NCBI RefSeq assembly: GCF_000014745.1
Contig: NC_008347.1
Coordinates: 2,806,001-2,870,000 of the forward strand
DNA length: 64,000 nt
Direction: 5' to 3'
Source: Maricaulis maris MCS10
GTDB lineage: Bacteria; Pseudomonadota; Alphaproteobacteria; Caulobacterales; Maricaulaceae
Numbering within the stretch: the stretch's first letter is position 1; each line of letters opens with the position of its first letter. A model generated the notes under the pieces. That model saw nothing but the letters and a program-made list of their open reading frames with translations, did not search any database and had not been told where the DNA came from. The translations under genes and the position numbers were made by a program. This document shows, piece after piece, positions 1-64,000 of this stretch.

Positions 1-86
1 CCACCGGTCAGGCGCGGATTTTCGCGCCTTGCCCGACTTTTCATGTTACCGATACCATCCGATATGCGGCAAGTCAGCCCGAGGCG
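1..86. other. Short region downstream of pgk with a hairpin
   Basis: Non-coding stretch between the window edge and the pgk stop codon. It contains a 6-bp GC hairpin, GGCGCG (11-16) and CGCGCC (23-28) around a GATTTT loop. Read on the minus strand, as pgk is transcribed, the hairpin has no following T tract, so it is not a clear intrinsic terminator. Any further minus-strand gene of a glycolytic operon lies outside the window. Confidence 0.3.
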
Positions 87-1298
87 TCAAGCGACCAGTT
101 CGGGCGTCCCCATGACGGCGGCAATGCCGGGCAGCGTCTTGCCTTCCATCCATTCCAGAAAAGCACCGCCGGCGGTTGAAATGAAGGTGAAATCACCGGA
201 CACGCCGGCCTGGTTAAGCGCCGAGACCGTGTCGCCACCGCCGGCCACGGCGATCAGCTCGCCTTCAACCGCCGCGCGGGCTGCGTATTTCGCCGCCTCG
301 ACGGTGGCGGCATCAAACGGTGGCGTCTCGAACGCACCCAGCGGACCATTCCAGATCAGGGTCGCCGACCTGTCGATCGCCTGACCGAGCGCAACCACCG
401 TCGCCGGACCGCAATCGAGGATCATTTCATTGTCCTCAACGTCGGTGACCGCAGCGAGACGGGTCTCCGGGTTCGGCTTGAACTCCTTGGCCAGCACCAC
501 ATCGGTCGGCAGCATCAGCTTGCAGCCGCTCTCTTCCGCCGCCGCGAAGATGGCGCGAGCGGTATCGACAAGATCGGTCTCGCACAAGCTGGACCCGACC
601 TTGATTCCTTGCGCGTGCAGCAGGGTGTTGGCCATGCCGCCACCGACGAAGAGCGTGTCGACCTTCTTCACCAGGTTCTGCAGCAGATCGATCTTGGTCG
701 AGACCTTGGCCCCGCCCACCAGGGCGATGACCGGTCGCTTGGGGCTTTCCAGCGCCGCGACCAGATGATCGATTTCCCGCTGCAGGGCCAGACCGGCATA
801 GGAGGGCAGGTGATGAGTAATACCCTCGGTCGAGGCATGGGCACGATGGGCCGCCGAGAAAGCGTCATTGACGTAGAGGTCGCCCAGCTCGGCCAGTGCT
901 GCGGCAAAGCCGGGATCATTGGTCTCTTCACCAGCTGCAAAGCGGGTGTTCTCGATCAGCAAGACTTCGCCGGCTTCCAGGTCCATCGTGGCGGCCACGG
1001 CATCTTCGCCTGACGTGACAGTCGAAAAATAGACCGCGTCGCCGAGCAGATCGGCCAGCGGCTGACAGACCGCTTCCAGCGACATCTCCGGTACGACGGC
1101 GCCCTTGGGTCGGCCGAAATGGGCCAGCAAGACCACTTTCGCGCCCGCCTCGGTGAGGTATTCGATCGTCGGCAGGGCGGCTTCCAGACGCGTCGCGTCG
1201 GTGACCTGCCCGTCCTTCATCGGCACGTTGAAATCAACGCGGACAAGCACGCGCTTGCCAGCGACGTCGGCATCCTGAATGCGGCGGATTTCGGTCAT
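87..1298 (-). CDS. pgk: Phosphoglycerate kinase
   Basis: Catalyses 1,3-bisphosphoglycerate + ADP to 3-phosphoglycerate + ATP in the cytosol (glycolysis/gluconeogenesis). The 403-residue product has the family hallmarks in order: RVDFNVP near residue 20, HFGRPKG near 62, [20 protein letters not shown] in the hinge region, [10 protein letters not shown], and the C-terminal nucleotide loop GGGDTVSAL. Length matches the bacterial norm. The frame stays open another 27 codons upstream, but ATG at 1298 starts the conserved protein and has AAAGG 7 nt before it. It lies 23 bp downstream of gap on the same strand, so the two are very likely co-transcribed. Identity is certain from motifs. Confidence 0.98.
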
Positions 1299-1321
1299 GG
1301 CGAAGCCTTTCAATGCTGAAA

Positions 1322-2332
1322 CTAAAGGAATTTGCCCATGGCCACGGTCGTGTCGACCATGCGGCAGGCAAAGCCCCACTCATTGTCATACCAGGTCATG
1401 ACCCGGGCCAGGCGCTCATCGATGACCTTGATCTTGTCGAGGGCGACGATGGAGGAGCGGCTGTCATGATTGTAATCGATCGAGACCAGCGGCAGGCTGT
1501 CATAACCCAGAACGCCCTTCATCGGACCGTCGGCGGCGGCCTTGACCGCTTCAGCGAGCTCTTCCGCCGTGGTGGCACGGCCCGGCGTGAAGACGAGGTC
1601 GATCAACGAGACGTTCGGGGTCGGCACGCGCACGGCGGCACCGTCGAGCTTGCCGACCAGTTCCGGCAGGACCAGGCCGACAGCCTTGGCGGCACCGGTC
1701 GAGGTCGGGACCATCGACATGGCGGCGGCGCGGGCGCGGTGCAGATCCTTGTGATTGCGGTCCAGCGTCGGCTGGTCGCCGGTATAGGCGTGGATCGTGG
1801 TCATGTGACCGCGTTCGATGCCGACGGCGTCATTGAGCACCTTGGCGACCGGGGCCAGGCCATTGGTCGTGCACGAGGCGTTGGAGACGATGATGTCATC
1901 CGCCGTCAGCTGGTCGTGATTGACGCCATAGACGATGGTCTTGTCGGCATTCTTGGCCGGAGCCGAGCAAAGCACCCGTTTGGCGCCCGCCTCGATATGG
2001 GCCATCGAGGCCTCTTTCGAGTTGAAGGCACCGGTACACTCCATGACAATGTCGACGCCCATATCACCCCAGGGCAATTGCGCCGGATTGCGATTGGAGA
2101 CTTTCTGGATCTTGCCGAAACCGGCATCGATCCAGTCATCACCGACCTTGATCTCGCCCGGATAGCGACCATGGACACTGTCATAGGTCAGGAGGTGGGC
2201 ATTGGTTTCGGGGGTCGAGCTGTCATTGATCGCGACGATCTCGACTTCGTCCCAGCGCTTGCTTTCAAGAACCGCGCGCAACGCCAGACGGCCGATACGA
2301 CCAAAACCGGTAATCGCAACCCGAAGGGCCAT
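1322..2332 (-). CDS. gap: Type I glyceraldehyde-3-phosphate dehydrogenase
   Basis: Oxidises glyceraldehyde-3-phosphate to 1,3-bisphosphoglycerate with NAD(P). The 336-residue protein begins with the Rossmann motif GFGRIGR and carries the catalytic cysteine in SNASCTTNG near residue 154. The active-site histidine region is HAYTGDQ, followed by [11 protein letters not shown] and the C-terminal WYDNEWGF. The usual second cysteine of the SCTTNC motif is Gly here, which is seen in some family members and is not catalytic. The frame also has ATG at 2338, but GGAG lies at a good distance only from the ATG at 2332, whose product begins in the typical way ([12 protein letters not shown]). First gene of the gap-pgk operon, divergent from sqdB. 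Confidence 0.97.
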
Positions 2333-2717
2333 ACTCATCTCTCCATGTCAGAACACCGGACCGGGGAACGTCCGGAGGAAGTTGGCGCGGATTTAACGAC
2401 CTTTGAGGTGCTAGTCCACCAATGCTGTGCGGGAATCGGCCGGAGACGGAAATTTTCCCATTTCAGGGCGCCGCAGTAACATCACTCCAAACCGGGGAGT
2501 ATGGTGCATTTTTAGTGCCAGTTTCGGGCAAAATGCGCATTGATCCTCAATGATAACGTTACCGGCTGCACCATGCCGCTGCGTCGACTCCGACCGCATT
2601 CCAGGCCATCGCTGCATTTGGAGGCAGCAGTCCCCATAGCAGGCCACCTCTTGCCATGCCCGCGCGCCACTGCGAGAACGAAATGTCTAGGGATTTAACG
2701 TCAAGGGCAGACGTCGC
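2333..2717. promoter_or_regulatory. Divergent intergenic region between gap and sqdB
   Basis: About 385 bp without a convincing gene; a 78-codon minus-strand frame at 2411-2647 has no recognisable features. The region must hold the promoters for gap-pgk (leftward) and sqdB (rightward). An AAGGG about 10 nt before the sqdB ATG is a plausible ribosome site. The one distinctive element is the near-palindrome at 2552-2563, listed separately. I could not assign -35/-10 boxes with confidence. Confidence 0.6.
2552..2563. promoter_or_regulatory. LacI-family-like operator candidate
   Basis: GATAACGTTACC is a near-perfect palindrome with a perfect 8-bp TAACGTTA core and the central CG typical of LacI/GalR-family operators. 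It lies 220 bp upstream of gap and 155 bp upstream of sqdB. Sugar-responsive LacI-type control of central carbon genes would be sensible, but no LacI-type regulator is encoded in this window. The assignment rests on symmetry alone. Confidence 0.35.
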
Positions 2718-3923
2718 ATGAAAGTAATCGTTCTGGGCGGAGACGGCTTCTGTGGATGGCCGACCGCACTACACCTCTCCAATCTCGGCCACGAGGTTGT
2801 CATCGTCGACAATCTGTCGCGCCGCAAGATCGATATCGAGCTCGAGGTCGAGAGCCTGACCCCGATCCGGCCGATGTCGGAACGCCTGGCCGCCTGGAAA
2901 GAGGTGTCCGGTCGCGATATCGACTTTGTGTCGATGGATGTCGGCAAGGACTATCAGGAGCTGGTCGACCTGATCGAGGCCGAACAGCCCGACACGATCG
3001 TCCATTTCGCCGAGCAGCGCGCCGCGCCCTATTCGATGAAATCGGCCCGCCACAAGCGCTATACGGTCGACAATAATCTCAACGCCACCAATGACGTGCT
3101 CGCCGCCATCGTCGAGAGCGGCCGCGACATCCACCTCGTCCATCTCGGCACGATGGGCGTTTATGGCTATGGCACGGCCGGGATGAAAATCCCCGAGGGC
3201 TATCTCAAGGTGAAGGTTGAAACGGATGAGGGCCTGAAGGATCAGGAAATCCTCTACCCGGCCAATCCGGGCTCGATCTACCACATGACCAAGACCCAGG
3301 ATCAGCTCTTCTTCCATTTCTACAACAAGAATGACCAAGTGAAGATCACCGATCTCCACCAGGGCATTGTCTGGGGTACGCAGACGGAAGACACAAAGCG
3401 CGATGAACGCCTGATCAACCGTTTCGACTATGACGGCGATTACGGCACCGTGCTGAACCGCTTCCTGATGCAGGCCGCCGTGAACTATCCGATGACCGTG
3501 CACGGCACGGGCGGCCAGACGCGCGCCTTCATCCACATCCAGGACACGGTGCGCTGCATCCAGCTGGCGGTCGAGAATCCGCCCAAGGCCGGCGACAAGG
3601 TCCACATTCTCAACCAGATGACCGAGACCCACCGGGTCCGCGATCTGGCCAAGATGATCTGCGACCTGGCTGGCGCCGAGATGCAGCTCGTCCCCAATCC
3701 GCGCAATGAAGCGGACGAGAACGACCTGCATGTCGAGAACAATACCTTCCTCCAGCTGGGCCTCAACCCGACCACGCTCGCCGATGGTCTGATGGAAGAA
3801 GTCACCGACATCGCCCGCAAATATGCGGACCGCTGCGACCACTCGAAAATCCCGTGTATTTCCTACTGGGGCAAGGGTCGCGAAGACGCGGCGGCCAACC
3901 CGACGGAAACGGCTGCGGAGTAG
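2718..3923 (+). CDS. sqdB: UDP-sulfoquinovose synthase
   Basis: Converts UDP-glucose and sulfite to UDP-sulfoquinovose, the head-group donor for the membrane sulfolipid SQDG. The 401-residue protein is an extended SDR. The NAD-binding motif GGDGFCGWPTALHL spans residues 7-20 and is characteristic of SqdB/SQD1. The catalytic set is Thr145 (LGTMGVYG), Tyr188 and Lys192 (YHMTK). QGIVWGTQT and a TRAFIHIQDTV segment follow, as in the family. It stands alone: the partner sulfoquinovosyltransferase is not adjacent. SQDG has been reported among the polar lipids of Maricaulis, so a non-photosynthetic host is not a contradiction. It ends at a strong terminator. Confidence 0.95.
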   Translation: MKVIVLGGDGFCGWPTALHLSNLGHEVVIVDNLSRRKIDIELEVESLTPIRPMSERLAAWKEVSGRDIDFVSMDVGKDYQELVDLIEAEQPDTIVHFAEQRAAPYSMKSARHKRYTVDNNLNATNDVLAAIVESGRDIHLVHLGTMGVYGYGTAGMKIPEGYLKVKVETDEGLKDQEILYPANPGSIYHMTKTQDQLFFHFYNKNDQVKITDLHQGIVWGTQTEDTKRDERLINRFDYDGDYGTVLNRFLMQAAVNYPMTVHGTGGQTRAFIHIQDTVRCIQLAVENPPKAGDKVHILNQMTETHRVRDLAKMICDLAGAEMQLVPNPRNEADENDLHVENNTFLQLGLNPTTLADGLMEEVTDIARKYADRCDHSKIPCISYWGKGREDAAANPTETAAE

Positions 3924-3945
3924 CGCGGGCCTGCATCCGGACAAG

Positions 3946-3973
3946 AAGGGCGCCCGCTGCGGCGCCCTTTTTT
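3946..3973 (+). terminator. Intrinsic terminator of sqdB
   Basis: A perfect 9-bp stem, AAGGGCGCC (3946-3954) and GGCGCCCTT (3961-3969), closes a 6-nt loop and runs into six T residues (3968-3973). It lies 22 bp after the sqdB stop. Confidence 0.92.
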
Positions 3974-3991
3974 CTGGCCGCCCCCTCCAAA

Positions 3992-4021
3992 CGTCATCCT
4001 GAGGCAAGTCAGGACCGGGCT
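3992..4021 (+). repeat. REP-like repeat, copy 1
   Basis: The sequence starting CGTCATCCTGAGGCAAGTCA aligns with the reverse complement of 5812-5843 (CGTCACCCTGACGCGGGTCA), with the match continuing through AGGrCC. The two copies face each other around the hipBA-like pair. Short intergenic palindromic repeats of this kind are common in alphaproteobacteria; whether this is a genome-wide family cannot be judged from two copies. Confidence 0.5.
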
Positions 4022-4037
4022 CCACGCAGGCGCAGGC

Positions 4038-5372
4038 TCAGTCGACCGGGGAATGCAGCAAGGCGATCCGCCTCGTAACAGTCGCCGGCATGTTCGCGAC
4101 GGCGGCGAAGCGGGGCCAGTCGGACACGGCGGCCGCGACCTCGCCGACAATGATCCGGGCGCGCGATTCCGCAATGCCGGTGTCCCGCGCCAGACGCAAC
4201 AGGTCCGGCAGTGAGATATCCCGACCGACCCCGCCAAAGGACAGGCTGTGCTCGCCACCCGGACCGTTCGAAGGGGTCAGGTCATAGGCGGGTGACAGGC
4301 GCCAGCGCCAAGCTCCGTTATCGCCCTGGTCGAGCAGCACGGTGTGCTGACGCCCATGATCATCGCGATTGTGGGCCATCGCGTTGAAGGCCGCCCGGCG
4401 GAACGCCTCCTCGAGCGTTGGCATGTCGCGGGTCAGAGCATGCACCCAGCCCAGCAATTGGGCGTAGTCGAACGCGTATTTGCGATGATCGCTTTCGAGC
4501 GCTCCGGAGGCACTCAGCATGTGCCGCCGCCGCAATCGCACCGCGCCGTCAGCCTGGCTGACCACCTCGCGATCAAAACGGCGAATGGCAAAGAAGAGGC
4601 GGTCATCCCTGCCCGTCACCAGTCGGGTCTGCGGCATGTCGATTCCGGCGGCCCCGGCCATTTGCGCATAGGCATATTCGATGGTCGCCGCATGCCGATC
4701 ATCTTCGCGTGCATTGAACTTGACGAGCCAGTGGCCGAAGGCAGGATCCGGATGCGCCGAGGCCGGACGCAGCCGCGCCGCATCGCCGCCCGCCTCCTCG
4801 ATCTGGCAGACAATTTTTGGCCGGGCCCCGCCCGATCCACCCAATGCCTGTCGCAGTTCGACGGCGTCCGCCAGCGTTGGCTCACCCGCGTCGCGCAGAA
4901 TCCGGTCTGCCGCGCCCGCCATGGCCGACAAGTCGATCTCTACCGGATCACCAGCCGCGCCCGCTTCCGGACGATAGACCAGCGCGCCCATGCCCGACGC
5001 ACCGACAATCGCCAGTCGATGAATCGGCGTCAGCTCAGCACGGCGCAGGCCGCGCGCCTCGGCCTCACGGTCAATCAGCAGATTGCCCCAGCCATCCGGC
5101 AGACTGTCAGCGAACACGCCCTGCAAGCCGCCAAACTCGTCCCGCGTGCCGGCCCGCAATCGCGGACTGTCGAACGGCAGGCTGTGCGGCGATAGCGGCA
5201 ATCGCGTCGCGATGGCGTCCGGTGCCGGCTCGAACACAGCCACGCGCCGCTCGGCAGACCAGGCCAGTCGCCCGACGGGCAGATCAATCACATCGACAGT
5301 CCCGCGCGCCAGTCCTTCCAGAGTGACGGCAAGCGGCTCGCCCAGCCTCCAGCGCGCAAGCGGCGCGGTCAT
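4038..5372 (-). CDS. hipA: HipA-like serine/threonine kinase toxin
   Basis: A 444-residue HipA-family kinase, the toxin half of a HipBA-type module; E. coli HipA phosphorylates glutamyl-tRNA synthetase and causes growth arrest. Visible features: an N-terminal HipA-type subdomain with FGGLQGVFADSLPDGWG near residues 80-96, a Gly-rich ATP loop GGSGGARPK at 178-186, a lysine in HWLVKF at 218, the catalytic loop HNRDDHGRQH at 334-343 (Asp337), and a metal-binding AYDLTPS at 362-368. The catalytic loop is a variant of the usual N-x-D-x-H-x-K-N, with Gln-His in place of Lys-Asn. The start overlaps the end of the antitoxin-like gene by 4 bp, so translation is probably coupled. The target in this organism is unknown. 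Confidence 0.88.
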   Translation of the reverse strand: MTAPLARWRLGEPLAVTLEGLARGTVDVIDLPVGRLAWSAERRVAVFEPAPDAIATRLPLSPHSLPFDSPRLRAGTRDEFGGLQGVFADSLPDGWGNLLIDREAEARGLRRAELTPIHRLAIVGASGMGALVYRPEAGAAGDPVEIDLSAMAGAADRILRDAGEPTLADAVELRQALGGSGGARPKIVCQIEEAGGDAARLRPASAHPDPAFGHWLVKFNAREDDRHAATIEYAYAQMAGAAGIDMPQTRLVTGRDDRLFFAIRRFDREVVSQADGAVRLRRRHMLSASGALESDHRKYAFDYAQLLGWVHALTRDMPTLEEAFRRAAFNAMAHNRDDHGRQHTVLLDQGDNGAWRWRLSPAYDLTPSNGPGGEHSLSFGGVGRDISLPDLLRLARDTGIAESRARIIVGEVAAAVSDWPRFAAVANMPATVTRRIALLHSPVD

Positions 5373-5701
5373 GAGCTCGCCCTGCGGCGACCCGAAGCGC
5401 GCTGCCGGACGGGTTTCGCCTCCGCATCCAGCAAGTCATCGAGCGTCTCCGGCAGGCCGTCCTCGCCCCGAAACAGACCGCGCAATCCATCCTCGCACCC
5501 CAGCGCCACGGCCAATCTTGCGACGGTGAGGACCGGGGCCAGACCGGTTGTTTCAAAGCGCCGCAGGGTCGAGACAGGAACACCTGCCTGATGCCCCAAC
5601 TGCTCACGGGTCAGGTTTCTTTGAAGTCGCAGCGCCATCAACGCCGCACCCATTTCACGGGCCAAGTCCGTCGGAGACAATTTTTTAATTGATATAACCA
5701 T
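5369..5701 (-). CDS. hipB: HipB-like XRE-family antitoxin/repressor
   Basis: A 110-residue protein with one XRE helix-turn-helix (REQLGHQAGVPVSTLRRFETTG) in the N-terminal half, as in HipB antitoxins that bind the HipA kinase and autorepress the operon. The start is taken as the ATG at 5701; a TTG five codons upstream (5716) is possible and neither has a strong ribosome site. The first codons are AT-rich (repeated ATT/AAA), unlike the surrounding genome, and overlap the putative operator. The C-terminal tail is Arg/Ala-rich. The 4-bp overlap with the kinase gene and the order antitoxin-toxin are typical of the family. Confidence 0.85.
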   Translation of the reverse strand: MVISIKKLSPTDLAREMGAALMALRLQRNLTREQLGHQAGVPVSTLRRFETTGLAPVLTVARLAVALGCEDGLRGLFRGEDGLPETLDDLLDAEAKPVRQRASGRRRASS

Positions 5702-5733
5702 GTCAATTAAATCCAAAAAACAGATTCAATTGA
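5687..5733. promoter_or_regulatory. Autoregulatory operator candidate of the hipBA pair
   Basis: Two half-sites, AATTGA (5687-5692) and TCAATT (5703-5708), form an inverted repeat with a 10-bp spacer. The palindrome TCAATTGA lies upstream at 5726-5733, so the half-site occurs four times in 47 bp. The cluster overlaps the hipB start and its AT-rich promoter region, where a HipB repressor would be expected to bind. The half-site differs from the E. coli HipB operator. Confidence 0.6.
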
Positions 5734-5811
5734 TACCATGATGCGCTTTATCTGGGAATGAATATCTCGGCAGCGCCGCCTCTGCTGGGCCGGCGCGCGA
5801 AACCAGACGAC

Positions 5812-5843
5812 CCGGCCAGGCCCTGACCCGCGTCAGGGTGACG
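5812..5843 (-). repeat. REP-like repeat, copy 2 (inverted)
   Basis: On the minus strand this reads CGTCACCCTGACGCGGGTCA and continues GGGCC, matching copy 1 at 3992-4021 at most positions. Internally CCCTGA (5821-5826) and TCAGGG (5833-5838) form a hairpin. It sits between the hipBA pair and the argE stop. Confidence 0.5.
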
Positions 5844-5856
5844 AGGATTCAAGCCC

Positions 5857-7026
5857 CTACCCCTCCAGCACCCGCACCATCTTTTCCAGAAACACACAGC
5901 ACTGGTCGAGCTGGTCGATGGCGACGAACTCGTCCGGCTGATGGGCCTGGCTGATCGAGCCGGGACCGCAGACCACAACGCTCAACCCGGCAGCCTGGAA
6001 CTGGCCGGCCTCGGTACCGTAGGACACGACACGGGTCGAGTTGTCGCCAGTTAGCTGGCGGGCGAGGCGCTCCGCGGCGCCGTCGATTTCCGGCGCGAAG
6101 GCGGGCACGTCCGAGCGAACCTTGATCTCGATCGAGGCTTCCGGTGCGCTCTTCTTCATCTCCGCCTCGATGATGGCCGCACGATTGCGCAGGCCGTCCG
6201 CCATGGCATGCGGGTCGTCCCACGGGCAGGGCCGCATCAGCGTGCCGAACTCACAGTCCAGCGCCAGGATGTTGAGCGCGGTCCCGCCCTTGATCTCACC
6301 GATGGTCAGCGTGCCATGCGGCGGATTGAAGGGGCTGTCGGCTGGCGCCGCCGCCTGCATCGCCTGCGCCTGGTCGACCAGGTATTGCATCAGCGGGACG
6401 GCATGGGTGACGGCACAGGCACCATCCCGAACGAGGGATGAATGCGCCTCGCGGCCCCGCACTTTCACCACGACCGAAAAGAGGCCCTTGTGCGCGGTAA
6501 CGACCTTCATGTCGGTTGGCTCACCAACCACAACCATGGCCGGCTTCACCGGCCCTGCCATGATGCGGTCGATCAGAGCCGGAGCCCCGAGACAACCGAC
6601 TTCCTCGTCAAAGGACAGGGCGATATGGACCGGCTTTTTGAGGTTCGCCGCGGCAATCGTCGGCGCCAGCGCCAGAATACAGGCCGAGAACCCCTTCATG
6701 TCACACGTGCCCCGGCCATAAAGCAGGCCATCGCCCTTGTCGGTCAGCACCCAGGGGTCAGAAGTCCAGGGCTGGCCATCAACCGGGACGACATCAGTAT
6801 GACCGGACAGCACAACGCCACCATCAACCACCGGCCCGAAGCGGGCATGCAGATTGGCCTTGCTGCCATCCTCACTGGGGATGCGCTCACACACCGCGCC
6901 GAGCGCGAGGAGTTTGGCCTCGACATGGTCGATAAGCGGCAGGTTTGAGTTGCGCGACGTGGTGTCAAAGGCGACCAGCTCGCGCAGTTCTGTGATGGCG
7001 GTATCGAGATGGGTTGAGGCGGGCAT
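5857..7026 (-). CDS. argE: Acetylornithine deacetylase
   Basis: Hydrolyses N-acetylornithine to ornithine in arginine synthesis. The 389-residue protein is a dinuclear-zinc M20 family member with SGHTDVVPVDGQPW at 74-87 (metal His76), RGTCDMKGF (bridging Asp109) and FDEEVGCLGA (Glu141/Glu142). A central dimerisation/lid domain follows, with the late motif AHQPDEFV supplying the last metal His. The VPVDGQPW and RGTCDMKG variants favour ArgE over DapE. It stands alone without other arg genes, common in alphaproteobacteria. The Shine-Dalgarno sequence is weak; ATG at 7026 gives the normal family length. Confidence 0.93.
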   Translation of the reverse strand: MPASTHLDTAITELRELVAFDTTSRNSNLPLIDHVEAKLLALGAVCERIPSEDGSKANLHARFGPVVDGGVVLSGHTDVVPVDGQPWTSDPWVLTDKGDGLLYGRGTCDMKGFSACILALAPTIAAANLKKPVHIALSFDEEVGCLGAPALIDRIMAGPVKPAMVVVGEPTDMKVVTAHKGLFSVVVKVRGREAHSSLVRDGACAVTHAVPLMQYLVDQAQAMQAAAPADSPFNPPHGTLTIGEIKGGTALNILALDCEFGTLMRPCPWDDPHAMADGLRNRAAIIEAEMKKSAPEASIEIKVRSDVPAFAPEIDGAAERLARQLTGDNSTRVVSYGTEAGQFQAAGLSVVVCGPGSISQAHQPDEFVAIDQLDQCCVFLEKMVRVLEG

Positions 7027-7153
7027 GGCGACAATCTGATCCGTATTTGACTGTGGCTGTTATGGAGTTTTTCACGGCGATATCAAACAGCGCTGCGCTT
7101 GTCGGCCCGCTGCGGGCATCCTGTCGGTTGCTCAGGACAGGATCCAACCGCTC

Positions 7154-8656
7154 ATGTGGCGCCAACTGCTCGACCGTCTAGCCGCTTTTCCGCGCAATCG
7201 CCGCGGCAATGTCGCCATGCTGTTTTCGTTGATGTTGATCCCGATCACGGTGTTGTCGGGCGGCGCTGTCGATATCAACCAGGCCTTGAACGCCCGGGCC
7301 CGGTTATCAGCCGCGCTGGACGCGGCAGCCCTCGCCGTCGGCGTGCACACCTCGGTCAGTGAAACGGAAGCGGCCGGCATTGCTTCGGAATTCATCGCCG
7401 CCAACTATCCGGATCGCGAACTTGGCCTGGTCGGCAATATTGTGGTCCAGCTCGACCCCGATCAGGATCGCGTGACAGTGGGCGCCGAATCCCGGGTGGA
7501 AACCATCGTGCTCGGGCTGATCGGGATCGAATACATCACCGTTCATTGGGAAAGCGAGGTCCAACGCGCCCGCTCCTCGCTGGAACTGGTCATGGTGCTC
7601 GACAATACCGGCTCGATGGGAGGCTCGAAAATATCCAGCCTGCGCTCGGCCGGCCTCCTGCTCACCGACATCCTGTTTGACGGCGCCGATCCGAACCGGT
7701 TGAAAATCGGATTGGTACCTTTTTCGGCGACGGTCAATGTCGGCACCTGGCACGAACGGGCCTGGTGGCTTGACGCCAACGCCCAGTCACCGCTCCACGC
7801 CGAGAATTTCGATCCCGCCGCCAATCGCTGGGATCTCTATGACAGCCTGCAGAACCGCGCCTGGGAAGGCTGTGTGGAAGCGCGCGCCATTCCGCATGAT
7901 ATCGAGGATACAGCGCCCGACACCGGATATCCGGAGACACTCTTCCTGCCCTATTTCGCGCCGGACGAATCCAACTATGCGAACAATGCCGGCTACGCCA
8001 ATTCCTATCTCAATGACGGCATGGGCGGGTCCAATGAGCGGGCCCGGATGCGCAATACGCCGAAATACACCAATGCATGGATCAATTCGAGCAGTCGCGG
8101 TCCGGAATGGGGCTGCACCGCCAGACCGATCACCCCGCTAACCAATCAGCGCAACGTCATCGACGACGCGATTGAGGACATGATTGCCAGTGGCACCACC
8201 AATATCCCGATCGGGATCAGCTGGGGCGTCCGCGTCCTGTCGCCCGGCATGCCGTTCACCGAAGGCGTCTCCTATGATGAGGAAGGCACCATCAAGGCGA
8301 TGGTCGTTCTGACCGATGGCGAGAACTATCTGGACGGCCGCAACAATCCCAACTACTCGCACTATTCCGGTTATGGCTACATGCGCGACGGGAGGTTGGG
8401 CATCCAGACTTCGTCGGACAGCACCATCCGCAATGCCCTGAATGACCGCACCGAGGCGGCCTGCGAGTACGCCAAATCGCTGGGCATCCGAGTCTACACC
8501 ATCACCTTCCAGGTCAATTCCAGCTCGACCCGGGACATGATGCGCGACTGCGCCACCCATCCGACGCTCTATTTCGACAGCCCGTCCGACGACGCCCTGC
8601 GATCAGCCTTCGAGATGATCGCCGGCGATCTGACCAATCTGCGCCTGTCGAGATAG
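7154..8656 (+). CDS. TadG-like protein with von Willebrand factor A domain (copy 1)
   Basis: A 500-residue envelope protein of the TadE/TadG class associated with Flp/Tad pilus systems. The N-terminus has NRRGNVAMLF followed by one hydrophobic segment (about residues 20-38), the typical TadG anchor. A small extracytoplasmic domain ends at EYITVHWESEVQRA. A von Willebrand A domain then begins with LVMVLDNTGSMGG (MIDAS Asp150-Asn-Thr-Gly-Ser154) and continues to the end, including MVVLTDGENY. It is a close tandem paralogue of the next gene; the C-termini are near-identical (VYTITFQVNSSSTR, FEMIAGDLTNLRLSR). No other tad/cpa genes lie nearby. A role in surface adhesion or pilus function is inferred. 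Confidence 0.85.
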   Translation: MWRQLLDRLAAFPRNRRGNVAMLFSLMLIPITVLSGGAVDINQALNARARLSAALDAAALAVGVHTSVSETEAAGIASEFIAANYPDRELGLVGNIVVQLDPDQDRVTVGAESRVETIVLGLIGIEYITVHWESEVQRARSSLELVMVLDNTGSMGGSKISSLRSAGLLLTDILFDGADPNRLKIGLVPFSATVNVGTWHERAWWLDANAQSPLHAENFDPAANRWDLYDSLQNRAWEGCVEARAIPHDIEDTAPDTGYPETLFLPYFAPDESNYANNAGYANSYLNDGMGGSNERARMRNTPKYTNAWINSSSRGPEWGCTARPITPLTNQRNVIDDAIEDMIASGTTNIPIGISWGVRVLSPGMPFTEGVSYDEEGTIKAMVVLTDGENYLDGRNNPNYSHYSGYGYMRDGRLGIQTSSDSTIRNALNDRTEAACEYAKSLGIRVYTITFQVNSSSTRDMMRDCATHPTLYFDSPSDDALRSAFEMIAGDLTNLRLSR

Positions 8657-8662
8657 ACTCGA

Positions 8663-8678
8663 TTAACGCCCGGATAAC
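8663..8678 (+). promoter_or_regulatory. CtrA-box-like site upstream of the second TadG-like gene
   Basis: TTAA-N7-ATAAC differs by one base from the CtrA consensus TTAA-N7-TTAAC. A GANTC methylation site (GACTC, 8656-8660) lies immediately before it. Flp pilus genes are under CtrA control in Caulobacter, which makes the match plausible, but such short motifs occur by chance. Confidence 0.35.
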
Positions 8679-8713
8679 CACGACTTATAACGCCCCCTTA
8701 ATCCCGTTCCGAT

Positions 8714-8730
8714 AGAATTTTATCAATTCT
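8714..8730. promoter_or_regulatory. Inverted repeat before the second TadG-like gene
   Basis: AGAATT (8714-8719) and AATTCT (8725-8730) flank TTATC, ending 16 bp before the ATG at 8747. It could be an operator or an mRNA hairpin near the ribosome site. No regulator can be named. Confidence 0.3.
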
Positions 8731-8746
8731 GTATTGGATCACTGCC

Positions 8747-10309
8747 ATGCCGTTCCAAGGCCTGTTCAATCTTGGCGCCCGCCTTTGTCGCGAAACCCGC
8801 GGCAATGTCGCGACGATTTTTGCCCTCACCCTGGTCCCGGTCGCCCTGTTGTCAGGTGGCGCGGTCGATCTAAGCCAGTCGATGAATGCCCGCTCGCGCC
8901 TGGCCCAGGCCCTCGACGCAGCCGCCCTCGCAGTCGGCGTCAATACCAACCTGTCGAGCTCGGAAGCGACCGGTATCGCCAATGATTTCATCGCCGCCAA
9001 CTATCCCGGCCGCGAGCTCGGCGTCGTCCAGAACGTCAATGTCTATATCGATGACGAAACCGACACGGTGACCGTTTCGGGCGAGGCCCGTGTGCGCACC
9101 ACCATGCTGGGCATGATCGGTCTCGACTACATCACGGTTCACTGGGAGAGCGAGGTCCAGCGCGCCCGCCAGCGGCTGGAGCTGGTCATGGTACTCGACA
9201 ATACCGGCTCGATGGGTGGCTCGAAGATCCGCAATCTGCGTGAAAGCGCCGAGTTGCTGACCGGCATCCTTTTTGATGCGGCTGACGACCCGAGCGATGT
9301 GAAGATCGGCCTCGTCCCCTTCGCTGCCACGGTGAATGTCGGAACCAATCATGCGCGCGCCTGGTGGATGGACCCGGATGCCTTGTCCCCGGTCCATGCC
9401 GAATGGGCAGGCGGCAATCCGGTCGAGATCGAGACCTGCTCCGGCCGGGGCCGGGGCCGGCGCCGACGTTGCCAAACCGAAGAGATCTGGGTCAATCACT
9501 GGGACCTGTTCGACCAGCTTCGCAATACCGGGTGGGAGGGCTGTGTTGAAGCTCGGCCGATCCCGATGGATATCGACGATACACCACCCAGCATCGGCAA
9601 TCCGAGCACGCTCTTTGTGCCGTATTTCGCGCCGGACGAGCCGGATAACGGCAGCTATTCCAACAGCTATCTCAGTGACGGTGTCAGTGGCGGTGTCAGC
9701 GAGCGACTGCAGGCGCTCGACAAATACGATAATGGCCGACCGAACCGCGAAGGGCCGAACCGGTCCTGCACCACGACACCGGTCACCCCCCTGACTTCGA
9801 CCGAGCGCACGGTGCTCAACGCAATCGGCGACATGGGCGCCAGCGGCACGACCAATATCCCCAATGGTGTCGGCTGGGGTATCCGGCTCATCTCGCCCGG
9901 CGCGCCCTTCACCGAAGGCTCCGCCTGGGACGATGATGAATACATCAAGGCGATGGTGATCCTGACCGATGGCGACAATGTCATGAGAGGGCGCAATACG
10001 GACCAAATGTCGGACTATGAAGCCTATGGATTTGTTGCCGACGGGCGCCTTGGACGTCGGTCTTCGAGTAGCAATGTCCTGTCCAACGAACTCGACGACC
10101 GCACCGAAGCAGCCTGCGCCTATGCCAGGTCACTGGGCATTCGCGTCTACACCATTACCTTCCAGGTCAATTCCAGCTCCACCCGAAGCCTGATGCAGAA
10201 CTGCGCCAGCAATCCGAGCCTGTATTTCGACTCGCCCTCATCGGAAGCGCTGGAAGACGCCTTCGAGATGATCGCCGGTGACCTGACAAACCTGCGCCTG
10301 TCGCGTTAA
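8747..10309 (+). CDS. TadG-like protein with von Willebrand factor A domain (copy 2)
   Basis: A 520-residue tandem paralogue of the preceding gene with the same plan: ETRGNVATIFALTLVPVALL as N-terminal anchor, a short extracytoplasmic segment, then a von Willebrand A domain with LVMVLDNTGSMGG. The two copies are alike throughout, with very similar ends. This copy has an insertion near residue 225 containing CSGRGRGRRRRC, an Arg-rich loop between two cysteines that could form a disulfide hairpin in the periplasm. GGA lies 8 nt before the start. The 90-bp gap from copy 1 holds possible regulatory elements, so the two may not be a strict operon. Confidence 0.85.
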   Translation: MPFQGLFNLGARLCRETRGNVATIFALTLVPVALLSGGAVDLSQSMNARSRLAQALDAAALAVGVNTNLSSSEATGIANDFIAANYPGRELGVVQNVNVYIDDETDTVTVSGEARVRTTMLGMIGLDYITVHWESEVQRARQRLELVMVLDNTGSMGGSKIRNLRESAELLTGILFDAADDPSDVKIGLVPFAATVNVGTNHARAWWMDPDALSPVHAEWAGGNPVEIETCSGRGRGRRRRCQTEEIWVNHWDLFDQLRNTGWEGCVEARPIPMDIDDTPPSIGNPSTLFVPYFAPDEPDNGSYSNSYLSDGVSGGVSERLQALDKYDNGRPNREGPNRSCTTTPVTPLTSTERTVLNAIGDMGASGTTNIPNGVGWGIRLISPGAPFTEGSAWDDDEYIKAMVILTDGDNVMRGRNTDQMSDYEAYGFVADGRLGRRSSSSNVLSNELDDRTEAACAYARSLGIRVYTITFQVNSSSTRSLMQNCASNPSLYFDSPSSEALEDAFEMIAGDLTNLRLSR

Positions 10310-10351
10310 ACGACAGGCGACAGGCCGTCTCATTCGAATTCCGGAGCGGGG

Positions 10352-11056
10352 TCAGCCCGGCAGGTCGAGCAATTCCAGCTCGAACACCAGCGCCATATTG
10401 GGGCCGATCGGGCCGCCCGGCGTGCCGCGCATGCCGTAGGCCAGATCGGGATGGATGAAGAGCTCCCAGCGCTCGCCGACCTGCATCAGCGGCAGGGCCT
10501 CGACCCAGCCGGCGATCAGGCGATCGGACGGGAAGGTCGCCGGCTCGCCGCGCGTCCAGGAACTGTCGAATTCCTCGCCATTGAGCAGCTGGCCGCGATA
10601 ATTCACCGTCACCACGTCACCGCGCATCGGGCTGGCACCCTCTTCCACCGCCGTACGGATGCGGAATAGCAGGCCGGACGGCAGGGCGAACACGCACGGC
10701 TCATCGAGCATGGCGGTCAGATAGGTATCGGCCTGGGCGCCATTGGCGGCCGGATCGGTTGCATCTTCGGGAAGGTCGACCAGCGGGATGGTCACGCTGT
10801 CATCGACGGAACAGGCGCGGGCCTCATCGACAACCAGCTGGCGGGCGATCAGTAGATCGAGATTGGGCACGACGCGATGCGCCAGTTCCAGGCGGGCGCG
10901 CAGGGCGTCGGCATCGCCGGCAGCGATGGCGTCGGTCAGGGAGGTATTGGAGGTCATGGTCTCGGTTTCAGTTTCGGTTGTGGCCGTGTCGGCGGGTTGC
11001 GAACAAGCCGACAGCGCCAGGGCGCAGCAGGTCGCGGCGAGGGCAAAACGGGTCAT
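10352..11056 (-). CDS. FKBP-type peptidyl-prolyl isomerase lipoprotein
   Basis: A 234-residue predicted lipoprotein: the signal peptide ends in LALSAC (lipobox Cys18), followed by a Thr/Glu-rich linker. The C-terminal FKBP fold runs from about residue 130 with GDVVTVNYRGQLLNGEEFDSS, the hydrophobic pocket region, FIHPDLAYGMRGTP and LVFELELLDL. It probably assists proline isomerisation and folding of periplasmic or outer-membrane proteins. It follows the M16 peptidase gene by 23 bp on the same strand and is probably co-transcribed, suggesting a joint envelope quality-control role. The stretch between lipobox and FKBP domain resembles the dimerisation region of Mip/FkpA proteins only in position. 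Confidence 0.9.
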   Translation of the reverse strand: MTRFALAATCCALALSACSQPADTATTETETETMTSNTSLTDAIAAGDADALRARLELAHRVVPNLDLLIARQLVVDEARACSVDDSVTIPLVDLPEDATDPAANGAQADTYLTAMLDEPCVFALPSGLLFRIRTAVEEGASPMRGDVVTVNYRGQLLNGEEFDSSWTRGEPATFPSDRLIAGWVEALPLMQVGERWELFIHPDLAYGMRGTPGGPIGPNMALVFELELLDLPG

Positions 11057-11079
11057 GGAATTATCCTGTTTGCTGGGAA

Positions 11080-13926
11080 TTATTCGGTGTCGCGCGGCAC
11101 GATGGTGACACGCCAGCTGCGATCGGGAGCGACATAACTTGCCGCTAGGGCAACAAGGTCGTCGCGGGTGACACTCTCATAGTCTGAGCGCAGGGACCGG
11201 ATCCGGTCCAGCCGGTCGGGATGGGCCCAGGACTGCGACAGCCAGGCCATCCAGGCACCATTGTTTTCCTGCGCATTCTCGATCCGCTCGAGCAGCGGGG
11301 TACGGGCCCGCAGGAATTCGTCATCGCTGATCGACCCGGCGGCCAGGTCGGCGGCCAGCTCATTGATCGCGGCATAGGTCTGGTCAACCGTTTCCAGGCG
11401 GACATCGGCGCCGACATAGAGATAGCCATAGTCAGGATAGACGTCGGACTCGCTGACCGCATTGGAAGCGGAATAGGTCAACCCTTCCCGTTCGCGAAGG
11501 CGCTCGGTCAGCTTGAGATCGAACACCGCATTCAGCAGCGCCATCGCGCGCGTACGGGCCGGATCACTGTCGTCAAAGGTCGGCCAATAGACATTGGCAC
11601 GGGCCTGGTTCGCCGGTCCGTTGTGCAACAGCACGACCGGTTCAGCGACCGGTTCCGGGAAGACCACAGTGCGGGCCTCGGCATAATCGGGCCAGGTGTC
11701 GGCCCGGTCCGGCAGGGCTCCCAGCGTCGGTGCCAGGGCTTCGATCAGGGCTTCCTCGCTGACATCGCCAACAATCGTCACCTCGATCGGCGCGCTTTCC
11801 AGCGCCGGGGTCAGGAAGTCGCGGATCGCGGCCATGTCGACACCGGCCACCTGTTCCGGATCGGGCAGGCCATAGCGCTCATCGCCGGAGCGGATCAGGC
11901 GCGCGACTTCAGCCGACATCACACCGCCCGGCGTTGAGTAGGAATTGCGGCGGATCTCCGGGATCACGGCGCGAAACTGGTCCATCCCCTCCTGGCGCCA
12001 GCCCGGATCGGTCAGGAAGGCGGTCAGAAGATCCATCTGGATACGCAGATCGCCCGGCGTTGTCCCGGTGTTGAAGGTGAAGCTGTCATCACCGACACTG
12101 AAGCTGTAGCCGATATTGCGACCGGCGAGGACCCGGCCCAGCTCATCGGCGGAATGCTCGCCCAGACCGGACGCCGTGAACACCGAACCGGCAATGATAT
12201 CAACCGCCGGCACCGCCCGCGGCTCCAGCTCACCGCGACCGAAATCGAGGCGGACACGCACCGTTCCGTCTTCAAAGTCGGTCTGTTTGAAGGTCACCGC
12301 GACGCCATTTTCAAAGCGCAGGCGCACCACACCCAGATCGTCGATCGTTTCGCGCGAGGCGATGGCGCCGGCAGGACCGAAATCAGTGTAGGCAAAACTC
12401 AGATCGCCATGATCTTCCGGCGCTTCGACCGGCTCTAGCGCGCTGGCCTGCCAGGCTTCGATCAGCCCGGTCTGCGGGTCTTCCAGCTCGACCGATGTGG
12501 CCAGGAAGAGCAAGGGCTCGACCCCGTCCCAGCGGGCTTGGAAGGCCGCCGAAACCGCTTCGGGCGTGACATCCGCCAGGGTCGCTTCAAAGCGTTCCAG
12601 CATGGATTGCGGTGTCGTGAGCACCTGGTCCGAGCGCCAGTTCGACCAGATCTGGTCGGCCAGGCCGGAAGTCGGGCGCGTGCCCGCCTGCTCGGCCCCG
12701 TCGCGCAGGGCGGTGTGGAGATTGGCGATCTGTTCGTCGAGTTCGGCCCGGGTGAAGCCATGCTCCAGCGCCCGGCGCAATTCCTGCTCGACTGCAGCCA
12801 CACCCTCTTCCCAGCGATCCGGGCGGGCAATCGCCAGCACCGAGGCCCGGTCGGCAATGCCGAAGTCCGAGCCGTGATTGGCGGCCGCCTGGATCAGCGG
12901 CGAGGTGCCCGAACTGGTCAGGGTGGCGAAGCGACGGCTGAGAATGGCATCGCCGATATTGGCGAGATTATTGTCAAAGCGGGCGGCCGCACTGTCGAGG
13001 ACCGGGGTGAAGGGTCGCACAGCGTCGACGGTGAAAATGGTGTAGATTTCCGGGTCATGGAAATAGCCGGCCGAGATTGGCCGGTCTGCCGACACGGTGC
13101 CCAGATCCGGGTCCTCGCGGGGGGCCTCAAGACCTTCCCAATCGGCGAAACTGGCTTCGATCCGGGCAATCACCGCCTGCGGGTCGACATCACCGACCAC
13201 AACCACCATGCCGCGCTCGGGCGTGTAGAAGTTCTCGTAATAGTCGACGAAACGCTCACGCTGGGCGTTTTCCAGGACATCCGTTGTGCCGATGGCGTCA
13301 CGATCCGGGATCAGGGTGTCCGGCAGCCGGAAGCGCCAAAGCGCATTGTTCCAGCGACGGATCGGCGTGTTGCGGACGCGTTCCTCTGACAGCACCACGC
13401 CACGCTCGCGGTCGATCGCCTCGGGATCGAACAGGATTTCGCTGGCGGTCTGCCGCATCAGGAAGAGCGCGGTCTCTACAGCCTCGTCTCCGGCATCGGG
13501 CAGATCAAGCTGGTAGCCGACCGTCTCATAGCCGGTGAAGGCATTGGTATCGGGTCCGAATTGCAAACCGAAGCGCTCCAGCAGGGGCACCATCTCGCCC
13601 TCGGGAACGTCGGTGGTGCCGTTGAAGGCCATGTGTTCGATGAAATGGGCCAGGCCGCGCTGGTCGTCGGCTTCGCCGAGCGAGCCCATATTGAAGACCA
13701 TGCGCACCGAAGCGACATTGGGCGGCGTTTCATTGGTCCGCACCGCATAGCGCAAACCGTTTTCGAGCTGACCGTAGATGATGTCGGGATCGGCCGGGAG
13801 ATCTGTGACCTCGTGGACGAAGGCATAATCGGTCGGCACCACCGCCTCCGGTGCCGGCTGACACGCGGCGAGCGCCAGCGCCAGTATGACTGACAGGCCT
13901 GTTCCGGTTCCGATTTTCAACGCCAT
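11080..13926 (-). CDS. M16 family zinc metallopeptidase, lipoprotein
   Basis: A 948-residue pitrilysin/insulinase-type peptidase with two M16 repeats. The signal peptide ends in LALAAC (lipobox Cys22), so it is probably anchored facing the periplasm. The inverted zinc motif is HFIEH (His94, Glu97, His98), with the distal Glu in ERGVVLSEERVR. The C-terminal half holds the second, non-catalytic M16 repeat (about 540-948). The start is ATG at 13926, where GGGAG sits 7 nt upstream; the frame continues 25 codons further upstream without a ribosome site. It precedes the FKBP gene. It resembles secreted PqqL-like M16 peptidases in layout; substrate unknown. Confidence 0.92.
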   Translation of the reverse strand: MALKIGTGTGLSVILALALAACQPAPEAVVPTDYAFVHEVTDLPADPDIIYGQLENGLRYAVRTNETPPNVASVRMVFNMGSLGEADDQRGLAHFIEHMAFNGTTDVPEGEMVPLLERFGLQFGPDTNAFTGYETVGYQLDLPDAGDEAVETALFLMRQTASEILFDPEAIDRERGVVLSEERVRNTPIRRWNNALWRFRLPDTLIPDRDAIGTTDVLENAQRERFVDYYENFYTPERGMVVVVGDVDPQAVIARIEASFADWEGLEAPREDPDLGTVSADRPISAGYFHDPEIYTIFTVDAVRPFTPVLDSAAARFDNNLANIGDAILSRRFATLTSSGTSPLIQAAANHGSDFGIADRASVLAIARPDRWEEGVAAVEQELRRALEHGFTRAELDEQIANLHTALRDGAEQAGTRPTSGLADQIWSNWRSDQVLTTPQSMLERFEATLADVTPEAVSAAFQARWDGVEPLLFLATSVELEDPQTGLIEAWQASALEPVEAPEDHGDLSFAYTDFGPAGAIASRETIDDLGVVRLRFENGVAVTFKQTDFEDGTVRVRLDFGRGELEPRAVPAVDIIAGSVFTASGLGEHSADELGRVLAGRNIGYSFSVGDDSFTFNTGTTPGDLRIQMDLLTAFLTDPGWRQEGMDQFRAVIPEIRRNSYSTPGGVMSAEVARLIRSGDERYGLPDPEQVAGVDMAAIRDFLTPALESAPIEVTIVGDVSEEALIEALAPTLGALPDRADTWPDYAEARTVVFPEPVAEPVVLLHNGPANQARANVYWPTFDDSDPARTRAMALLNAVFDLKLTERLREREGLTYSASNAVSESDVYPDYGYLYVGADVRLETVDQTYAAINELAADLAAGSISDDEFLRARTPLLERIENAQENNGAWMAWLSQSWAHPDRLDRIRSLRSDYESVTRDDLVALAASYVAPDRSWRVTIVPRDTE

Positions 13927-14009
13927 CTGGACACTCCCGGTCATGGTTACAGGTCCGGAACCTAGAGGTGTCCGGTTCAAAGTCGAGTGAAATAGCCGCA
14001 AATTCCGTG

Positions 14010-15869
14010 TCAGCCGGCGGGCCGTTCGAACGGGTCGTGCTCGGCGACCCAGTGCCCCTCGGCCACTTCCATCAATTGCGGCCGGTACTGGTCAGCATCC
14101 GGATCATCGACCAGCTTGGACTTCATGAAGCGCAGCTGGGCGCGGCTGTCCATCGGCGAAGGAAGCTCGCCGTCCAGCTTGACGCGGACCCGGGCTTTCT
14201 CGACCACCGGGTCCGGCACCGGGACGGCGGAGATCAGGGCCTGGGTGTAAGGGTGACGTGCGTCTTCATAGATATTGGTACGGTCTGCCAGTTCCACGAT
14301 CCGGCCGAGATAGAGGACCATGACCCGATGCGAAATCTCGCGCACGACCGAGAGGTCGTGAGAGATGAAGATCATCGACAGGTCCATTTCCTGCTGCAGC
14401 TTGATCAGGAGCTCGATGATCTGGGCCTGGATCGACACGTCGAGTGCCGAGACGGCTTCGTCGCAGATCACCAGCTTGGGTCGCAGGATCATGGCGCGGG
14501 CAATGCCGACGCGCTGGTTCTGGCCGCCGGACAGCTCGTGCGGGTAGCGGTTGATCATGTTCGGGTCGAGGCCGACCTTTGCCATCATCTCCTTGACCAC
14601 CCCTTCACGTTCCGCGCGCTTCATGGATTTGCGGAAAGTCAGGAGCGGTTCCTCGATCGAGGCGCCAATGGTCATGCGCGGGTCAAGCGAGGCGAGCGGA
14701 TCCTGGAAGACGATCTGGAATTCCTCGCGGGTCTTGCGCAATTCATTGCGCTTGAGGCTCAACAGGTCGCGACCAATCCAGGACACGGCGCCCTCCTGGG
14801 CCGGGACCAGTCGCAGCACGGCGCGGGCCAGGGTCGACTTGCCACAGCCGGACTCGCCGACCACGCCCAGGGTTTCACCCGGCCGCAGGTCGAAACTGAT
14901 GCCGTCGACGGCGCGCAGTGTCTTGTAGGTCGGGCGCAGGCCGCCGGAGACCTGGATCGGGAACTGGACCTTGACGTTGTCGACCGCCAGAAGCGGCTCG
15001 GCATCGGCCGCCGCGGCAACCGGTTTCAGCGTTGTGTGTCCCGGACGATCGGGGCGATCAAGGCGCGGCATGGCTTCCAGAAGCATGCGCGTATAATCAT
15101 GTTGGGGATTGGCGAAAATGTCCTCGATCGTGCCGCCTTCGACATAGACACCGTGCTTCATCACCTGGGCCCGGTCGGCCATGCGGGCGACAACGCCCAT
15201 GTCGTGGGTGATCAGGGCCAGAGCCGCACCGGTGTCACGCTTCAACTCGTCCATGATGTCGAGCACTTCGGCCTGCACCGTCACATCGAGCGCAGTGGTC
15301 GGCTCGTCGCAGATCAGGAGATCGGGCTCGCACAGCATCGACATGGCGATCATGACACGCTGGCGCATGCCGCCGGACAGTTCATGCGGGTATTGCGCCA
15401 GTCGGCGCTTGGCCTCGGGAATGCGGACCCGGTTGAGCCAGTCCAGCGCCCGAGCCTCGGCCGCCTTGCCGCGCATCTTCATATGGATGCCAAGAACTTC
15501 CTGCATCTGGTCGCCGACCGTCATGTGCGGCGTCAATGAGGTCAGCGGATCCTGGAAGATCATGGTCATCGACCGGCCACGCACCCGGTTCAGCTTGCTC
15601 GCAGGCAGACCAAGTATTTCCTTGTCGCGGTATTTGATCGAGCCCGTCGCCTTGCCGTTGGACGCCAGCAGGCCCATCGCCGCCAGGAAGGTCTGGCTCT
15701 TTCCTGATCCCGACTCACCGACGATCGCCAGGCATTCCCCGGCATTGATTTCCAGGGACACGCCCTTGACCGCCTCGACTTCACCGTCGGGGGTCTGGAA
15801 GTTCACGTTCAGATCGGAGACCTGCAAAATCGGCGCTGTCGTGGACAAATCGGCTGTGGCCTTGGGCAC
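14010..15869 (-). CDS. Fused two-domain peptide ABC transporter ATPase (DppD-DppF/YejF type)
   Basis: A 619-residue protein with two complete ABC ATPase domains of the dipeptide/oligopeptide class. The first has Walker [10 protein letters not shown], signature LSGGMRQR and Walker B LLICDEPT. The second has [17 protein letters not shown] and [12 protein letters not shown]. Each ends with the oligopeptide-transporter tail ([24 protein letters not shown]), which may carry a regulatory segment. The start is GTG at 15869, preceded by GGGGAG at 7 nt. No permease or binding-protein gene is adjacent, so its partners must be elsewhere. It presumably energises import of peptides or a related substrate. 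In the second domain Walker B reads DEAVSALD rather than DEPTSALD. Confidence 0.93.
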
Positions 15870-16109
15870 AATAATACTCCCCAAATACTCGGTAACCGGG
15901 GAGCATATCGACACAATGGCTGATGACCAGCCTCGTTCTCATCCCCAACTGCCCGCGGCGTGGAATGTCTTTGCGTGACCAGTGCAATACACTGGTGCTA
16001 AGCTTCCGACGCATCAAACCTTTTCATTCCGGGCGGGACTCAGTCACACTGCAGGCCGAGGATCGGCCAAAAGGTGGTGGATGAGACTGGCTGCGGGAGC
16101 ACTGACGCG

Positions 16110-19100
16110 ATGACCTCACGGTCCGCCGACATACAGCGCGCCTTGTTCGCCTGCTCCCCCTTGGCCATCGTGACGCTGGACGCTGCCGGCACCATCAACG
16201 CGGTGAACGCGGCCGCGATCGAGCTTCTGGGCCATGACCAGGCCGACCTGATCGGCAAACGGGCGCAGATCGTGTTCGCCGACCCGCGGGCCTACGACCA
16301 GCTTGAAGCGACCCGGTTCAACATACCCAGCGGCATGCCCGAAGGGCGTTTCACAGCCCGCTACCGCACCCGTAACAGTCGCATCTTTGATGGTGAAACC
16401 GTTGCCGCCCGGGTCGCCAGTGAAGGGGCCTACGGAACGGGCACCCTGTTGTTCATACGCGATGTCACCGCCGAACTCGCTCTGAAGGCCAAACTCGAGG
16501 CAAGCGACATCCAGCTGCGCGCGGCGCTGGCTTCGGCCAATGAAGGCGCCTTCTCGCTCAATCTTGTCACCCGGCTGGGATCGACGCGCGGCTTTATCAA
16601 CGAGTTCCTCGGCATTGCCAGTGCCGACGCCACCATTTCGCTGGAACGCTGGCTGGAAATAACCGCCGAGGACGACCGTGCCCGGCTGGCCGAGGCTTTC
16701 GAAACCCTGCGCACCCACCCCACACATCCGCTCGACATCGTGTTCCAGGCAACCCGCGCGGATGAGGTCATGCGCTGGCTGCACATGCGGGGGAAAGTCA
16801 CCGAATTCAACCGCGACGGGTCACCATTGCGGGTTTCCGGCGTCATCGCGGACACCACAGAACGCCATGCCCTCGAAACCAAGCTTGCCGCACGCGAACG
16901 ACAACTCGCCGAAGCGATCGAATTCGGATCGAGCGGTGTCTGGGAGGTCAACCCGGCCACACTGAAAGTCGCACCCATCGGGCCGATCCGGGCGATGCTG
17001 GGCCTGACGGACGAGGAGGTCGAAATAGACGGGGCGCTCTGGCTGGAATCCACCCATGAGGCCGAGCGCGGCGAAGTCGCCCGGCAATTACGGGCCATGG
17101 CAGAAGGCACTTCCAATGTCCTTGACGTGGAATACCGCCTGCGGGACGCCCGTTCGGGAAACTGGATCTGGCTGCGCTCCCGCGGCGCTCTGAAACCGGA
17201 CACCGAGCCCCCCACCGCGGTCGGCATGTTGTTCGATATCACCGAACTCAAACAGCTCGAGCTCAAACTCGCCGAAACCGAACGGTTGATGCGCGAAGGC
17301 CTTGAGGGCGCCAATGATGGCGCCTGGAGCATGGACGTTCAGTCCAACCAATTGACTGTTTCCGGCCTGATTTCGCGCCTTCTGACAGTCGAGGACGGTG
17401 CGACGATCACCCTGGACGACTGGTTTTCCCTGCTGCCGGCGGATGGCGAACCGGTTGCCCGAAGCCGGTTTCGCGACTTCACCGACCAGACTCGCGACCA
17501 GACGGGCGCCGGAACCAGTCAGGACCTGGGCCGCTTCCGGGTGATCGGGCCGGACAGCTCGGAAGTCTGGTTACGTTCGCGCGGACGCGTGGTCGAATGG
17601 ACGCCAGACGGGCAGGCGCGTCGCGCCGCCGGCATCGTCAGCAATATTACCGAGGAACGGCGCCTCGAACGGGCCCTCGCGGAAAGCGACAGGCGGCTGC
17701 GCGAAGCGCTGCTGGCAGCGGGCGAAGGCGCCTGGCGGATCAATTTGAGAACCCGCATTGGCGAGGTCAGCGCCATTATCGCGGAGATGCTGGGGCTGCC
17801 ACCCCGGGACGCCCGCGTCACCTATGATGACTGGGAAACCCGCATCCACCCGGACGATCTCGATACCGCGCGCGAAGCGTTTATGGCGCTCCGGGCTGGC
17901 GAACGCGACTCGATTGATATCGTTGTGCGCTACCAATCCGAGGTCGGCGGCTGGATCCGCATCCACAATCGAGGCCGCATTTCGGATCGCGATACCCATG
18001 GCAATCCCACCGTGGCCACCGGCTTCATCGCCGACATCACCGAACGGCTGGCCACGCAGGAGGCGCTCGCGGATCGTGAGCAACAACTCTTCCAGGCCGT
18101 GACTGCCGCCGCGCTTGGCACCTGGCGGATCGACCTGGTTGACCAGACCATCAATTTGCGCGGCACGATCGTGGCCCAGCTGTTTGGCGACGACGAAACG
18201 CGAACCCTCCCCATCTCGGAATGGCGAGAACACATCCATCCGGACGACCTGGTCGCGGTCGACGCCTCGGTGGCCCACATACTCACCGTCGATGACGTCC
18301 AGGCCGACGACCAGTATCGGCTGCGAGACTGGGCCGGTGATTTCGTCTGGCACCGCTCGACCGGTCGCATTGTCGAGCGCGACGAAAACGGCCGGGCGAC
18401 GGCCGCTTCCGGCGTGCTGTGGAATATCGATGCCACACGGCGGCTGGAATCCCTGATGGCGGAGGAGCGGGCCCGGTTCGAGCGCATCTACCGGGCCACA
18501 CCGGCGATGATGCACACCATCGACAATGAAGGCTTCATCGTCGAAGTCAGCGACTTCTGGCTGTCTCATCTGGGCTACAAGCGGTCCGAGGTGATCGGGC
18601 GTCGATCAACCGATTTTCTTGACCCGGAATCGCGCGAGCGCGCCATCAATGTCGAATTGCCCAAGCTGTTCCAGATGGGCAAGAACACGCATACGGCCTA
18701 CCGCTTCCTGCGCAAATCGGGTGAGCCGGTCGACGTATTGCTGTCCTCATTCCTCGAGCGCGACAAGGAAGGCAATCCGGTCCGTTCCTATGCCACGCTC
18801 ACCGACATCACCGAGCTCAAGGCGACCAATGCCCAACTGGAACGCACCAACCGGGAACTCGATCGCTTCGCCACGGTTGCCTCTCATGACCTGCAGGAAC
18901 CGTTACGCAAGGTTGCGGCCTTCTCCTCGCTTGTCCGGCGGCGTTATTCCGACAAGCTGGATGAGGATGGGGCTCGCAGTCTGGATTACCTGGCCGATGC
19001 GGCCGAGCGAATGCAGCGCCTGATCAACGAGCTCCTGTCCTATTCCAAACTCGCCAGCCAGCCCCTCAACCTGACCGACATCGACATGTCGGCGTTGGTC

Positions 19101-19544
19101 AGGGACATCATTGACCAGCTGGAAACACCGATCAGCGAGAACAATGCGCAGATAACAGCGACCGAACTCCCGGTGATCCAGTCCGACCGCGTCCTGCTGA
19201 CACAGATCCTGCAAAACCTGATTTCAAACGCAGTGAAATACCGTGGCAAGGCCGACCCCGTCATCACGATCAAGGCTTCGGAGGACGAAAGTGGACGGAC
19301 CTTCATTGTCGCCGACAACGGAATCGGCCTCGAGATGCGCTTCGCCGAAAAGATTTTCGCGCCGTTCCAGCGCCTTCATACCCGCGACCAATATGAAGGC
19401 ACCGGGATCGGTCTGGCGGTCGTGAGACAGGCCGTCGAACGGCTCGGCGGCACAATCCGGGTCGACTCCGAACCGGGCAAGGGTTCGACATTCATCTTCG
19501 ACCTGCCGCGCACACCGCCCAAACCGCGCGGAGAGGCTGACTGA
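16110..19544 (+). CDS. Multi-PAS sensor histidine kinase
   Basis: A soluble 1144-residue sensor kinase. About seven PAS/PAC units are strung together (residues ~5-900), visible from repeated PAC ends such as VSGVIADTTERHALE, AVGMLFDITELKQLE, AAGIVSNITEERRLE, ATGFIADITERLATQ and SYATLTDITELKATN. The HisKA dimerisation helix carries the phospho-acceptor His926 in ASHDLQEPLRK, of the bacteriophytochrome-like class. The HATPase domain has NLISNAVKYR, VADNGIGLE and GTGIGLAVV. There is no transmembrane helix and no receiver domain, and no response regulator gene nearby. The start is ATG at 16110 with GGGAG 10 nt upstream; GTG at 16074 is an alternative. The ligand is unknown; many PAS units suggest integration of several signals. 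Confidence 0.92.
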   Translation: MTSRSADIQRALFACSPLAIVTLDAAGTINAVNAAAIELLGHDQADLIGKRAQIVFADPRAYDQLEATRFNIPSGMPEGRFTARYRTRNSRIFDGETVAARVASEGAYGTGTLLFIRDVTAELALKAKLEASDIQLRAALASANEGAFSLNLVTRLGSTRGFINEFLGIASADATISLERWLEITAEDDRARLAEAFETLRTHPTHPLDIVFQATRADEVMRWLHMRGKVTEFNRDGSPLRVSGVIADTTERHALETKLAARERQLAEAIEFGSSGVWEVNPATLKVAPIGPIRAMLGLTDEEVEIDGALWLESTHEAERGEVARQLRAMAEGTSNVLDVEYRLRDARSGNWIWLRSRGALKPDTEPPTAVGMLFDITELKQLELKLAETERLMREGLEGANDGAWSMDVQSNQLTVSGLISRLLTVEDGATITLDDWFSLLPADGEPVARSRFRDFTDQTRDQTGAGTSQDLGRFRVIGPDSSEVWLRSRGRVVEWTPDGQARRAAGIVSNITEERRLERALAESDRRLREALLAAGEGAWRINLRTRIGEVSAIIAEMLGLPPRDARVTYDDWETRIHPDDLDTAREAFMALRAGERDSIDIVVRYQSEVGGWIRIHNRGRISDRDTHGNPTVATGFIADITERLATQEALADREQQLFQAVTAAALGTWRIDLVDQTINLRGTIVAQLFGDDETRTLPISEWREHIHPDDLVAVDASVAHILTVDDVQADDQYRLRDWAGDFVWHRSTGRIVERDENGRATAASGVLWNIDATRRLESLMAEERARFERIYRATPAMMHTIDNEGFIVEVSDFWLSHLGYKRSEVIGRRSTDFLDPESRERAINVELPKLFQMGKNTHTAYRFLRKSGEPVDVLLSSFLERDKEGNPVRSYATLTDITELKATNAQLERTNRELDRFATVASHDLQEPLRKVAAFSSLVRRRYSDKLDEDGARSLDYLADAAERMQRLINELLSYSKLASQPLNLTDIDMSALVRDIIDQLETPISENNAQITATELPVIQSDRVLLTQILQNLISNAVKYRGKADPVITIKASEDESGRTFIVADNGIGLEMRFAEKIFAPFQRLHTRDQYEGTGIGLAVVRQAVERLGGTIRVDSEPGKGSTFIFDLPRTPPKPRGEAD

Positions 19545-19567
19545 CAGTCCGGCCTCCCGGATGCTGC

Positions 19568-20803
19568 CTACTCGAAGCGCAGCGCGTCGATCGGGTTGAG
19601 CCGCGAGGCCCGGTGCGCCGGGTAGAGGCCGAAAAACACACCGACAAAGGCCGAGGCACCAATGGCGATGGCCACGATGACGGGGTCGATCAAGATTTCC
19701 AGCTGGCCGACCTCGGCATAGATCAACGTGCCACTGACACCGACCACCAGTCCGACCAGACCGCCGATCACGCACAACACAATACTCTCGATCAGGAACT
19801 GGTTGCGGACATCGGCGCGGCGCGCACCGACCGCCAGTCGCAGGCCGATCTCGCGAGTCCGCTCGGTCACCGAGACCAGCATGATGTTCATGATCCCGAT
19901 ACCGCCGACCAGCAGCACGATGCCGGCACCGACAGCGAGCAACAAGCCAAGCTGGCTTTCAGTCTCGTTGCGGGCACGGATGAACTCGGCCAGCGAACCG
20001 ACCGCGAAATCATCCTCGGCGCCCGGCTGGATATCGCGGCGGATGCGCAAGAGATCCTCAATGTCGGCAATCACGCGCGAAGTCGATTCGCCCGGCGCTA
20101 TATCGGCATAGATGGTCGACACGGCGTCGCGCACTGTCGCGCTCATGCCCGCGCCGAAGCGCTGACGCACGGTGGAGAGCGGAGCGAAGACAACATCGTC
20201 CTGGTCCTGCCCCCACGAGCTCTCTCCTTTCGGTTCGAGCGTGCCGATCACTTCAAAGGGTTGGGCACCTATTCGGATTGACTGGCCCAGCGGGCTGGCG
20301 CCGTCGAACAGTTCGCGAATAATCGTCTGACCGACCACGGCATAGCGTCGCCCGCCTGTGTCCTCGGCACCGGAAAAGGCCCGGCCCTCATCAATCACCC
20401 AGCCACGGGCGGAAAAATAGTCAGGGTTCACGCCCTGAATTCGGGAGGTCCAGTTGATGCCGCCAAAGACCATGGTCGTACCCGACGAGACCTCACCCGA
20501 CACACCGGCCAGACCGGCGACCTGTTCGCGGATGGCGACGACATCGCCATCGGTCAACGGGTCAGCCGAACCGGCACCGCCGCGCCGCCCGCCGAACATG
20601 GACGAGCCCGGACGGATGATGAGGAGATTGGCACCAAAACTGGCGATCTGCGCCTCGACCGCCTGTTTCGTGCCCTCGCTGATCGAAACCAGCACGATGA
20701 CAGAGGCGACGCCGATGATGACACCGAGCATGGCGAGCGCACTGCGCAGCGCATTGATGCGCAGGGCGGTCAGCGCAACCCGGAGCGAGGCAAGGGCGTT
20801 CAT
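19568..20803 (-). CDS. macB: MacB-type ABC exporter permease
   Basis: A 411-residue permease of the MacB/FtsX class with four transmembrane helices: one after the N-terminal amphipathic segment (ALAMLGVIIGVASVIVLVSI), a large periplasmic domain (about 60-285), then three helices (GAGIVLLVGGIGIMNIML, the SIVLCVIGGLVGLVVGV region, and AIAIGASAFVGVFFGLYP). The SVTERTREIGLRLAVGARR coupling segment is typical. It contains no ATPase domain, which is encoded by the gene just upstream, overlapping by 4 bp. Together with the adaptor it should form a tripartite efflux complex moving a substrate from the periplasm across the outer membrane through a TolC-like channel. Convergent with the PAS kinase gene. 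Confidence 0.92.
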   Translation of the reverse strand: MNALASLRVALTALRINALRSALAMLGVIIGVASVIVLVSISEGTKQAVEAQIASFGANLLIIRPGSSMFGGRRGGAGSADPLTDGDVVAIREQVAGLAGVSGEVSSGTTMVFGGINWTSRIQGVNPDYFSARGWVIDEGRAFSGAEDTGGRRYAVVGQTIIRELFDGASPLGQSIRIGAQPFEVIGTLEPKGESSWGQDQDDVVFAPLSTVRQRFGAGMSATVRDAVSTIYADIAPGESTSRVIADIEDLLRIRRDIQPGAEDDFAVGSLAEFIRARNETESQLGLLLAVGAGIVLLVGGIGIMNIMLVSVTERTREIGLRLAVGARRADVRNQFLIESIVLCVIGGLVGLVVGVSGTLIYAEVGQLEILIDPVIVAIAIGASAFVGVFFGLYPAHRASRLNPIDALRFE

Positions 20804-21480
20804 GAGCGGTCCTCCACAACGACGCCGTCCCTGAATACGATCTGGCGGCGGGCATGATCGGCGACTTCCTGCTCGTGCGTCACGAGGATGACGGTGATGC
20901 CTTCGCGATTGAGCTGGTCGAAGATGGCCATGATGTCATTGGACGTCTTGGTGTCCAGCGCCCCGGTCGGTTCGTCGGCGAGCAGGATTTTGGGATCGTT
21001 GACCAGCGAGCGGGCAATAGCGACACGCTGTTGCTGGCCGCCGGACAATTGCGCCGGATGGTGATCGGTCCGATCGCCAAGCCCGACCTGGTTCAGGCGC
21101 TTCATGGCGCGTTCGACCCGTTCGCGATGCGGCAGGCCGGAATAGACCAGCGGCAGGGCCGCATTCTCGACCGCGCTCGTGCGTGGCAGGAGATTGAACT
21201 GCTGGAAGACGAAACCGATGGTCCGGTTGCGAAAGCGCGACACGGCATCCGGCCCCAGCGCCCGCACATTCTCGCCGGCAATCCGCAACTCGCCCGAGGT
21301 CGGCTGGTCGAGGGCGCCGAGCAGGTTCATCAGGGTCGACTTGCCCGAGCCCGATGTCCCCATGATGGCGACATACTCACCGGCCTCGATATCGAGCGAA
21401 ACGCCATTGAGGGCATGCACCGTCTGGTCGCCCATCGTGTAGGTCTTGACCAGATCGCGACACTCGATCAGCGCCGGCAT
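20800..21480 (-). CDS. MacB-type ABC exporter ATPase
   Basis: A 226-residue ATPase of the LolD/MacB class: Walker A GTSGSGKST, Q-loop FVFQQFNLLPRTSAVEN, signature LSGGQQQRVAIARSL, Walker B ILLADEPTGALD, and the switch His in LVTHEQEVA. It energises the adjacent permease through mechanotransmission. Its ATG shares one base with the adaptor stop (TAATG at 21480), and its end overlaps the permease start by 4 bp, so the three genes form a tightly coupled operon in the order adaptor, ATPase, permease. Confidence 0.95.
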   Translation of the reverse strand: MPALIECRDLVKTYTMGDQTVHALNGVSLDIEAGEYVAIMGTSGSGKSTLMNLLGALDQPTSGELRIAGENVRALGPDAVSRFRNRTIGFVFQQFNLLPRTSAVENAALPLVYSGLPHRERVERAMKRLNQVGLGDRTDHHPAQLSGGQQQRVAIARSLVNDPKILLADEPTGALDTKTSNDIMAIFDQLNREGITVILVTHEQEVADHARRQIVFRDGVVVEDRS

Positions 21481-22961
21481 TATTCGCGTACCTCGCGGGC
21501 TCGCGTGATGACCGCATCGCCGGCCTGGAGCTGACCACCGACCACCTCGGTCTGCTGGGTATCATTGATGCCCACGCGGACGCGGCGCTCGGCCAGGGTA
21601 CCGTCGGCCTCCAGCACCCAGAGGGTGACATTGCGGGTCTCGCGCATCTCGCGTTGGATTTCGCGGTAGCGGGTCATCTGTTCCGGCGTGAGCACACCCT
21701 GCAGCTCGCGATTGATCTCGGCCTGGGCCGCAGCGCGGTCCGGTGTCTCGCCGGATTGGGCGGCGGCGGCCATCCGACCGAAAACCTGGCGGAAGATCGC
21801 ACCGGCGCGTTCCTGCTGGTCAGCCGTTAGATCCAGCTGCTCGGCCATTTGCGCCATGGGATTGCGCCCGCCGCCAGGACCGCCACGCCCACCGGGACGG
21901 CCACCGGGGCCGCCACCGCGTTGCCCGCCCGCCTCGACCGGCTGCGCGCGGCTTTCCAGTGCCGGTGAGGGGCGAAAGCGCAGGGCCGAATTGGGAACCG
22001 TCAGCACGCCGGTCCGCTCGCCGGTTATGATGTCCATATTGGCCGTCATCCCAGGCAGCAGGCGCTGACCGGGATTGGCTGCCGAGACCACCACCGTATA
22101 GGTGACCACATTGCTGAGCGTCTGCGGTGCCAGGCGGATCTGCTCGACCACGCCGGTCAGTTCGAGGCCCTGATAGGCATCAACCGTGAAAGAAACCGGC
22201 TGGCCCTCGGCAATCTGGCCGATATCGGCCTCGTCGACCTGGGCGTCGATCTGCACCTGGCCGAGATCCTGGGCGATGGTGAACAGGGTCGGTGCTGACA
22301 GGCTGGCGGCCACCGTCTGGCCCTCATCGACCGCCCGGTCGACGACAATGCCATTGATCGGCGCGCGGATCGTGGTCCGCTCGAGGTCGATCTGCACGCC
22401 CTCCAGAGTCGCGTCACGCTGGGCGAGGACAGCCTGTGCGTTGCGGATCTGGGCGTCGGAGACGGCCAGATTGGCCTGCGCCGCTTCCTGCGCCGTCAGC
22501 GCATTGTCGAGCGCCGCCTGAGCCGAGATACCCCGGTCGAACAGGGCCCGAACACGGTCATATTCCTGTTGCGCGGAGCGGGCATTGGCCACCGCTGTCA
22601 GGCGATTGGCGCGTTGCAGGGCGAGCGTCGCCGCGGCAGTCGCGCGATTGGCCTCGGCTTCGCGGATACGGGTTTCATAGGTCTCAGGATTGAGCTGGGC
22701 GATGACCTGGCCCGCTTCCACCGAGTCGTTGAAATCGGCATAGAGGCTTTCGATCTGGCCGGACAGCTGCGAGCCGACCTCAACGGTCACCAGTGCACGC
22801 ACCGCACCCGAGGATGAGACGATACGGCGCACTTCGCCCTCGGCGACCTCATGGGTCTCGATAACGATCTCGCCGGCACCGTCGGCCCCGCGCGACATCC
22901 ACCACCAACCAGCCGCAGCCAGCACCAAAAGACCGACCACACCGATCCAGATCCGTTTCAT
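21480..22961 (-). CDS. macA: MacA-type membrane-fusion adaptor with LTxxQ insert
   Basis: A 493-residue periplasmic adaptor for the MacB-type exporter. An N-terminal membrane anchor (RIWIGVVGLLVLAAAGWWWM) is followed by a lipoyl half-motif, a long alpha-helical hairpin (about 90-190), the second lipoyl half and a beta-barrel ending near PGMTANMDIITGERTGVLTVP. An insert of about 110 residues then interrupts the membrane-proximal domain: a Gly/Arg/Pro-rich linker and a helical segment with LTADQ and LTPEQ. These match the LTxxQ motif of Spy/CpxP/ZraP-like periplasmic stress proteins. The normal C-terminus resumes at LWVLEADGTLAERRVRVG. The start at 22961 has AGGA 9 nt upstream; two nearby in-frame ATGs fit less well. 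Confidence 0.88.
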   Translation of the reverse strand: MKRIWIGVVGLLVLAAAGWWWMSRGADGAGEIVIETHEVAEGEVRRIVSSSGAVRALVTVEVGSQLSGQIESLYADFNDSVEAGQVIAQLNPETYETRIREAEANRATAAATLALQRANRLTAVANARSAQQEYDRVRALFDRGISAQAALDNALTAQEAAQANLAVSDAQIRNAQAVLAQRDATLEGVQIDLERTTIRAPINGIVVDRAVDEGQTVAASLSAPTLFTIAQDLGQVQIDAQVDEADIGQIAEGQPVSFTVDAYQGLELTGVVEQIRLAPQTLSNVVTYTVVVSAANPGQRLLPGMTANMDIITGERTGVLTVPNSALRFRPSPALESRAQPVEAGGQRGGGPGGRPGGRGGPGGGRNPMAQMAEQLDLTADQQERAGAIFRQVFGRMAAAAQSGETPDRAAAQAEINRELQGVLTPEQMTRYREIQREMRETRNVTLWVLEADGTLAERRVRVGINDTQQTEVVGGQLQAGDAVITRAREVRE

Positions 22962-23162
22962 CGACATCATTCCTGTAAACCTGTCACCGAGCCTTGTTCC
23001 GCCACTGAAACGGCTCGGCCCCCGCCGATCCGTCGCCAGCCTCACCACCAATTGCAGGACGCCAATGGCGACACCTTCCACTTGCGCATGTAGCGCGCAG
23101 CGGGCGGAAAGGCTAATGAGGATTGTGCCTGTCGGCGTTGTAGTGAGGTTTGAGCCGTAGTG

Positions 23163-23480
23163 ATGTTTGATGAACTGCAAACCCTGCTCGACCTGCCTGG
23201 CATGGACCTGGCCCTGAAATTCGCCCCGCTGGTCTGGGCGGTGATCTGGATATTCATCACGGTATCGCTGTGGCGCGGCGGCTTTGTCGACCTGGTCGAG
23301 AAACTCACCCGGCCGCGCTGGGCCGGGCCGGAACGGGTGCGCGCGGTGATGATGCTGCCCGTCCGTGCGGTCATGCTGGCACTGGTCGCCGCTCTGGCCG
23401 CGACCATCACCACGCTCGGAATCGCCTTCAATGCTGCGGTTGTCGTCGGCGTGGTGCAGGCCTTCAGCACCGGAGGCTGA
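23163..23480 (+). CDS. Small two-helix membrane protein
   Basis: A 105-residue protein I do not recognise. It has two hydrophobic segments, APLVWAVIWIFITVSLW and AVMLALVAALAATITTLG, with a basic loop between (KLTRPRWAGPERVR), suggesting an inner-membrane protein. ATG at 23163 is preferred; GTG immediately before is possible. The gene ends 2 bp before the TTG start of the membrane-bound AraC regulator, whose ribosome site lies inside this coding sequence, so the two are almost certainly translated together. It may be a partner of the regulator. Divergent from macA. Confidence 0.7.
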   Translation: MFDELQTLLDLPGMDLALKFAPLVWAVIWIFITVSLWRGGFVDLVEKLTRPRWAGPERVRAVMMLPVRAVMLALVAALAATITTLGIAFNAAVVVGVVQAFSTGG

Positions 23481-23482
23481 GC

Positions 23483-24532
23483 TTGACCCTGATTGATGCG
23501 GTGCAATTGCTGACGGCCTATCATGCCGGTGGACTGGCCGGCTATTTGCTGGTCCGCCGCATCTCACCGAGCCTCGCCATCCTGTGCCTAGTCTTTGCCA
23601 CCCACATGCTGGCCAACCTGGTGACCACGCTTGCCCAGCTACCGCCCCAGGCCAATATCACCAGTGCGTTCGGACTGCTTTACGGCCCGGCGTTCTGGCT
23701 GTTCGTACGGGGGCTGTGCTATCGCGAGGCCCGGCCGGGCTGGCGGGACCTCATTCACCTGGTACCAGCGCTTCTGGTGATCCTGATCCGACCCGCCGAC
23801 CCCTGGCCCCAACTGGCCGGCCTGCCCCTGCTGATCGGCTATCTGGTCGCCACCTTCCTGGCGTTGCGGGAGCACGGGCGTTTGGCCGGGCAGGTCCGCG
23901 CCGATGACGACCGGGTCAGCCTGCGCTGGGTCCGGCAAGCCTTTTTTGCCTTTGTGGCGATCGCCGCCTTCGACATTGGCCGCTCCGCCTTCGCCGCCCG
24001 CCTGCCCGGCCTTGACGATGCCGGCCTGGCCCTGGTCCTGGTTGCGGTGACGGCCCTGCTGAGCGCACTGACCTGGCGCAGCCGTGAACATGTCCGCGAC
24101 CGCGGGGCGCTGTCACCGCGCGGACTGGAAGCCGGGCGGGCCGGCGCCGCGTCCGGACCGGATGACGCCGACGCCCTGGCCGACTTCAGCCGTATCGACG
24201 CGATTGTGCGCCGTCAGGAATTATGGCGCGAACCGCGCCTGTCGCTGGCCGATGTCGCCCGCGAGGCGGGTGGCAGCACACGCGACGTTTCGCGCGCGGT
24301 CAACGCCGGCAGCGGACGCAGTTTCTCCGCCTATGTGAACGGGCTGCGGATCGACGCCGTCGATGCCCTGATGTCCGACCCGGAGCGCAGCGATGCCACC
24401 CTGCTCACGCTTGCTTTCGAAGCCGGGTTCAATTCCAAGTCCGCCTTCAACCGCCTGTACCGGACAGTTCGTGGCGAGACACCGAGCCGGGCCTTTGCAC
24501 GGGCTGCATCGGCGCGCCTCAGCCGCGACTGA
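23483..24532 (+). CDS. Membrane-bound AraC-family transcriptional regulator
   Basis: A 349-residue protein with a multi-helix membrane domain (about residues 1-215, six or seven hydrophobic segments such as LVPALLVILI and GLALVLVAVTALLSAL) fused to a C-terminal AraC double helix-turn-helix (about 240-345). The latter contains LSLADVAREAGGSTRDVSRAVNA and the second recognition unit LAFEAGFNSKSAFNRLYR. Start is TTG at 23483 with GGAGG at 23472-23476, spacing 6, which is much better than any upstream ATG. The design implies direct sensing at the membrane and DNA binding by the tethered domain. Divergent MacAB genes or the coupled small membrane protein are candidate targets; this is inference. 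Confidence 0.88.
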   Translation: MTLIDAVQLLTAYHAGGLAGYLLVRRISPSLAILCLVFATHMLANLVTTLAQLPPQANITSAFGLLYGPAFWLFVRGLCYREARPGWRDLIHLVPALLVILIRPADPWPQLAGLPLLIGYLVATFLALREHGRLAGQVRADDDRVSLRWVRQAFFAFVAIAAFDIGRSAFAARLPGLDDAGLALVLVAVTALLSALTWRSREHVRDRGALSPRGLEAGRAGAASGPDDADALADFSRIDAIVRRQELWREPRLSLADVAREAGGSTRDVSRAVNAGSGRSFSAYVNGLRIDAVDALMSDPERSDATLLTLAFEAGFNSKSAFNRLYRTVRGETPSRAFARAASARLSRD

Positions 24533-24639
24533 CGTCCTGCATCGCGACCCGGCACGTCCCGTATCCTGATCCGGGACGACCCGATCGGACCCGTCGGGCA
24601 GACCTTGGCCATCATCAAATGGTTGAAGGACCTCCCCCC

Positions 24640-25179
24640 ATGAAGAATAACGCCCCGATCCGATCAGCGATGACCGTGCTGGCTGTCGCGACCACCGTCC
24701 TGACCGCTTGCGCCAGCGCCCAGCCGCCAGCCCCCGCCGGACCGGAGCGCGCGCCGGATGCGGCCCGCTTCGGGTCCAGCCTGGACGTGATCCGCCCGCT
24801 GCTCGACGCCGCCTGCTCCGCGCTCACCATCCGCGAGCTTCCCCTTGAAGAGATGCCGATCGCGCAGACCAGTCACGTCCAGGCAGATTGCACCGGCCTC
24901 GATCATGCCGGTGCCCCGCGCGACGCCGAATTCGTGTTTGCCGACGATGCCCTCGCCTTTGTCTGGGTGCTGACCGATGCCGGCGAAGCCGATGTCCTGC
25001 GCGCATCGCTCGAGGCCGCCCACGGCGCGCCCAGCCATGACCTTCCTCCGGCCACCGCCTTCACCCAGGCCCGCCTCGCCCTGCGCCATGACACACCCGA
25101 ACTCCTCTATTACGGCGCCCATGTCGCGCCGATGTATGAAGGCTGGTTCGATCAGATGGCGTCGCAGTTCGCGCAATAG
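24640..25179 (+). CDS. Putative lipoprotein of unknown function
   Basis: A 179-residue protein with a signal peptide ending in VLTACAS, a good lipobox. The mature part is a small alpha/beta domain with Cys near LLDAACSALTI and in QADCTGLDHAG that may form a disulfide; its C-terminus is YYGAHVAPMYEGWFDQMA. I do not recognise the family. ATG at 24640 is chosen because AAGGA sits 9 nt upstream; an in-frame ATG seven codons earlier would place charged and proline residues before the signal peptide. Confidence 0.75.
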   Translation: MKNNAPIRSAMTVLAVATTVLTACASAQPPAPAGPERAPDAARFGSSLDVIRPLLDAACSALTIRELPLEEMPIAQTSHVQADCTGLDHAGAPRDAEFVFADDALAFVWVLTDAGEADVLRASLEAAHGAPSHDLPPATAFTQARLALRHDTPELLYYGAHVAPMYEGWFDQMASQFAQ

Positions 25180-25263
25180 ACCTGCAGCTGGCGGCTGGAC
25201 GAAAACCGGGCGGACGCGTTTATGGGCGGGTCCGCCCCGACCGGCGCTGCAGAGGATCTGACC

Positions 25264-25626
25264 ATGAGTGAGTTGCCCGCCTGTCCGCAATGCGACTGCC
25301 AGTGGACCTATGAAGACGGCGCCCTGCTGGTCTGTCCGGAATGCGCGCATGAATGGTCGCCGGAGGCCGTCGCTGCGGCCGACGATAACGAGACCGGCAA
25401 TAACGAGACCGGCAAGGTCTGGCGCGACGCCAATGGCGCCGAGCTGGCCGATGGCGACACGGTAACGGTGATCAAGGACCTCAAGATCAAGGGCACCAGC
25501 CAGGTCGTGAAAGTTGGGACCAAGGTCAAGAATATCCGCCTAGTCGTCGGCGACCACGACATCGATTGCCGGATCGAGGGTGTCGGCCAAATGGGTTTGA
25601 AAACCGAGTTCGTGAAAAAGGCCTGA
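25264..25626 (+). CDS. PhnA/YjdM-family zinc-ribbon protein
   Basis: A 120-residue protein of the YjdM/PhnA family. The N-terminal zinc ribbon has CPQCDC and CPECAHEW as its two Cys pairs. The C-terminal PhnA domain carries [26 protein letters not shown] and [21 protein letters not shown]. Despite the historic name, the family is not shown to be needed for phosphonate use. It is normally found, as here, as a single gene. An Asp/Glu/Asn-rich linker ([11 protein letters not shown]) contains a short internal duplication. AGAGGA lies 7 nt before the ATG. Confidence 0.93.
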
Positions 25627-25737
25627 TCCGGCCGCGACCCGCCTGTCACAGACCGAAGATTACCGGAAATTTAGTTCACCTGTGTCAGCAACGAACTATG
25701 TCTGTTCCATCAATCAACGCTGAGGTGGGAGAGACTC

Positions 25738-28470
25738 ATGCACCGCTTACTCGCGGCGACCTTCGCGGCAGCCCTGTCCTTTACAGGTCTGACCAGCGCC
25801 CAGGTCCCGGATGTCGACATTCCGTTTGAACAATTCGAGCTCGAAAACGGCCTGACCGTCGTGGTCCACGAGGACCGCAAGGCGCCAATCGTGGCCGTCT
25901 CGATCTGGTATGGCGTCGGATCCGGCGCCGAGCCGGAAGGCCGGACCGGCTTTGCCCACCTGTTCGAACACCTGATGTTCAACGGGTCGGAAAACTATAA
26001 TGACGAGTATTTCGGTCCGTTCGAGCAGGTCGGTGCGACCGGCATGAACGGCACCACCTGGTTTGACCGCACCAACTACTTCCAGACCGTGCCGACACCG
26101 GCGCTGGAAATGGCCCTGTGGATGGAATCCGACCGGATGACCCACATGCTCGGCGCAATTGACCAGGACCGCCTCGATGAACAACGCGGCGTCGTCCAGA
26201 ACGAAAAACGCCAGGGCGACAACCAGCCTTACGGCATGGTCGAGTATTCGCAGCTGCGTGCCCTCTTCCCGGAAGGCCATCCCTACGCCCACTCGACCAT
26301 CGGTTCGATGGACGATCTGGACGCCGCCTCGCTGGACGATGTGCGTGAGTGGTTCCTTGAATATTACGGCGCCACCAATGCCGTCCTCGTTCTGGCCGGT
26401 GACATCAATGCCGAAGAAGCCCGTCCGCTGGTCGAGCGCTATTTCGGTGACGCCCCGGTCGGCCCGCCGCTGAACCGCATCAATGAGTGGATCCCGGAAC
26501 GCCGCTACGACACTACCGAAGTGCTCTATGATGACGTGCCGCAATCGCGCATCTACCGCACCTGGGTCGTGCCGGGACGGATCACGGCCGAGCGCAATGA
26601 CCTGCAACTCTTCGCCACCGTCCTTGGCGGCGGTCGCACATCGCGCCTGTACCAGGACTTCGTGTTCGGGCGTCAGGTTGCCACGAGCGCATTCGCCTAT
26701 GTCGAAGCTCACCAGCTGGCCAGCCAGTTCCATATCGAAGTCACGCTCAATCCGGGCGAGGACGTCGAAGCGGCCTCGGCCCGGATCGACGAGATCGTCG
26801 CCGAACTGCTCGCCGAAGGTCCGACCGATGACGAGCTGGCCGCCGCCCGCACCCGCATCAATGCCGGTGTCGTGCGCGGTCTGGAACAGATCGGCGGCTT
26901 TGGCGGCAAGGCCGTCACCCTCGCCGAGGGCGCGCTCTATGCCGGTGATCCCGGCTTCTGGCGCACCCAGCTGGAGCGTCTCAACAATGCCGACGCTGAC
27001 CAGGTCACGGCAACGGCCAATGAATGGCTGACCACCGGTTCGCACGAAATCACCGTGCTGCCCTTCGGCCAGTATGCCAGCGTTGAAACCGATGCTGACC
27101 GCTCGGCCCTGCCGGTCGTGGATTCGACCCCGGAACTGGTCTGGCCGACGGTTGAAACCGCCGAGCTTTCCAACGGTGTCGACATTGTCTTCGTGCGCCG
27201 CGACGCTGTCCCGGTGGTCGAGATGCAGATGGTCTTTGATGCCGGCTATGCAGCCGACAGTGTGGAAGGCGGCCAACTCGGTCTTGCCAGCTTCACCATG
27301 AACCTGCTGGACGAAGGCGCCGGCCGGATGGATGCCACCGACATTGCCGCACGGGCCGAAAGCCTGGGTGCCAATCTCAATACGGGTGCTGGCCTGGACA
27401 CCTCCTCGGTGACCCTGTCGGCCCTGACCGCGAACCTGCGTCCGTCGGTCGAGTTGATGGCCACGGTCATCACTGATCCCAGCTTCCGGGATGAGGACAT
27501 CGACCGCGTCCGCGCCCAGACGCTGAACGGCATCCAGCAGGAGATGGCCAATCCGATTGCCATTGCCCTGCGCATGCTGCCGCCGGAAATGTTCGGCGAG
27601 GGCCACGCCTATTCGGTGCCTTTCACCGGATCGGGCACACCGGAAGCGGTCACCGGCTTCACGCGTGCCGACCTACTGGCCCATCAGCAAGCCTGGTTGC
27701 GTCCGGACAACGCCACCCTGTTCATTGTCGGCGATACGACACTGGACGAGGTGACGCCGATCCTCGAGCGGGCCTTCCGTGGCTGGCGCGCACCCAGCGC
27801 TCCGCTGCCGACCAAGAACCTGACCGAGGCCAGCAATGCGGACGGGGCCCGGGTGATCATCATCGATCGTCCGAACTCGCCGCAATCGCTGATCCTGGCC
27901 GGCCTGATCGGCCCGTCCGGTTCGGTCGACAATCCGGAAGTCTACTCGGCCATGAATGACGCCATCGGCGGTTCCTTCACCGCCCGGGTCAACATGAACC
28001 TGCGTGAGGACAAGGGTTGGTCCTACGGTGCCCAGACCCTGCTCTGGGGCGCCCGTGGTCAGCGGCCCTGGCTGGTCTATGCACCGGTCCAGACTGACCG
28101 CACCTCGGACTCGCTCGCCGAACTCCTGCGCGAGTTTGACGAGTTCACCTCGACCAACCCGGCCACGGCCGAGGAGCTGCTGCGGTCGGTCAACAACTCG
28201 ACCCGCTCCCTGCCGGGTCAGTTCGAGACCTCGGCTGCGGTTCGCAACTCGCTGGCAAACAGCGCCAATCTGGGACGTGACTGGAATTATCCGGCCACGA
28301 TCACCGAGCGCTATCATGCGCTCGACCTGGAGACGGTCCGCGCTGCGGCACAGGAAGTCGTCCATCCCGAACAGCTGGTCTGGTTGATCATCGGCGATGC
28401 CGCCGAGATCGAAGCCGGTATCCGCGAACTGGACATGGGTGAAGTGGAAGTGCGCCGCTTGGAGCAATAG
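25738..28470 (+). CDS. Secreted M16 family zinc metallopeptidase
   Basis: A 910-residue periplasmic M16 peptidase with two repeats. The signal peptide is cleaved after LTSAQ or nearby. The zinc motif is HLFEH (His74, Glu77, His78), with the distal Glu in LDEQRGVVQNEKRQ. The second repeat (about 475-910) has lost the motif (QLGLASFTMNLLDEG) but keeps the fold and the arginine/tyrosine clamp region (LREDKGWSYGAQTLLWG). It is related to, but clearly distinct from, the lipoprotein M16 peptidase at 11080-13926. A GGGAGAG precedes the ATG and a strong terminator follows. Confidence 0.94.
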   Translation: MHRLLAATFAAALSFTGLTSAQVPDVDIPFEQFELENGLTVVVHEDRKAPIVAVSIWYGVGSGAEPEGRTGFAHLFEHLMFNGSENYNDEYFGPFEQVGATGMNGTTWFDRTNYFQTVPTPALEMALWMESDRMTHMLGAIDQDRLDEQRGVVQNEKRQGDNQPYGMVEYSQLRALFPEGHPYAHSTIGSMDDLDAASLDDVREWFLEYYGATNAVLVLAGDINAEEARPLVERYFGDAPVGPPLNRINEWIPERRYDTTEVLYDDVPQSRIYRTWVVPGRITAERNDLQLFATVLGGGRTSRLYQDFVFGRQVATSAFAYVEAHQLASQFHIEVTLNPGEDVEAASARIDEIVAELLAEGPTDDELAAARTRINAGVVRGLEQIGGFGGKAVTLAEGALYAGDPGFWRTQLERLNNADADQVTATANEWLTTGSHEITVLPFGQYASVETDADRSALPVVDSTPELVWPTVETAELSNGVDIVFVRRDAVPVVEMQMVFDAGYAADSVEGGQLGLASFTMNLLDEGAGRMDATDIAARAESLGANLNTGAGLDTSSVTLSALTANLRPSVELMATVITDPSFRDEDIDRVRAQTLNGIQQEMANPIAIALRMLPPEMFGEGHAYSVPFTGSGTPEAVTGFTRADLLAHQQAWLRPDNATLFIVGDTTLDEVTPILERAFRGWRAPSAPLPTKNLTEASNADGARVIIIDRPNSPQSLILAGLIGPSGSVDNPEVYSAMNDAIGGSFTARVNMNLREDKGWSYGAQTLLWGARGQRPWLVYAPVQTDRTSDSLAELLREFDEFTSTNPATAEELLRSVNNSTRSLPGQFETSAAVRNSLANSANLGRDWNYPATITERYHALDLETVRAAAQEVVHPEQLVWLIIGDAAEIEAGIRELDMGEVEVRRLEQ

Positions 28471-28506
28471 GCTCCGACAGGCAGCGACACAGCGCTGAAA
28501 CAAAGG

Positions 28507-28542
28507 CGGGCGCCGGAGGAAACTCCGGCGCCCGTTCTTTTT
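28507..28542 (+). terminator. Intrinsic terminator of the secreted M16 peptidase gene
   Basis: A perfect 12-bp stem, CGGGCGCCGGAG (28507-28518) and CTCCGGCGCCCG (28523-28534), has a GAAA tetraloop and is followed by TTCTTTTT. It lies 37 bp past the stop codon. Confidence 0.95.
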
Positions 28543-28558
28543 GCCTGGCATCCATCTG

Positions 28559-28580
28559 CCTTGGCGCGACTGTGCCAAGG
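28559..28580. repeat. Inverted repeat between two terminators
   Basis: CCTTGGC (28559-28565) and GCCAAGG (28574-28580) flank an 8-nt spacer, between the rightward terminator and the leftward one. It has no T tract and its function is unknown. Confidence 0.4.
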
Positions 28581-28593
28581 CGCGATCAGCCAC

Positions 28594-28627
28594 AAAAAAG
28601 GGCGGCCCCGTCACCGAGCCCGCCCTC
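28594..28627 (-). terminator. Intrinsic terminator of the SDR gene
   Basis: On the minus strand an AGGGCGG/CCGCCCT stem (arms at 28620-28626 and 28599-28605) with a long GC-rich loop runs into six T residues (A run at 28594-28599). It lies about 27 bp past the SDR stop. Confidence 0.8.
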
Positions 28628-28653
28628 TTGAATTTTAGGTCAGCGCCGCGCGC

Positions 28654-29433
28654 CTAGAACGCCCCGCGCGCCTGGGCCACACCGCCATCGACCACCACGG
28701 TCGAGCCGACGACATAATCGCCTGCCCGCGAGGCGAGGAAGATTGCGGCCCCGGCCATGTCGGACGGCTCACCGACCCGGCCCGACGGAACGCCCTGCGA
28801 CACCATGTCGGCATGGTCGCGGGCGACCTTGTTCATGCTGGACGCGAAGGCCCCCGGCGCAATCGCGGTGACATTGATGTTCTCCTTCGCCATTTCCAGG
28901 CCGAGGCGCTTGGTCAGATGGATGATGCCGGACTTGGACGCGGCATAGGAATAGGTCTCCATCATGTTCACCGACAGGCCGTCGATCGAGGCGATATTGA
29001 TCACCTTGGCCGGCTGTTGCGGCGAGGCCGCTGCCTTGAGGGCGCCGTGCAGGGCCTGGATCAGGAAGAAGGGCGTCTTGACATTGAGGTCCATGACCTT
29101 GTCCCAGCCGCTCTCGGGAAACTCGTCCAGCGGAGCGCCCCAGGCGGCACCGGCATTGTTGACCAGGATGTCGAGCTTGCTCTCATGCTCGAGGAATTTG
29201 GCGGCCAGCGCCTTCGCGCCGTCGGCGCCGGACGCATCACCTGGCAGGGCGATACACGTGCCGAATTCCGACAGCCGTTCGGCCGTGGCCAGGCATTCCG
29301 GCGCCTTGCGGGCCGTGATGTAGACCTTGGCCCCGGCCCGCACATAGCCTTCGGCGATCATCTCGCCAATGCCGCGCGACCCGCCGGTGATGAGCGCCAC
29401 ACGGCCCTTGAGGGAAAACAGATTGTCAAACAT
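28654..29433 (-). CDS. Short-chain dehydrogenase/reductase (RhlG-like)
   Basis: A 259-residue classical SDR, NAD(P)(H)-dependent. It has the cofactor motif TGGSRGIG near residue 16, NNAGAAWG, a Ser in NIASIDG, and the catalytic YSYAASK. The pattern FSLKGRVALITGGSRGIG plus SGWDKVMDLNVKTPFFLIQ recalls RhlG of Pseudomonas, a beta-ketoacyl reductase-like enzyme, more than FabG; substrate cannot be fixed from sequence. ATG at 29433 has GGGAGG 8 nt upstream. It is monocistronic with its own terminator. Confidence 0.9.
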   Translation of the reverse strand: MFDNLFSLKGRVALITGGSRGIGEMIAEGYVRAGAKVYITARKAPECLATAERLSEFGTCIALPGDASGADGAKALAAKFLEHESKLDILVNNAGAAWGAPLDEFPESGWDKVMDLNVKTPFFLIQALHGALKAAASPQQPAKVINIASIDGLSVNMMETYSYAASKSGIIHLTKRLGLEMAKENINVTAIAPGAFASSMNKVARDHADMVSQGVPSGRVGEPSDMAGAAIFLASRAGDYVVGSTVVVDGGVAQARGAF

Positions 29434-29537
29434 GGTACGGACCTCCCGCTTGGGTTTTCGTTTTGTTACGGGATGCGTAGCGGGTTGGCGCAAGACTGTC
29501 GAGGGTCGGGTATGGAAATACCTGACGATATGCGGAC

Positions 29538-31253
29538 TCAGGCCTGCGCGACGGTTCCGGCGTCCGGACAGGGGTCGGCGAGTTGGGCGGCAAGGGTGTT
29601 GATTTGGAGCGGTTTGCCGAGGCAGCCATCCATGCCGGCAGCCCGGTATCGCGCCCGATCCTCGGCCAGCGCGCTGGCCGTCAGCGCGTAAATCGGCGTG
29701 GCCGCGTTGAGCGGAATGTCATGGCGGATCCGGCGGGTCACAGCCATTCCGTCCATTCCCGGCATCTGGATATCCATCAGAATAGCGTCGAAGCGTTGCT
29801 CGGCCGCGCAGGCCAGGGCCGCCTCGCCGCCCTCCGCCAGCACACATTCATGCCCGAGATGCTGGAGCAGGGCCGTGGCCACAGTCCGGTTGATCGCCTG
29901 ATCGTCGACAACCAGCACCCGCAAGGTGCGACCAGCATTGGAAGCCACGCCTGAAACCGCGCCAGGCACGTCCGCATTCCGGCCCTCAAGCCGACCGACC
30001 GGCCCGGCCGGGACGGCCTCCAGACGGAAGTGAAAGCGCGAACCGGCGCCGGCTTCGCTCTCGACTGCCAGCTCACCACCCATCAACCGGGTCAGCTCTC
30101 GGCAAATGGTCAGACCCAGCCCGGTGCCGCCGAAATCGCGGGTCGTGGTGTCGTCGGCTTGGGCAAACCGGTCAAATATCCGCTCCCGGGCCTCCGCCGA
30201 AAGACCGATTCCGGTATCGCTGACCTCGAACTGCAATCCGCCCCCGCCGCCCGGCTCCGGGCGGACTGCCAGCCGGACCTCCCCGCGCTCAGTGAATTTG
30301 ACGGCATTGCCCACGAGGTTCCACATCACCTGGCGCAAGCGGACGGCATCGAGCGCGTAACAATTTTGCAGACTGTCATCATAGTCCAGTACCAGGGCGA
30401 TATCGCGGCCGCTGACCTGCACGCCAAACAAGCTGATCACCTCTTCACACAGGCCCCGCAGATCGCATGGCTCCTCCCGGATGACGATGGCGCCCTGGTC
30501 GAGCTTGGAGACGTCAAGAATATCGTTGAGCACAGTCACCAGCGCCGTGGCCGAGGCGTGGGCCGTGACCACGCCCTCGGCGTCGAGGCGGCCATCGGGT
30601 CCGTTGCGGGCCAGGTCCAGCAAGCCCAAAACGCCATTCATCGGCGTGCGGATCTCATGGCTCATATTGGCGAGAAAGGCAGACTTGGCTGCGTCGGCCT
30701 GCCGCGCCGCGACCAGCATCCGTTCCAGTGCCCGGACAAACCCGATCACACAGACCAGGCCCAACACAGTGGTCGTCGATAGCAGGAACAGCGCTGCAAC
30801 CCGCTCGGCCTCGGCCGAATAAGGCGTCGGCGATACCCATCCATTGATGTCGAACACCAACAGCAACCCGAAAAACCCGACCGACACGGCGCCATAGATG
30901 ATCGCGGACCGCGAGGTCAGGAAGAATCCGGCCGCCAGCGGCGCGATAATCTGCATTGGCGCGACATAGCCGGTCAGTCCGCCATTGGTCAGCGACGCCG
31001 CAAAGGCCATGATCTGGGCGGTCAGAATGAGCGCGTGGGCAATCCAGCGGTATTGCGTGGTGCGCCAGGCGATGAAGCCATAGCCATAAAACAGCGATAC
31101 AGCGACCAGCCCGGCAATCTTGGCCGGCGACCAGCCGGGCAACGCCAGCGACACCGCAGCCAGATAGCACAGCAGCACGGTCCCGAAGGCGATGCTGGTC
31201 ATCGCCAACACCCTGGACTTGCGACCGGCCTGAATGGTTTCGTCGTTGATCAC
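29538..31253 (-). CDS. Membrane hybrid histidine kinase
   Basis: About 571 residues. Five or six transmembrane helices occupy roughly residues 18-175 (for example IAFGTVLLCYLAAVSLAL and FLLSTTTVLGLVCVIGFV) without a large periplasmic domain. A HisKA domain follows with phospho-acceptor His199 in MSHEIRTPMNGVLG, then an HATPase domain (NLVGNAVKFT, VSDTGIGL, FGGTGLGLTIC). A C-terminal receiver domain holds the aspartate in ILMDIQMPGMDG and the Lys in GCLGKPLQ. The start is uncertain: GTG at 31253 gives a basic N-terminus before helix 1, ATG at 31202 has AGGG 8 nt upstream, and the frame extends to 31292. No Hpt or output regulator is adjacent. Confidence 0.88.
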   Translation of the reverse strand: MINDETIQAGRKSRVLAMTSIAFGTVLLCYLAAVSLALPGWSPAKIAGLVAVSLFYGYGFIAWRTTQYRWIAHALILTAQIMAFAASLTNGGLTGYVAPMQIIAPLAAGFFLTSRSAIIYGAVSVGFFGLLLVFDINGWVSPTPYSAEAERVAALFLLSTTTVLGLVCVIGFVRALERMLVAARQADAAKSAFLANMSHEIRTPMNGVLGLLDLARNGPDGRLDAEGVVTAHASATALVTVLNDILDVSKLDQGAIVIREEPCDLRGLCEEVISLFGVQVSGRDIALVLDYDDSLQNCYALDAVRLRQVMWNLVGNAVKFTERGEVRLAVRPEPGGGGGLQFEVSDTGIGLSAEARERIFDRFAQADDTTTRDFGGTGLGLTICRELTRLMGGELAVESEAGAGSRFHFRLEAVPAGPVGRLEGRNADVPGAVSGVASNAGRTLRVLVVDDQAINRTVATALLQHLGHECVLAEGGEAALACAAEQRFDAILMDIQMPGMDGMAVTRRIRHDIPLNAATPIYALTASALAEDRARYRAAGMDGCLGKPLQINTLAAQLADPCPDAGTVAQA

Positions 31254-31320
31254 GTCTTGCCCACGTCTCGCATCCCCCCAGGGACGGCGCACACACTATT
31301 CGGAAGAGCCTAGGGAAGGA

Positions 31321-31336
31321 TTAACCGGCCATTTAC
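31321..31336 (-). promoter_or_regulatory. CtrA-box-like site upstream of the hybrid kinase
   Basis: TTAA-N7-TTTAC on the plus strand is one mismatch from the CtrA consensus TTAA-N7-TTAAC. It lies about 70 bp upstream of the kinase GTG. CtrA control of signalling kinases is common in this group, but the evidence is only the motif. Confidence 0.3.
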
Positions 31337-31491
31337 GGTGATTTTTGGGTTTCATCCTGTCAGTTCAGCCAACTTGGCCCCGCCCTGCACCCCTTCCTTC
31401 TTCCCGGGGGGACCTCCCTCGGTTTTCGGGACGGTAGGCACGACCTCAGTCACTTGGGAGCGGAGTGTTTGTCGAAGCCGGACTCTATCGC

Positions 31492-31519
31492 TTGACACAT
31501 ATAAACATATCTTTATACG
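31492..31519 (+). promoter_or_regulatory. Promoter of the hom-metX-metB operon
   Basis: A perfect -35 TTGACA (31492-31497) and a -10 like TATACG (31514-31519) are spaced by 16 bp, in an AT-rich patch unusual for this genome. The predicted transcript would start within a few bases of the SAM-II aptamer, as expected for that class. Confidence 0.75.
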
Positions 31520-31523
31520 TGAA

Positions 31524-31578
31524 GTCGCGCCGATTTGATGTCTAGCTTGCGGGCGCGGAACAAGTGCGGCTAAAGCGG
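31524..31578 (+). ncRNA. SAM-II riboswitch
   Basis: An S-adenosylmethionine-sensing aptamer of the alphaproteobacterial SAM-II (metA) class. Stem P1 is CGCGCC (31526-31531) with GGCGCG (31552-31557). The loop carries the conserved GATTTG (31532-31537) and GCTTGC (31545-31550). The 3' part has GCGGCTAAAG (31566-31575), whose GCTA can pair with TAGC in the loop (31543-31546) to form the pseudoknot. It lies just after a good promoter and 95 nt before hom, in front of three methionine-pathway genes. SAM binding should lower expression. Whether it acts on transcription or translation is not clear, because the aptamer end is not at the ribosome site. Confidence 0.93.
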
Positions 31579-31673
31579 ATCGGACGAGGCAGCGGCAATC
31601 GCCACATTTCCCATTCGCCTCGGCAGTATCCAGCAATCGGCGTGTCGCGCTTTCCGCCCAGACGGAATGTGGA

Positions 31674-32669
31674 ATGATGTCCCTGGTTGCGGCGCTTGAT
31701 TACCCTCTCGACCTGGCCCCGACGACAGCCCTGAAGCCGCGCCTTCGCGTGGTCCTTCTGGGCTGTGGAACGGTCAATTCCGGCGTCCTCGCCGGCCTGG
31801 AAGACATGCCGGGCCAGGTCGAGATCGCCGCCATCGTCACGCGCCGGCCCCGCAATGAAAGCGAGGGGGCCTACGCTTGGCTGACCGATCTCACCGCCGC
31901 TTTCGACACCGGACCGGACCTGGTCATCGACGCCCTGCCCGACTGCGCGGCAGCCGAAAAGGCCCTCGCCCTGGCAGTTGAACGCGGCGTGCATGTGATC
32001 TCGGCCAACAAGGCGGTCATCGCCCGTCGCCCGGACCTGGAAGCAAAGGCCCGCCGGGCCGGCCTCGGTTTCGCCTATTCGGCAGCCGTGGGGGGCGGCG
32101 TTCCGGTGCTGGAAACGGTGGCACGTCTCAAAGCCTCCGGCGAGACGATCACCCGGGTACGCGGCGTGCTCAACGGCACCTCCAACTTCGTCCTCGGCCT
32201 GCTGGAAAAAGGAATTGGGTTCGACGACGCCATCGCCGCCGCCCAAGCCGCCGGATTTGCCGAAGAAGACCCCAGCGCTGATCTCGACGGTCTCGATGCT
32301 GCGGCCAAGCTGGCGCTGATCGCCCGCGCCGCTTTTGACATTGCCCCCGACCCCTACGCGATTCCCGCCGACAGCCTGTTCGACCTGTCGGTCGGCCAGA
32401 TCCTCGGCGCCCGCGAAAACGGCCTGCGCTACCGCCAGCTCGCCGAATTGTCGGTGCAGGCGGAGGGCGTCGTCGCGACGGTCCGGCTGCAGGCCCTCCC
32501 GGAAGATCACGCCCTTGCCCGGGTCGAGAACGAGGAGAATGCGGTCGAGATCGACTGCGCCAGCGGCACCCGCATCGTGCTCAACGGCAAGGGTGCCGGC
32601 CAGACACCGACCGCCGGGTCTGTCCTCTCCGACGTCCGGGCCCTGCTCGCCAATGGCGGTGCCGGATGA
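31674..32669 (+). CDS. hom: Homoserine dehydrogenase without ACT domain
   Basis: Reduces aspartate semialdehyde to homoserine. The 331-residue protein has a Rossmann N-terminus (VVLLGCGTVNSGV), NKAVIA, the catalytic-domain signature GVLNGTSNFVL, and EEDPSADLDGLDAAAKLAL with the active-site acidic residues and lysine. It ends after the catalytic domain: the C-terminal ACT domain that gives threonine feedback in typical Hom (about 430 residues) is absent. The last Gly of the nucleotide motif GxGxxG is Asn. Under a SAM-II riboswitch and overlapping metX by 4 bp, it looks like a methionine-dedicated isozyme whose control is by SAM rather than threonine. ATG at 31677 is an equally possible start. 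Confidence 0.93.
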   Translation: MMSLVAALDYPLDLAPTTALKPRLRVVLLGCGTVNSGVLAGLEDMPGQVEIAAIVTRRPRNESEGAYAWLTDLTAAFDTGPDLVIDALPDCAAAEKALALAVERGVHVISANKAVIARRPDLEAKARRAGLGFAYSAAVGGGVPVLETVARLKASGETITRVRGVLNGTSNFVLGLLEKGIGFDDAIAAAQAAGFAEEDPSADLDGLDAAAKLALIARAAFDIAPDPYAIPADSLFDLSVGQILGARENGLRYRQLAELSVQAEGVVATVRLQALPEDHALARVENEENAVEIDCASGTRIVLNGKGAGQTPTAGSVLSDVRALLANGGAG

Positions 32670-33604
32670 GCGTAACCCTGGAGCATCCACCCGCCCTTCG
32701 ATGTCGGGACATTTCCACCATCGCCCTGACCGCGACCGGCTCACCGGTCTCAGTAACCGGTCGCATCGCCGGGCCGGAGGGCGCGCCGGTCATTCTGGTA
32801 CTTGGCGGCATCTCCTTCGGCCGCCACGTCACCGACACAGCCAATGGCGATGGCTGGTGGCGGCAGCAGGCCGGGCCGGGCAAGGCGCTGGACACAAATC
32901 GCCACCGCATCCTGTCCTTCGACTTCATCGGCGCAGACATCCACCCCTTCCCCTCCACCCAGGACCAGGCTCGCGCCATTCTGGCTCTGGCCGACGCCGC
33001 CGACATCCGTGACTTCGCCATTGTCGGCTCCTCCTATGGCGGCATGATCGGACTGGCCCTGGCGTCGCTGGCACCGGAACGCGTGCGCGAACTCGTGGTC
33101 ATTTCCGCCGCCGACCGGGCCAGTGAAATGGCCCGCGCCTGGCGCTCCATCCAGAGGGACACGGTCGAGCTGGCATTGCGCCTTGGCGACGGCAAGGCCG
33201 GACTGGACCTCGCCCGCCGCCTGGCCCTGACCACCTATCGCACTCCGGACGAGTTCGAGGCACGCTTTGCCGACCCGGAGCCGGACAGCCGCGATGCCAA
33301 TGGCGTCACCGGCTATCTGGCAAAGAACGGCCAGCGCTATGCCGAACGGACTGATCCGAACCGCTTTCTGGCGCTGTCCCGGTCGATGGATGAACACCGC
33401 GTGGATGTCGAAACCATCACCTGCCCGGTCGCCTGGGTCGCCGTGATCGAGGATCGCCTTGTCCCCGCCGACCAGATTGCCGCTGCAGCCGATCGAACCC
33501 TGAACGGGCGCCTGATCAAAATCAGTTCGCTTTACGGTCACGATGCCTTCCTCAAGGAAGACACCCTTATCGCCGCCACTCTGGACGAGATTTTCGGGAG
33601 CTGA
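32666..33604 (+). CDS. metX: Homoserine O-acyltransferase, MetX family
   Basis: Activates homoserine by acylation for methionine synthesis. The 312-residue alpha/beta hydrolase fold has the nucleophile elbow GSSYGGM (Ser123), an acid in EDRLVP and the triad His in GHDAFL near residue 293, all in MetX order. It is shorter than classical MetX (about 370) and lacks part of the lid. Whether it uses acetyl-CoA or succinyl-CoA cannot be decided here; MetX-type enzymes of both kinds exist. It overlaps hom by 4 bp and is followed by metB 1 bp later. Confidence 0.88.
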   Translation: MSVTLEHPPALRCRDISTIALTATGSPVSVTGRIAGPEGAPVILVLGGISFGRHVTDTANGDGWWRQQAGPGKALDTNRHRILSFDFIGADIHPFPSTQDQARAILALADAADIRDFAIVGSSYGGMIGLALASLAPERVRELVVISAADRASEMARAWRSIQRDTVELALRLGDGKAGLDLARRLALTTYRTPDEFEARFADPEPDSRDANGVTGYLAKNGQRYAERTDPNRFLALSRSMDEHRVDVETITCPVAWVAVIEDRLVPADQIAAAADRTLNGRLIKISSLYGHDAFLKEDTLIAATLDEIFGS

Positions 33605-33605
33605 C

Positions 33606-34754
33606 ATGTCGAGCGATCAACGTACCAAGGCCATCCGGGCGGGGCTGAACACGGACCGCAGCTGGAATGCGGTCATTCCGCCCCTGTCGCTGTCGACCGC
33701 CTACCGGCGCGAGGACCCGGCCATCCAGCCGGCCTTCGACTATGCCCGCACTGGCAATCCGGGCCGCTCCCTGCTGGCCGATGCCATCGCCGAGCTGGAA
33801 AACGCCGCCGGGGCCATCGTCACCGGATCCGGCATGTCGGCGATCGATCTCTTGCTGCACGACATACCGCACGGCGCCCGGGTGATCTGTTCCCACGATG
33901 CCTATGGCGGCACCCGGCGCCTCCTCGACGCCCGCGGTCGTGGCGGCCGGCTGATCCCGGTCTATGTCGACACCACTGACCTCGAGAAGGTCGCCGACGC
34001 GCTCAATGAAGACGCCGCCCTGATCATCGCAGAGACGCCCTCCAATCCGCGCCTGCGCATCTCCGATATCAAGGGGCTGGCCCGTCTGGCCCGGAATGCC
34101 GGGACAGAGCTGGCTGTCGACAATACGGTGATGTCACCGGTCCTGCAGCGGCCACTGGATTGGGGGGCTGACTATTCGGTGCAGTCCGTCACCAAGCTGC
34201 TCAACGGGCATTCCGACATGGTCGGCGGCGTGGTCTGCTGCGCCGATCCCGAACGGGTGGCAGAGCTGGGCTGGTGGGCCAATTGCGTCGGTGTCGGCGC
34301 CGCCGCCTTCGACAGCTATCTCGCCTTGCGCGGCCTGCGCACCCTGCCCTTGCGGGCCAGGGCGCAATGCGAAAGCGCGCAGGAAGTGGCCCGATGGCTG
34401 GACGCCGATCCGCGGGTCGCCCGCGTTGACTATCCCGGTCTGACAAGCCATCCCGGCCATGCCCTGGCGGCACGTCAGCAGGACGGGTTCGGCCAGCTGA
34501 TCAGCCTGGAACTCGCCAAGGACGCCCCCGACCCGCGCGCCGTCGTGTCGGCGCTGGAAATCTTCACCCTGGCGCAATCTCTGGGCGGGGTCGAAAGCCT
34601 GTGCTGCATCCCGGCGCTGATGACCCATGCCTCCATGTCCCCCGAAGCCCGCGCAGAAGCCGGTGTCGCCGACAGCCTGATCCGCCTGTCAATCGGTCTG
34701 GAAAGCGCCGCCGACCAGATCGCCGATCTCGACCGGGCGCTGTCAGTAGCCTGA
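33606..34754 (+). CDS. metB: Cystathionine gamma-synthase-type PLP enzyme
   Basis: Joins O-acylhomoserine with cysteine to form cystathionine. The 382-residue protein is a Cys/Met-metabolism PLP enzyme with YARTGNPGR (phosphate-binding Tyr/Arg of the neighbouring subunit), TGSGMSAIDLLL, an Asp in LAVDNTVMSP, and the PLP lysine in VTKLLNGHSDMVGG. The C-terminal substrate region is AQSLGGVESLCCIPALMTHASM. Related O-acylhomoserine sulfhydrylases and cystathionine beta-lyases share these motifs; operon position and length favour MetB. GGGAG lies 5 nt before the ATG. It ends 4 bp from the convergent glpK stop. Confidence 0.88.
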   Translation: MSSDQRTKAIRAGLNTDRSWNAVIPPLSLSTAYRREDPAIQPAFDYARTGNPGRSLLADAIAELENAAGAIVTGSGMSAIDLLLHDIPHGARVICSHDAYGGTRRLLDARGRGGRLIPVYVDTTDLEKVADALNEDAALIIAETPSNPRLRISDIKGLARLARNAGTELAVDNTVMSPVLQRPLDWGADYSVQSVTKLLNGHSDMVGGVVCCADPERVAELGWWANCVGVGAAAFDSYLALRGLRTLPLRARAQCESAQEVARWLDADPRVARVDYPGLTSHPGHALAARQQDGFGQLISLELAKDAPDPRAVVSALEIFTLAQSLGGVESLCCIPALMTHASMSPEARAEAGVADSLIRLSIGLESAADQIADLDRALSVA

Positions 34755-34758
34755 CCTG

Positions 34759-36255
<1,497 letters not shown>

Positions 36256-36360
36256 CACCATCCCTCCCCACATCTCGCCCTCTGCCGGAGCGAGCGTGTG
36301 ACTATAGCCCTGACGGCGCCGGAGAAAACACGTTAGGCTCACCGGCAAACGGGAGGACGC

Positions 36361-37299
36361 ATGAGCGATTCAGACTTCAGGCTCGAACGGCTGGCCAGCC
36401 CCAGCGGCGCCGATCTCGCAATCCATACGCATGAGGCCGAAGGCACGCCGCGCGGCATCGTCCACATCAATCATGGCCTGGCCGAACGTGCCGGACGCTA
36501 TGCCCGCATGGCCGCTCAGCTTGCCCGCCGCGGCTATCACGTGATCGCCCATGACCATCGTGGCCATGGCCAGACCACGGCGGTTGACGGCGGCCCACGG
36601 CGCTTTGCCGACGAGGATGGCTGGAACAAGCTGATGCAGGATGTGGCGGCCGTCCACGCCGAAGCCCGCACACGCTGGCCCGGCCTGCCGCTGGTGATCT
36701 TCGGCCATTCCATGGGCTCGGTGGTCGCCTTCAACCATATCCTGCGAGCGCCCGACAGCGTCACCGCTGCGGCGGTCTGGAACGGCAATATGGCGCTGGG
36801 CGGCCTGAAAGGCGTGATGCGGCTGGTGCTGTTCTTCGAGGCCCTGTTCGGCGGCGGCGCAATGGCGACCAGTCACACGCTGGACAATCTCACCTTCAAG
36901 GCCTGGAACAAGCGCTTCCCGGAAGGCCGCACCGATGCCGACTGGCTGTCACGTGACACGGCAGAAGTGGACGCCTATGTGAACGATCCTGAGTGCGGCT
37001 GGCCGTCCACGGTCTCGCTGTGGCGGGACTTTCTCGGCGGGGTCGCCTATGCCGAGGACGACGCCCATCTCGCCGCCCTGCCCAAGTCTTTGCCGATGCA
37101 TCTGATCGCCGGCTCGAAAGACCCGGCAACCGACGGCGGCAAGTCGATGGAGGTGTTGGCCAAACGGTTGAAGAAGGCCGGCCTGACCGATGTCCGCCTG
37201 GAAGTGCTCAGGGATTTCCGCCACGAGACGATGAACGAGATCGGCCGTGACGCCCAGATCGAGGCCTTCGCCGACTGGCTCGACCGGGTCACCGGCTGA
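36361..37299 (+). CDS. Alpha/beta hydrolase, monoacylglycerol lipase/lysophospholipase-like
   Basis: A 312-residue serine hydrolase of the PldB/monoglyceride-lipase family. Features: the oxyanion region VHINHGLAERAGRY, VIAHDHRGHGQT, nucleophile FGHSMGS, an acid in AGSKDPA and a His in RDFRHETMNEI. It has no signal peptide, so it is probably cytosolic. It likely cleaves monoacylglycerols or lysophospholipids; substrate not proven. It is divergent from glycerol kinase (105-bp shared upstream region) and is followed 3 bp later by a flavoprotein gene. Confidence 0.88.
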   Translation: MSDSDFRLERLASPSGADLAIHTHEAEGTPRGIVHINHGLAERAGRYARMAAQLARRGYHVIAHDHRGHGQTTAVDGGPRRFADEDGWNKLMQDVAAVHAEARTRWPGLPLVIFGHSMGSVVAFNHILRAPDSVTAAAVWNGNMALGGLKGVMRLVLFFEALFGGGAMATSHTLDNLTFKAWNKRFPEGRTDADWLSRDTAEVDAYVNDPECGWPSTVSLWRDFLGGVAYAEDDAHLAALPKSLPMHLIAGSKDPATDGGKSMEVLAKRLKKAGLTDVRLEVLRDFRHETMNEIGRDAQIEAFADWLDRVTG

Positions 37300-37302
37300 T
37301 CC

Positions 37303-38484
37303 ATGGACCCGCGCGATGTCGTCATCATCGGGGCCGGTGCCGCCGGGCTGATGTGCGCCATCGAGGCGGGCAGGCGCGGACGGTCGGTGACGCTGATCGA
37401 GCACAGCAAGGCGCCGGCCGAGAAAATTCGCATCTCCGGCGGGGGGCGCTGCAACTTCACCAACATGCACACGACGGCCGAGAACTTCCTGTCCGGTAAC
37501 CGCCATTTCGCCAAGTCGGCATTGAGGCGCTACACCCAGTGGGACTTCGTCGACTGGATCAATGGTCACAATATCCCCTGGCACGAAAAGACACTGGGCC
37601 AGTTGTTCTGCGACCACTCCGCCAAGGATATCATCGCTGCATTGCTGGCGGATCTGAAAGCCAGCGGCGGCGAACTGCGCCTGTCGACCTCGGTCACCGA
37701 GGTCGCCCGCGAAGGAGACGGCTTTCGCCTCACCCTGTCTGACGGTTCGACGCTGGGCTGCCAGTCGCTGGTCATCGCTTCGGGCGGCAAGTCGATCCCG
37801 AAAATGGGCGCAACCGGCTTTGGTTATGACGTGGCCCGCCAGTTCGGCCTCGACATTGTCGAGACCCGGCCCGGCTTGGTGCCGCTGACCTTCGATCCGG
37901 ACATGCTGACCCGCTTCAAGCCGCTCGCCGGCGTGGCCGTGGACGGCGTCGCCTGTCACGGCAAGACGCGTTTTGCCGAGGCCATGCTGTTCACCCATCG
38001 CGGCCTGTCCGGGCCCGCCATCCTGCAGATCTCGTCCTACTGGCGCGAGGGCGACACGCTCCATGTCCATATCCGGCCCGATCTCGATATCTTCGATATC
38101 CTTCGCACTGCAAGGCAGGCCAATGGTCGCCAGGCGGTGCAGACCGCCCTTGGCGAGCACCTGCCCAAGCGCCTGGCCGCTATGCTGGTCGAGGAGTTCG
38201 GGCTGAGCGGCAATCTGGCCGACCAGTCCGACAAGAAATTGCGCGCCTTCGCCGACCATCTGGCCGCCTGGCCGATCACGCCGACGGGGTCGGAAGGCTA
38301 TCGTACCGCTGAGGTCACACTTGGCGGCGTCAATACGGACGGGCTGGACAGTCGCACCATGCAGGCGCGGGCGGTGCCGGGGCTGTATTTCATTGGAGAA
38401 GTTGTTGACGTGACGGGTTGGCTTGGCGGATACAACTTTCAATGGGCTTGGTCGTCCGGCTGGTGTGCCGGACAGGTCGCCTGA
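37303..38484 (+). CDS. HI0933/YhiN-family flavoprotein
   Basis: A 393-residue FAD-dependent protein of the BaiN/HI0933 family. The N-terminal dinucleotide fold is VVIIGAGAAGLMCAIEAGRRG, followed by the family signature RISGGGRCNFTN. Later motifs are LVIASGGKSIPKMGATGFGYDVA, MLFTHRGLSGPAILQ and the C-terminal FAD clamp LYFIGEVVDVTGWLGGYNFQWAW. The reaction is unknown for most members; one gut homologue reduces bile-acid intermediates. It follows the hydrolase gene by 3 bp, implying an operon. Confidence 0.92.
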   Translation: MDPRDVVIIGAGAAGLMCAIEAGRRGRSVTLIEHSKAPAEKIRISGGGRCNFTNMHTTAENFLSGNRHFAKSALRRYTQWDFVDWINGHNIPWHEKTLGQLFCDHSAKDIIAALLADLKASGGELRLSTSVTEVAREGDGFRLTLSDGSTLGCQSLVIASGGKSIPKMGATGFGYDVARQFGLDIVETRPGLVPLTFDPDMLTRFKPLAGVAVDGVACHGKTRFAEAMLFTHRGLSGPAILQISSYWREGDTLHVHIRPDLDIFDILRTARQANGRQAVQTALGEHLPKRLAAMLVEEFGLSGNLADQSDKKLRAFADHLAAWPITPTGSEGYRTAEVTLGGVNTDGLDSRTMQARAVPGLYFIGEVVDVTGWLGGYNFQWAWSSGWCAGQVA

Positions 38485-38630
38485 CAATAAATGAGACCGG
38501 GACAGGCGCGACAAAATGGGTCGTGGATTGTTCTCGCCACGAAACGGTATGGGGGGTATCTCTGAGGGAATGAACGGCGTTCGCCGGGCTGGCGCAACGT
38601 CGATTACTGACCGACGAGAGCAGTTTGGCC

Positions 38631-39704
38631 ATGAAGTTGAATACGTCATACCTGTCAGCGGCCGGCATCTTTGTCGCGGTCGTGCTGCTCTTCACCGTCG
38701 GCACGGTGTTTCGCAGTGACGCCGGCATACAGCCCGGCAGGCAAACTTCTGAACATCCTCTGTTTGAAGTCGTCACCCGTACCGTCACAGCCTCGCCTCG
38801 CCCCGCCGAATTGCGACTGCGCGGACGCACCGAAGCAATCCGGGCCGTCACCGTCAGGGCCGAAACCGGCGGCCGCGTGGTCGAAGCACCAGTCCTGGAA
38901 GGGTCACCGGTTGTTGCCGGCGAGGTAATCTGCCGCCTTGAAGTCGATGCCCGTGCAGCTGCGGTCGATCAGGCCGAGGCGGATTTGCGCTCACGCCAGC
39001 TTGAATTTGAAGCCGCCGCCGAGCTCCAGGCCCGCGGCCACAGGTCCGCCAACAGCGTCGCCGCCCTCGAGGCCGCCCGCGATGGGGCCCGGGCGCAATT
39101 GCGCGCCGCGCGGGAAGAGCTGGCCAATATCGATCTGCGTGTGCCCTTCGATGGCTATTTTGACGGTCGCGATGCCGAAATCGGCGACTTTCTGCGCACG
39201 GGGGACCCCTGCGGCACGGTGCTGCAGCTGGACCCGATCCTGATTGTTGCCGAGGTCGCCGAACGCGATGTCAGCGCCTTGCAACCGGGCATGCCGGGCG
39301 AAGCCCGCCTGCTGGGCGGTGCGCGTGTTGATGGCAGCATCCGCTTTGTCGAGCGGCGCGCCAATCCGGCGACCCGCACCTTCCGGGTGGAGCTGGAAGT
39401 CCCCAATCCCGATGGCCTGATCCGCTCCGGTCTGACCGCAGAGATCCGGCTCAACCTGCAGCCAGAGCCCGCTCATCGGGTCCCGGCTTCCATCCTTGCC
39501 CTCGATTCCAATGGCGAGCTGGGCGTGCGCATCATCGAGAATGGCGACACGGTCCGCTTCCTGCCGATCCAGCTCCTGAGCGATGATGGCGAGCAGGTCT
39601 GGATCAGTGGCCTGCCGGAAACGGCGGAAGTGATCGTGCTGGGACAGGACTTTGTCTCTGACGGCACCCGGGTCGAGGTCCGCCCGGAGGGAGCGAGCCG
39701 TTGA
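38631..39704 (+). CDS. RND efflux periplasmic adaptor
   Basis: A 357-residue membrane-fusion protein. It has an N-terminal anchor (LSAAGIFVAVVLLFTVGTVF), a lipoyl motif around VVEAPVLEGSPVVAGEVIC, a helical hairpin (about 105-160) ending in NIDLRVPFDGYFD, and a beta-barrel with RTFRVELEVPNPDGLIRSGLTAEI. It links the RND pump encoded next, whose TTG start overlaps its stop by 4 bp, to an outer-membrane channel. No TolC-like gene is adjacent. ATG at 38631 is taken rather than TTG at 38625. Confidence 0.92.
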   Translation: MKLNTSYLSAAGIFVAVVLLFTVGTVFRSDAGIQPGRQTSEHPLFEVVTRTVTASPRPAELRLRGRTEAIRAVTVRAETGGRVVEAPVLEGSPVVAGEVICRLEVDARAAAVDQAEADLRSRQLEFEAAAELQARGHRSANSVAALEAARDGARAQLRAAREELANIDLRVPFDGYFDGRDAEIGDFLRTGDPCGTVLQLDPILIVAEVAERDVSALQPGMPGEARLLGGARVDGSIRFVERRANPATRTFRVELEVPNPDGLIRSGLTAEIRLNLQPEPAHRVPASILALDSNGELGVRIIENGDTVRFLPIQLLSDDGEQVWISGLPETAEVIVLGQDFVSDGTRVEVRPEGASR

Positions 39705-42700
39705 CCAGCATCGTCGACTTTGCCATCGGCCGGGCCCGGATGATCCTGGCCATTTTTGTCTGCGCCCTGATCGCCGGCCTGATCGCCTTCGCGACCCTGC
39801 CGCGCGAGGCCGACCCGGACATCCCCTTCCCATTCGTCATTGTTGTTGTGCCGCTGGACGGTATCTCTCCGGAAGACGCTGAACGCCTCATTGTCCGTCC
39901 GACCGAGACCGAGATGCGGGCGATCGAGGGGCTGGAAGAGCTCAATGGTACCGCCTCCCTCGGTGCCGGCACGCTGGTCGCCGAGTTCGACGTCCCCTTT
40001 GACGCCGACCAGTCGGTTCTCGATGTCCGCGAAGCCGTTGACATGGCCCGGCGCGAATATCCCGAGGACGTCCGCGAACCGGTGATCCAGGAATTCAACT
40101 CGGCACTGGCACCGACAATCGCCGTCCAGATCTATGGTGAAGCACCCGAACGCGCCCTGTTCCGCACTGCCCGCGCCCTGGAAGACGAGCTGGAAGCCCT
40201 GCCGCAGATCCTGCAGGTCGACATTCAGGGTCTGCGTGAGGAAGTGCTGGAAATCGTCATCGACCCGGCGCGGCTGGAGACCTATGGCGTCACCTACGCA
40301 CAGCTGTTCAACACCGTGCAGTCCAATAACCGCCTGATCGCCGCCGGATCGCTCGACAGCGGCGAAGCGCGCTTTCAGGTCAAGGTGCCCGGCCTTTTTG
40401 AGGAGGCCGATGACGCGCTGAACCTGCCTCTGACACGCTCGGGCGACACCGTCGTCACCTTGCAGGATGTCGCCAGCGTACGCCGGACCTTCAAGGATGC
40501 CGACAGTTTCGCGCGTTACAATGGCGCCCCGGCCTACACGCTCCAGGTGGTCCGTCGTTCCGGCGAAAACATCATGGAAACCGCCGCGGCGGTGCGGGCC
40601 CTGACCAATGAGGCCGCGACCAACTGGCCCGAGACCATCCGCCATGACTTTTCGCTCGACCTGTCGACCTATGTCCGTGACAGCCTGCAGAGCCTGACCT
40701 CGTCGATCATGCTGGCCATCATCCTGGTCCTCATCATCGTGGTTGCGGCGCTGGGCCTGCGCTCGGCCCTGCTGGTCGGCATCGCCATTCCGTCCAGCTT
40801 CCTGTTCTCCTTCCTGCTGCTCGACCTGTACGGGCTGACTGTCAACTTCATGGTCATGTTCGCCATGGTCCTGGCCGTCGGCCTGCTGGTCGATGGCGCC
40901 ATCGTGGTGGTCGAATATGCCGACCGCAAACTGGCCGAGGGCGAGACCCGCAAACAGGCCTATGCCAGCGCCGGCAAGCGCATGTTCTGGCCGATCGTGT
41001 CCTCGACCGGCACCACGCTGGCAGCCTTCGTGCCTTTCCTGTTCTGGAACTCCATCCCCGGCCAGTACATGGCCTTCCTGCCCCTGACCCTGATCTTCGT
41101 GCTGAGCTCGGCGCTGGTGATGGCGCTGATCTTCCTGCCGACGCTAGGTTCGGTTTTCGGCCGAAAGGGCGGAACCGTTGACGCCAACAGCGCGGTCGCC
41201 CGTCTCAATGCCCAGGAAGACAGTGACCCGGCCGACCTGCCGGGCCTGACCGGCATCTATGCCCGCACCATCGCCCGCCTCGTGAAGCGACCGGCCATGG
41301 TGTCGTTGGGCGCGCTCATCATTGTGGTCGGTGTGGTGTTCAGCTTCGGCGCCACCGCCTCGAACATGCGCACCGAATTCTTCCTCGATGCGGAACCGGA
41401 ACAGCTCTACGTCTTCGTCCGGGCACGCGGGAACCTGTCCCCGACCGAGCAGTATGAATTGGCGCTGGAGGCCGAAACCCGGCTGCAGGACATTGAAGGC
41501 ATCAAGGGCTATTACACCGTCGCCGGCACACCGCCCGGACGGTCGCCTTTCGACGGTGTTGGCGCCGCACCGGCAGACACGGTAGCGCGCATCTTCGTCG
41601 AGTTCGAACCCTTCGGACAACGACCCAATGGCCGCCTCATCGAGCGTGAAATCCGCGAGGCCATGGTCGGCATTCCCGGTGTCATCATCGAGGTCCGCCC
41701 CTTCCAGCAGGGCCCGCCTGTCGGCAAGGACATCCAGGTCGAATTGCGCTCGAATGACGCCACCGCGCTGGAGGCCGCGACACGACTGGTGCGTGGTTTC
41801 ATCGACCAGATGGAAGGCGCGACGGATATTGACGACACCCTGCCCCTCCCGGGCGTTGAGTGGCGGCTGGATGTCGATCGCGAGGAGGCCGGTCGCTATG
41901 GCGCCGATGTCACCCAGCTGGGTGCAGCCGTGCAGCTGGTGACCACCGGCACGCTGGTCGGTCGCTATCGCCCCGATGACGCCGAGGAAGAGGTCGATAT
42001 CCGGGTCCGCTTCCCGGCCGCCGACCGCGATATTTCCCGGCTCGACGATCTACGGGTCAACACCTCGACCGGTGCGGTCCCGATCTCCAACTTCGTGACC
42101 CGCGAGGCCCGCCAGCGGATCGACTCGATCAGTCGCCGTGACGGCAAGCGCGTCCTGATCGTCCGCGCCAATGCCGATGAGGGATATGCCGGCAATCTGC
42201 TGCTGACCGAATTGCGCGACTGGATCGATGCCGGCATTGCAGACGGCACCTTCCCGCGCAGCGTCGAAATCAATTATCTGGGCGCTGACGAGGAAAACGC
42301 CGAGGCCGGTGCCTTCTTCGGCAGCGCGATGCTTGCCTCGCTGTTCATGATGGCGGTGATCCTGCTCTGGCAGTTCAACAATTTCTGGCACGTCGTCCTG
42401 ACCCTGCAGGCGGTGGTCCTGTCCGTGGTCGGCGTCCTGCTGGGCGTGATGCTGACCTTCCCCTATATCTCGATCCTGTTCCTGGGAACCGGAGTGGTGA
42501 CGCTGGCCGGCATTGTGGTGAACAACAATATCGTCCTGATCGACACTTTCCAGCGCCTGCGCGGGCTGGGCATGCCGGTCGACGAAGCCATTGTCCGCAC
42601 CGCAGCCCAGCGCTTGCGGCCAGTCATGCTGACCACGATCACCACGATTTTCGGCCTGCTGCCGATGGTCTTCCAGCTCAATGCCGACTTCGCCCACGGC

Positions 42701-42904
42701 ACCCTGTCGATCGGCGGACCGGCCAGCGAATGGTGGGTGCAATTGTCGGCGGCGGTGGTCTGGGGCCTGGGCTTCTCGACCCTGCTGACCCTGCTTTTGA
42801 CACCGGTCCTGCTGGGGGCTCCTTATCGCATTGCTCGCTGGCTGGGTTTTGATCTCGAGGGTGCTGGCACCAAGCGGGCCGGAGACCCTCTACCCGCCGA
42901 GTGA
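39701..42904 (+). CDS. RND family efflux pump
   Basis: A 1067-residue inner-membrane pump of the hydrophobe/amphiphile RND class with twelve transmembrane helices and two periplasmic loops (about 35-335 and 560-850). Visible parts: PREADPDIPFPFV after helix 1, the helix-4 motif VLAVGLLVDGAIVVVEYAD with the proton-relay aspartate, and in the second half GVVTLAGIVVNNNIVLIDTF and RLRPVMLTTITTIFGLLPM. The VDG form, rather than VDD, is common in this subgroup. Start is TTG at 39701 with GGAGGGAG about 7 nt upstream, coupled to the adaptor. Substrate unknown. It ends directly against the convergent dehydrogenase stop. Confidence 0.95.
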   Translation: MTSIVDFAIGRARMILAIFVCALIAGLIAFATLPREADPDIPFPFVIVVVPLDGISPEDAERLIVRPTETEMRAIEGLEELNGTASLGAGTLVAEFDVPFDADQSVLDVREAVDMARREYPEDVREPVIQEFNSALAPTIAVQIYGEAPERALFRTARALEDELEALPQILQVDIQGLREEVLEIVIDPARLETYGVTYAQLFNTVQSNNRLIAAGSLDSGEARFQVKVPGLFEEADDALNLPLTRSGDTVVTLQDVASVRRTFKDADSFARYNGAPAYTLQVVRRSGENIMETAAAVRALTNEAATNWPETIRHDFSLDLSTYVRDSLQSLTSSIMLAIILVLIIVVAALGLRSALLVGIAIPSSFLFSFLLLDLYGLTVNFMVMFAMVLAVGLLVDGAIVVVEYADRKLAEGETRKQAYASAGKRMFWPIVSSTGTTLAAFVPFLFWNSIPGQYMAFLPLTLIFVLSSALVMALIFLPTLGSVFGRKGGTVDANSAVARLNAQEDSDPADLPGLTGIYARTIARLVKRPAMVSLGALIIVVGVVFSFGATASNMRTEFFLDAEPEQLYVFVRARGNLSPTEQYELALEAETRLQDIEGIKGYYTVAGTPPGRSPFDGVGAAPADTVARIFVEFEPFGQRPNGRLIEREIREAMVGIPGVIIEVRPFQQGPPVGKDIQVELRSNDATALEAATRLVRGFIDQMEGATDIDDTLPLPGVEWRLDVDREEAGRYGADVTQLGAAVQLVTTGTLVGRYRPDDAEEEVDIRVRFPAADRDISRLDDLRVNTSTGAVPISNFVTREARQRIDSISRRDGKRVLIVRANADEGYAGNLLLTELRDWIDAGIADGTFPRSVEINYLGADEENAEAGAFFGSAMLASLFMMAVILLWQFNNFWHVVLTLQAVVLSVVGVLLGVMLTFPYISILFLGTGVVTLAGIVVNNNIVLIDTFQRLRGLGMPVDEAIVRTAAQRLRPVMLTTITTIFGLLPMVFQLNADFAHGTLSIGGPASEWWVQLSAAVVWGLGFSTLLTLLLTPVLLGAPYRIARWLGFDLEGAGTKRAGDPLPAE

Positions 42905-44014
42905 TCAATCGCGACTGACCCGGATCAGCCGCCCTTCGGCCTCGTCGGTCAGTAACCAGACAGCCCCATCCGGCCCGACCCGGACATCACGGATGCGCGC
43001 ACCGATCTCGCCAAACAGGACCTCCTCGCCGACGACCTGACCCGCGTCCAGTTCGACCCGACGGACATGGCCGGAGGGGACATCAGCGTCGCCCGGAATA
43101 AGGGCCGCGACCAGCAGGTCGCCATCCCACTCAGGAAACATCTCGCCGCGATAAAGAGCCATACCGGCTGGCGCGATCGACGGCGTCCAGACGTGAATTG
43201 GTTCGTCAATGCCGGCATAGGTATCAAAGGGCGTCACCAGAGCGCCGGTATAATCGACGCCATGACTGGTGATCGGCCAGCCATAGTTGGCCGTGGAGGA
43301 GAGTTCATTGATCTCGTCGCCGCCACGCGGGCCGTGTTCATGGCTCCAGACGACGTGATTGGTGGCGTCATACACAACGGCCTGTGGGTTGCGGTGACCG
43401 ATCGAAATCACGCCAGGTGCTGAGTTTTCGAATACCCGTTGAGCAGGTTGCCCATCGAGACCAAGGCGAACATAGGTTCCGAAATGCGTCCCCGGATTCT
43501 GCGCCTCCTCGCGATAATCAAACCCGTCGCCAACCCCCATGACCACTGTCGCCGCCTGTCCGGCCTCGGCGGGAATCATGGCCATCCGGCCGCCGTAATG
43601 GACGTCGGTCCGCCGGTGCGGCATGGCCTCGAACAGGACGTCGAACTCAACAAGCGCGTCGCCTTCGAGCCGTCCGCGACCGAGGTAGAGCGTGTTGTCG
43701 CCCGCGCTGCCGCCGCTCCAGCTGAGGTAGACGAGGCCATCCGTCTCGAAGTCGAGCGACAACACCACATCCAGCAATCCGCCCTGGCCGGAATAGAACA
43801 CCTCCGGCACGCCGCTGACCGGTGTCTGGACGAGACCCGACTCATCAATAATCCTGAGACGTCCCGGTTTTTCGGTCACCAGCATCCGGCCATCAGGCAG
43901 GAAGGCCAGGCTCCACGGGTATTCGAGACCTGTGACCCGGGTCTCCAGCGTCTGCGCCGATACGGGGGCCGAAACGAGCAAACCCGCCAATGCCAGTAAC
44001 GAAATCAGCCGCAT
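42905..44014 (-). CDS. PQQ-dependent aldose sugar dehydrogenase-like protein
   Basis: A 369-residue periplasmic six-bladed beta-propeller of the YliI/soluble glucose dehydrogenase family. The signal peptide ends in APVSAQ. Family blocks: LEYPWSLAFLPDGRMLVTEKPGRL, SGQGGLLDVVL, GIGHRNPQ-type (ISIGHRNPQAV), WSHEHGPRGGDEIN, YGWP, and WTPSIAPAGMALY. It probably oxidises aldoses with PQQ and passes electrons to the respiratory chain; PQQ synthesis genes are not in the window. GGGAG lies 6 nt before the ATG. Confidence 0.92.
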   Translation of the reverse strand: MRLISLLALAGLLVSAPVSAQTLETRVTGLEYPWSLAFLPDGRMLVTEKPGRLRIIDESGLVQTPVSGVPEVFYSGQGGLLDVVLSLDFETDGLVYLSWSGGSAGDNTLYLGRGRLEGDALVEFDVLFEAMPHRRTDVHYGGRMAMIPAEAGQAATVVMGVGDGFDYREEAQNPGTHFGTYVRLGLDGQPAQRVFENSAPGVISIGHRNPQAVVYDATNHVVWSHEHGPRGGDEINELSSTANYGWPITSHGVDYTGALVTPFDTYAGIDEPIHVWTPSIAPAGMALYRGEMFPEWDGDLLVAALIPGDADVPSGHVRRVELDAGQVVGEEVLFGEIGARIRDVRVGPDGAVWLLTDEAEGRLIRVSRD

Positions 44015-44094
44015 CTTCCACTCCCGAATTGTCGTTGTCAGCGCCACCCTATAGGCTCGCGTCCAGCCTGTAGAGTACCAGCGAGGCATTCGGG

Positions 44095-44553
44095 ATGACG
44101 ACAGTGCGAACAGTAGCGATCTACCTTCTCGCAGTCCTCGTCGGGACGATACTCGTCAGCCTGGCCAATACCCATGTCGACCTGCAAGCGCTTGCCCGGA
44201 TTGGCGCAGAGATACCGGTTGCCGTACGTGTAGATGCCAGCCTGCGTGACCTGCAGGGCTTCGCGCCGACCCTGTTGGCCCTGAACCTGATCGGCTTCGC
44301 TATCGCCTTTCCCGTGGCCGGCTGGGTTGCCCACTGGCTGGGACCAAGCTGGCGACTGATCGGGTTTGCACTCGCCGGCGGGCTGGTCGTGATCGTCATG
44401 ATGGGTGCGATCACCGTGATTTATCGCGCATTGCTCGACTCGACTATTACACCGGTCGCCGCCAGCCGCGAACTATCTGGCCTGCTGACCCTGGCGCTGG
44501 GCGGCGTGATCGCCGGAGGGTTGTTCGCCAGCCTGAAGCCGGCAGCGGATTAA
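44095..44553 (+). CDS. Four-helix membrane protein of unknown function
   Basis: A 152-residue hydrophobic protein with four predicted helices: VAIYLLAVLVGTILVSL, FAPTLLALNLIGFAIAF, LIGFALAGGLVVIVMMG and LLTLALGGVIAGGLFAS. I do not recognise a family. GAGG lies 8 nt before the ATG. Divergent from the sugar dehydrogenase by 80 bp; the next gene downstream is separated by a hairpin. Confidence 0.7.
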   Translation: MTTVRTVAIYLLAVLVGTILVSLANTHVDLQALARIGAEIPVAVRVDASLRDLQGFAPTLLALNLIGFAIAFPVAGWVAHWLGPSWRLIGFALAGGLVVIVMMGAITVIYRALLDSTITPVAASRELSGLLTLALGGVIAGGLFASLKPAAD

Positions 44554-44565
44554 CCGCGTCATCCA

Positions 44566-44593
44566 GCATTCGACTCAATTGAAGGTCGAATGC
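44566..44593. promoter_or_regulatory. Perfect 9-bp inverted repeat upstream of the unknown-family pair
   Basis: GCATTCGAC (44566-44574) and GTCGAATGC (44585-44593) flank a 10-nt spacer that itself contains TCAATTGA. There is no T tract, so it is not a simple terminator. It lies 66 bp before the first gene of the tandem pair and could be an operator or a leader hairpin. Confidence 0.5.
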
Positions 44594-44658
44594 GGGTGCG
44601 GCGACAGACCTCTCCTTAAATCAGGTGCCCTAGCGTGGCCTCATCGAAGGAGGCGCCG

Positions 44659-45864
44659 ATGACTCGAATCCGCGAAACCGTGCGATCCGACCTGCGCAAC
44701 ATCATCAAGGGCGGTGCAACTTCGCGCATTCTTGACCTGCATTCGATTGCCAAACGGTATGGCGAATTTGATGCCCATGCCGATAACCCATTCTTCCAGC
44801 ACTCCCGCCTGAACCGCTGTTTCGTGGTCAAGCACACGGTGCGGGCCCATGAACGCCCCTATGTGATGTCGAGCCAGCCCGTCGTGACCAAGGTTCTCGT
44901 ACCGCTCGCCCATGACGACCTCGCCCTGGGCGGACACGCCGTCTTTGTCGAGGAACTGGGCTTTGCCACCAAGATGCGGACCCTGTTCGAACGCACCGAC
45001 GAGCCGCACCTGCTCGATCTCGACCTTATCCGTCTTCGCGAGCTGGCGGCCCTGCCCTCCTTCGATCCCTTCCTGATCGCCGAGCGTTTCCGCGACCATG
45101 TCCGCCCGATTGATGATTGCTATTTCAACATCACCGATGCCGAGGTCGACCGGATGGAATCCTCGGTCGCCAAACAGATCGTGTCGGTGATTGCCCTCGC
45201 TTTTGGTGAGGAAAGCGGCGGGCGGGATGACGAGCGAGCCATGCGCTTCACCCGCCAGCTCCTGTCGGGTGATCTGGATGGCCGCATGCAGGCCCTTCGC
45301 AGGTCACTCGACATGACCGAGATCGAATTCAAGTCCGGCATCTTTGGCTGGAAGGGCGTGCTCTATTACCGCTGGTGCATGAGTGAAGCCCTGGGCGCCT
45401 TGAAGTCTTTCATCACCCAACTCAAGGCGGCCTCCATCGTCGGTGCGTCGGCGCAGGAGCATCACGAACTCCAGCACATGCGCCGGACCATCATTGACGA
45501 GACACGACATCGCTGGAAAAGCCTGACATCGGTGATGGACGAGTATGAACGGGTTTTCGGCCGCTTCTGCCGGGGCGAGGACGTCAACGGTTTCCGCAAT
45601 TTCCTGCTCAAGGCGCCGACGCTATTCTACGATGTCGGCAGCGACCTCTCTGTCGTCAGTCACATCCCGGGCTACTGGAGCTATTGGGCCAGGCAGAACA
45701 CCAAGGGCTTCCTGCATGCCCGCGAGGCCATGATGCTGTTTTCCGACTTCACGGCCAGCGTCACCCGTATCGCGCCCGGCAGCGGCGCCCGACCGGAGGA
45801 TGGCCGTCGCCGCATGCATTCACCGATCCCTCACCCGGTCGTCCAGGCGGTGAGTGCAGCCTGA
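44659..45864 (+). CDS. Unknown conserved-type protein, tandem copy A
   Basis: A 401-residue soluble protein, no signal peptide or membrane segment, that I cannot place in a family. AAGGAGG sits 5 nt before ATG 44659. It shares with copy B an ordered set of blocks: GGAT-x-RILDL-x-SI (N-terminus), FxVKHTVRxHER, VVTKVxxP, LGGHxxFVEE, RELxxLPSFDPFL, GxFGWKGVLYYRW (about residue 230) and FLLKAPxxFYxxGSDLS with SHxxxYWxYW near the C-terminus. The region between the last two blocks is helical and charged (DETRHRWKSLTSVMDEYERVF). The C-terminal 25 residues are Pro/His-rich and not shared. Confidence 0.8.
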   Translation: MTRIRETVRSDLRNIIKGGATSRILDLHSIAKRYGEFDAHADNPFFQHSRLNRCFVVKHTVRAHERPYVMSSQPVVTKVLVPLAHDDLALGGHAVFVEELGFATKMRTLFERTDEPHLLDLDLIRLRELAALPSFDPFLIAERFRDHVRPIDDCYFNITDAEVDRMESSVAKQIVSVIALAFGEESGGRDDERAMRFTRQLLSGDLDGRMQALRRSLDMTEIEFKSGIFGWKGVLYYRWCMSEALGALKSFITQLKAASIVGASAQEHHELQHMRRTIIDETRHRWKSLTSVMDEYERVFGRFCRGEDVNGFRNFLLKAPTLFYDVGSDLSVVSHIPGYWSYWARQNTKGFLHAREAMMLFSDFTASVTRIAPGSGARPEDGRRRMHSPIPHPVVQAVSAA

Positions 45865-45954
45865 CCGCATAAGATATGAGCCACCCGACGGCGCCAGATT
45901 ACCAATCAGACATTGTTGTCCGCCAAGCTGGCCAGTCCAAGGGTGGGATCGGGC

Positions 45955-47085
45955 ATGGACGCAAACTTGAAACGGATAGTCCAGGGCGGGGCGACTACCC
46001 GTATTCTCGACCTGTATTCGATCACCCGCGCCTATGCGGACGATCTGGAATTCGAACGTCGACCGGTTTTCCAACACCCCAAGCTGAACCACGCCTTCCT
46101 GATCAAACACACCGTCCGCCCGCACGAGCGGGCCATGCTGGCCATCGACGCCGCCGTGGTCACCAAGGTCATCATCCCGATCAGCATCGATGATCTGGGC
46201 ATGGGCGGCCATTCACTGTTTGTCGAGGAACGGCGCGGCCTCACCAAATTGCGACGCTTCCTCGATATTTCGGTCGAAGGCGGTGAACATCTGGATGATG
46301 ACCTGGTCCGTCTGCGTGAACTGTCCAAACTGCCGTCCTTCGATCCCTTCCTGCTGGCTGACCGGTTCTTGCGCCACGAACGTCCCATCGACCCCCGCTA
46401 TTTCCAGATCGCACCGAAAGAACGCAAGGCCATGCAGGCCTATGTTGCCAAGCAAATCGCCGGCGTTGTCGGTCTGGCATTCGGCCACGAAAACCTGGCC
46501 GATGATGACGAGCGGGCGCTCAAATTCGCCGTCGAGATCATAGAGGGCGAAGACACACCGAAGATGAACGCCTTGCGCCAGACACTGGGGATGACCAAGG
46601 AAGAGTTCGTCGACGGCATGTTCGGCTGGAAGGGCGTGCTCTACTATCGCTGGAAGCTGAATGACACGACCGACCGCCTGCGCCGCTTCGTCATGGAGTT
46701 GGACGATCTGATCATACGCGGCGTCACGCCGCAGGAGCGCCGCCAGATCGACGAGATCCGCAAGCGGATCCTCAAGGAAACCCGTCAGCGCTGGGCAGCC
46801 CTGGTCTCGGTACTCGACGGTTTCCAGGAAGAATTCGAACGCTTCAGCAAGAGCGGTGACGCGGAAACCATCCGCGACTTCCTGCTCAAGGCACCCAGCT
46901 TTTTCTACCATTTGGGCAGCGACCTTTCTGCGCTGAGCCATGTGACATCCTATTGGGAATACTGGTGGCGCAATCGCGATCCAGGGTCGTTGGCCGCACG
47001 CGACGCAATGGAAGTCTTCCCGGCATTCCTGCGCAGCCTGATCCGTGACAAGGGACAGGGTGTGCCCAAAGCCGTGATCGGCTGA
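45955..47085 (+). CDS. Unknown conserved-type protein, tandem copy B
   Basis: A 376-residue paralogue of copy A, clearly homologous over nearly the whole length but well diverged, so the duplication is old and both copies are kept. Shared blocks include GGATTRILDLYSI, FLIKHTVRPHERA, VVTKVIIP, LGMGGHSLFVEE, LRELSKLPSFDPFLLADRF, MFGWKGVLYYRWKL and FLLKAPSFFYHLGSDLSALSH followed by SYWEYWWR. It contains many invariant aromatic residues but no recognisable nucleotide- or metal-binding motif. The gap to copy A is 90 bp and the ribosome site is modest (GGGATCGGG region). Co-transcription with copy A is likely. Confidence 0.8.
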   Translation: MDANLKRIVQGGATTRILDLYSITRAYADDLEFERRPVFQHPKLNHAFLIKHTVRPHERAMLAIDAAVVTKVIIPISIDDLGMGGHSLFVEERRGLTKLRRFLDISVEGGEHLDDDLVRLRELSKLPSFDPFLLADRFLRHERPIDPRYFQIAPKERKAMQAYVAKQIAGVVGLAFGHENLADDDERALKFAVEIIEGEDTPKMNALRQTLGMTKEEFVDGMFGWKGVLYYRWKLNDTTDRLRRFVMELDDLIIRGVTPQERRQIDEIRKRILKETRQRWAALVSVLDGFQEEFERFSKSGDAETIRDFLLKAPSFFYHLGSDLSALSHVTSYWEYWWRNRDPGSLAARDAMEVFPAFLRSLIRDKGQGVPKAVIG

Positions 47086-47104
47086 TTGCCCGTCGGTCGG
47101 ACAC

Positions 47105-47131
47105 AAAAAAGCCGGACCCGAAGGCCCGGCT
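47105..47131 (-). terminator. Intrinsic terminator of the ABC/M1 peptidase operon
   Basis: On the minus strand, AGCCGGGCC and GGTCCGGCT form a 9-bp stem (one G-U pair) closed by a TTCG tetraloop and followed by six T residues (A run at 47105-47110). It lies 25 bp past the stop of the fusion gene. On the plus strand only a weak T run follows, so use by copy B is doubtful. Confidence 0.92.
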
Positions 47132-47155
47132 CTTCCGTTGCCGCTGAGCGCCGGT

Positions 47156-50100
47156 CTATTCGATCGTGACCGGCATCAGATTGTCATCCGAATTGCGGTC
47201 GATCAGCTTGTTGTACGGGTCGATGCCGGCATAGAGCGGCTGCTCGTCGACGATCAACTCGATCCGCATCGTGGTCTCGTTGATGCGGTGCTTGTCCATG
47301 TAGAGCACATGGCCCGAGCCTTCATAGGCATCGTCGAGATCTTCCGTGAAGACACCGATATCGATCATGTAGTCGATGTCTTCCTCGGTCTGCTCGCCAT
47401 CGCCGCCGGCTTCGTACTTGTGAGCCTCGACTTCCAGCACCAGATCCCAGCGACCATCATCGCGTTCGCTCGCCGTGGCCGAGGTCACATTGAGATCGAA
47501 CAGGACGATACGCTCGAAGAAGTCATGGATCATCGCCTCATGCTCGGGCCCGGCCTCCTCGCGCAGCAAGCGCAGGAAATCGAGCGTGATCGCGTAGGGG
47601 TCGGACGAATAGGCCCGCTCGGCGATCAGGCGTTGCATGGTGCGGTTGACCACGTCCTCACCGACATAGTCCTGCAGCGCATACATGATCACCGCACCCT
47701 TGCGGTAATGGACATACGCCTGGTTCTCGACCCGATAGAGCGGGAGCTCCTCGATCGCCTCCGAGCCACGCGCCGACAGATAACTGTCGAGCTCGTATTT
47801 CAGAAAGCGGCGCATATGGTCCTCGCCATATTCCTGGCGCATCACCATCAGGGCCGAATACTGGGCGAAGGTCTCGACCAGCATCGTACCGCCCTGAACA
47901 TTCGCCGACATGACCTGGTGCGCCCACCACTGGTGCGCCGCTTCGTGAGCGGTGACGTAGTAGACATAGTCGATGTCCTGCGGATCCGAGAGGTCGGCGA
48001 TGAAGCCGATGCTTTCCGAATAGGCAATCGTGTTCGGGAAGGACTGCGCGAAGCTCGCATAGGCCGGGAACTCCATCATGCGGTATTGCCGGTATTGATA
48101 CGGGCTGAAATGCTCCGAGAAATAGGCGATGGAATCCTCACCGGCCTCGAGCATGCGCTCGACATTCCAGTGATGGTCGGGATGGTAGAAGACCTGGAAA
48201 TCGACGCCGTCCTGCTGCCGTTCCGCAACCGCGTAATCGGCAGACATCCAGTTGAAGAAATTCAGGATCGGACGATCCATCACATACTCGAAATAACGAC
48301 GCCCTCCGTCTTCCCATTCACGCTGGAGATAGCCCGGCGCGATGGCGATCTGGTCCGGAGACGTTGAGACGATCGTCCGGAAGCCGGTATAGCCGCCACC
48401 GATGTAATTCTCGTCCCAATGGCTTTCATCCTCGAGGGCATAAGCCCGCTCAACCGGCTCCAATCCTTCCCGCCGGCGATCCTGCCGGTCGGTCAGGCGG
48501 CGACCTTCATTGAAACCGATGATCGGCATCGACTCGCCATTGTTGAAGAAGGCACCATTGTAGACGACCGAGGAAACATTGCCCGAATTGCGGAAGCCCG
48601 GATTATTGCGTTCGACGGAAAAGTCGAAACGCCGGGTATCGCCAGGCTCCAGCGGCGTGCCGAGGTCGAAGGAATAGAGGTAGAAGCGCTCATCCGATGA
48701 GGCCAGCTCACCGCCTTCAACCGCGTGCTCGACGATCGTCGTGCCCGGACCATAGGAAATCCACAGCGTGTCGATCGCCTCATCGGTCTGGTTTTCGAGG
48801 ACATAATGCCCTGTCGCGGCATAGCGCCGCTGCGCCGGGAAGATGTCGACATTGATGTTCGTGTCGACAACAAGCGGCTGCGGCAAGTCCTGCAGGTGAA
48901 TGTATTGACGCTCATATTCCGCCGCCATGGCCCGCTGGTCAGGACCGGAGATATAGGTGTTGCGGATATTGGTGTTGTAGAAAATCCAGCCACCCGTCGC
49001 ACCGCCGCCGACGACGGCGACAAGAGCGACCAGCGCTGTTGCCGGCGAATAGCCGGTAAAGAGGCGGCCGATACGCTGGCTGATCGGGGTCAGCGCTCCG
49101 CGGCTCCACAGCTGATAGGCGAAGACCATCAGCAGCAGGGCCCAGAAACCCCAATACGCCATGAACCACAGGGAAATGCCGAGGAAGTGGCCATAGCCAT
49201 TCATGTCCGAATACGGCGCCCCGGGCGAAAAGCCATACTGGTAGAGGCTGTGATCAAACCCGACCTGGCTCATCACCAGGGACATCACGAAATAGACCAG
49301 CATGGCGGCCATGCCGAGCCAGCGATTGTTGAAGACAACCTGCAGGAAAATCGCCAGGGCCGACAACAGGGCCGACGGCAGGACGAGTTCCATCACGCCG
49401 CGGATCGCATACTGGCTGATTTCCAGAACCGTATAGCCCATCGCCAATTGCGACAGCATGCCGGCGATGATCGCCACCAGGGCCAGCGAGATGATGACCA
49501 CGGTCATCGCCACGAATTTCGCGGTGATGAAGACCCAGCTTTCCGTCGGTGTGGATTCGGTGATCTCGTTGAACGCATAGCGCCGCTCACGCCACATCAA
49601 CTCGGCAGCGTAATAGATCACCACCACGATCGGAATGATGCCGAAAGCGCCATTGATCGTGTCCATAATGATCCGGGTGGTCGGAAAATTGTCCGTTCCG
49701 TAAAGCCCGTTGGCGAGGAAGAATCCCGGCACCGTATTGAACAGTCCCAGGGCCAGGATGATCCAGAAGGCGATGTTGAACACAACGCCTTTGACCTCGA
49801 AATCGACACGGGCAAAGAATTGTTGCCGCGCGGACTTTGCACCAAGCGTCGGAGTGACGCGCGGCAACTCAATGTCGGCAATGGCATGCCGGGAACCGGC
49901 TGTCGCGACAGCAGATTTCCGCTTGGCCGCGCCACCGGCATTGCCGCTCCGGAAACGGAAGGTGACCAGGTTCAGCACCAGCAGGGCCGCGCCGATCCCG
50001 ATCCACAGAAACCGGTTGGCCAAGGTCGTACCTTCGAACGGGATGACCTGGGAATTCTGCTCGAACGCGGTCCAGTAACGGGTCGCCTCATTGAACGTAT

Positions 50101-50740
50101 TCAGGCCGAACGGATCGATCAGGGCCAGCGTTTCGCGCAAGGCCGGTTCTTGGCGGGCGATGATCGACCCGACGAGATACAGGACAAGCAGGGCAACAAA
50201 TCCGACCCAGACCATCATGGTCGAGCGGGTGAAATTGGCGACGGTGAACAGGATGGTTCCAACCACCCACATATTCACCAGGCCAATCACGGCGTAGACA
50301 TAGACATACCAGTCCAGGCGCGTCGGACCGATCAATTCCTGGTCCAGCCAGGGCATGACCGAGCCGATCAGGAAGGCGATCGGCACGACGGCAAAGCACA
50401 GCGCGGTGGCCACGAAGCCACCAATGAAACGCCCGAGCACAAAATCGAACTCCCTGATCGGGCGTGAGAAGAACAATTCTTCCATCTTGAAGCTCTTGTC
50501 CCGGATGACACCGGACGACAGGAAGGCGACCGGTATCAGCCCGCCAAAGAGCGAGAAGATCAGCACATTGACGGTCAACGCGTTCGGCGAATTGATATTG
50601 GTCGCACCGCCGCCGCCGACCTGGATCTGGTCAATGGTGACTCCGCCGAAGACGAGGAGGAAGAAAATCGCGAAAACCGCGATGAAGACGGGTGAGAAAA
50701 GCTGATAGCGGATCTCGAACCCTGCGATCTTGGAGAGCAT
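47156..50740 (-). CDS. ABC-2 type permease fused to M1 family aminopeptidase
   Basis: A 1194-residue fusion. The N-terminal half (about 1-620) has roughly twelve hydrophobic segments in two ABC-2-like sets, starting IRYQLFSPVFIAVFAIFFLL and again FNIAFWIILALGLFNTV. The C-terminal half (about 650-1194) is a gluzincin M1 domain with zinc motif HEAAHQWW near residue 930 and the distal Glu in LVETFAQY. The preceding ESIGFIADL region occupies the place of the GAMEN exopeptidase loop and does not match it. The catalytic domain should face the periplasm. AAGGAG lies 6 nt before ATG 50740. Its ATPase is encoded just upstream. Substrate and direction of transport are unknown. Confidence 0.9.
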   Translation of the reverse strand: MLSKIAGFEIRYQLFSPVFIAVFAIFFLLVFGGVTIDQIQVGGGGATNINSPNALTVNVLIFSLFGGLIPVAFLSSGVIRDKSFKMEELFFSRPIREFDFVLGRFIGGFVATALCFAVVPIAFLIGSVMPWLDQELIGPTRLDWYVYVYAVIGLVNMWVVGTILFTVANFTRSTMMVWVGFVALLVLYLVGSIIARQEPALRETLALIDPFGLNTFNEATRYWTAFEQNSQVIPFEGTTLANRFLWIGIGAALLVLNLVTFRFRSGNAGGAAKRKSAVATAGSRHAIADIELPRVTPTLGAKSARQQFFARVDFEVKGVVFNIAFWIILALGLFNTVPGFFLANGLYGTDNFPTTRIIMDTINGAFGIIPIVVVIYYAAELMWRERRYAFNEITESTPTESWVFITAKFVAMTVVIISLALVAIIAGMLSQLAMGYTVLEISQYAIRGVMELVLPSALLSALAIFLQVVFNNRWLGMAAMLVYFVMSLVMSQVGFDHSLYQYGFSPGAPYSDMNGYGHFLGISLWFMAYWGFWALLLMVFAYQLWSRGALTPISQRIGRLFTGYSPATALVALVAVVGGGATGGWIFYNTNIRNTYISGPDQRAMAAEYERQYIHLQDLPQPLVVDTNINVDIFPAQRRYAATGHYVLENQTDEAIDTLWISYGPGTTIVEHAVEGGELASSDERFYLYSFDLGTPLEPGDTRRFDFSVERNNPGFRNSGNVSSVVYNGAFFNNGESMPIIGFNEGRRLTDRQDRRREGLEPVERAYALEDESHWDENYIGGGYTGFRTIVSTSPDQIAIAPGYLQREWEDGGRRYFEYVMDRPILNFFNWMSADYAVAERQQDGVDFQVFYHPDHHWNVERMLEAGEDSIAYFSEHFSPYQYRQYRMMEFPAYASFAQSFPNTIAYSESIGFIADLSDPQDIDYVYYVTAHEAAHQWWAHQVMSANVQGGTMLVETFAQYSALMVMRQEYGEDHMRRFLKYELDSYLSARGSEAIEELPLYRVENQAYVHYRKGAVIMYALQDYVGEDVVNRTMQRLIAERAYSSDPYAITLDFLRLLREEAGPEHEAMIHDFFERIVLFDLNVTSATASERDDGRWDLVLEVEAHKYEAGGDGEQTEEDIDYMIDIGVFTEDLDDAYEGSGHVLYMDKHRINETTMRIELIVDEQPLYAGIDPYNKLIDRNSDDNLMPVTIE

Positions 50741-50768
50741 GATGTGCTCCTTTCTGCTGGGTTGAGAC

Positions 50769-51656
50769 TTAAGCCGCTGCCGCAGCGGACTGGCCGCCAC
50801 GGATGGTCGAGAAATAGACATCTTCCAGGTCGGCAGCCGCCGACACGAAATCATCGCCCGGCTGGCTGTCGGCCAGGACACGGATCATCACCTGGCCCAT
50901 GGTCAGGCGTTCCGAGATGACATTGTGGCGGGTGCGCAGCTCGGCGAGGTCGGACTTGGCGGCCGTCTTCGACCAGACCTTGCCCTCAATTGCCTCGACC
51001 AGGTCGGCCGGCACGCCCTGGGCGACGATCTTGCCCTGGTTCATGATTGCCATTTTCGGGCACAGGTCGGACACGTCCTCGACGATATGGGTCGACAGGA
51101 TGACCACGACGTTTTCGCCGATCTCGGACAGGAGATTGTGGAAACGGTTGCGCTCTTCCGGGTCGAGGCCGGCGGTCGGCTCGTCGACGATGATCAGCTG
51201 CGGATCACCCAGCAGGGCCTGGGCAATACCGAAACGCTGGCGCATGCCGCCGGAATAGGAGGCGACCGACTTCTTGGCGTGCTGGGTCAGATTGGTCTGT
51301 TCCAGCAGGGATTCGACAACCTGTTTGCGTTCCTTGGTATTGGTCAGTCCCTTGAGGACGGCGAGATGGTCCAGCATGGCCCGCGCCGACATGCGCGGAT
51401 AGACGCCGAAATCCTGCGGCAGATAGCCCAGCGTGGCGCGCAGCGCCTTGGGATTTTTGACGATATCGATCTCACCGAAGGTCGCCTCGCCTGTGTCGGG
51501 GGCCTGCAGGGTGGCCAGGGTGCGCATCAGCGTCGACTTGCCGGCGCCATTGGGGCCGAGCAGGCCGAACATGCCCTTGGGGATGTCCAGCGTGACCCCG
51601 TCCATGGCACGCACGCCATTGCCATAGGTTTTCGTGAGATTCTTGATCGTCAGCAT
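50769..51656 (-). CDS. ABC transporter ATPase partner of the permease/M1 fusion
   Basis: A 295-residue ATPase of the DrrA/NatA-like ABC-2 class: Walker A GPNGAGKST, Q-loop LGYLPQDFGVYPRMSARAML, signature YSGGMRQRFGIAQAL, Walker B LIIVDEPTAGLDPEER, and the switch His in LSTHIVEDV. A C-terminal extension (about 220-295) ends in an Ala run. It lies 28 bp upstream of the permease/peptidase fusion on the same strand and is surely its motor. The ATG at 51656 has no strong ribosome site. Confidence 0.94.
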   Translation of the reverse strand: MLTIKNLTKTYGNGVRAMDGVTLDIPKGMFGLLGPNGAGKSTLMRTLATLQAPDTGEATFGEIDIVKNPKALRATLGYLPQDFGVYPRMSARAMLDHLAVLKGLTNTKERKQVVESLLEQTNLTQHAKKSVASYSGGMRQRFGIAQALLGDPQLIIVDEPTAGLDPEERNRFHNLLSEIGENVVVILSTHIVEDVSDLCPKMAIMNQGKIVAQGVPADLVEAIEGKVWSKTAAKSDLAELRTRHNVISERLTMGQVMIRVLADSQPGDDFVSAAADLEDVYFSTIRGGQSAAAAA

Positions 51657-51862
51657 GATGTTATTGCGCCGGCTTTGCCCGCGTCCCTCTCCTGTCCCTG
51701 GGCGCCAACCTAGGCCGCGCCCCATTATGGCGCAAATGAGGCTTTGTTCAGGATCGGCGCCAGAGGGACGCGTGACCCTGATTGTCCCCCCCAAGCGCTT
51801 TTGGGCGTGTTTCCTGCCGGAACAACGTGACCGCAAGCCTTCGCGATTGTATGCGGAGACAC

Positions 51863-53671
51863 ATGGCCCCACCTCTCCTCACCCTCCAGAACATCCATCT
51901 CACCTTCGGCGTGACGCCGCTGCTCGCGGGTGCCGACCTGCAGGTTGATGAAGGCGAACGCCTGTGCCTGGTCGGGCGCAATGGTTCGGGAAAGTCGACC
52001 CTGCTCAAGGTCGCGGCCGGTCTGGTCGAGTGCGATGAGGGTGACCGTTTTGTCCACCCCTCGGCCACGGTACGTTACCTGGAGCAGGACCCGGACCTGT
52101 CGGCCCACGCCACGATCCGCGACTATGTGATGTCCGGCCTGGCACCCGGCGATGCCGACTACCGGGCCGACTATCTGCTCGAAAAACTCGGCCTGACCGG
52201 CGAGGAAACACCCGGGCAGGTCTCCGGCGGCGAAGCCCGCCGCGCGGCCCTGGTCCGGGCGCTGGCGCCGGATCCCGACATCCTCCTGCTGGACGAGCCG
52301 ACCAACCATCTCGACTTGCCGGCCATTGAATGGCTGGAAGAGGAGCTGCGCCATTGCCGCTCGGCCCTCGTCCTGATCAGCCATGACCGCCGCTTCCTGG
52401 AAAACCTGACCCGCAAGACCGTCTGGCTCGACCGCGGCCAGACCCGCCAGCTCGACCAGGGCTTTGGCGGTTTCGAGGCCTGGCGCGACACGGTGCTGGA
52501 ACAGGAACAGGACGAGTTGCACAAGCTCGACCGCAAGATCGTGCGCGAGGAAGACTGGCTGCGCTATGGCGTCACCGCCCGGCGCAAGCGCAATGTGCGC
52601 CGCCTGGGTGATCTGCACGCCCTCAAGCAACAGCGCCGCGACCATCGCGGACCGCAAGGCCAGGTCAAGCTGGAAGTCTCCGACGCCAATGAAAGCGGCA
52701 AGCTGGTCGCCGAGGCCAAGAACGTCTCGCTGAGCTATTGCGAGCGCGCCATTGTCAGCGACTTCTCGACCAAGATCGCCCGCAATGCCCGTATCGGGCT
52801 GGTCGGCCCGAATGGTGCCGGCAAGACCACCTTGCTCAACATCCTGACCGGCCAGCTGGCGCCGGACAGCGGCTCGGTCCGCCTCGGTACCAAGCTGGAA
52901 ATCGCCTCGCTCGACCAGAAGCGCGTCGCCCTGAAGGATGACTGGACCCTGTCGGAAGCCCTCACCCAGGGCAGCGGCAACCAGGTCGAAGTCGGTGGCA
53001 AGACCAAGCATGTGGTCGCCTATATGAAGGATTTCCTCTTCCCGCCGGAGCAGGCCAATACGCCGGTCCATGTATTGTCGGGCGGCGAGCGGGCGCGGAT
53101 CATGCTGGCGCGGGCGCTGGCCCTGCCGTCCAACCTGCTGGTCCTCGACGAACCGACCAATGATCTCGACCTGGAGACGCTCGACCTGTTGCAAGGCCTG
53201 ATCGCGGACTATGCCGGCACGGTCTTCCTGGTCTCGCACGACCGCGACTTCCTCGACCGCTGCTGCACCTCGGTGATCATCGCCGAGGGTGATGGCATCT
53301 GGCAGGAATATGCCGGCGGCTATGCTGACATGGTCGCCCAGCGCGGCGCCGGCGTCAGCGCACTCGACAAGTCTGGCGGCAAATCCGGCAAGTCAGCCGA
53401 CAAGCCGACCGCCAGCGCCGAGGCCAAGCCGGAACGCCGCCGCATGGCCAACAAGGATCGCTACGCCCTCAAACTCCTGCCCGACGAGATCGAGAAACTC
53501 AGCCAGGAAATCGCGCGCCTGGAAGCCGACATGGCCGACCCCAAACTCTTCGCCGACAGCGCCCGCTTCACCGCCGTCTCCAAACGCCTCGGCGAAGCCA
53601 TGCAGGACCGCGCCGACAAGGAAGACCGCTGGCTCGAACTGGAAGCCCTGCGCGAGGAGATCGAGGGCTGA
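51863..53671 (+). CDS. uup: ABC-F ATPase Uup
   Basis: A 602-residue soluble ABC-F protein. The two ATPase domains have Walker A motifs GRNGSGKST and GPNGAGKTT, signatures VSGGEARRAALVRAL and LSGGERARIMLARAL, and Walker B LLLDEPTNHLD and LVLDEPTNDLD. A linker (about 245-310, Arg/Lys-rich, RRKRNVRRLGDLHALKQQRR) joins them. The C-terminal coiled coil (about 530-602, ALKLLPDEIEKLSQEIARLE) is the Uup-specific DNA/ribosome-interacting tail. ABC-F proteins act on ribosomes; Uup loss raises transposon excision in E. coli. GGAG lies 4 nt before the ATG. Confidence 0.94.
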   Translation: MAPPLLTLQNIHLTFGVTPLLAGADLQVDEGERLCLVGRNGSGKSTLLKVAAGLVECDEGDRFVHPSATVRYLEQDPDLSAHATIRDYVMSGLAPGDADYRADYLLEKLGLTGEETPGQVSGGEARRAALVRALAPDPDILLLDEPTNHLDLPAIEWLEEELRHCRSALVLISHDRRFLENLTRKTVWLDRGQTRQLDQGFGGFEAWRDTVLEQEQDELHKLDRKIVREEDWLRYGVTARRKRNVRRLGDLHALKQQRRDHRGPQGQVKLEVSDANESGKLVAEAKNVSLSYCERAIVSDFSTKIARNARIGLVGPNGAGKTTLLNILTGQLAPDSGSVRLGTKLEIASLDQKRVALKDDWTLSEALTQGSGNQVEVGGKTKHVVAYMKDFLFPPEQANTPVHVLSGGERARIMLARALALPSNLLVLDEPTNDLDLETLDLLQGLIADYAGTVFLVSHDRDFLDRCCTSVIIAEGDGIWQEYAGGYADMVAQRGAGVSALDKSGGKSGKSADKPTASAEAKPERRRMANKDRYALKLLPDEIEKLSQEIARLEADMADPKLFADSARFTAVSKRLGEAMQDRADKEDRWLELEALREEIEG

Positions 53672-53674
53672 CCG

Positions 53675-56338
53675 CTATCGCAGCGCTCGTGAATGCGCCG
53701 GGCCGAGAAGGATGGCGTTGAGGAGCAAGAGGTCGAGGCCTTCCAGATAGGCGCGTGTGGTCGGTGACTGGGTGATGGCCACGACCTGTCCGGCGCCCTG
53801 GCTGGTCGACAGGACGAAGGGCTTCAGGGCCAACTGGTCGGCATACTCCTGCCACAGATACCCGCCGGCGAGCAGCGCGTCGCGCTCGTCAAAGCGCAGG
53901 GCCGTCGTCGCATCATCCATCGCCACCGGCGCATAGATGTCGGAGCCGGTGACCAGCGCCGCGGCGCCGCCATCATATCCCGAGGCCATCCAGGCATTGG
54001 GATTGGCGACCACATTCACCAGCGCGCCCGGCGAGGATTCCGGCATGGAACCGGCCGTCGCTTCCAGCACGCGCAGCTCGGCCTCATTGGCCAGAACGCT
54101 ACCGTCAACAACCTGCCCGGATGCAGCGGCCCCATCACGCGGCGTGTCGGCGGCACGCTCGCGCTGGGCCGGGATCAGGCCGACATCAGCCGACGCCAGC
54201 CAGCGGGTGGCATCGCCGAGACCAACCAGCACACCGCCTTCGCGGACAAATTCGCTGATCGCGCGCGCACCCGACGAGCCGAGCGTGCTCGACAGGCCGC
54301 CATAGCCCTGCTCGGGGACGATGAGGACATCATAATTGTCCAGCTGTGCCCGCCCGACGGAACGGGTGCGGATCACCGAGACCGGAATGTCGTGGCGACG
54401 CTCAAGGACATAGCGTGTCGCGCCGGCCGAGGTCGGGTCGGTACCGGCATCCCAGAGCATGGCGACACGCGGCGCTCGCAGGGCGAGGAAATTCGAGCTG
54501 CCCGGATTGGGGCCCTCATCAACCCAGCTGGTGGCCATGCCTTCGAAGCGGGCGCCGCTCTCCGCGGCGAGACGGTTCATCAATGCGTCCAGGTCATCGG
54601 GCGCGCCATGGCGCGGCACGACGACCGAGCCGCGCGGGAAATTTCGGTCACCGATGCGGAAAGCCAGGTCGGTCGTGCGCATGGCAATGCCGGCATGCGC
54701 CAGAGCCGCCACAAAGCGGGCCTGTCCGGCATCGGTCCAGGCGATGACATAGCCCCACTCGGCACTGTGCTGCGTTGTGACGCGTTCGATCGGCATTTCC
54801 GGATCAACCGCTTCAGTCGCCAGGGTCGGCGAACGACGGCAGGTGGCAGAATCGACATTGTTCATCAGAGGCAATGACCAGGCGGTCACGTCATACAGCT
54901 CATGACCCAACCCGTCGGCCCGGCGACGCTCCTGCTCGACCATGAAGTCGGCCGGAAGGTCCGTGGTGGCCTCCAGCAAGGTTCGGGCAAGGCGCCCGGC
55001 TGGCTGGTCGAAGCGGACCAGGAATCCGCCATCGTCCAACCGCGTACCGCAGGCCGACGTGCCCGGCTCAACGCGACCCACCTCGATGCCCTGGGCGGCG
55101 AGATTGCGGGCCATGCGTTCCGCGCCCCAGCGATTGCCGGACAGCGACAACAGCATGGCTTGCGGATCGTCGGCACTCGTCGAGGCACTGGCACGGAAAT
55201 TGACGAAATCGTTGAGAAAGCGCTCGCGGTTCTCGGCCACGACCTGGGCGGTCGACAGGCTGGCCACGAAGTGGTGATTGACGCCGTCCGCATAGGTCAA
55301 GGTCGAACCGTCGCGGCGGCGCCAGGCCAGGCCGCGGGCCGACGCCTGCTCATAGGTCATCGCGACCGCGCCCTGCAGGGTTGGCCACATATCGCCATAG
55401 CCCGGATAGAAGGCGTCATAGACCTCGCGCGTGAAATAGGCATAGCCGAGACGGTCGAACCAAGTCCCGTGATTACGGCCGATCAGACCCTGGGCATCAC
55501 GCTGGGACTGAACAATCTCGGGATTGAAGGGTTCCGCCGACGGGGCGAAGAAATAAGTGCTGTCGCCACTCATCTCGTGGGCATCAACCACGACAACCGG
55601 GCGCCATTCCAGGATCGCGTCGGTGCGGCCACGCGTTTCCGGCTGGGTGCGGGCAAACCAGTCGCGGTTCAGATCGAAAAGATAGTGGTTGTAACGACCG
55701 CCCGGCCACGGCTCGTCATGCTCGGCGGTATAGCGATCGCCGCTGAACTCAAGGCCGCGTGCGGCGCGGAAAGACTGGAGGAAACGGTTGCGACCGTCCG
55801 GGTTCTGGGTCGGATCGACCACGACAATGGTGTTGGCGAAGATGGTCTCGACGGTCGGGTCATCCTGCGCCGCGAGCAGATGGTAGGCCGTGCGCAAACC
55901 GGCATCGGTGGATGAAATCTCGTTGCCGTGCACGCCATAGGAGAGCCAGACAACGGCCGGCAGGTCGGCGATCAGCGCCTGGCGACTGGCGGCATCAAGA
56001 CCACGGGGGTCGGCCAGGCTGGCCAGTCCGGAGCGTATATCATCAAGACGGGCCATCACCTCGGGGCTGGCGATGACGGCATAGGCCAGCGGGCGGCCTT
56101 CCCAGCTGCGGGCATATTCGACCACTTCGACCCGGTCCGGCGCGGCCGCTTCAAGCGTGTAGAGATAATCGATGGCATCTTCCGGCGGGGTAATCTCCTC
56201 GCCGAACGCGTATCCGAAAGTCGCCCGTGCATCCGGGATCGCCGGATCGTAGCGCGCCTCGAACGGCGATGGCTGCGCCAGGACCTCTCCGGCTCCGGAG
56301 ATCAGGACAGCACTGGCAGCAAGAATGGCGCGAAACAT
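53675..56338 (-). CDS. Secreted M14 zinc carboxypeptidase with extra C-terminal domain
   Basis: An 887-residue exported M14 peptidase. The signal peptide ends in GEVLAQ. The carboxypeptidase domain (about 40-400) has the zinc motif HGNE (His137, Glu140), substrate-binding NPDGRNR, and the third zinc ligand region VVVVDAHEMSGD. The remaining part (about 420-887) includes a glutamine-amidotransferase-like Rossmann domain (DVLIVPEQGYGGLSSTLG, FVREGGVLVGLGDAT), seen in several large bacterial M14 proteins where it is not known to be catalytic. It probably degrades peptides in the periplasm or outside. Its stop is 3 bp from the convergent uup stop. Confidence 0.9.
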   Translation of the reverse strand: MFRAILAASAVLISGAGEVLAQPSPFEARYDPAIPDARATFGYAFGEEITPPEDAIDYLYTLEAAAPDRVEVVEYARSWEGRPLAYAVIASPEVMARLDDIRSGLASLADPRGLDAASRQALIADLPAVVWLSYGVHGNEISSTDAGLRTAYHLLAAQDDPTVETIFANTIVVVDPTQNPDGRNRFLQSFRAARGLEFSGDRYTAEHDEPWPGGRYNHYLFDLNRDWFARTQPETRGRTDAILEWRPVVVVDAHEMSGDSTYFFAPSAEPFNPEIVQSQRDAQGLIGRNHGTWFDRLGYAYFTREVYDAFYPGYGDMWPTLQGAVAMTYEQASARGLAWRRRDGSTLTYADGVNHHFVASLSTAQVVAENRERFLNDFVNFRASASTSADDPQAMLLSLSGNRWGAERMARNLAAQGIEVGRVEPGTSACGTRLDDGGFLVRFDQPAGRLARTLLEATTDLPADFMVEQERRRADGLGHELYDVTAWSLPLMNNVDSATCRRSPTLATEAVDPEMPIERVTTQHSAEWGYVIAWTDAGQARFVAALAHAGIAMRTTDLAFRIGDRNFPRGSVVVPRHGAPDDLDALMNRLAAESGARFEGMATSWVDEGPNPGSSNFLALRAPRVAMLWDAGTDPTSAGATRYVLERRHDIPVSVIRTRSVGRAQLDNYDVLIVPEQGYGGLSSTLGSSGARAISEFVREGGVLVGLGDATRWLASADVGLIPAQRERAADTPRDGAAASGQVVDGSVLANEAELRVLEATAGSMPESSPGALVNVVANPNAWMASGYDGGAAALVTGSDIYAPVAMDDATTALRFDERDALLAGGYLWQEYADQLALKPFVLSTSQGAGQVVAITQSPTTRAYLEGLDLLLLNAILLGPAHSRALR

Positions 56339-56413
56339 GAAAAACCCCCGGGACGATTGAACAAACACTAAACCAGCTTTTGCCACGCGTGGAAAAGCCC
56401 CCAGACCAGCGCC

Positions 56414-58393
56414 TTACGGCGTGACGACCGGAAAATCGGCTTGTGGCTGCTCCAGCATGGCGAAAAACCCGAGCAGGGCCAGACGGTCACCCTCGATCGC
56501 GAAGTCCTCCGAGCCGATCATGTCCATCAGGCCCGCCTCCTGTTGCAACAGGCGCAACCAGAAACCCCGTGTCAGCGTGACCGTCGCATCCGCATCGTCC
56601 AAGGATGTGACCTGGCGATGATGCATGACGCCATTGGACAGGCTGACGACATGGGTCTCACCCACGTCTGAAAAGATGAAGTTGAAGCTTCGGTCACGAT
56701 CAGCCGCCCGACCACTGTCCAGCCGCGTCGCCATCGCTGCGAAGAACATGTCGAGCGGGATTTCGTTGAGGATTGCAGATCCGGCCGCCGTCGCATCGAG
56801 GGCCGCCACCCCGTTGCGCAATTCATGGGCGCCGGTCAGGTAGACGTCGCGCCAGGGCGCCGACTCAGCGGCATAACCCAATTGCTCATAGGCCCGGGCA
56901 AGGACGTCGCGCGCCATGGCGTCATCCGGCGCCGCAAAGACGGCGTGCTGCGCCAGCTCGGCAGCCCACCGGTCATCCCCCTCGTCATGCGCCTCCTGCG
57001 CCATCCGGACGACCGCATCGACGCCGCCCATCGCCTCGACATATCGCTGCGCCGCAGCCGTGCGCGGCAGCGGGTCGAGATGGGCGGGCACGGCATCATA
57101 CCAGCCGAAATAGCGTTGGTAGACGGCCCGGGCATTATGCTTGAGCGTGCCGTAATAGCCCTGGACCGCGAACACCTCTGCCAGACCCTCAGGCAGGGAA
57201 ATTGTCTCGGCAATCTCGTCCGGCCCCAGGCCCTGCGCGGCGAGGCGTAGCGTCTGGTCATGGATGAATTTGTAGACATCACGCTGGGCTACAAGGAAAT
57301 CGGCCGCCTCGTCCTGACCCCAGACCGGCCAATGATGGGAATTGAAGATGACCTGCGTGCGCGGACCGAAACTGCGCAGCGCATCGTCGATCGCGCCCGA
57401 CCAGGCCAGCGCATCGCGAACCTCGGCGCCGCGCAAGGTGTAGAGATTGTGCAGGGTGCGCGAGACCAGCTCGGCGCCGCACCAGGCCTGGAGATCAGGG
57501 AAGAAGACCGTCAGCTCGGCCGGTGCCTCGGTATCGGGAGCATACTGGAATTCCATACGCACCCCGTCGATTTCCAGAGTCTGACCCGTCCGGTCGATCA
57601 CATGGGTGGGTCGGGCAATGGTGTGCGTGCCCAGGGCGGGATGCTTGCCCAGACCCGACCCGACATGGCCGCGCGGGGAGCGTGGCAGCTGGGTGCCGTA
57701 CATGTAGCCGGCCCGCCGCCCCATCACGATACCGGCCATGACATTCTCGCTGACCGAAGCGTCCAGGAAGCCGGCCGGGGCGATGATCGGCGTGTCGGGC
57801 CCCGCCACCGCACCAACACCACCAAAATGATCAATATGGGAGTGGGTCAGGATGACGGCGCTGACCGGCCGCTCGCCCAGTTCGCGATTGACCAGGGCCA
57901 TCGCGGCCTGCGCGGTTTCGACCGAGGTCAGCGGATCGATGATGATGCGGCCGCTCTCGCCTTCAATCACCGACATGTTGGCCAGATCATATCCGCGCAC
58001 CTGATAGATACCCGGGACCACCTCGAACAGGCCATGATGATTGTTCAGGCGGGCCTGCCGCCACAGGCCAGGATGGACGCTTGCGACGGGTGGTTCCGAC
58101 AGGAAATCATAGTCGGCAGCGCGCCAGATGACGCCACCGTCTGGATCGCGAATTTCCAGATTTTCATCCCGCCCGATGAGACCGCGCACAGCCAGGGCCT
58201 CATCATCCGAGGTGATCGCGCCGATCCGGACAGCCTCTCGACGGTTGGCGGCAATCGTCGAAGGTGACGCCGGATTGAAACCGTGAGAGTCAGGCCCAGA
58301 GCTGCCCTCCGCCAGTTCGATCGCGGGCTCACTCCCACTACAAGCCGCCAGCAGAGCGCCAAGCCCGACAACCATCACTATCACGCGCCGCAT
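56414..58393 (-). CDS. Alkylsulfatase-like metallo-beta-lactamase-fold lipoprotein
   Basis: A 659-residue protein of the SdsA1/BDS1 alkylsulfatase family (class III sulfatases). The signal peptide ends in LLAACSG (lipobox Cys18). The dinuclear zinc motif is THSHIDHFGG (His184, His186, Asp188, His189). Family blocks follow: APAGFLDASVSENVMAG, GRRAGYMYGTQLP, GLGKHPALGTHTI, and FFPDLQAWCGAELV. A helical dimerisation domain (HNARAVYQRYFGWYDAVPAHLDPLP) and a C-terminal SCP2-like domain complete it. It should release alcohols from primary or secondary alkyl sulfates in the periplasm, sensible for a marine scavenger. GGGGAGG lies 5 nt before the ATG. Confidence 0.92.
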   Translation of the reverse strand: MRRVIVMVVGLGALLAACSGSEPAIELAEGSSGPDSHGFNPASPSTIAANRREAVRIGAITSDDEALAVRGLIGRDENLEIRDPDGGVIWRAADYDFLSEPPVASVHPGLWRQARLNNHHGLFEVVPGIYQVRGYDLANMSVIEGESGRIIIDPLTSVETAQAAMALVNRELGERPVSAVILTHSHIDHFGGVGAVAGPDTPIIAPAGFLDASVSENVMAGIVMGRRAGYMYGTQLPRSPRGHVGSGLGKHPALGTHTIARPTHVIDRTGQTLEIDGVRMEFQYAPDTEAPAELTVFFPDLQAWCGAELVSRTLHNLYTLRGAEVRDALAWSGAIDDALRSFGPRTQVIFNSHHWPVWGQDEAADFLVAQRDVYKFIHDQTLRLAAQGLGPDEIAETISLPEGLAEVFAVQGYYGTLKHNARAVYQRYFGWYDAVPAHLDPLPRTAAAQRYVEAMGGVDAVVRMAQEAHDEGDDRWAAELAQHAVFAAPDDAMARDVLARAYEQLGYAAESAPWRDVYLTGAHELRNGVAALDATAAGSAILNEIPLDMFFAAMATRLDSGRAADRDRSFNFIFSDVGETHVVSLSNGVMHHRQVTSLDDADATVTLTRGFWLRLLQQEAGLMDMIGSEDFAIEGDRLALLGFFAMLEQPQADFPVVTP

Positions 58394-58572
58394 GAGATCC
58401 TCCCCATCACAGTATGCCCACAAGCCTAAACCCCATTTCGGGATTTGACGACGCAAATTCACGCTCAATACCACACAAGCAACCGAATTTGCTGGCATTT
58501 TCGATAAAGGCGGCTAGATTCGGCACTCTTGTCCGCCGACGGGTCTCATCGTTTGCCCCGGCAGGAGTATGC

Positions 58573-59259
58573 ATGACGCTCGACACGATCTGGAATGCCG
58601 CCCTCGCCAGTCTCGAGATCCTCGATGACTCGACTCGTCTCGACATGGTGGGACAGGCAGAGCGTGCGCAGGTCCCGCCCGGAACTGTCATCATAGCGCA
58701 AGACGAAGCTGATGACCGGGTCTTCCTGCTTTTGCAGGGCCGCGCCCGTGTGGTTCTGCTATCCGAGAACGGTCAGGAAATCTGGCTGGACGCCTTCGAG
58801 TCAGGCGCCGTTTTCGGTGAGTTGGCAGCCCTTACCGGTTCGCCCAGAATTTCCGGCATTGTCGCTGAAACCGATTGCGATCTCGCGGTATTCGAAGGAT
58901 CGGCTTTCTTTGGCTTGGTCCGGCGACATGGAGAGATCGGGCTGGCTTTGTCACGCCTGCTCGCCCGCCGTGTCCAGCACACGACACAACGCATGTTCGA
59001 GCTGTCGGCTCTGTCAGCACCCGGCCGAATCTATGCCGAGCTGTTGCGAATGTCCCGGCCGGTCGGCACGGACGGAACCGCCCGCGTGATCGAACCGGCG
59101 CCCTCGATGAAGGAGCTGGCCCTGCGGGTCAATTCAACGCGTGAAACCGCGTCGCGCACGATCAACGACCTGCAGCGCAAGGGTTTGCTGAAAAAGCTGA
59201 CGAGCCGGATCGAACTGGTCGACCCGGACCAGCTAGATCGCCTGCGCGGATCGAGCTGA
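58573..59259 (+). CDS. Crp/Fnr family transcriptional regulator
   Basis: A 228-residue regulator with an N-terminal cyclic-nucleotide-type beta-roll (about 25-130) and a C-terminal winged helix with MKELALRVNSTRETASRTI near residues 175-200. The phosphate-binding cassette FGELAALTGSPRI keeps Glu83 and Arg92, consistent with cNMP binding, though the residue after Arg is Ile rather than Ser/Thr. There are no N-terminal cysteines, so it is not an FNR-type iron-sulfur sensor. GGAG lies 6 nt before the ATG. It overlaps tail to tail by 27 bp with the cyclase-like gene, which suggests a functional link but does not prove one. Confidence 0.92.
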   Translation: MTLDTIWNAALASLEILDDSTRLDMVGQAERAQVPPGTVIIAQDEADDRVFLLLQGRARVVLLSENGQEIWLDAFESGAVFGELAALTGSPRISGIVAETDCDLAVFEGSAFFGLVRRHGEIGLALSRLLARRVQHTTQRMFELSALSAPGRIYAELLRMSRPVGTDGTARVIEPAPSMKELALRVNSTRETASRTINDLQRKGLLKKLTSRIELVDPDQLDRLRGSS

Positions 59260-61068
59260 CGCCCGGACCTGCAAACCTACGACAGCGTCCCGGGCCATCG
59301 CCCGGAGCGAATACAACCGCTGCTCCGGCATCAACGCATCGATGCGGATATGGCCAACATACTCACTGCGAAAGCCGGTCGATGACATGGCCAGGGCCGC
59401 CGCGAAGGCCTCGCTGACGAACACCGAACCCGGCACGGTCACCGCCTCGATCCGGGCTGCAACCGCGACCTGACCGCCAAAAAGGGATGGACGTTTCTGG
59501 AGCGGATCCTCGCCCACATGAACAGGCCCGAAATGACCGGCGATCCGCAAGCCGACCGACGGTGGCAAATCATGTGCCCGCAGATCGATGGCCGCGAAAA
59601 CCTGACGCAGCGCGTCTGCGGCGATGGCCGCCTGCTCAACCGTTTCGAACGCCAGGAACATGCCATCGCCCCAACTGTCCGCATGGACTGCCGGCGCCGC
59701 GAGCCTGTCGCAGCACTCGGCAAGCGGCTTGAGCACGCTCTGGACGAAGTGTGGCACCCTGTCATCGGGAACGGACGATGAGCCGGCAATGTCGAGAAAA
59801 AGCATCGCCCGCATCACCGCGCGGAACCCCGGTTCCAGGACACGCCCCGCCTTCGCTTGGCTAGTCCCGGCACACCGCGTGCCAGGGTAGCGAACGCGGA
59901 CCTGGTCAAGCCCGCAGGCGGTCCACACATGGCTGTCATGATGGGTGCCAAAGGCTGGCGCCACCTCGGCCTGATCGTCATCAGCGACCAGGAGTTGAAG
60001 CGGCGTCGTGGCCAGGACATTGGCGCGCATTCGGGCCATCCCCATCGCGACAAGGCTTGAGAAATTGAGCGCCTCCGGTGAGGCAATACGCCGATCTGTC
60101 GTCAGCTCGACCACCTTCTCTGCCTGCCGGAGGCAGGTCTCGAACCGGCTGACCCATGCCTCGCCGAAAGGCCGCACTGATGCGTCGAGAAAAACCGGAA
60201 CCGGCACGGGAAGGATCAGGTTCAGCTCGCACCCACGTGCCAGCGCGGCTTCGGCGACGACAATGTCCGACCCGGCTGCCAAGGCGCCATAGACGGGACC
60301 GACATGGTGCCGCGCAAGCAGAAGGTCGACCGTTTCCCGCAAGCGGTCTTCCTGCCGGGGCTCCACCAAGCCCGCTGCCTCACCCACTCCGAAAATATGA
60401 CCCGCAAAATGCGCCGGGCGCGGTGGTTCAAGAGGTGCCAACCATTCAGAATCGAGACCCAGGACGGACACCAGCAATCTTAGTTGGCGGAGCGTGGTCG
60501 CATGGGCGAGATAGTTCGCCGGATCCTGTCGGAAGGCTTCGCGCAATGTCGATCGCGCGGAATGCAGGTCGCCAATCAGAAGATAGGCCTCTGCCTGTGA
60601 CGCGTAGCGATAATAGCCCTGTTCCGGCGTATCGGAGACAGTATCGAAGTCACCATAGAGAACCCGTCTCGCATAGGTCTCCGCATCGCTCGACCGCCCT
60701 GCCAGCATGTACATGCTGGCGGCGTTGACGGCTGGATAATGGCCCCCGGTCCGGGCGTGGACATCGGCATATTTTTCGGCGCTTTCAAGCGCGAGGCGGG
60801 CGAAAGCGCGGCCTGAGGATTCAAGCGCCAGGGCCTTGAGAAGACGGGCTCCCACGGCCAGGCAGTCCTCGTCATGACGGATGGTCTCGAGTTGATAGTC
60901 CTGATAGGCCTTCGCCGCCCGTTCAAGCGCGCCCGACCGTATCAAACAGAGCACCGCACGGTGTTTGAGCCAATAATCATCCGGTTGACCGAGCAGGCCT
61001 TCCTGGCAAAGGTCATAGGCCCGCGCGAGATCGCCTTGGTTGAAACGGTCAATGATCCGATCACGCAT
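59233..61068 (-). CDS. TPR/TRAFs-like, SLOG-like and class III nucleotide cyclase fusion
   Basis: A 611-residue soluble signalling protein. Residues 1-215 are TPR-like helical repeats. Residues ~218-395 look like a Rossmann SLOG-type nucleotide-sensing domain, with HIFGVGEAAG, then GPVYGALAAGSDIVVAEAAL and a basic/acidic ILPVPVPVFLDASV stretch. Residues 420-605 are a class III adenylate/guanylate cyclase homology domain with metal aspartates Asp426 (MLFLDIAGSS) and Asp468 (SWGDGMFLAFE). In the transition-state motif the usual V-N-x-A-A-R reads VAVAAR, so Asn is Ala at ~535 while Arg539 is kept; activity may be altered. ATG at 61068 has GGGGA 8 nt upstream. Last gene of the TIR operon. Confidence 0.82.
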   Translation of the reverse strand: MRDRIIDRFNQGDLARAYDLCQEGLLGQPDDYWLKHRAVLCLIRSGALERAAKAYQDYQLETIRHDEDCLAVGARLLKALALESSGRAFARLALESAEKYADVHARTGGHYPAVNAASMYMLAGRSSDAETYARRVLYGDFDTVSDTPEQGYYRYASQAEAYLLIGDLHSARSTLREAFRQDPANYLAHATTLRQLRLLVSVLGLDSEWLAPLEPPRPAHFAGHIFGVGEAAGLVEPRQEDRLRETVDLLLARHHVGPVYGALAAGSDIVVAEAALARGCELNLILPVPVPVFLDASVRPFGEAWVSRFETCLRQAEKVVELTTDRRIASPEALNFSSLVAMGMARMRANVLATTPLQLLVADDDQAEVAPAFGTHHDSHVWTACGLDQVRVRYPGTRCAGTSQAKAGRVLEPGFRAVMRAMLFLDIAGSSSVPDDRVPHFVQSVLKPLAECCDRLAAPAVHADSWGDGMFLAFETVEQAAIAADALRQVFAAIDLRAHDLPPSVGLRIAGHFGPVHVGEDPLQKRPSLFGGQVAVAARIEAVTVPGSVFVSEAFAAALAMSSTGFRSEYVGHIRIDALMPEQRLYSLRAMARDAVVGLQVRASARSAQAI

Positions 61069-61115
61069 GCCGGGCGTCCCCGGCAATGGCAGCGCAACGC
61101 CCACTGGCTGATTGA

Positions 61116-61724
61116 TCAGGGCGGTGTGAGACGGGCAATTGGGTCGATAATGACCCGCGTCGCCTGGTTTCCGGCATCCTGGGACGCGTTGATGAAGAGC
61201 GCGAATTCATAGTCGGCAGGCGCCTCGACCGGTTGGGTCTGGATCTGGAAACTGTACGGTTTGCAGTTTTCACCATTCAGGGTCAGCCAGTCCAGTCCGC
61301 AGAACTGACCGGTCGGATCGACGCCCTTGAACTTGATACGCGCATCTTCGAACCCCCAGCCGGGCACATGGATATTGAAAATCATCCGGGTAAGCCCGTG
61401 CACATGCTGATCGAAGGGACAAGGCAGCACGGCGCTGCAGGGCGTCCACATGCCCGCCAGCGCTGCTGCGACGGCCGTCCTCAGGGTCGAGGCGTCGGCA
61501 TCACTGAACGCCTTCACTGTCTCGGCGAAGACAACGAAAATCTGGGCGATCTCCGTATCGTCAAAGCTTTCGCGACCGGCATCGCTGCCATTCATGACCG
61601 TGAAACCGTCGCTGGCCCGAGCGATCAGGCTGATCTGCGTGTGCGTCGGCGCCTGACCACAATCGGCCAATAGTTCTTTCTGAATGATAGACCCGTCAAA
61701 TGCGTCCTTGTCGATCACAGCCAT
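61116..61724 (-). CDS. Unknown protein in the TIR/cyclase module
   Basis: A 202-residue protein I do not recognise. There is no signal peptide or membrane segment. The N-terminal half is mixed helical; the C-terminal half (about 110-202) looks beta-rich, with FNIHVPGWGFEDARIKFKGV, CGLDWLTLNGENCKPYSFQI and the ending FALFINASQDAGNQATRVII. This resembles a small sandwich domain of the kind carried by operon-embedded effector or nucleotide-system partner proteins, but that is a guess. ATG at 61724 has AGGGA 7 nt upstream; ATG at 61739 is an alternative. It is separated by 53 and 47 bp from the flanking genes on the same strand. Confidence 0.75.
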   Translation of the reverse strand: MAVIDKDAFDGSIIQKELLADCGQAPTHTQISLIARASDGFTVMNGSDAGRESFDDTEIAQIFVVFAETVKAFSDADASTLRTAVAAALAGMWTPCSAVLPCPFDQHVHGLTRMIFNIHVPGWGFEDARIKFKGVDPTGQFCGLDWLTLNGENCKPYSFQIQTQPVEAPADYEFALFINASQDAGNQATRVIIDPIARLTPP

Positions 61725-61777
61725 TTGGTTGTCCCTCATGACAGTCTCGGGCCCGTCCCGTGACTGAGTCGAAAACC

Positions 61778-63823
61778 CTACTCCGCACTCGACAAGGCCG
61801 CCTCGAGTGTCATCCGGGCGTATTGAAGCTCGGCCGCGGAATCACTGCGAATGCGATCCTGGACAGGTTCGAGTCGGCGCACGATTTCCGCGCGAATCTG
61901 GTTGGCTTCGGCGTGATTGCCCTGCGCTTCGAGGACATCCGCAAGCGTGTTTGCGCCGGCCGCATAATAATAGGGTGCATGGTCTACCGCGCCCGACCAG
62001 TCGTCGACCTGACCCAATGTGGCCAACATGTGCTCGATCGAGGTCTGCGCCGCAGCCAAGTCACCGCGGGCGGCAAAGATCCGCCCTTCGATCAGGCTGG
62101 CATGCAGGCGACTGACGGCAAAGCGCGCCCCTTCGGCCGCCCCCCAGGCCTCATGGGCCATGAAGCCGGTCGCGGCGACATAGGCATTTCGGGCAGCTTC
62201 AATGCGCCCGGCCAGTAATTCAGCCTGTGCCTGCCACAGGCGTTGGCGCACACCGATCAGACGCCATTCCAGGTTTTCCGGTTCGTGAGCAATCAGGGCG
62301 GACGCTTCGAGTGAAGCCGGCTCGAGAATTTCCAGAGCGAGCTGGAGGTCTTCAGCCGATGTCTGGCGACCGGGCGCAATCAGCAATCGAGCCAGGGCGT
62401 ACTCTGCGGCAATGACAGACCGGCGAACACGCCAGTCATCTGTCGCATCGACACGGCCGCTTTCATACAGCGCCAATTGCTCACCCAGGGTGGCAATCGC
62501 TGCATCGCGCCCATCGGTGATTTCCGAAATCGAGGCCACCCAGGCCAGCGTTTCCGATACTTCCACCCAGATGGGATCATTATCCGGGCGATCCGCAGCC
62601 ATGGTACGCAATTGCTCGAGCGCCGAGGTCGCTGCCGTCCGGGCATCCAGCCAACGCCGCTGGGCCACGAACAAGGCTCCCATGTTGGAATGGGCATACG
62701 CCACTTCGGCTTGCCATTCGAGATTGTCGGGATTGATCTCGATCAGCCTGTAAGCGAGATCACGATACTCGCCGAAGCGCAGCTCGGCCGTGTCCAGATC
62801 GCCCCGCCGCCATGCGAAATACCCGACATAATAGGCACTTTGCGCATGTTCATAGACCCGCTCGCCCATCGTCGGTTCAACGGCGAGGATGCGGCTGGTT
62901 GACTGGTAGGCAATTCGGAAATGCTCGTAAGCGTTCTCCAGATCACCCTGGGCACTGTCGATGACACCCAGCAGATGGAAGGCCCGCGCACGTCGACCGA
63001 GCTCGTCAGTCGTCATCGCCACTGCGCCCTGGCCATCATAATACTCGATCACTTTGGCTCCGACGGCGTCCAGCACGTCCAGACGTCCGACCGGCTCAAG
63101 ATTGTCTCGCAAATCATTCAACATGAATTCTATGAGGTCCTCGGCCTCGGCCTTGCGCCGCTCAGCTTCGGACCTTGCCGAGATAGCGAGCAGCGTCAGT
63201 GTGGCCATGATTACAGAAAGCAGTACAGAGGCGCCTGTGATGACCGTCACGCGGCGTTGTCGGCGCTGGTGGTCACGCTGGATGAGCTGATCGAGACTGA
63301 CGCCGACCAGCCCGGCCACCAGTTTCAGCAATGCCATCCGTCGCCCGTCAGCCTGTCGGCGCATGTCTGCGGCTACCGGCTCCGAGATGGCTCCATCCGC
63401 GCCCGGCTCAAGAAGCGCGGGTGGGAAGCAGGTCTCGCCAGGCTCGGTTTCGGGGTCTGCATCGGGGTTGCCGGACACGATCGCAGCCAGGACGATTCCG
63501 TCCGGGTTGAGGTTTCGATAAGTCCGGATCTCTTCATTCACCCAGCGCGACGCCGCCGCTTGCGGCGAACAAACGACAATCAACGCATCGGACTTCGCCA
63601 GCGCTTCGCGCACGGATGCCGTCAGATCACGGGTCGCGGCCAGGTCCTCGCGATCGCGGAAAATCGGGGTAAGTCGCCGCGGCACTGGACCATGCCCGGT
63701 ATCCTGCCCGACCAGTCGCGGGGGAATGGCATAGGTCTCGAGCTGGCGATGCAGCCAGCGCGCAAAATCCTGATCCCGATGACTGTAACTGATGAACGCC
63801 TTGTAGCGCTTGCCCACACTCAT
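61778..63823 (-). CDS. TIR domain, transmembrane, TPR protein
   Basis: A 681-residue protein. The N-terminal TIR domain (1 to about 155) has the first strand KAFISYSHRDQDFARWLHRQ, FRDREDLAATRDL, and SPQAAASRWVNEEIR, where Glu98 lines up with the catalytic glutamate of NAD-cleaving TIRs. A conserved basic helix (ADGRRMALLKLVAGLVGVSL, then RDHQRRQRR) precedes one transmembrane helix (about 194-216). The remaining 450 residues are TPR-like repeats on the far side of the membrane. GGGGA lies 6 nt before ATG 63823; GTG at 63826 is possible. First gene of a three-gene operon. TIR-TM-TPR proteins are known in bacteria but their roles are largely unknown. Confidence 0.88.
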   Translation of the reverse strand: MSVGKRYKAFISYSHRDQDFARWLHRQLETYAIPPRLVGQDTGHGPVPRRLTPIFRDREDLAATRDLTASVREALAKSDALIVVCSPQAAASRWVNEEIRTYRNLNPDGIVLAAIVSGNPDADPETEPGETCFPPALLEPGADGAISEPVAADMRRQADGRRMALLKLVAGLVGVSLDQLIQRDHQRRQRRVTVITGASVLLSVIMATLTLLAISARSEAERRKAEAEDLIEFMLNDLRDNLEPVGRLDVLDAVGAKVIEYYDGQGAVAMTTDELGRRARAFHLLGVIDSAQGDLENAYEHFRIAYQSTSRILAVEPTMGERVYEHAQSAYYVGYFAWRRGDLDTAELRFGEYRDLAYRLIEINPDNLEWQAEVAYAHSNMGALFVAQRRWLDARTAATSALEQLRTMAADRPDNDPIWVEVSETLAWVASISEITDGRDAAIATLGEQLALYESGRVDATDDWRVRRSVIAAEYALARLLIAPGRQTSAEDLQLALEILEPASLEASALIAHEPENLEWRLIGVRQRLWQAQAELLAGRIEAARNAYVAATGFMAHEAWGAAEGARFAVSRLHASLIEGRIFAARGDLAAAQTSIEHMLATLGQVDDWSGAVDHAPYYYAAGANTLADVLEAQGNHAEANQIRAEIVRRLEPVQDRIRSDSAAELQYARMTLEAALSSAE

Positions 63824-64000
63824 CACCTATCCCCGAACCGCGGATAGCCATCATTGGTGCTTCGCGCCATGCGTGCAACCGCAAGCGGTCAGCAGGATCC
63901 GGTTCAATACCGGACTTTCAACATATTTCAGGGCCAATCGCGGAGATTGGTAACCGCAACCCGCTGGCTGACAGGCAAGCGGCAGGACCGCTGCCAGCCG
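63824..64000. promoter_or_regulatory. Upstream region of the TIR operon
   Basis: 177 bp to the window edge without a supported gene. It should contain the promoter of the leftward TIR operon. CCGGT (63899-63903) and ACCGG (63909-63913) form a perfect inverted repeat with a 5-bp spacer, 76 bp before the start, a candidate operator. No Crp-type site (TGTGA-N6-TCACA) is visible. Confidence 0.4.

Follow-up and report, generated by a model that had tools for sequence, protein, structure and literature searches.

Conflict systems have TIR, SLOG-like, cyclase and trypsin-like proteins among their components. TPR-S scaffolds and pNTSase1 proteins were reportedly predicted as immune components by Burroughs and Aravind in 2020. 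The closest described systems are Pycsar (PycC cyclase and PycTIR), Thoeris (the TIR protein ThsB and the SIR2-SLOG protein ThsA) and, outside immunity, cAMP-CRP regulation. The locus described here lies in Maricaulis maris MCS10, at one end of a 64,000-nt window (the whole stretch of DNA that was analysed). The genes are carried by marine bacteria, which are not known to be pathogens. With moderate confidence, we read the locus as a chromosomally inherited signalling circuit of four genes that has a transcriptional output and comprises a TIR sensor, a middle protein (U207), a nucleotide cyclase and a CRP-family regulator with feedback.

The sequence-only reading of the window had proposed a unit of three minus-strand genes for a TIR-TPR protein, a 202-residue protein and a TPR-SLOG-cyclase fusion. 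All three ORFs are present in that order, which is kept in Maricaulis, with intergenic gaps of 53 and 47 bp given the likely starts of the TIR, middle and cyclase genes. The arrangement is not a product of chance, because the middle gene, the cyclase gene and the TIR gene are each present, in the same order, in 18 of the 19 genomes of Maricaulis; G073 is the one without any of the four genes. Real and conserved as it is, the three-gene unit was nevertheless incomplete, since a convergent CRP gene and a promoter beyond the window end had been overlooked. The module is larger than three genes: the regulator, a CRP/FNR-family protein of 228 aa (58573..59259, plus strand), belongs to it, and its gene overlaps the 3′ end of the cyclase gene by 27 bp. 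An alkyl-sulfatase gene is divergent from the CRP gene within the window, and an M14 peptidase gene also neighbours the locus.

The TIR protein (681 aa; 61778..63823, minus strand; likely start ATG 63823) consists of a TIR domain, one transmembrane segment and a TPR region. The TIR domain (residues 11-118; 63473..63796, minus strand) matches Pfam TIR_2 (5.5e-14) and ThsB_TIR (2.5e-9) and carries a W-V-x-x-E motif with the putative catalytic Glu, conserved in all 51 aligned proteins in which this region is present (one of 52 lacks it). The single hydrophobic segment, read by eye, is near residues 196-217. After the TIR domain, Pfam gives TPR matches that are all sub-threshold.

The middle gene (61116..61724, minus strand) encodes 202 aa, as the earlier reading had it, and the Met of its likely start codon, ATG 61724, is invariant in eight sequences. 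A Pfam scan of the window's protein gave no direct family match, PF20301 included, and PDB and Pfam searches with the Maricaulis middle-protein family returned nothing useful. Its positional equivalents in three other loci (L129, L130 and L146) exceed the PF20301 cut-off, the last as a full match (5.2e-43), and 10 of 32 middle proteins match PF20301 at E up to 1. By position and by this profile bridge, the window's protein appears to be a distant relative of Pfam pNTSase1. An AlphaFold model from eight sequences was useless (mean pLDDT 37).

The third protein, of 611 aa (59233..61068, minus strand), is read as a fusion of TPR-S, SLOG-like and class III nucleotide cyclase parts from its ORF, Pfam matches, alignment and a structural model. 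Its start is at about 61068; several homologues start at residue 13. The TPR-S match to PF20308 (5.7e-6; 27.3 bits) is 0.3 bits below the cut-off of 27.6, which relatives aligned over that stretch exceed, with 30-53 bits. Scaffold relatives also match, by profile, the animal MAP3K TRAF-binding region. Residues 225-412 (59869..60432, minus strand) are tentatively given a SLOG-like fold on account of a motif of 12 invariant columns across 37 aligned relatives and of a predicted alternation of strands and helices in a part of the model that has low confidence; this domain has no useful Pfam match, no SLOG family appeared in the Pfam scan and no PDB sequence matched. The TPR and cyclase parts of the model are usable and the SLOG-like part is not; cyclases, TPR proteins and TPR-bearing transferases are among the Foldseek matches listed. 

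The cyclase domain (residues 433-590; 59335..59808, minus strand), found by Pfam (Guanylate_cyc, 4.2e-8), alignment and model, has the metal-binding Asp438 and Asp480 and the transition-state Arg551 of class III cyclases. The transition-state Asn is replaced by Ala547; this Asn occurs in just 5 of 60 aligned cyclases, and the other 55, the window's included, have Ala, Val, Ser or Thr. The purine-selecting residues are non-canonical as well, so cyclase activity could be low or absent. The residues did not indicate the base of the product. PF00211 is matched by one protein in 18 of the 19 Maricaulis genomes, and in 17 of those 18 the protein is this cyclase.

The complete arrangement, i.e., TIR-U207-cyclase with the convergent CRP gene, is found in 17 Maricaulis loci and in one other genus, g19; at an eighteenth Maricaulis locus (L036), the contig breaks off within the cyclase gene. 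The outer flanks differ in g19, whose 19-kb locus contains neither the sulfatase nor the M14 gene. A TIR gene is present in 63 of the 99 regional loci and a CRP match in 74, with both beside TPR-S in 58; four loci (L122, L124, L126 and L127) carry TIR and cyclase without CRP. At the class level, 14 of 20 loci with the cyclase have neither TIR nor CRP. Homologues in other genomes, whose failure to co-localise would have spoken against the sequence-only reading, do co-localise within Maricaulis and in most of the TIR-bearing relatives fetched, and not class-wide. The locus varies in step with the peptidase gene next to it, the Mantel r being 0.66 for the middle gene and 0.89-0.91 for each of TIR, cyclase and CRP, while it changes 1.5-1.65 times faster.

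This inheritance bears on the proposal that the locus serves antiphage defence, whereby a phage that triggered the TIR protein or the cyclase on infection would be stopped by NAD loss or by a transcriptional response. The TIR, SLOG-like and cyclase parts here, and the trypsin-like protein found by profile match in relatives, are of kinds known from conflict systems; PycTIR has a binding domain similar to that of CRP (1.1e-9), and the names of PF20308 and PF20301 reportedly refer to predicted parts of immune systems. Against this, PADLOC returned single-domain matches only (TIR to SAVED_TIR, 1.2e-6; CRP to PycTIR, as above) and, for the cyclase protein, no match up to E 10; the flanking genes with a family match are metabolic; and the locus, which 18 of the 19 Maricaulis genomes carry, tracks its neighbour. 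The cyclase protein has no match in 50,697 phage records and six in 72,556 plasmid records; two of the six extend over nearly the whole protein, with 27% identity. We consider defence rather unlikely; the role suggested by the sequence-only reading finds no support in the single-domain matches, the metabolic flanks and the co-inheritance with the peptidase gene.

The evidence for the signalling circuit centres on the regulator. It matches Pfam cNMP_binding (2.9e-19) and HTH_Crp_2 (8.1e-13), and its best solved-structure matches are CRP/FNR regulators (3h3u, 2.2e-18; E. coli CRP, near 3e-13). In the cNMP-binding domain (58669..58929, plus strand), a Glu and an Arg are aligned with the two residues by which CRP contacts the phosphate, and likewise with 3h3u, so that the receptor hallmarks of the family, both domains and both residues, are present. 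Where the cyclase is intact (>100 bits to a profile built from intact ones, with Asp, Asp and Arg then verified), the Glu and Arg are kept in 40 of 40 scored loci; where it is not, none of 33 has the pair, both residues being lost in 32 and an Arg standing at the aligned place in L171. Cyclase state and CRP pocket agree in 73 of 73 scored loci, which corresponds to three changes on the tree with one well supported independent pair, i.e., to one to three evolutionary events; a single loss is not rejected by the tree test (p-AU 0.362), and an independence test for the co-loss cannot reach significance. The count leaves out L036, L143 and L170 (truncated or short TPR-S) and L149, where the binding domain is in an unrelated 779-aa protein and would have agreed; the other 22 tree loci have no CRP in the fetched stretch, and some of these stretches end at contig ends. 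Furthermore, CRP is fused to TPR-S in one family, in L131, L159, L162, L163 and L171, three of the five being confirmed by Pfam; the pocket alignment is less certain for these fusions (37-49 bits). Binding of a cyclic nucleotide by the CRP protein, as predicted from sequence comparison, is supported by the co-loss and by the fusions.

The same comparison weighs on the idea that the cyclase is an inactive scaffold here too, with TPR-S contacting CRP in all lineages and the pocket Glu and Arg kept for another ligand. The missing transition-state Asn, the CRP-TPR-S fusions and the persistence of the TPR-S/CRP pair in lineages without an intact cyclase would fit it; the metal Asp pair and the Arg, kept in all 40 intact loci with CRP, and the disappearance of the CRP pair from all 33 loci without an intact cyclase do not, and we hold it to be improbable.

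All 19 loci of Maricaulis and g19 have a GTGA-N6-TCAC box upstream of the TIR gene, against a shuffle mean of 0.11, as do only two of 44 other TIR loci; a stricter pattern is found at 17 places in the whole genome of the window (G000), versus three for the control. In G000, a TATAAT is situated 27 bp after the box centre, just beyond the window end, in the predicted promoter around G000:C1:2870180-2870222, whereas elsewhere the -10-like hexamers, each the best pick within an interval, match TATAAT at only three to four of six positions. The distance from box centre to hexamer is 29 bp in nine of 19 loci, 27 in two and 20-37 in the rest. Another sequence that resembles the box, within the TIR gene (63236-63251), spans the conserved codons for RRVTVITG; it was for this reason rejected as regulatory and is taken as a coding coincidence. 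The structure of the leader RNA was obtained with RNAalifold and counted on the same alignment from which it was derived. That the CRP gene is incidental, regulating the adjacent alkyl-sulfatase gene, from which it diverges in the window, or the peptidase gene while a three-gene TIR operon acts alone, is very improbable, given that G136 keeps the four genes together with sulfatase and M14 genes absent from the locus, that L035, L037 and L043 (Maricaulis) show no sulfatase gene yet keep CRP, and that the box is upstream of TIR. CRP could serve the divergent sulfatase gene as well.

The cyclase domain, the adjacent CRP, the pocket/cyclase agreement and the promoter box thus lend good support to a nucleotide-signalling module, as the sequence-only reading had anticipated, with the correction that the cyclase couples to a neighbouring transcription regulator which that reading omitted. 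The locus is probably a core, vertically inherited sensory circuit that supplies a cyclic nucleotide to CRP, with TIR upstream. In the four-gene circuit that we favour, the membrane protein, with its TPR outside and its TIR in the cytoplasm (a predicted topology), would sense an envelope or periplasmic cue, and, probably with the pNTSase1-like middle protein, would produce or license a nucleotide signal, likely NAD-derived. This signal may be received by the SLOG-like/TPR-S part of the cyclase protein; the TIR product as the signal read by the SLOG-like domain is our inference from the conserved TIR Glu and SLOG-like motifs. The cyclase would then make a 3′,5′-cyclic mononucleotide, as the conserved Asp pair and Arg suggest, to be bound by the convergent CRP-family protein, which would activate the TIR operon from the observed box, some 40 bp before the operon start, in a positive feedback. 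In other lineages, where the cyclase is decayed or missing, CRP is perhaps driven directly by TPR-S, by contact or as one polypeptide.

A more specific version, which we put forward tentatively, is a relay of two messengers, in which an NAD-based TIR signal, through the SLOG-like domain, gates the cell's only class III cyclase, and the product of the latter drives CRP and its own operon; the second messenger would have been discarded in sister lineages with a decayed cyclase, a blind CRP, and CRP fused to the scaffold. If so, the sister lineages form a natural series from a diffusible messenger to direct protein control. If the circuit is right, alphaproteobacteria use TIR/SLOG-like signalling logic of the immunity type for a core transcriptional circuit, and a possible input source of their class III cyclase/CRP pathway comes into view. 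Lineages in which the cyclase has decayed and CRP is blind or fused give an uncommon opportunity to see a second messenger lost while the pathway survives.

The system had been presented as undescribed. In the accessible parts of the open-licence literature, including PMC7272460, PMC10022894 and PMC11224242, no paper seemed to describe the module; PF20308 and PF20301 are, however, already Pfam families for such components. The kinds of domains have reportedly been predicted for immune systems before, and the wiring is what is added. As in the predicted TPR-S/pNTSase1 immune components, a TPR-S scaffold stands beside TIR and cyclase, with a trypsin-like protein in relatives; the pocket co-loss, the CRP-TPR-S fusion, the promoter box, the leader RNA and core inheritance in one genus are described here. 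As in Thoeris, there is TIR and SLOG-like receptor logic, with the ThsB_TIR match given above, but the SLOG-like domain is linked to a cyclase, and, of a ThsA-type effector, PF18185 (STALD) was not found in G000 and SIR2 had no match in the proteins scanned. As in Pycsar, a class III-type cyclase adjoins a cyclic-nucleotide-binding domain, here akin to that of PycTIR, and a TIR domain; in contrast to Pycsar, the TIR and the binding domain are on separate proteins, the TIR being part of a membrane TPR protein, and the receptor is a DNA-binding CRP-HTH regulator. Finally, a class III cyclase, a CRP-family factor and a TGTGA-N6-TCACA-type box are shared with cAMP-CRP regulation, whereas the cyclase here is part of a TPR-S/SLOG-like fusion, its gene is linked to those for TIR and CRP, and only 17 strict boxes occur in the G000 genome.

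The sequence-only reading had described three minus-strand genes in the window, and all three were found as it had them: a TIR-TPR gene (61778..63823), a middle gene encoding 202 aa (61116..61724) and a TPR-S/SLOG-like/cyclase gene (59233..61068). The three-gene module drawn from them omitted, however, a fourth, plus-strand gene (58573..59259), which codes for a CRP/FNR-family regulator (CRP) with a cNMP-binding domain and a Crp HTH domain, and which shares 27 bp with the 3′ end of the cyclase gene. The domain search matched TIR_2 and ThsB_TIR in the first gene and Guanylate_cyc in the third, where TPR-S scored 0.3 bits under the cut-off; it returned zero matches for the middle gene. The genome (G000) is one contig of 3.37 Mb, of which the window covers G000:C1:2806001-2870000. 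Elsewhere in the window, at 47156-51872, an ABC transporter ATPase adjoins a protein of 1241 aa that matches both ABC2-membrane and M1-peptidase.

The order TIR-TPR, middle gene, TPR-S-cyclase and convergent CRP is kept in 17 Maricaulis loci, and the module is found in nearly every Maricaulis genome; at locus L036, the contig end falls within the cyclase. The Maricaulis assembly G073 (94% complete, 230 contigs) has none of the four genes. In G136, from another genus of the same family, the four-gene order is retained at 37, 27, 39 and 44% identity (TIR-TPR, middle, cyclase and CRP, respectively), and the alkyl-sulfatase and M14-peptidase neighbours were not found in the 19-kb locus. Three Maricaulis loci (L035, L037, L043) retain the CRP with no sulfatase gene seen. 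Within the family, 48 of 136 genomes have the cyclase protein (E up to 1e-5); at E up to 1e-20, it occurs in 66/398 genomes of the order and 26/387 of the class. Each of the seven named relatives of the middle gene belongs to Maricaulis.

Across family, order and class, 99 regional loci were gathered by cyclase- or middle-protein query and are, therefore, a non-random sample. A TIR gene is present in 63 and a CRP match in 74 (one of them the class-level locus L149, where the binding domain sits in an unrelated protein), while both adjoin TPR-S in 58. At class level there are 20 loci, and in 14 of them the stretch fetched contains no TIR and no CRP; in four others, from another family (L139-L141, L144), the TPR-S-cyclase directly adjoins a different CRP-type gene, with no TIR, and L146 has the whole module with a cyclase that is not intact. 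TIR and cyclase occur without CRP in L122, L124, L126 and L127.

The cyclase and the ligand pocket of the CRP are lost together. Where an intact cyclase (class III domain judged whole) accompanies a CRP, the Glu and Arg aligned with the phosphate-contacting residues are kept in 40/40 scored loci; where there is no intact cyclase, this pair is gone in 33/33, of which 32 have neither residue and L171 shows an Arg at the corresponding position. The final cyclase strands are recognisable in many decayed proteins, and the complete metal Asp pair occurs in none of 21 aligned cyclase-less proteins (the truncated L036 set aside). At the lost Glu position, the letters vary (H 11, C 6, A 4, L 4, plus others), which looks like relaxed constraint. 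In five loci (L131, L159, L162, L163, L171), a CRP-type domain is fused ahead of TPR-S; Pfam finds HTH_Crp_2 together with TPR-S in L159, L162 and L171. In a TPR-S tree of 95 rows, both traits require three changes, with one independent pair on well supported branches; a careful tree of 63 rows again gave three, and monophyly of all 32 losers is not rejected (p-AU 0.362), so that the association is perfect yet phylogenetically shallow.

PF00211 matches one protein in G000. Among the 19 Maricaulis genomes, 18 have one match apiece, namely the module's cyclase in 17 and a different protein in G073; G067, the nineteenth, carries a truncated cyclase copy and gives no PF00211 match. The cNMP_binding family has three members in G000, the module's CRP among them. 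The transition-state Asn is missing from 55 of 60 cyclases of the TPR-S-cyclase kind, the strongest sequence argument that the enzyme may not be an efficient cyclase. Over 40 loci, the purine-selecting residue of the cyclase and the C-helix residues of the CRP co-vary by lineage, fully confounded with phylogeny: D with TT, E with LT or LS, K or N with TS, and N with TT in L044.

Upstream of the TIR gene, past the window end, some 400 bp precede the next ORF and contain the CRP-type palindrome CGTGACGGCCATCACA at G000:C1:2870207-2870222 (64207-64222 in window numbering). In G000, a TATAAT lies 27 bp past its centre, a spacing that, measured to this hexamer, appears close to the known geometry of class II CRP promoters. 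The box, GTGA-N6-TCAC, occurs within 700 bp upstream of TIR in 19/19 loci of Maricaulis and the genus of G136 (shuffles: mean 0.11, maximum 1) and in 2/44 other TIR loci (shuffles 0.23). It is found in 43 of 477 tiled 700-bp stretches of the same 19 loci, a count that takes in the upstream-of-TIR sites and a coding match inside the TIR gene. The -10-like hexamer is weak in relatives (3-4 of 6 letters), lying 29 bp from the box centre in nine of the 19 loci, 27 in two and 20-37 in the remainder. The strict form, YGTGA-N6-TCACR, has 17 places genome-wide in G000 (reversed control, 3), and 11 of the 15 examined sit within an ORF of at least 80 aa. The window's CRP retains the RE..SR pattern of the recognition helix, as in E. 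coli CRP.

Candidate boxes also occur at other sites. Loci of genus g7 have perfect ones close to the cyclase/protease promoters and a short way upstream of CRP; others precede the fusion gene in L162, L163 and L171, and that of L159 lies within the fusion gene's long called ORF, ahead of the CRP domain. In the Caulobacteraceae-like genus g28 (L113, L115, L117-L120, L152, L155-L157), a box-like palindrome (9/10 letters) sits just past the cyclase gene, its distance to the start of TIR being nearly constant (4236-4259 bp).

The leader of the TIR operon further contains a structured RNA element on the minus strand, just past the window end (G000:C1:2870066-2870122; L045:10067-10123), which folds into an 11-bp stem, a bulge containing CTTGCCCA and a 6-bp hairpin. 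The model, built from 17 Maricaulis loci, finds it in 18/18 loci of that genus and nowhere else in the 96 sources searched. Both sides change in 10 of 17 pairs (30 cells vs 8.9 in shuffles), and Rfam gave no match up to E 1.

Most TIR-bearing loci have one small gene between TIR and TPR-S, and protease-type loci have two; in L122, L124, L126, L127 and L128, no gene of at least 100 aa lies wholly inside that gap (L122 has an overlapping frame). The middle proteins are strongly divergent, mostly sharing W-x-F, Y-x-L and a C-terminal IDP motif, and profiles link the window's family to the G136 protein (98.6%), a Caulobacter-type set (90%) and the protease-type set (73%). Equivalents in L129 (5e-7), L130 (4.5e-12) and L146 (5.2e-43) exceed the cut-off of PF20301 (pNTSase1, “predicted novel nucleotide synthetase”), which at E up to 1 matches 10 of 32 middle proteins. 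Searched through the 136 genomes of the window's family, it gave one match, under the cut-off, and zero in Maricaulis; since the window's protein has no direct match, its assignment to pNTSase1 rests on the profile bridge. A cytoplasmic role does not account for the lipoprotein-like signal sequences, read by eye, at the start of the equivalents in L082 and L164-L167, unlike the Maricaulis form. In related genera (L076-L078, L085, L087-L091, L094, L168), a larger protein and the middle gene are encoded on the opposite strand in the gap that separates TIR from TPR-S. Pfam identifies the larger protein as trypsin-like in L076 and in L085 (the latter also with an Ig-like domain), as does position or BLAST elsewhere.

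The linkage, domains, co-loss, fusion and box are observed in the sequences. A putative circuit would begin with an enzymatically active TIR protein yielding a product. All 51 aligned TIR proteins that have the region carry W-V-x-x-E; according to PMC10022894 and PMC7272460, the equivalent Glu of ThsB and other TIRs is catalytic, and TIR products are received by the SLOG domain of ThsA. In the module, the SLOG-like domain would do the sensing. It has 12 invariant columns over 37 sequences, and these come both from loci that have an intact cyclase and from loci that do not, indicating a role common to both; this fits a putative SLOG-like domain acting upstream of the cyclase. The cyclase would then make a cyclic nucleotide, its base being equally conjectural, and the CRP would activate transcription.

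The module looks like a core circuit, and a core defence system is possible. Its neighbours are sulfatase and peptidase genes at one end and, at the opposite end, genes for DUF3108 and a dehydratase (ILVD_EDD); it co-varies with the M14 neighbour over 16 loci (Mantel r 0.89 for TIR, 0.66 for the middle gene, 0.91 for cyclase and 0.90 for CRP), changing 1.5-1.65 times faster. Of 72,556 plasmid records, 6 match the cyclase protein, and of 50,697 phage records, none. PADLOC gave single-domain matches only, and NCBIfam nothing above cut-off for the three genes. The Pfam families TPR-S and pNTSase1 presumably stem from the 2020 work of Burroughs and Aravind, which reportedly predicted immune systems with cyclic mononucleotides, NAD-derived signals, proteolysis and a TPR scaffold. 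The features of Pycsar, with which we compared the module, are those given in PMC11224242.
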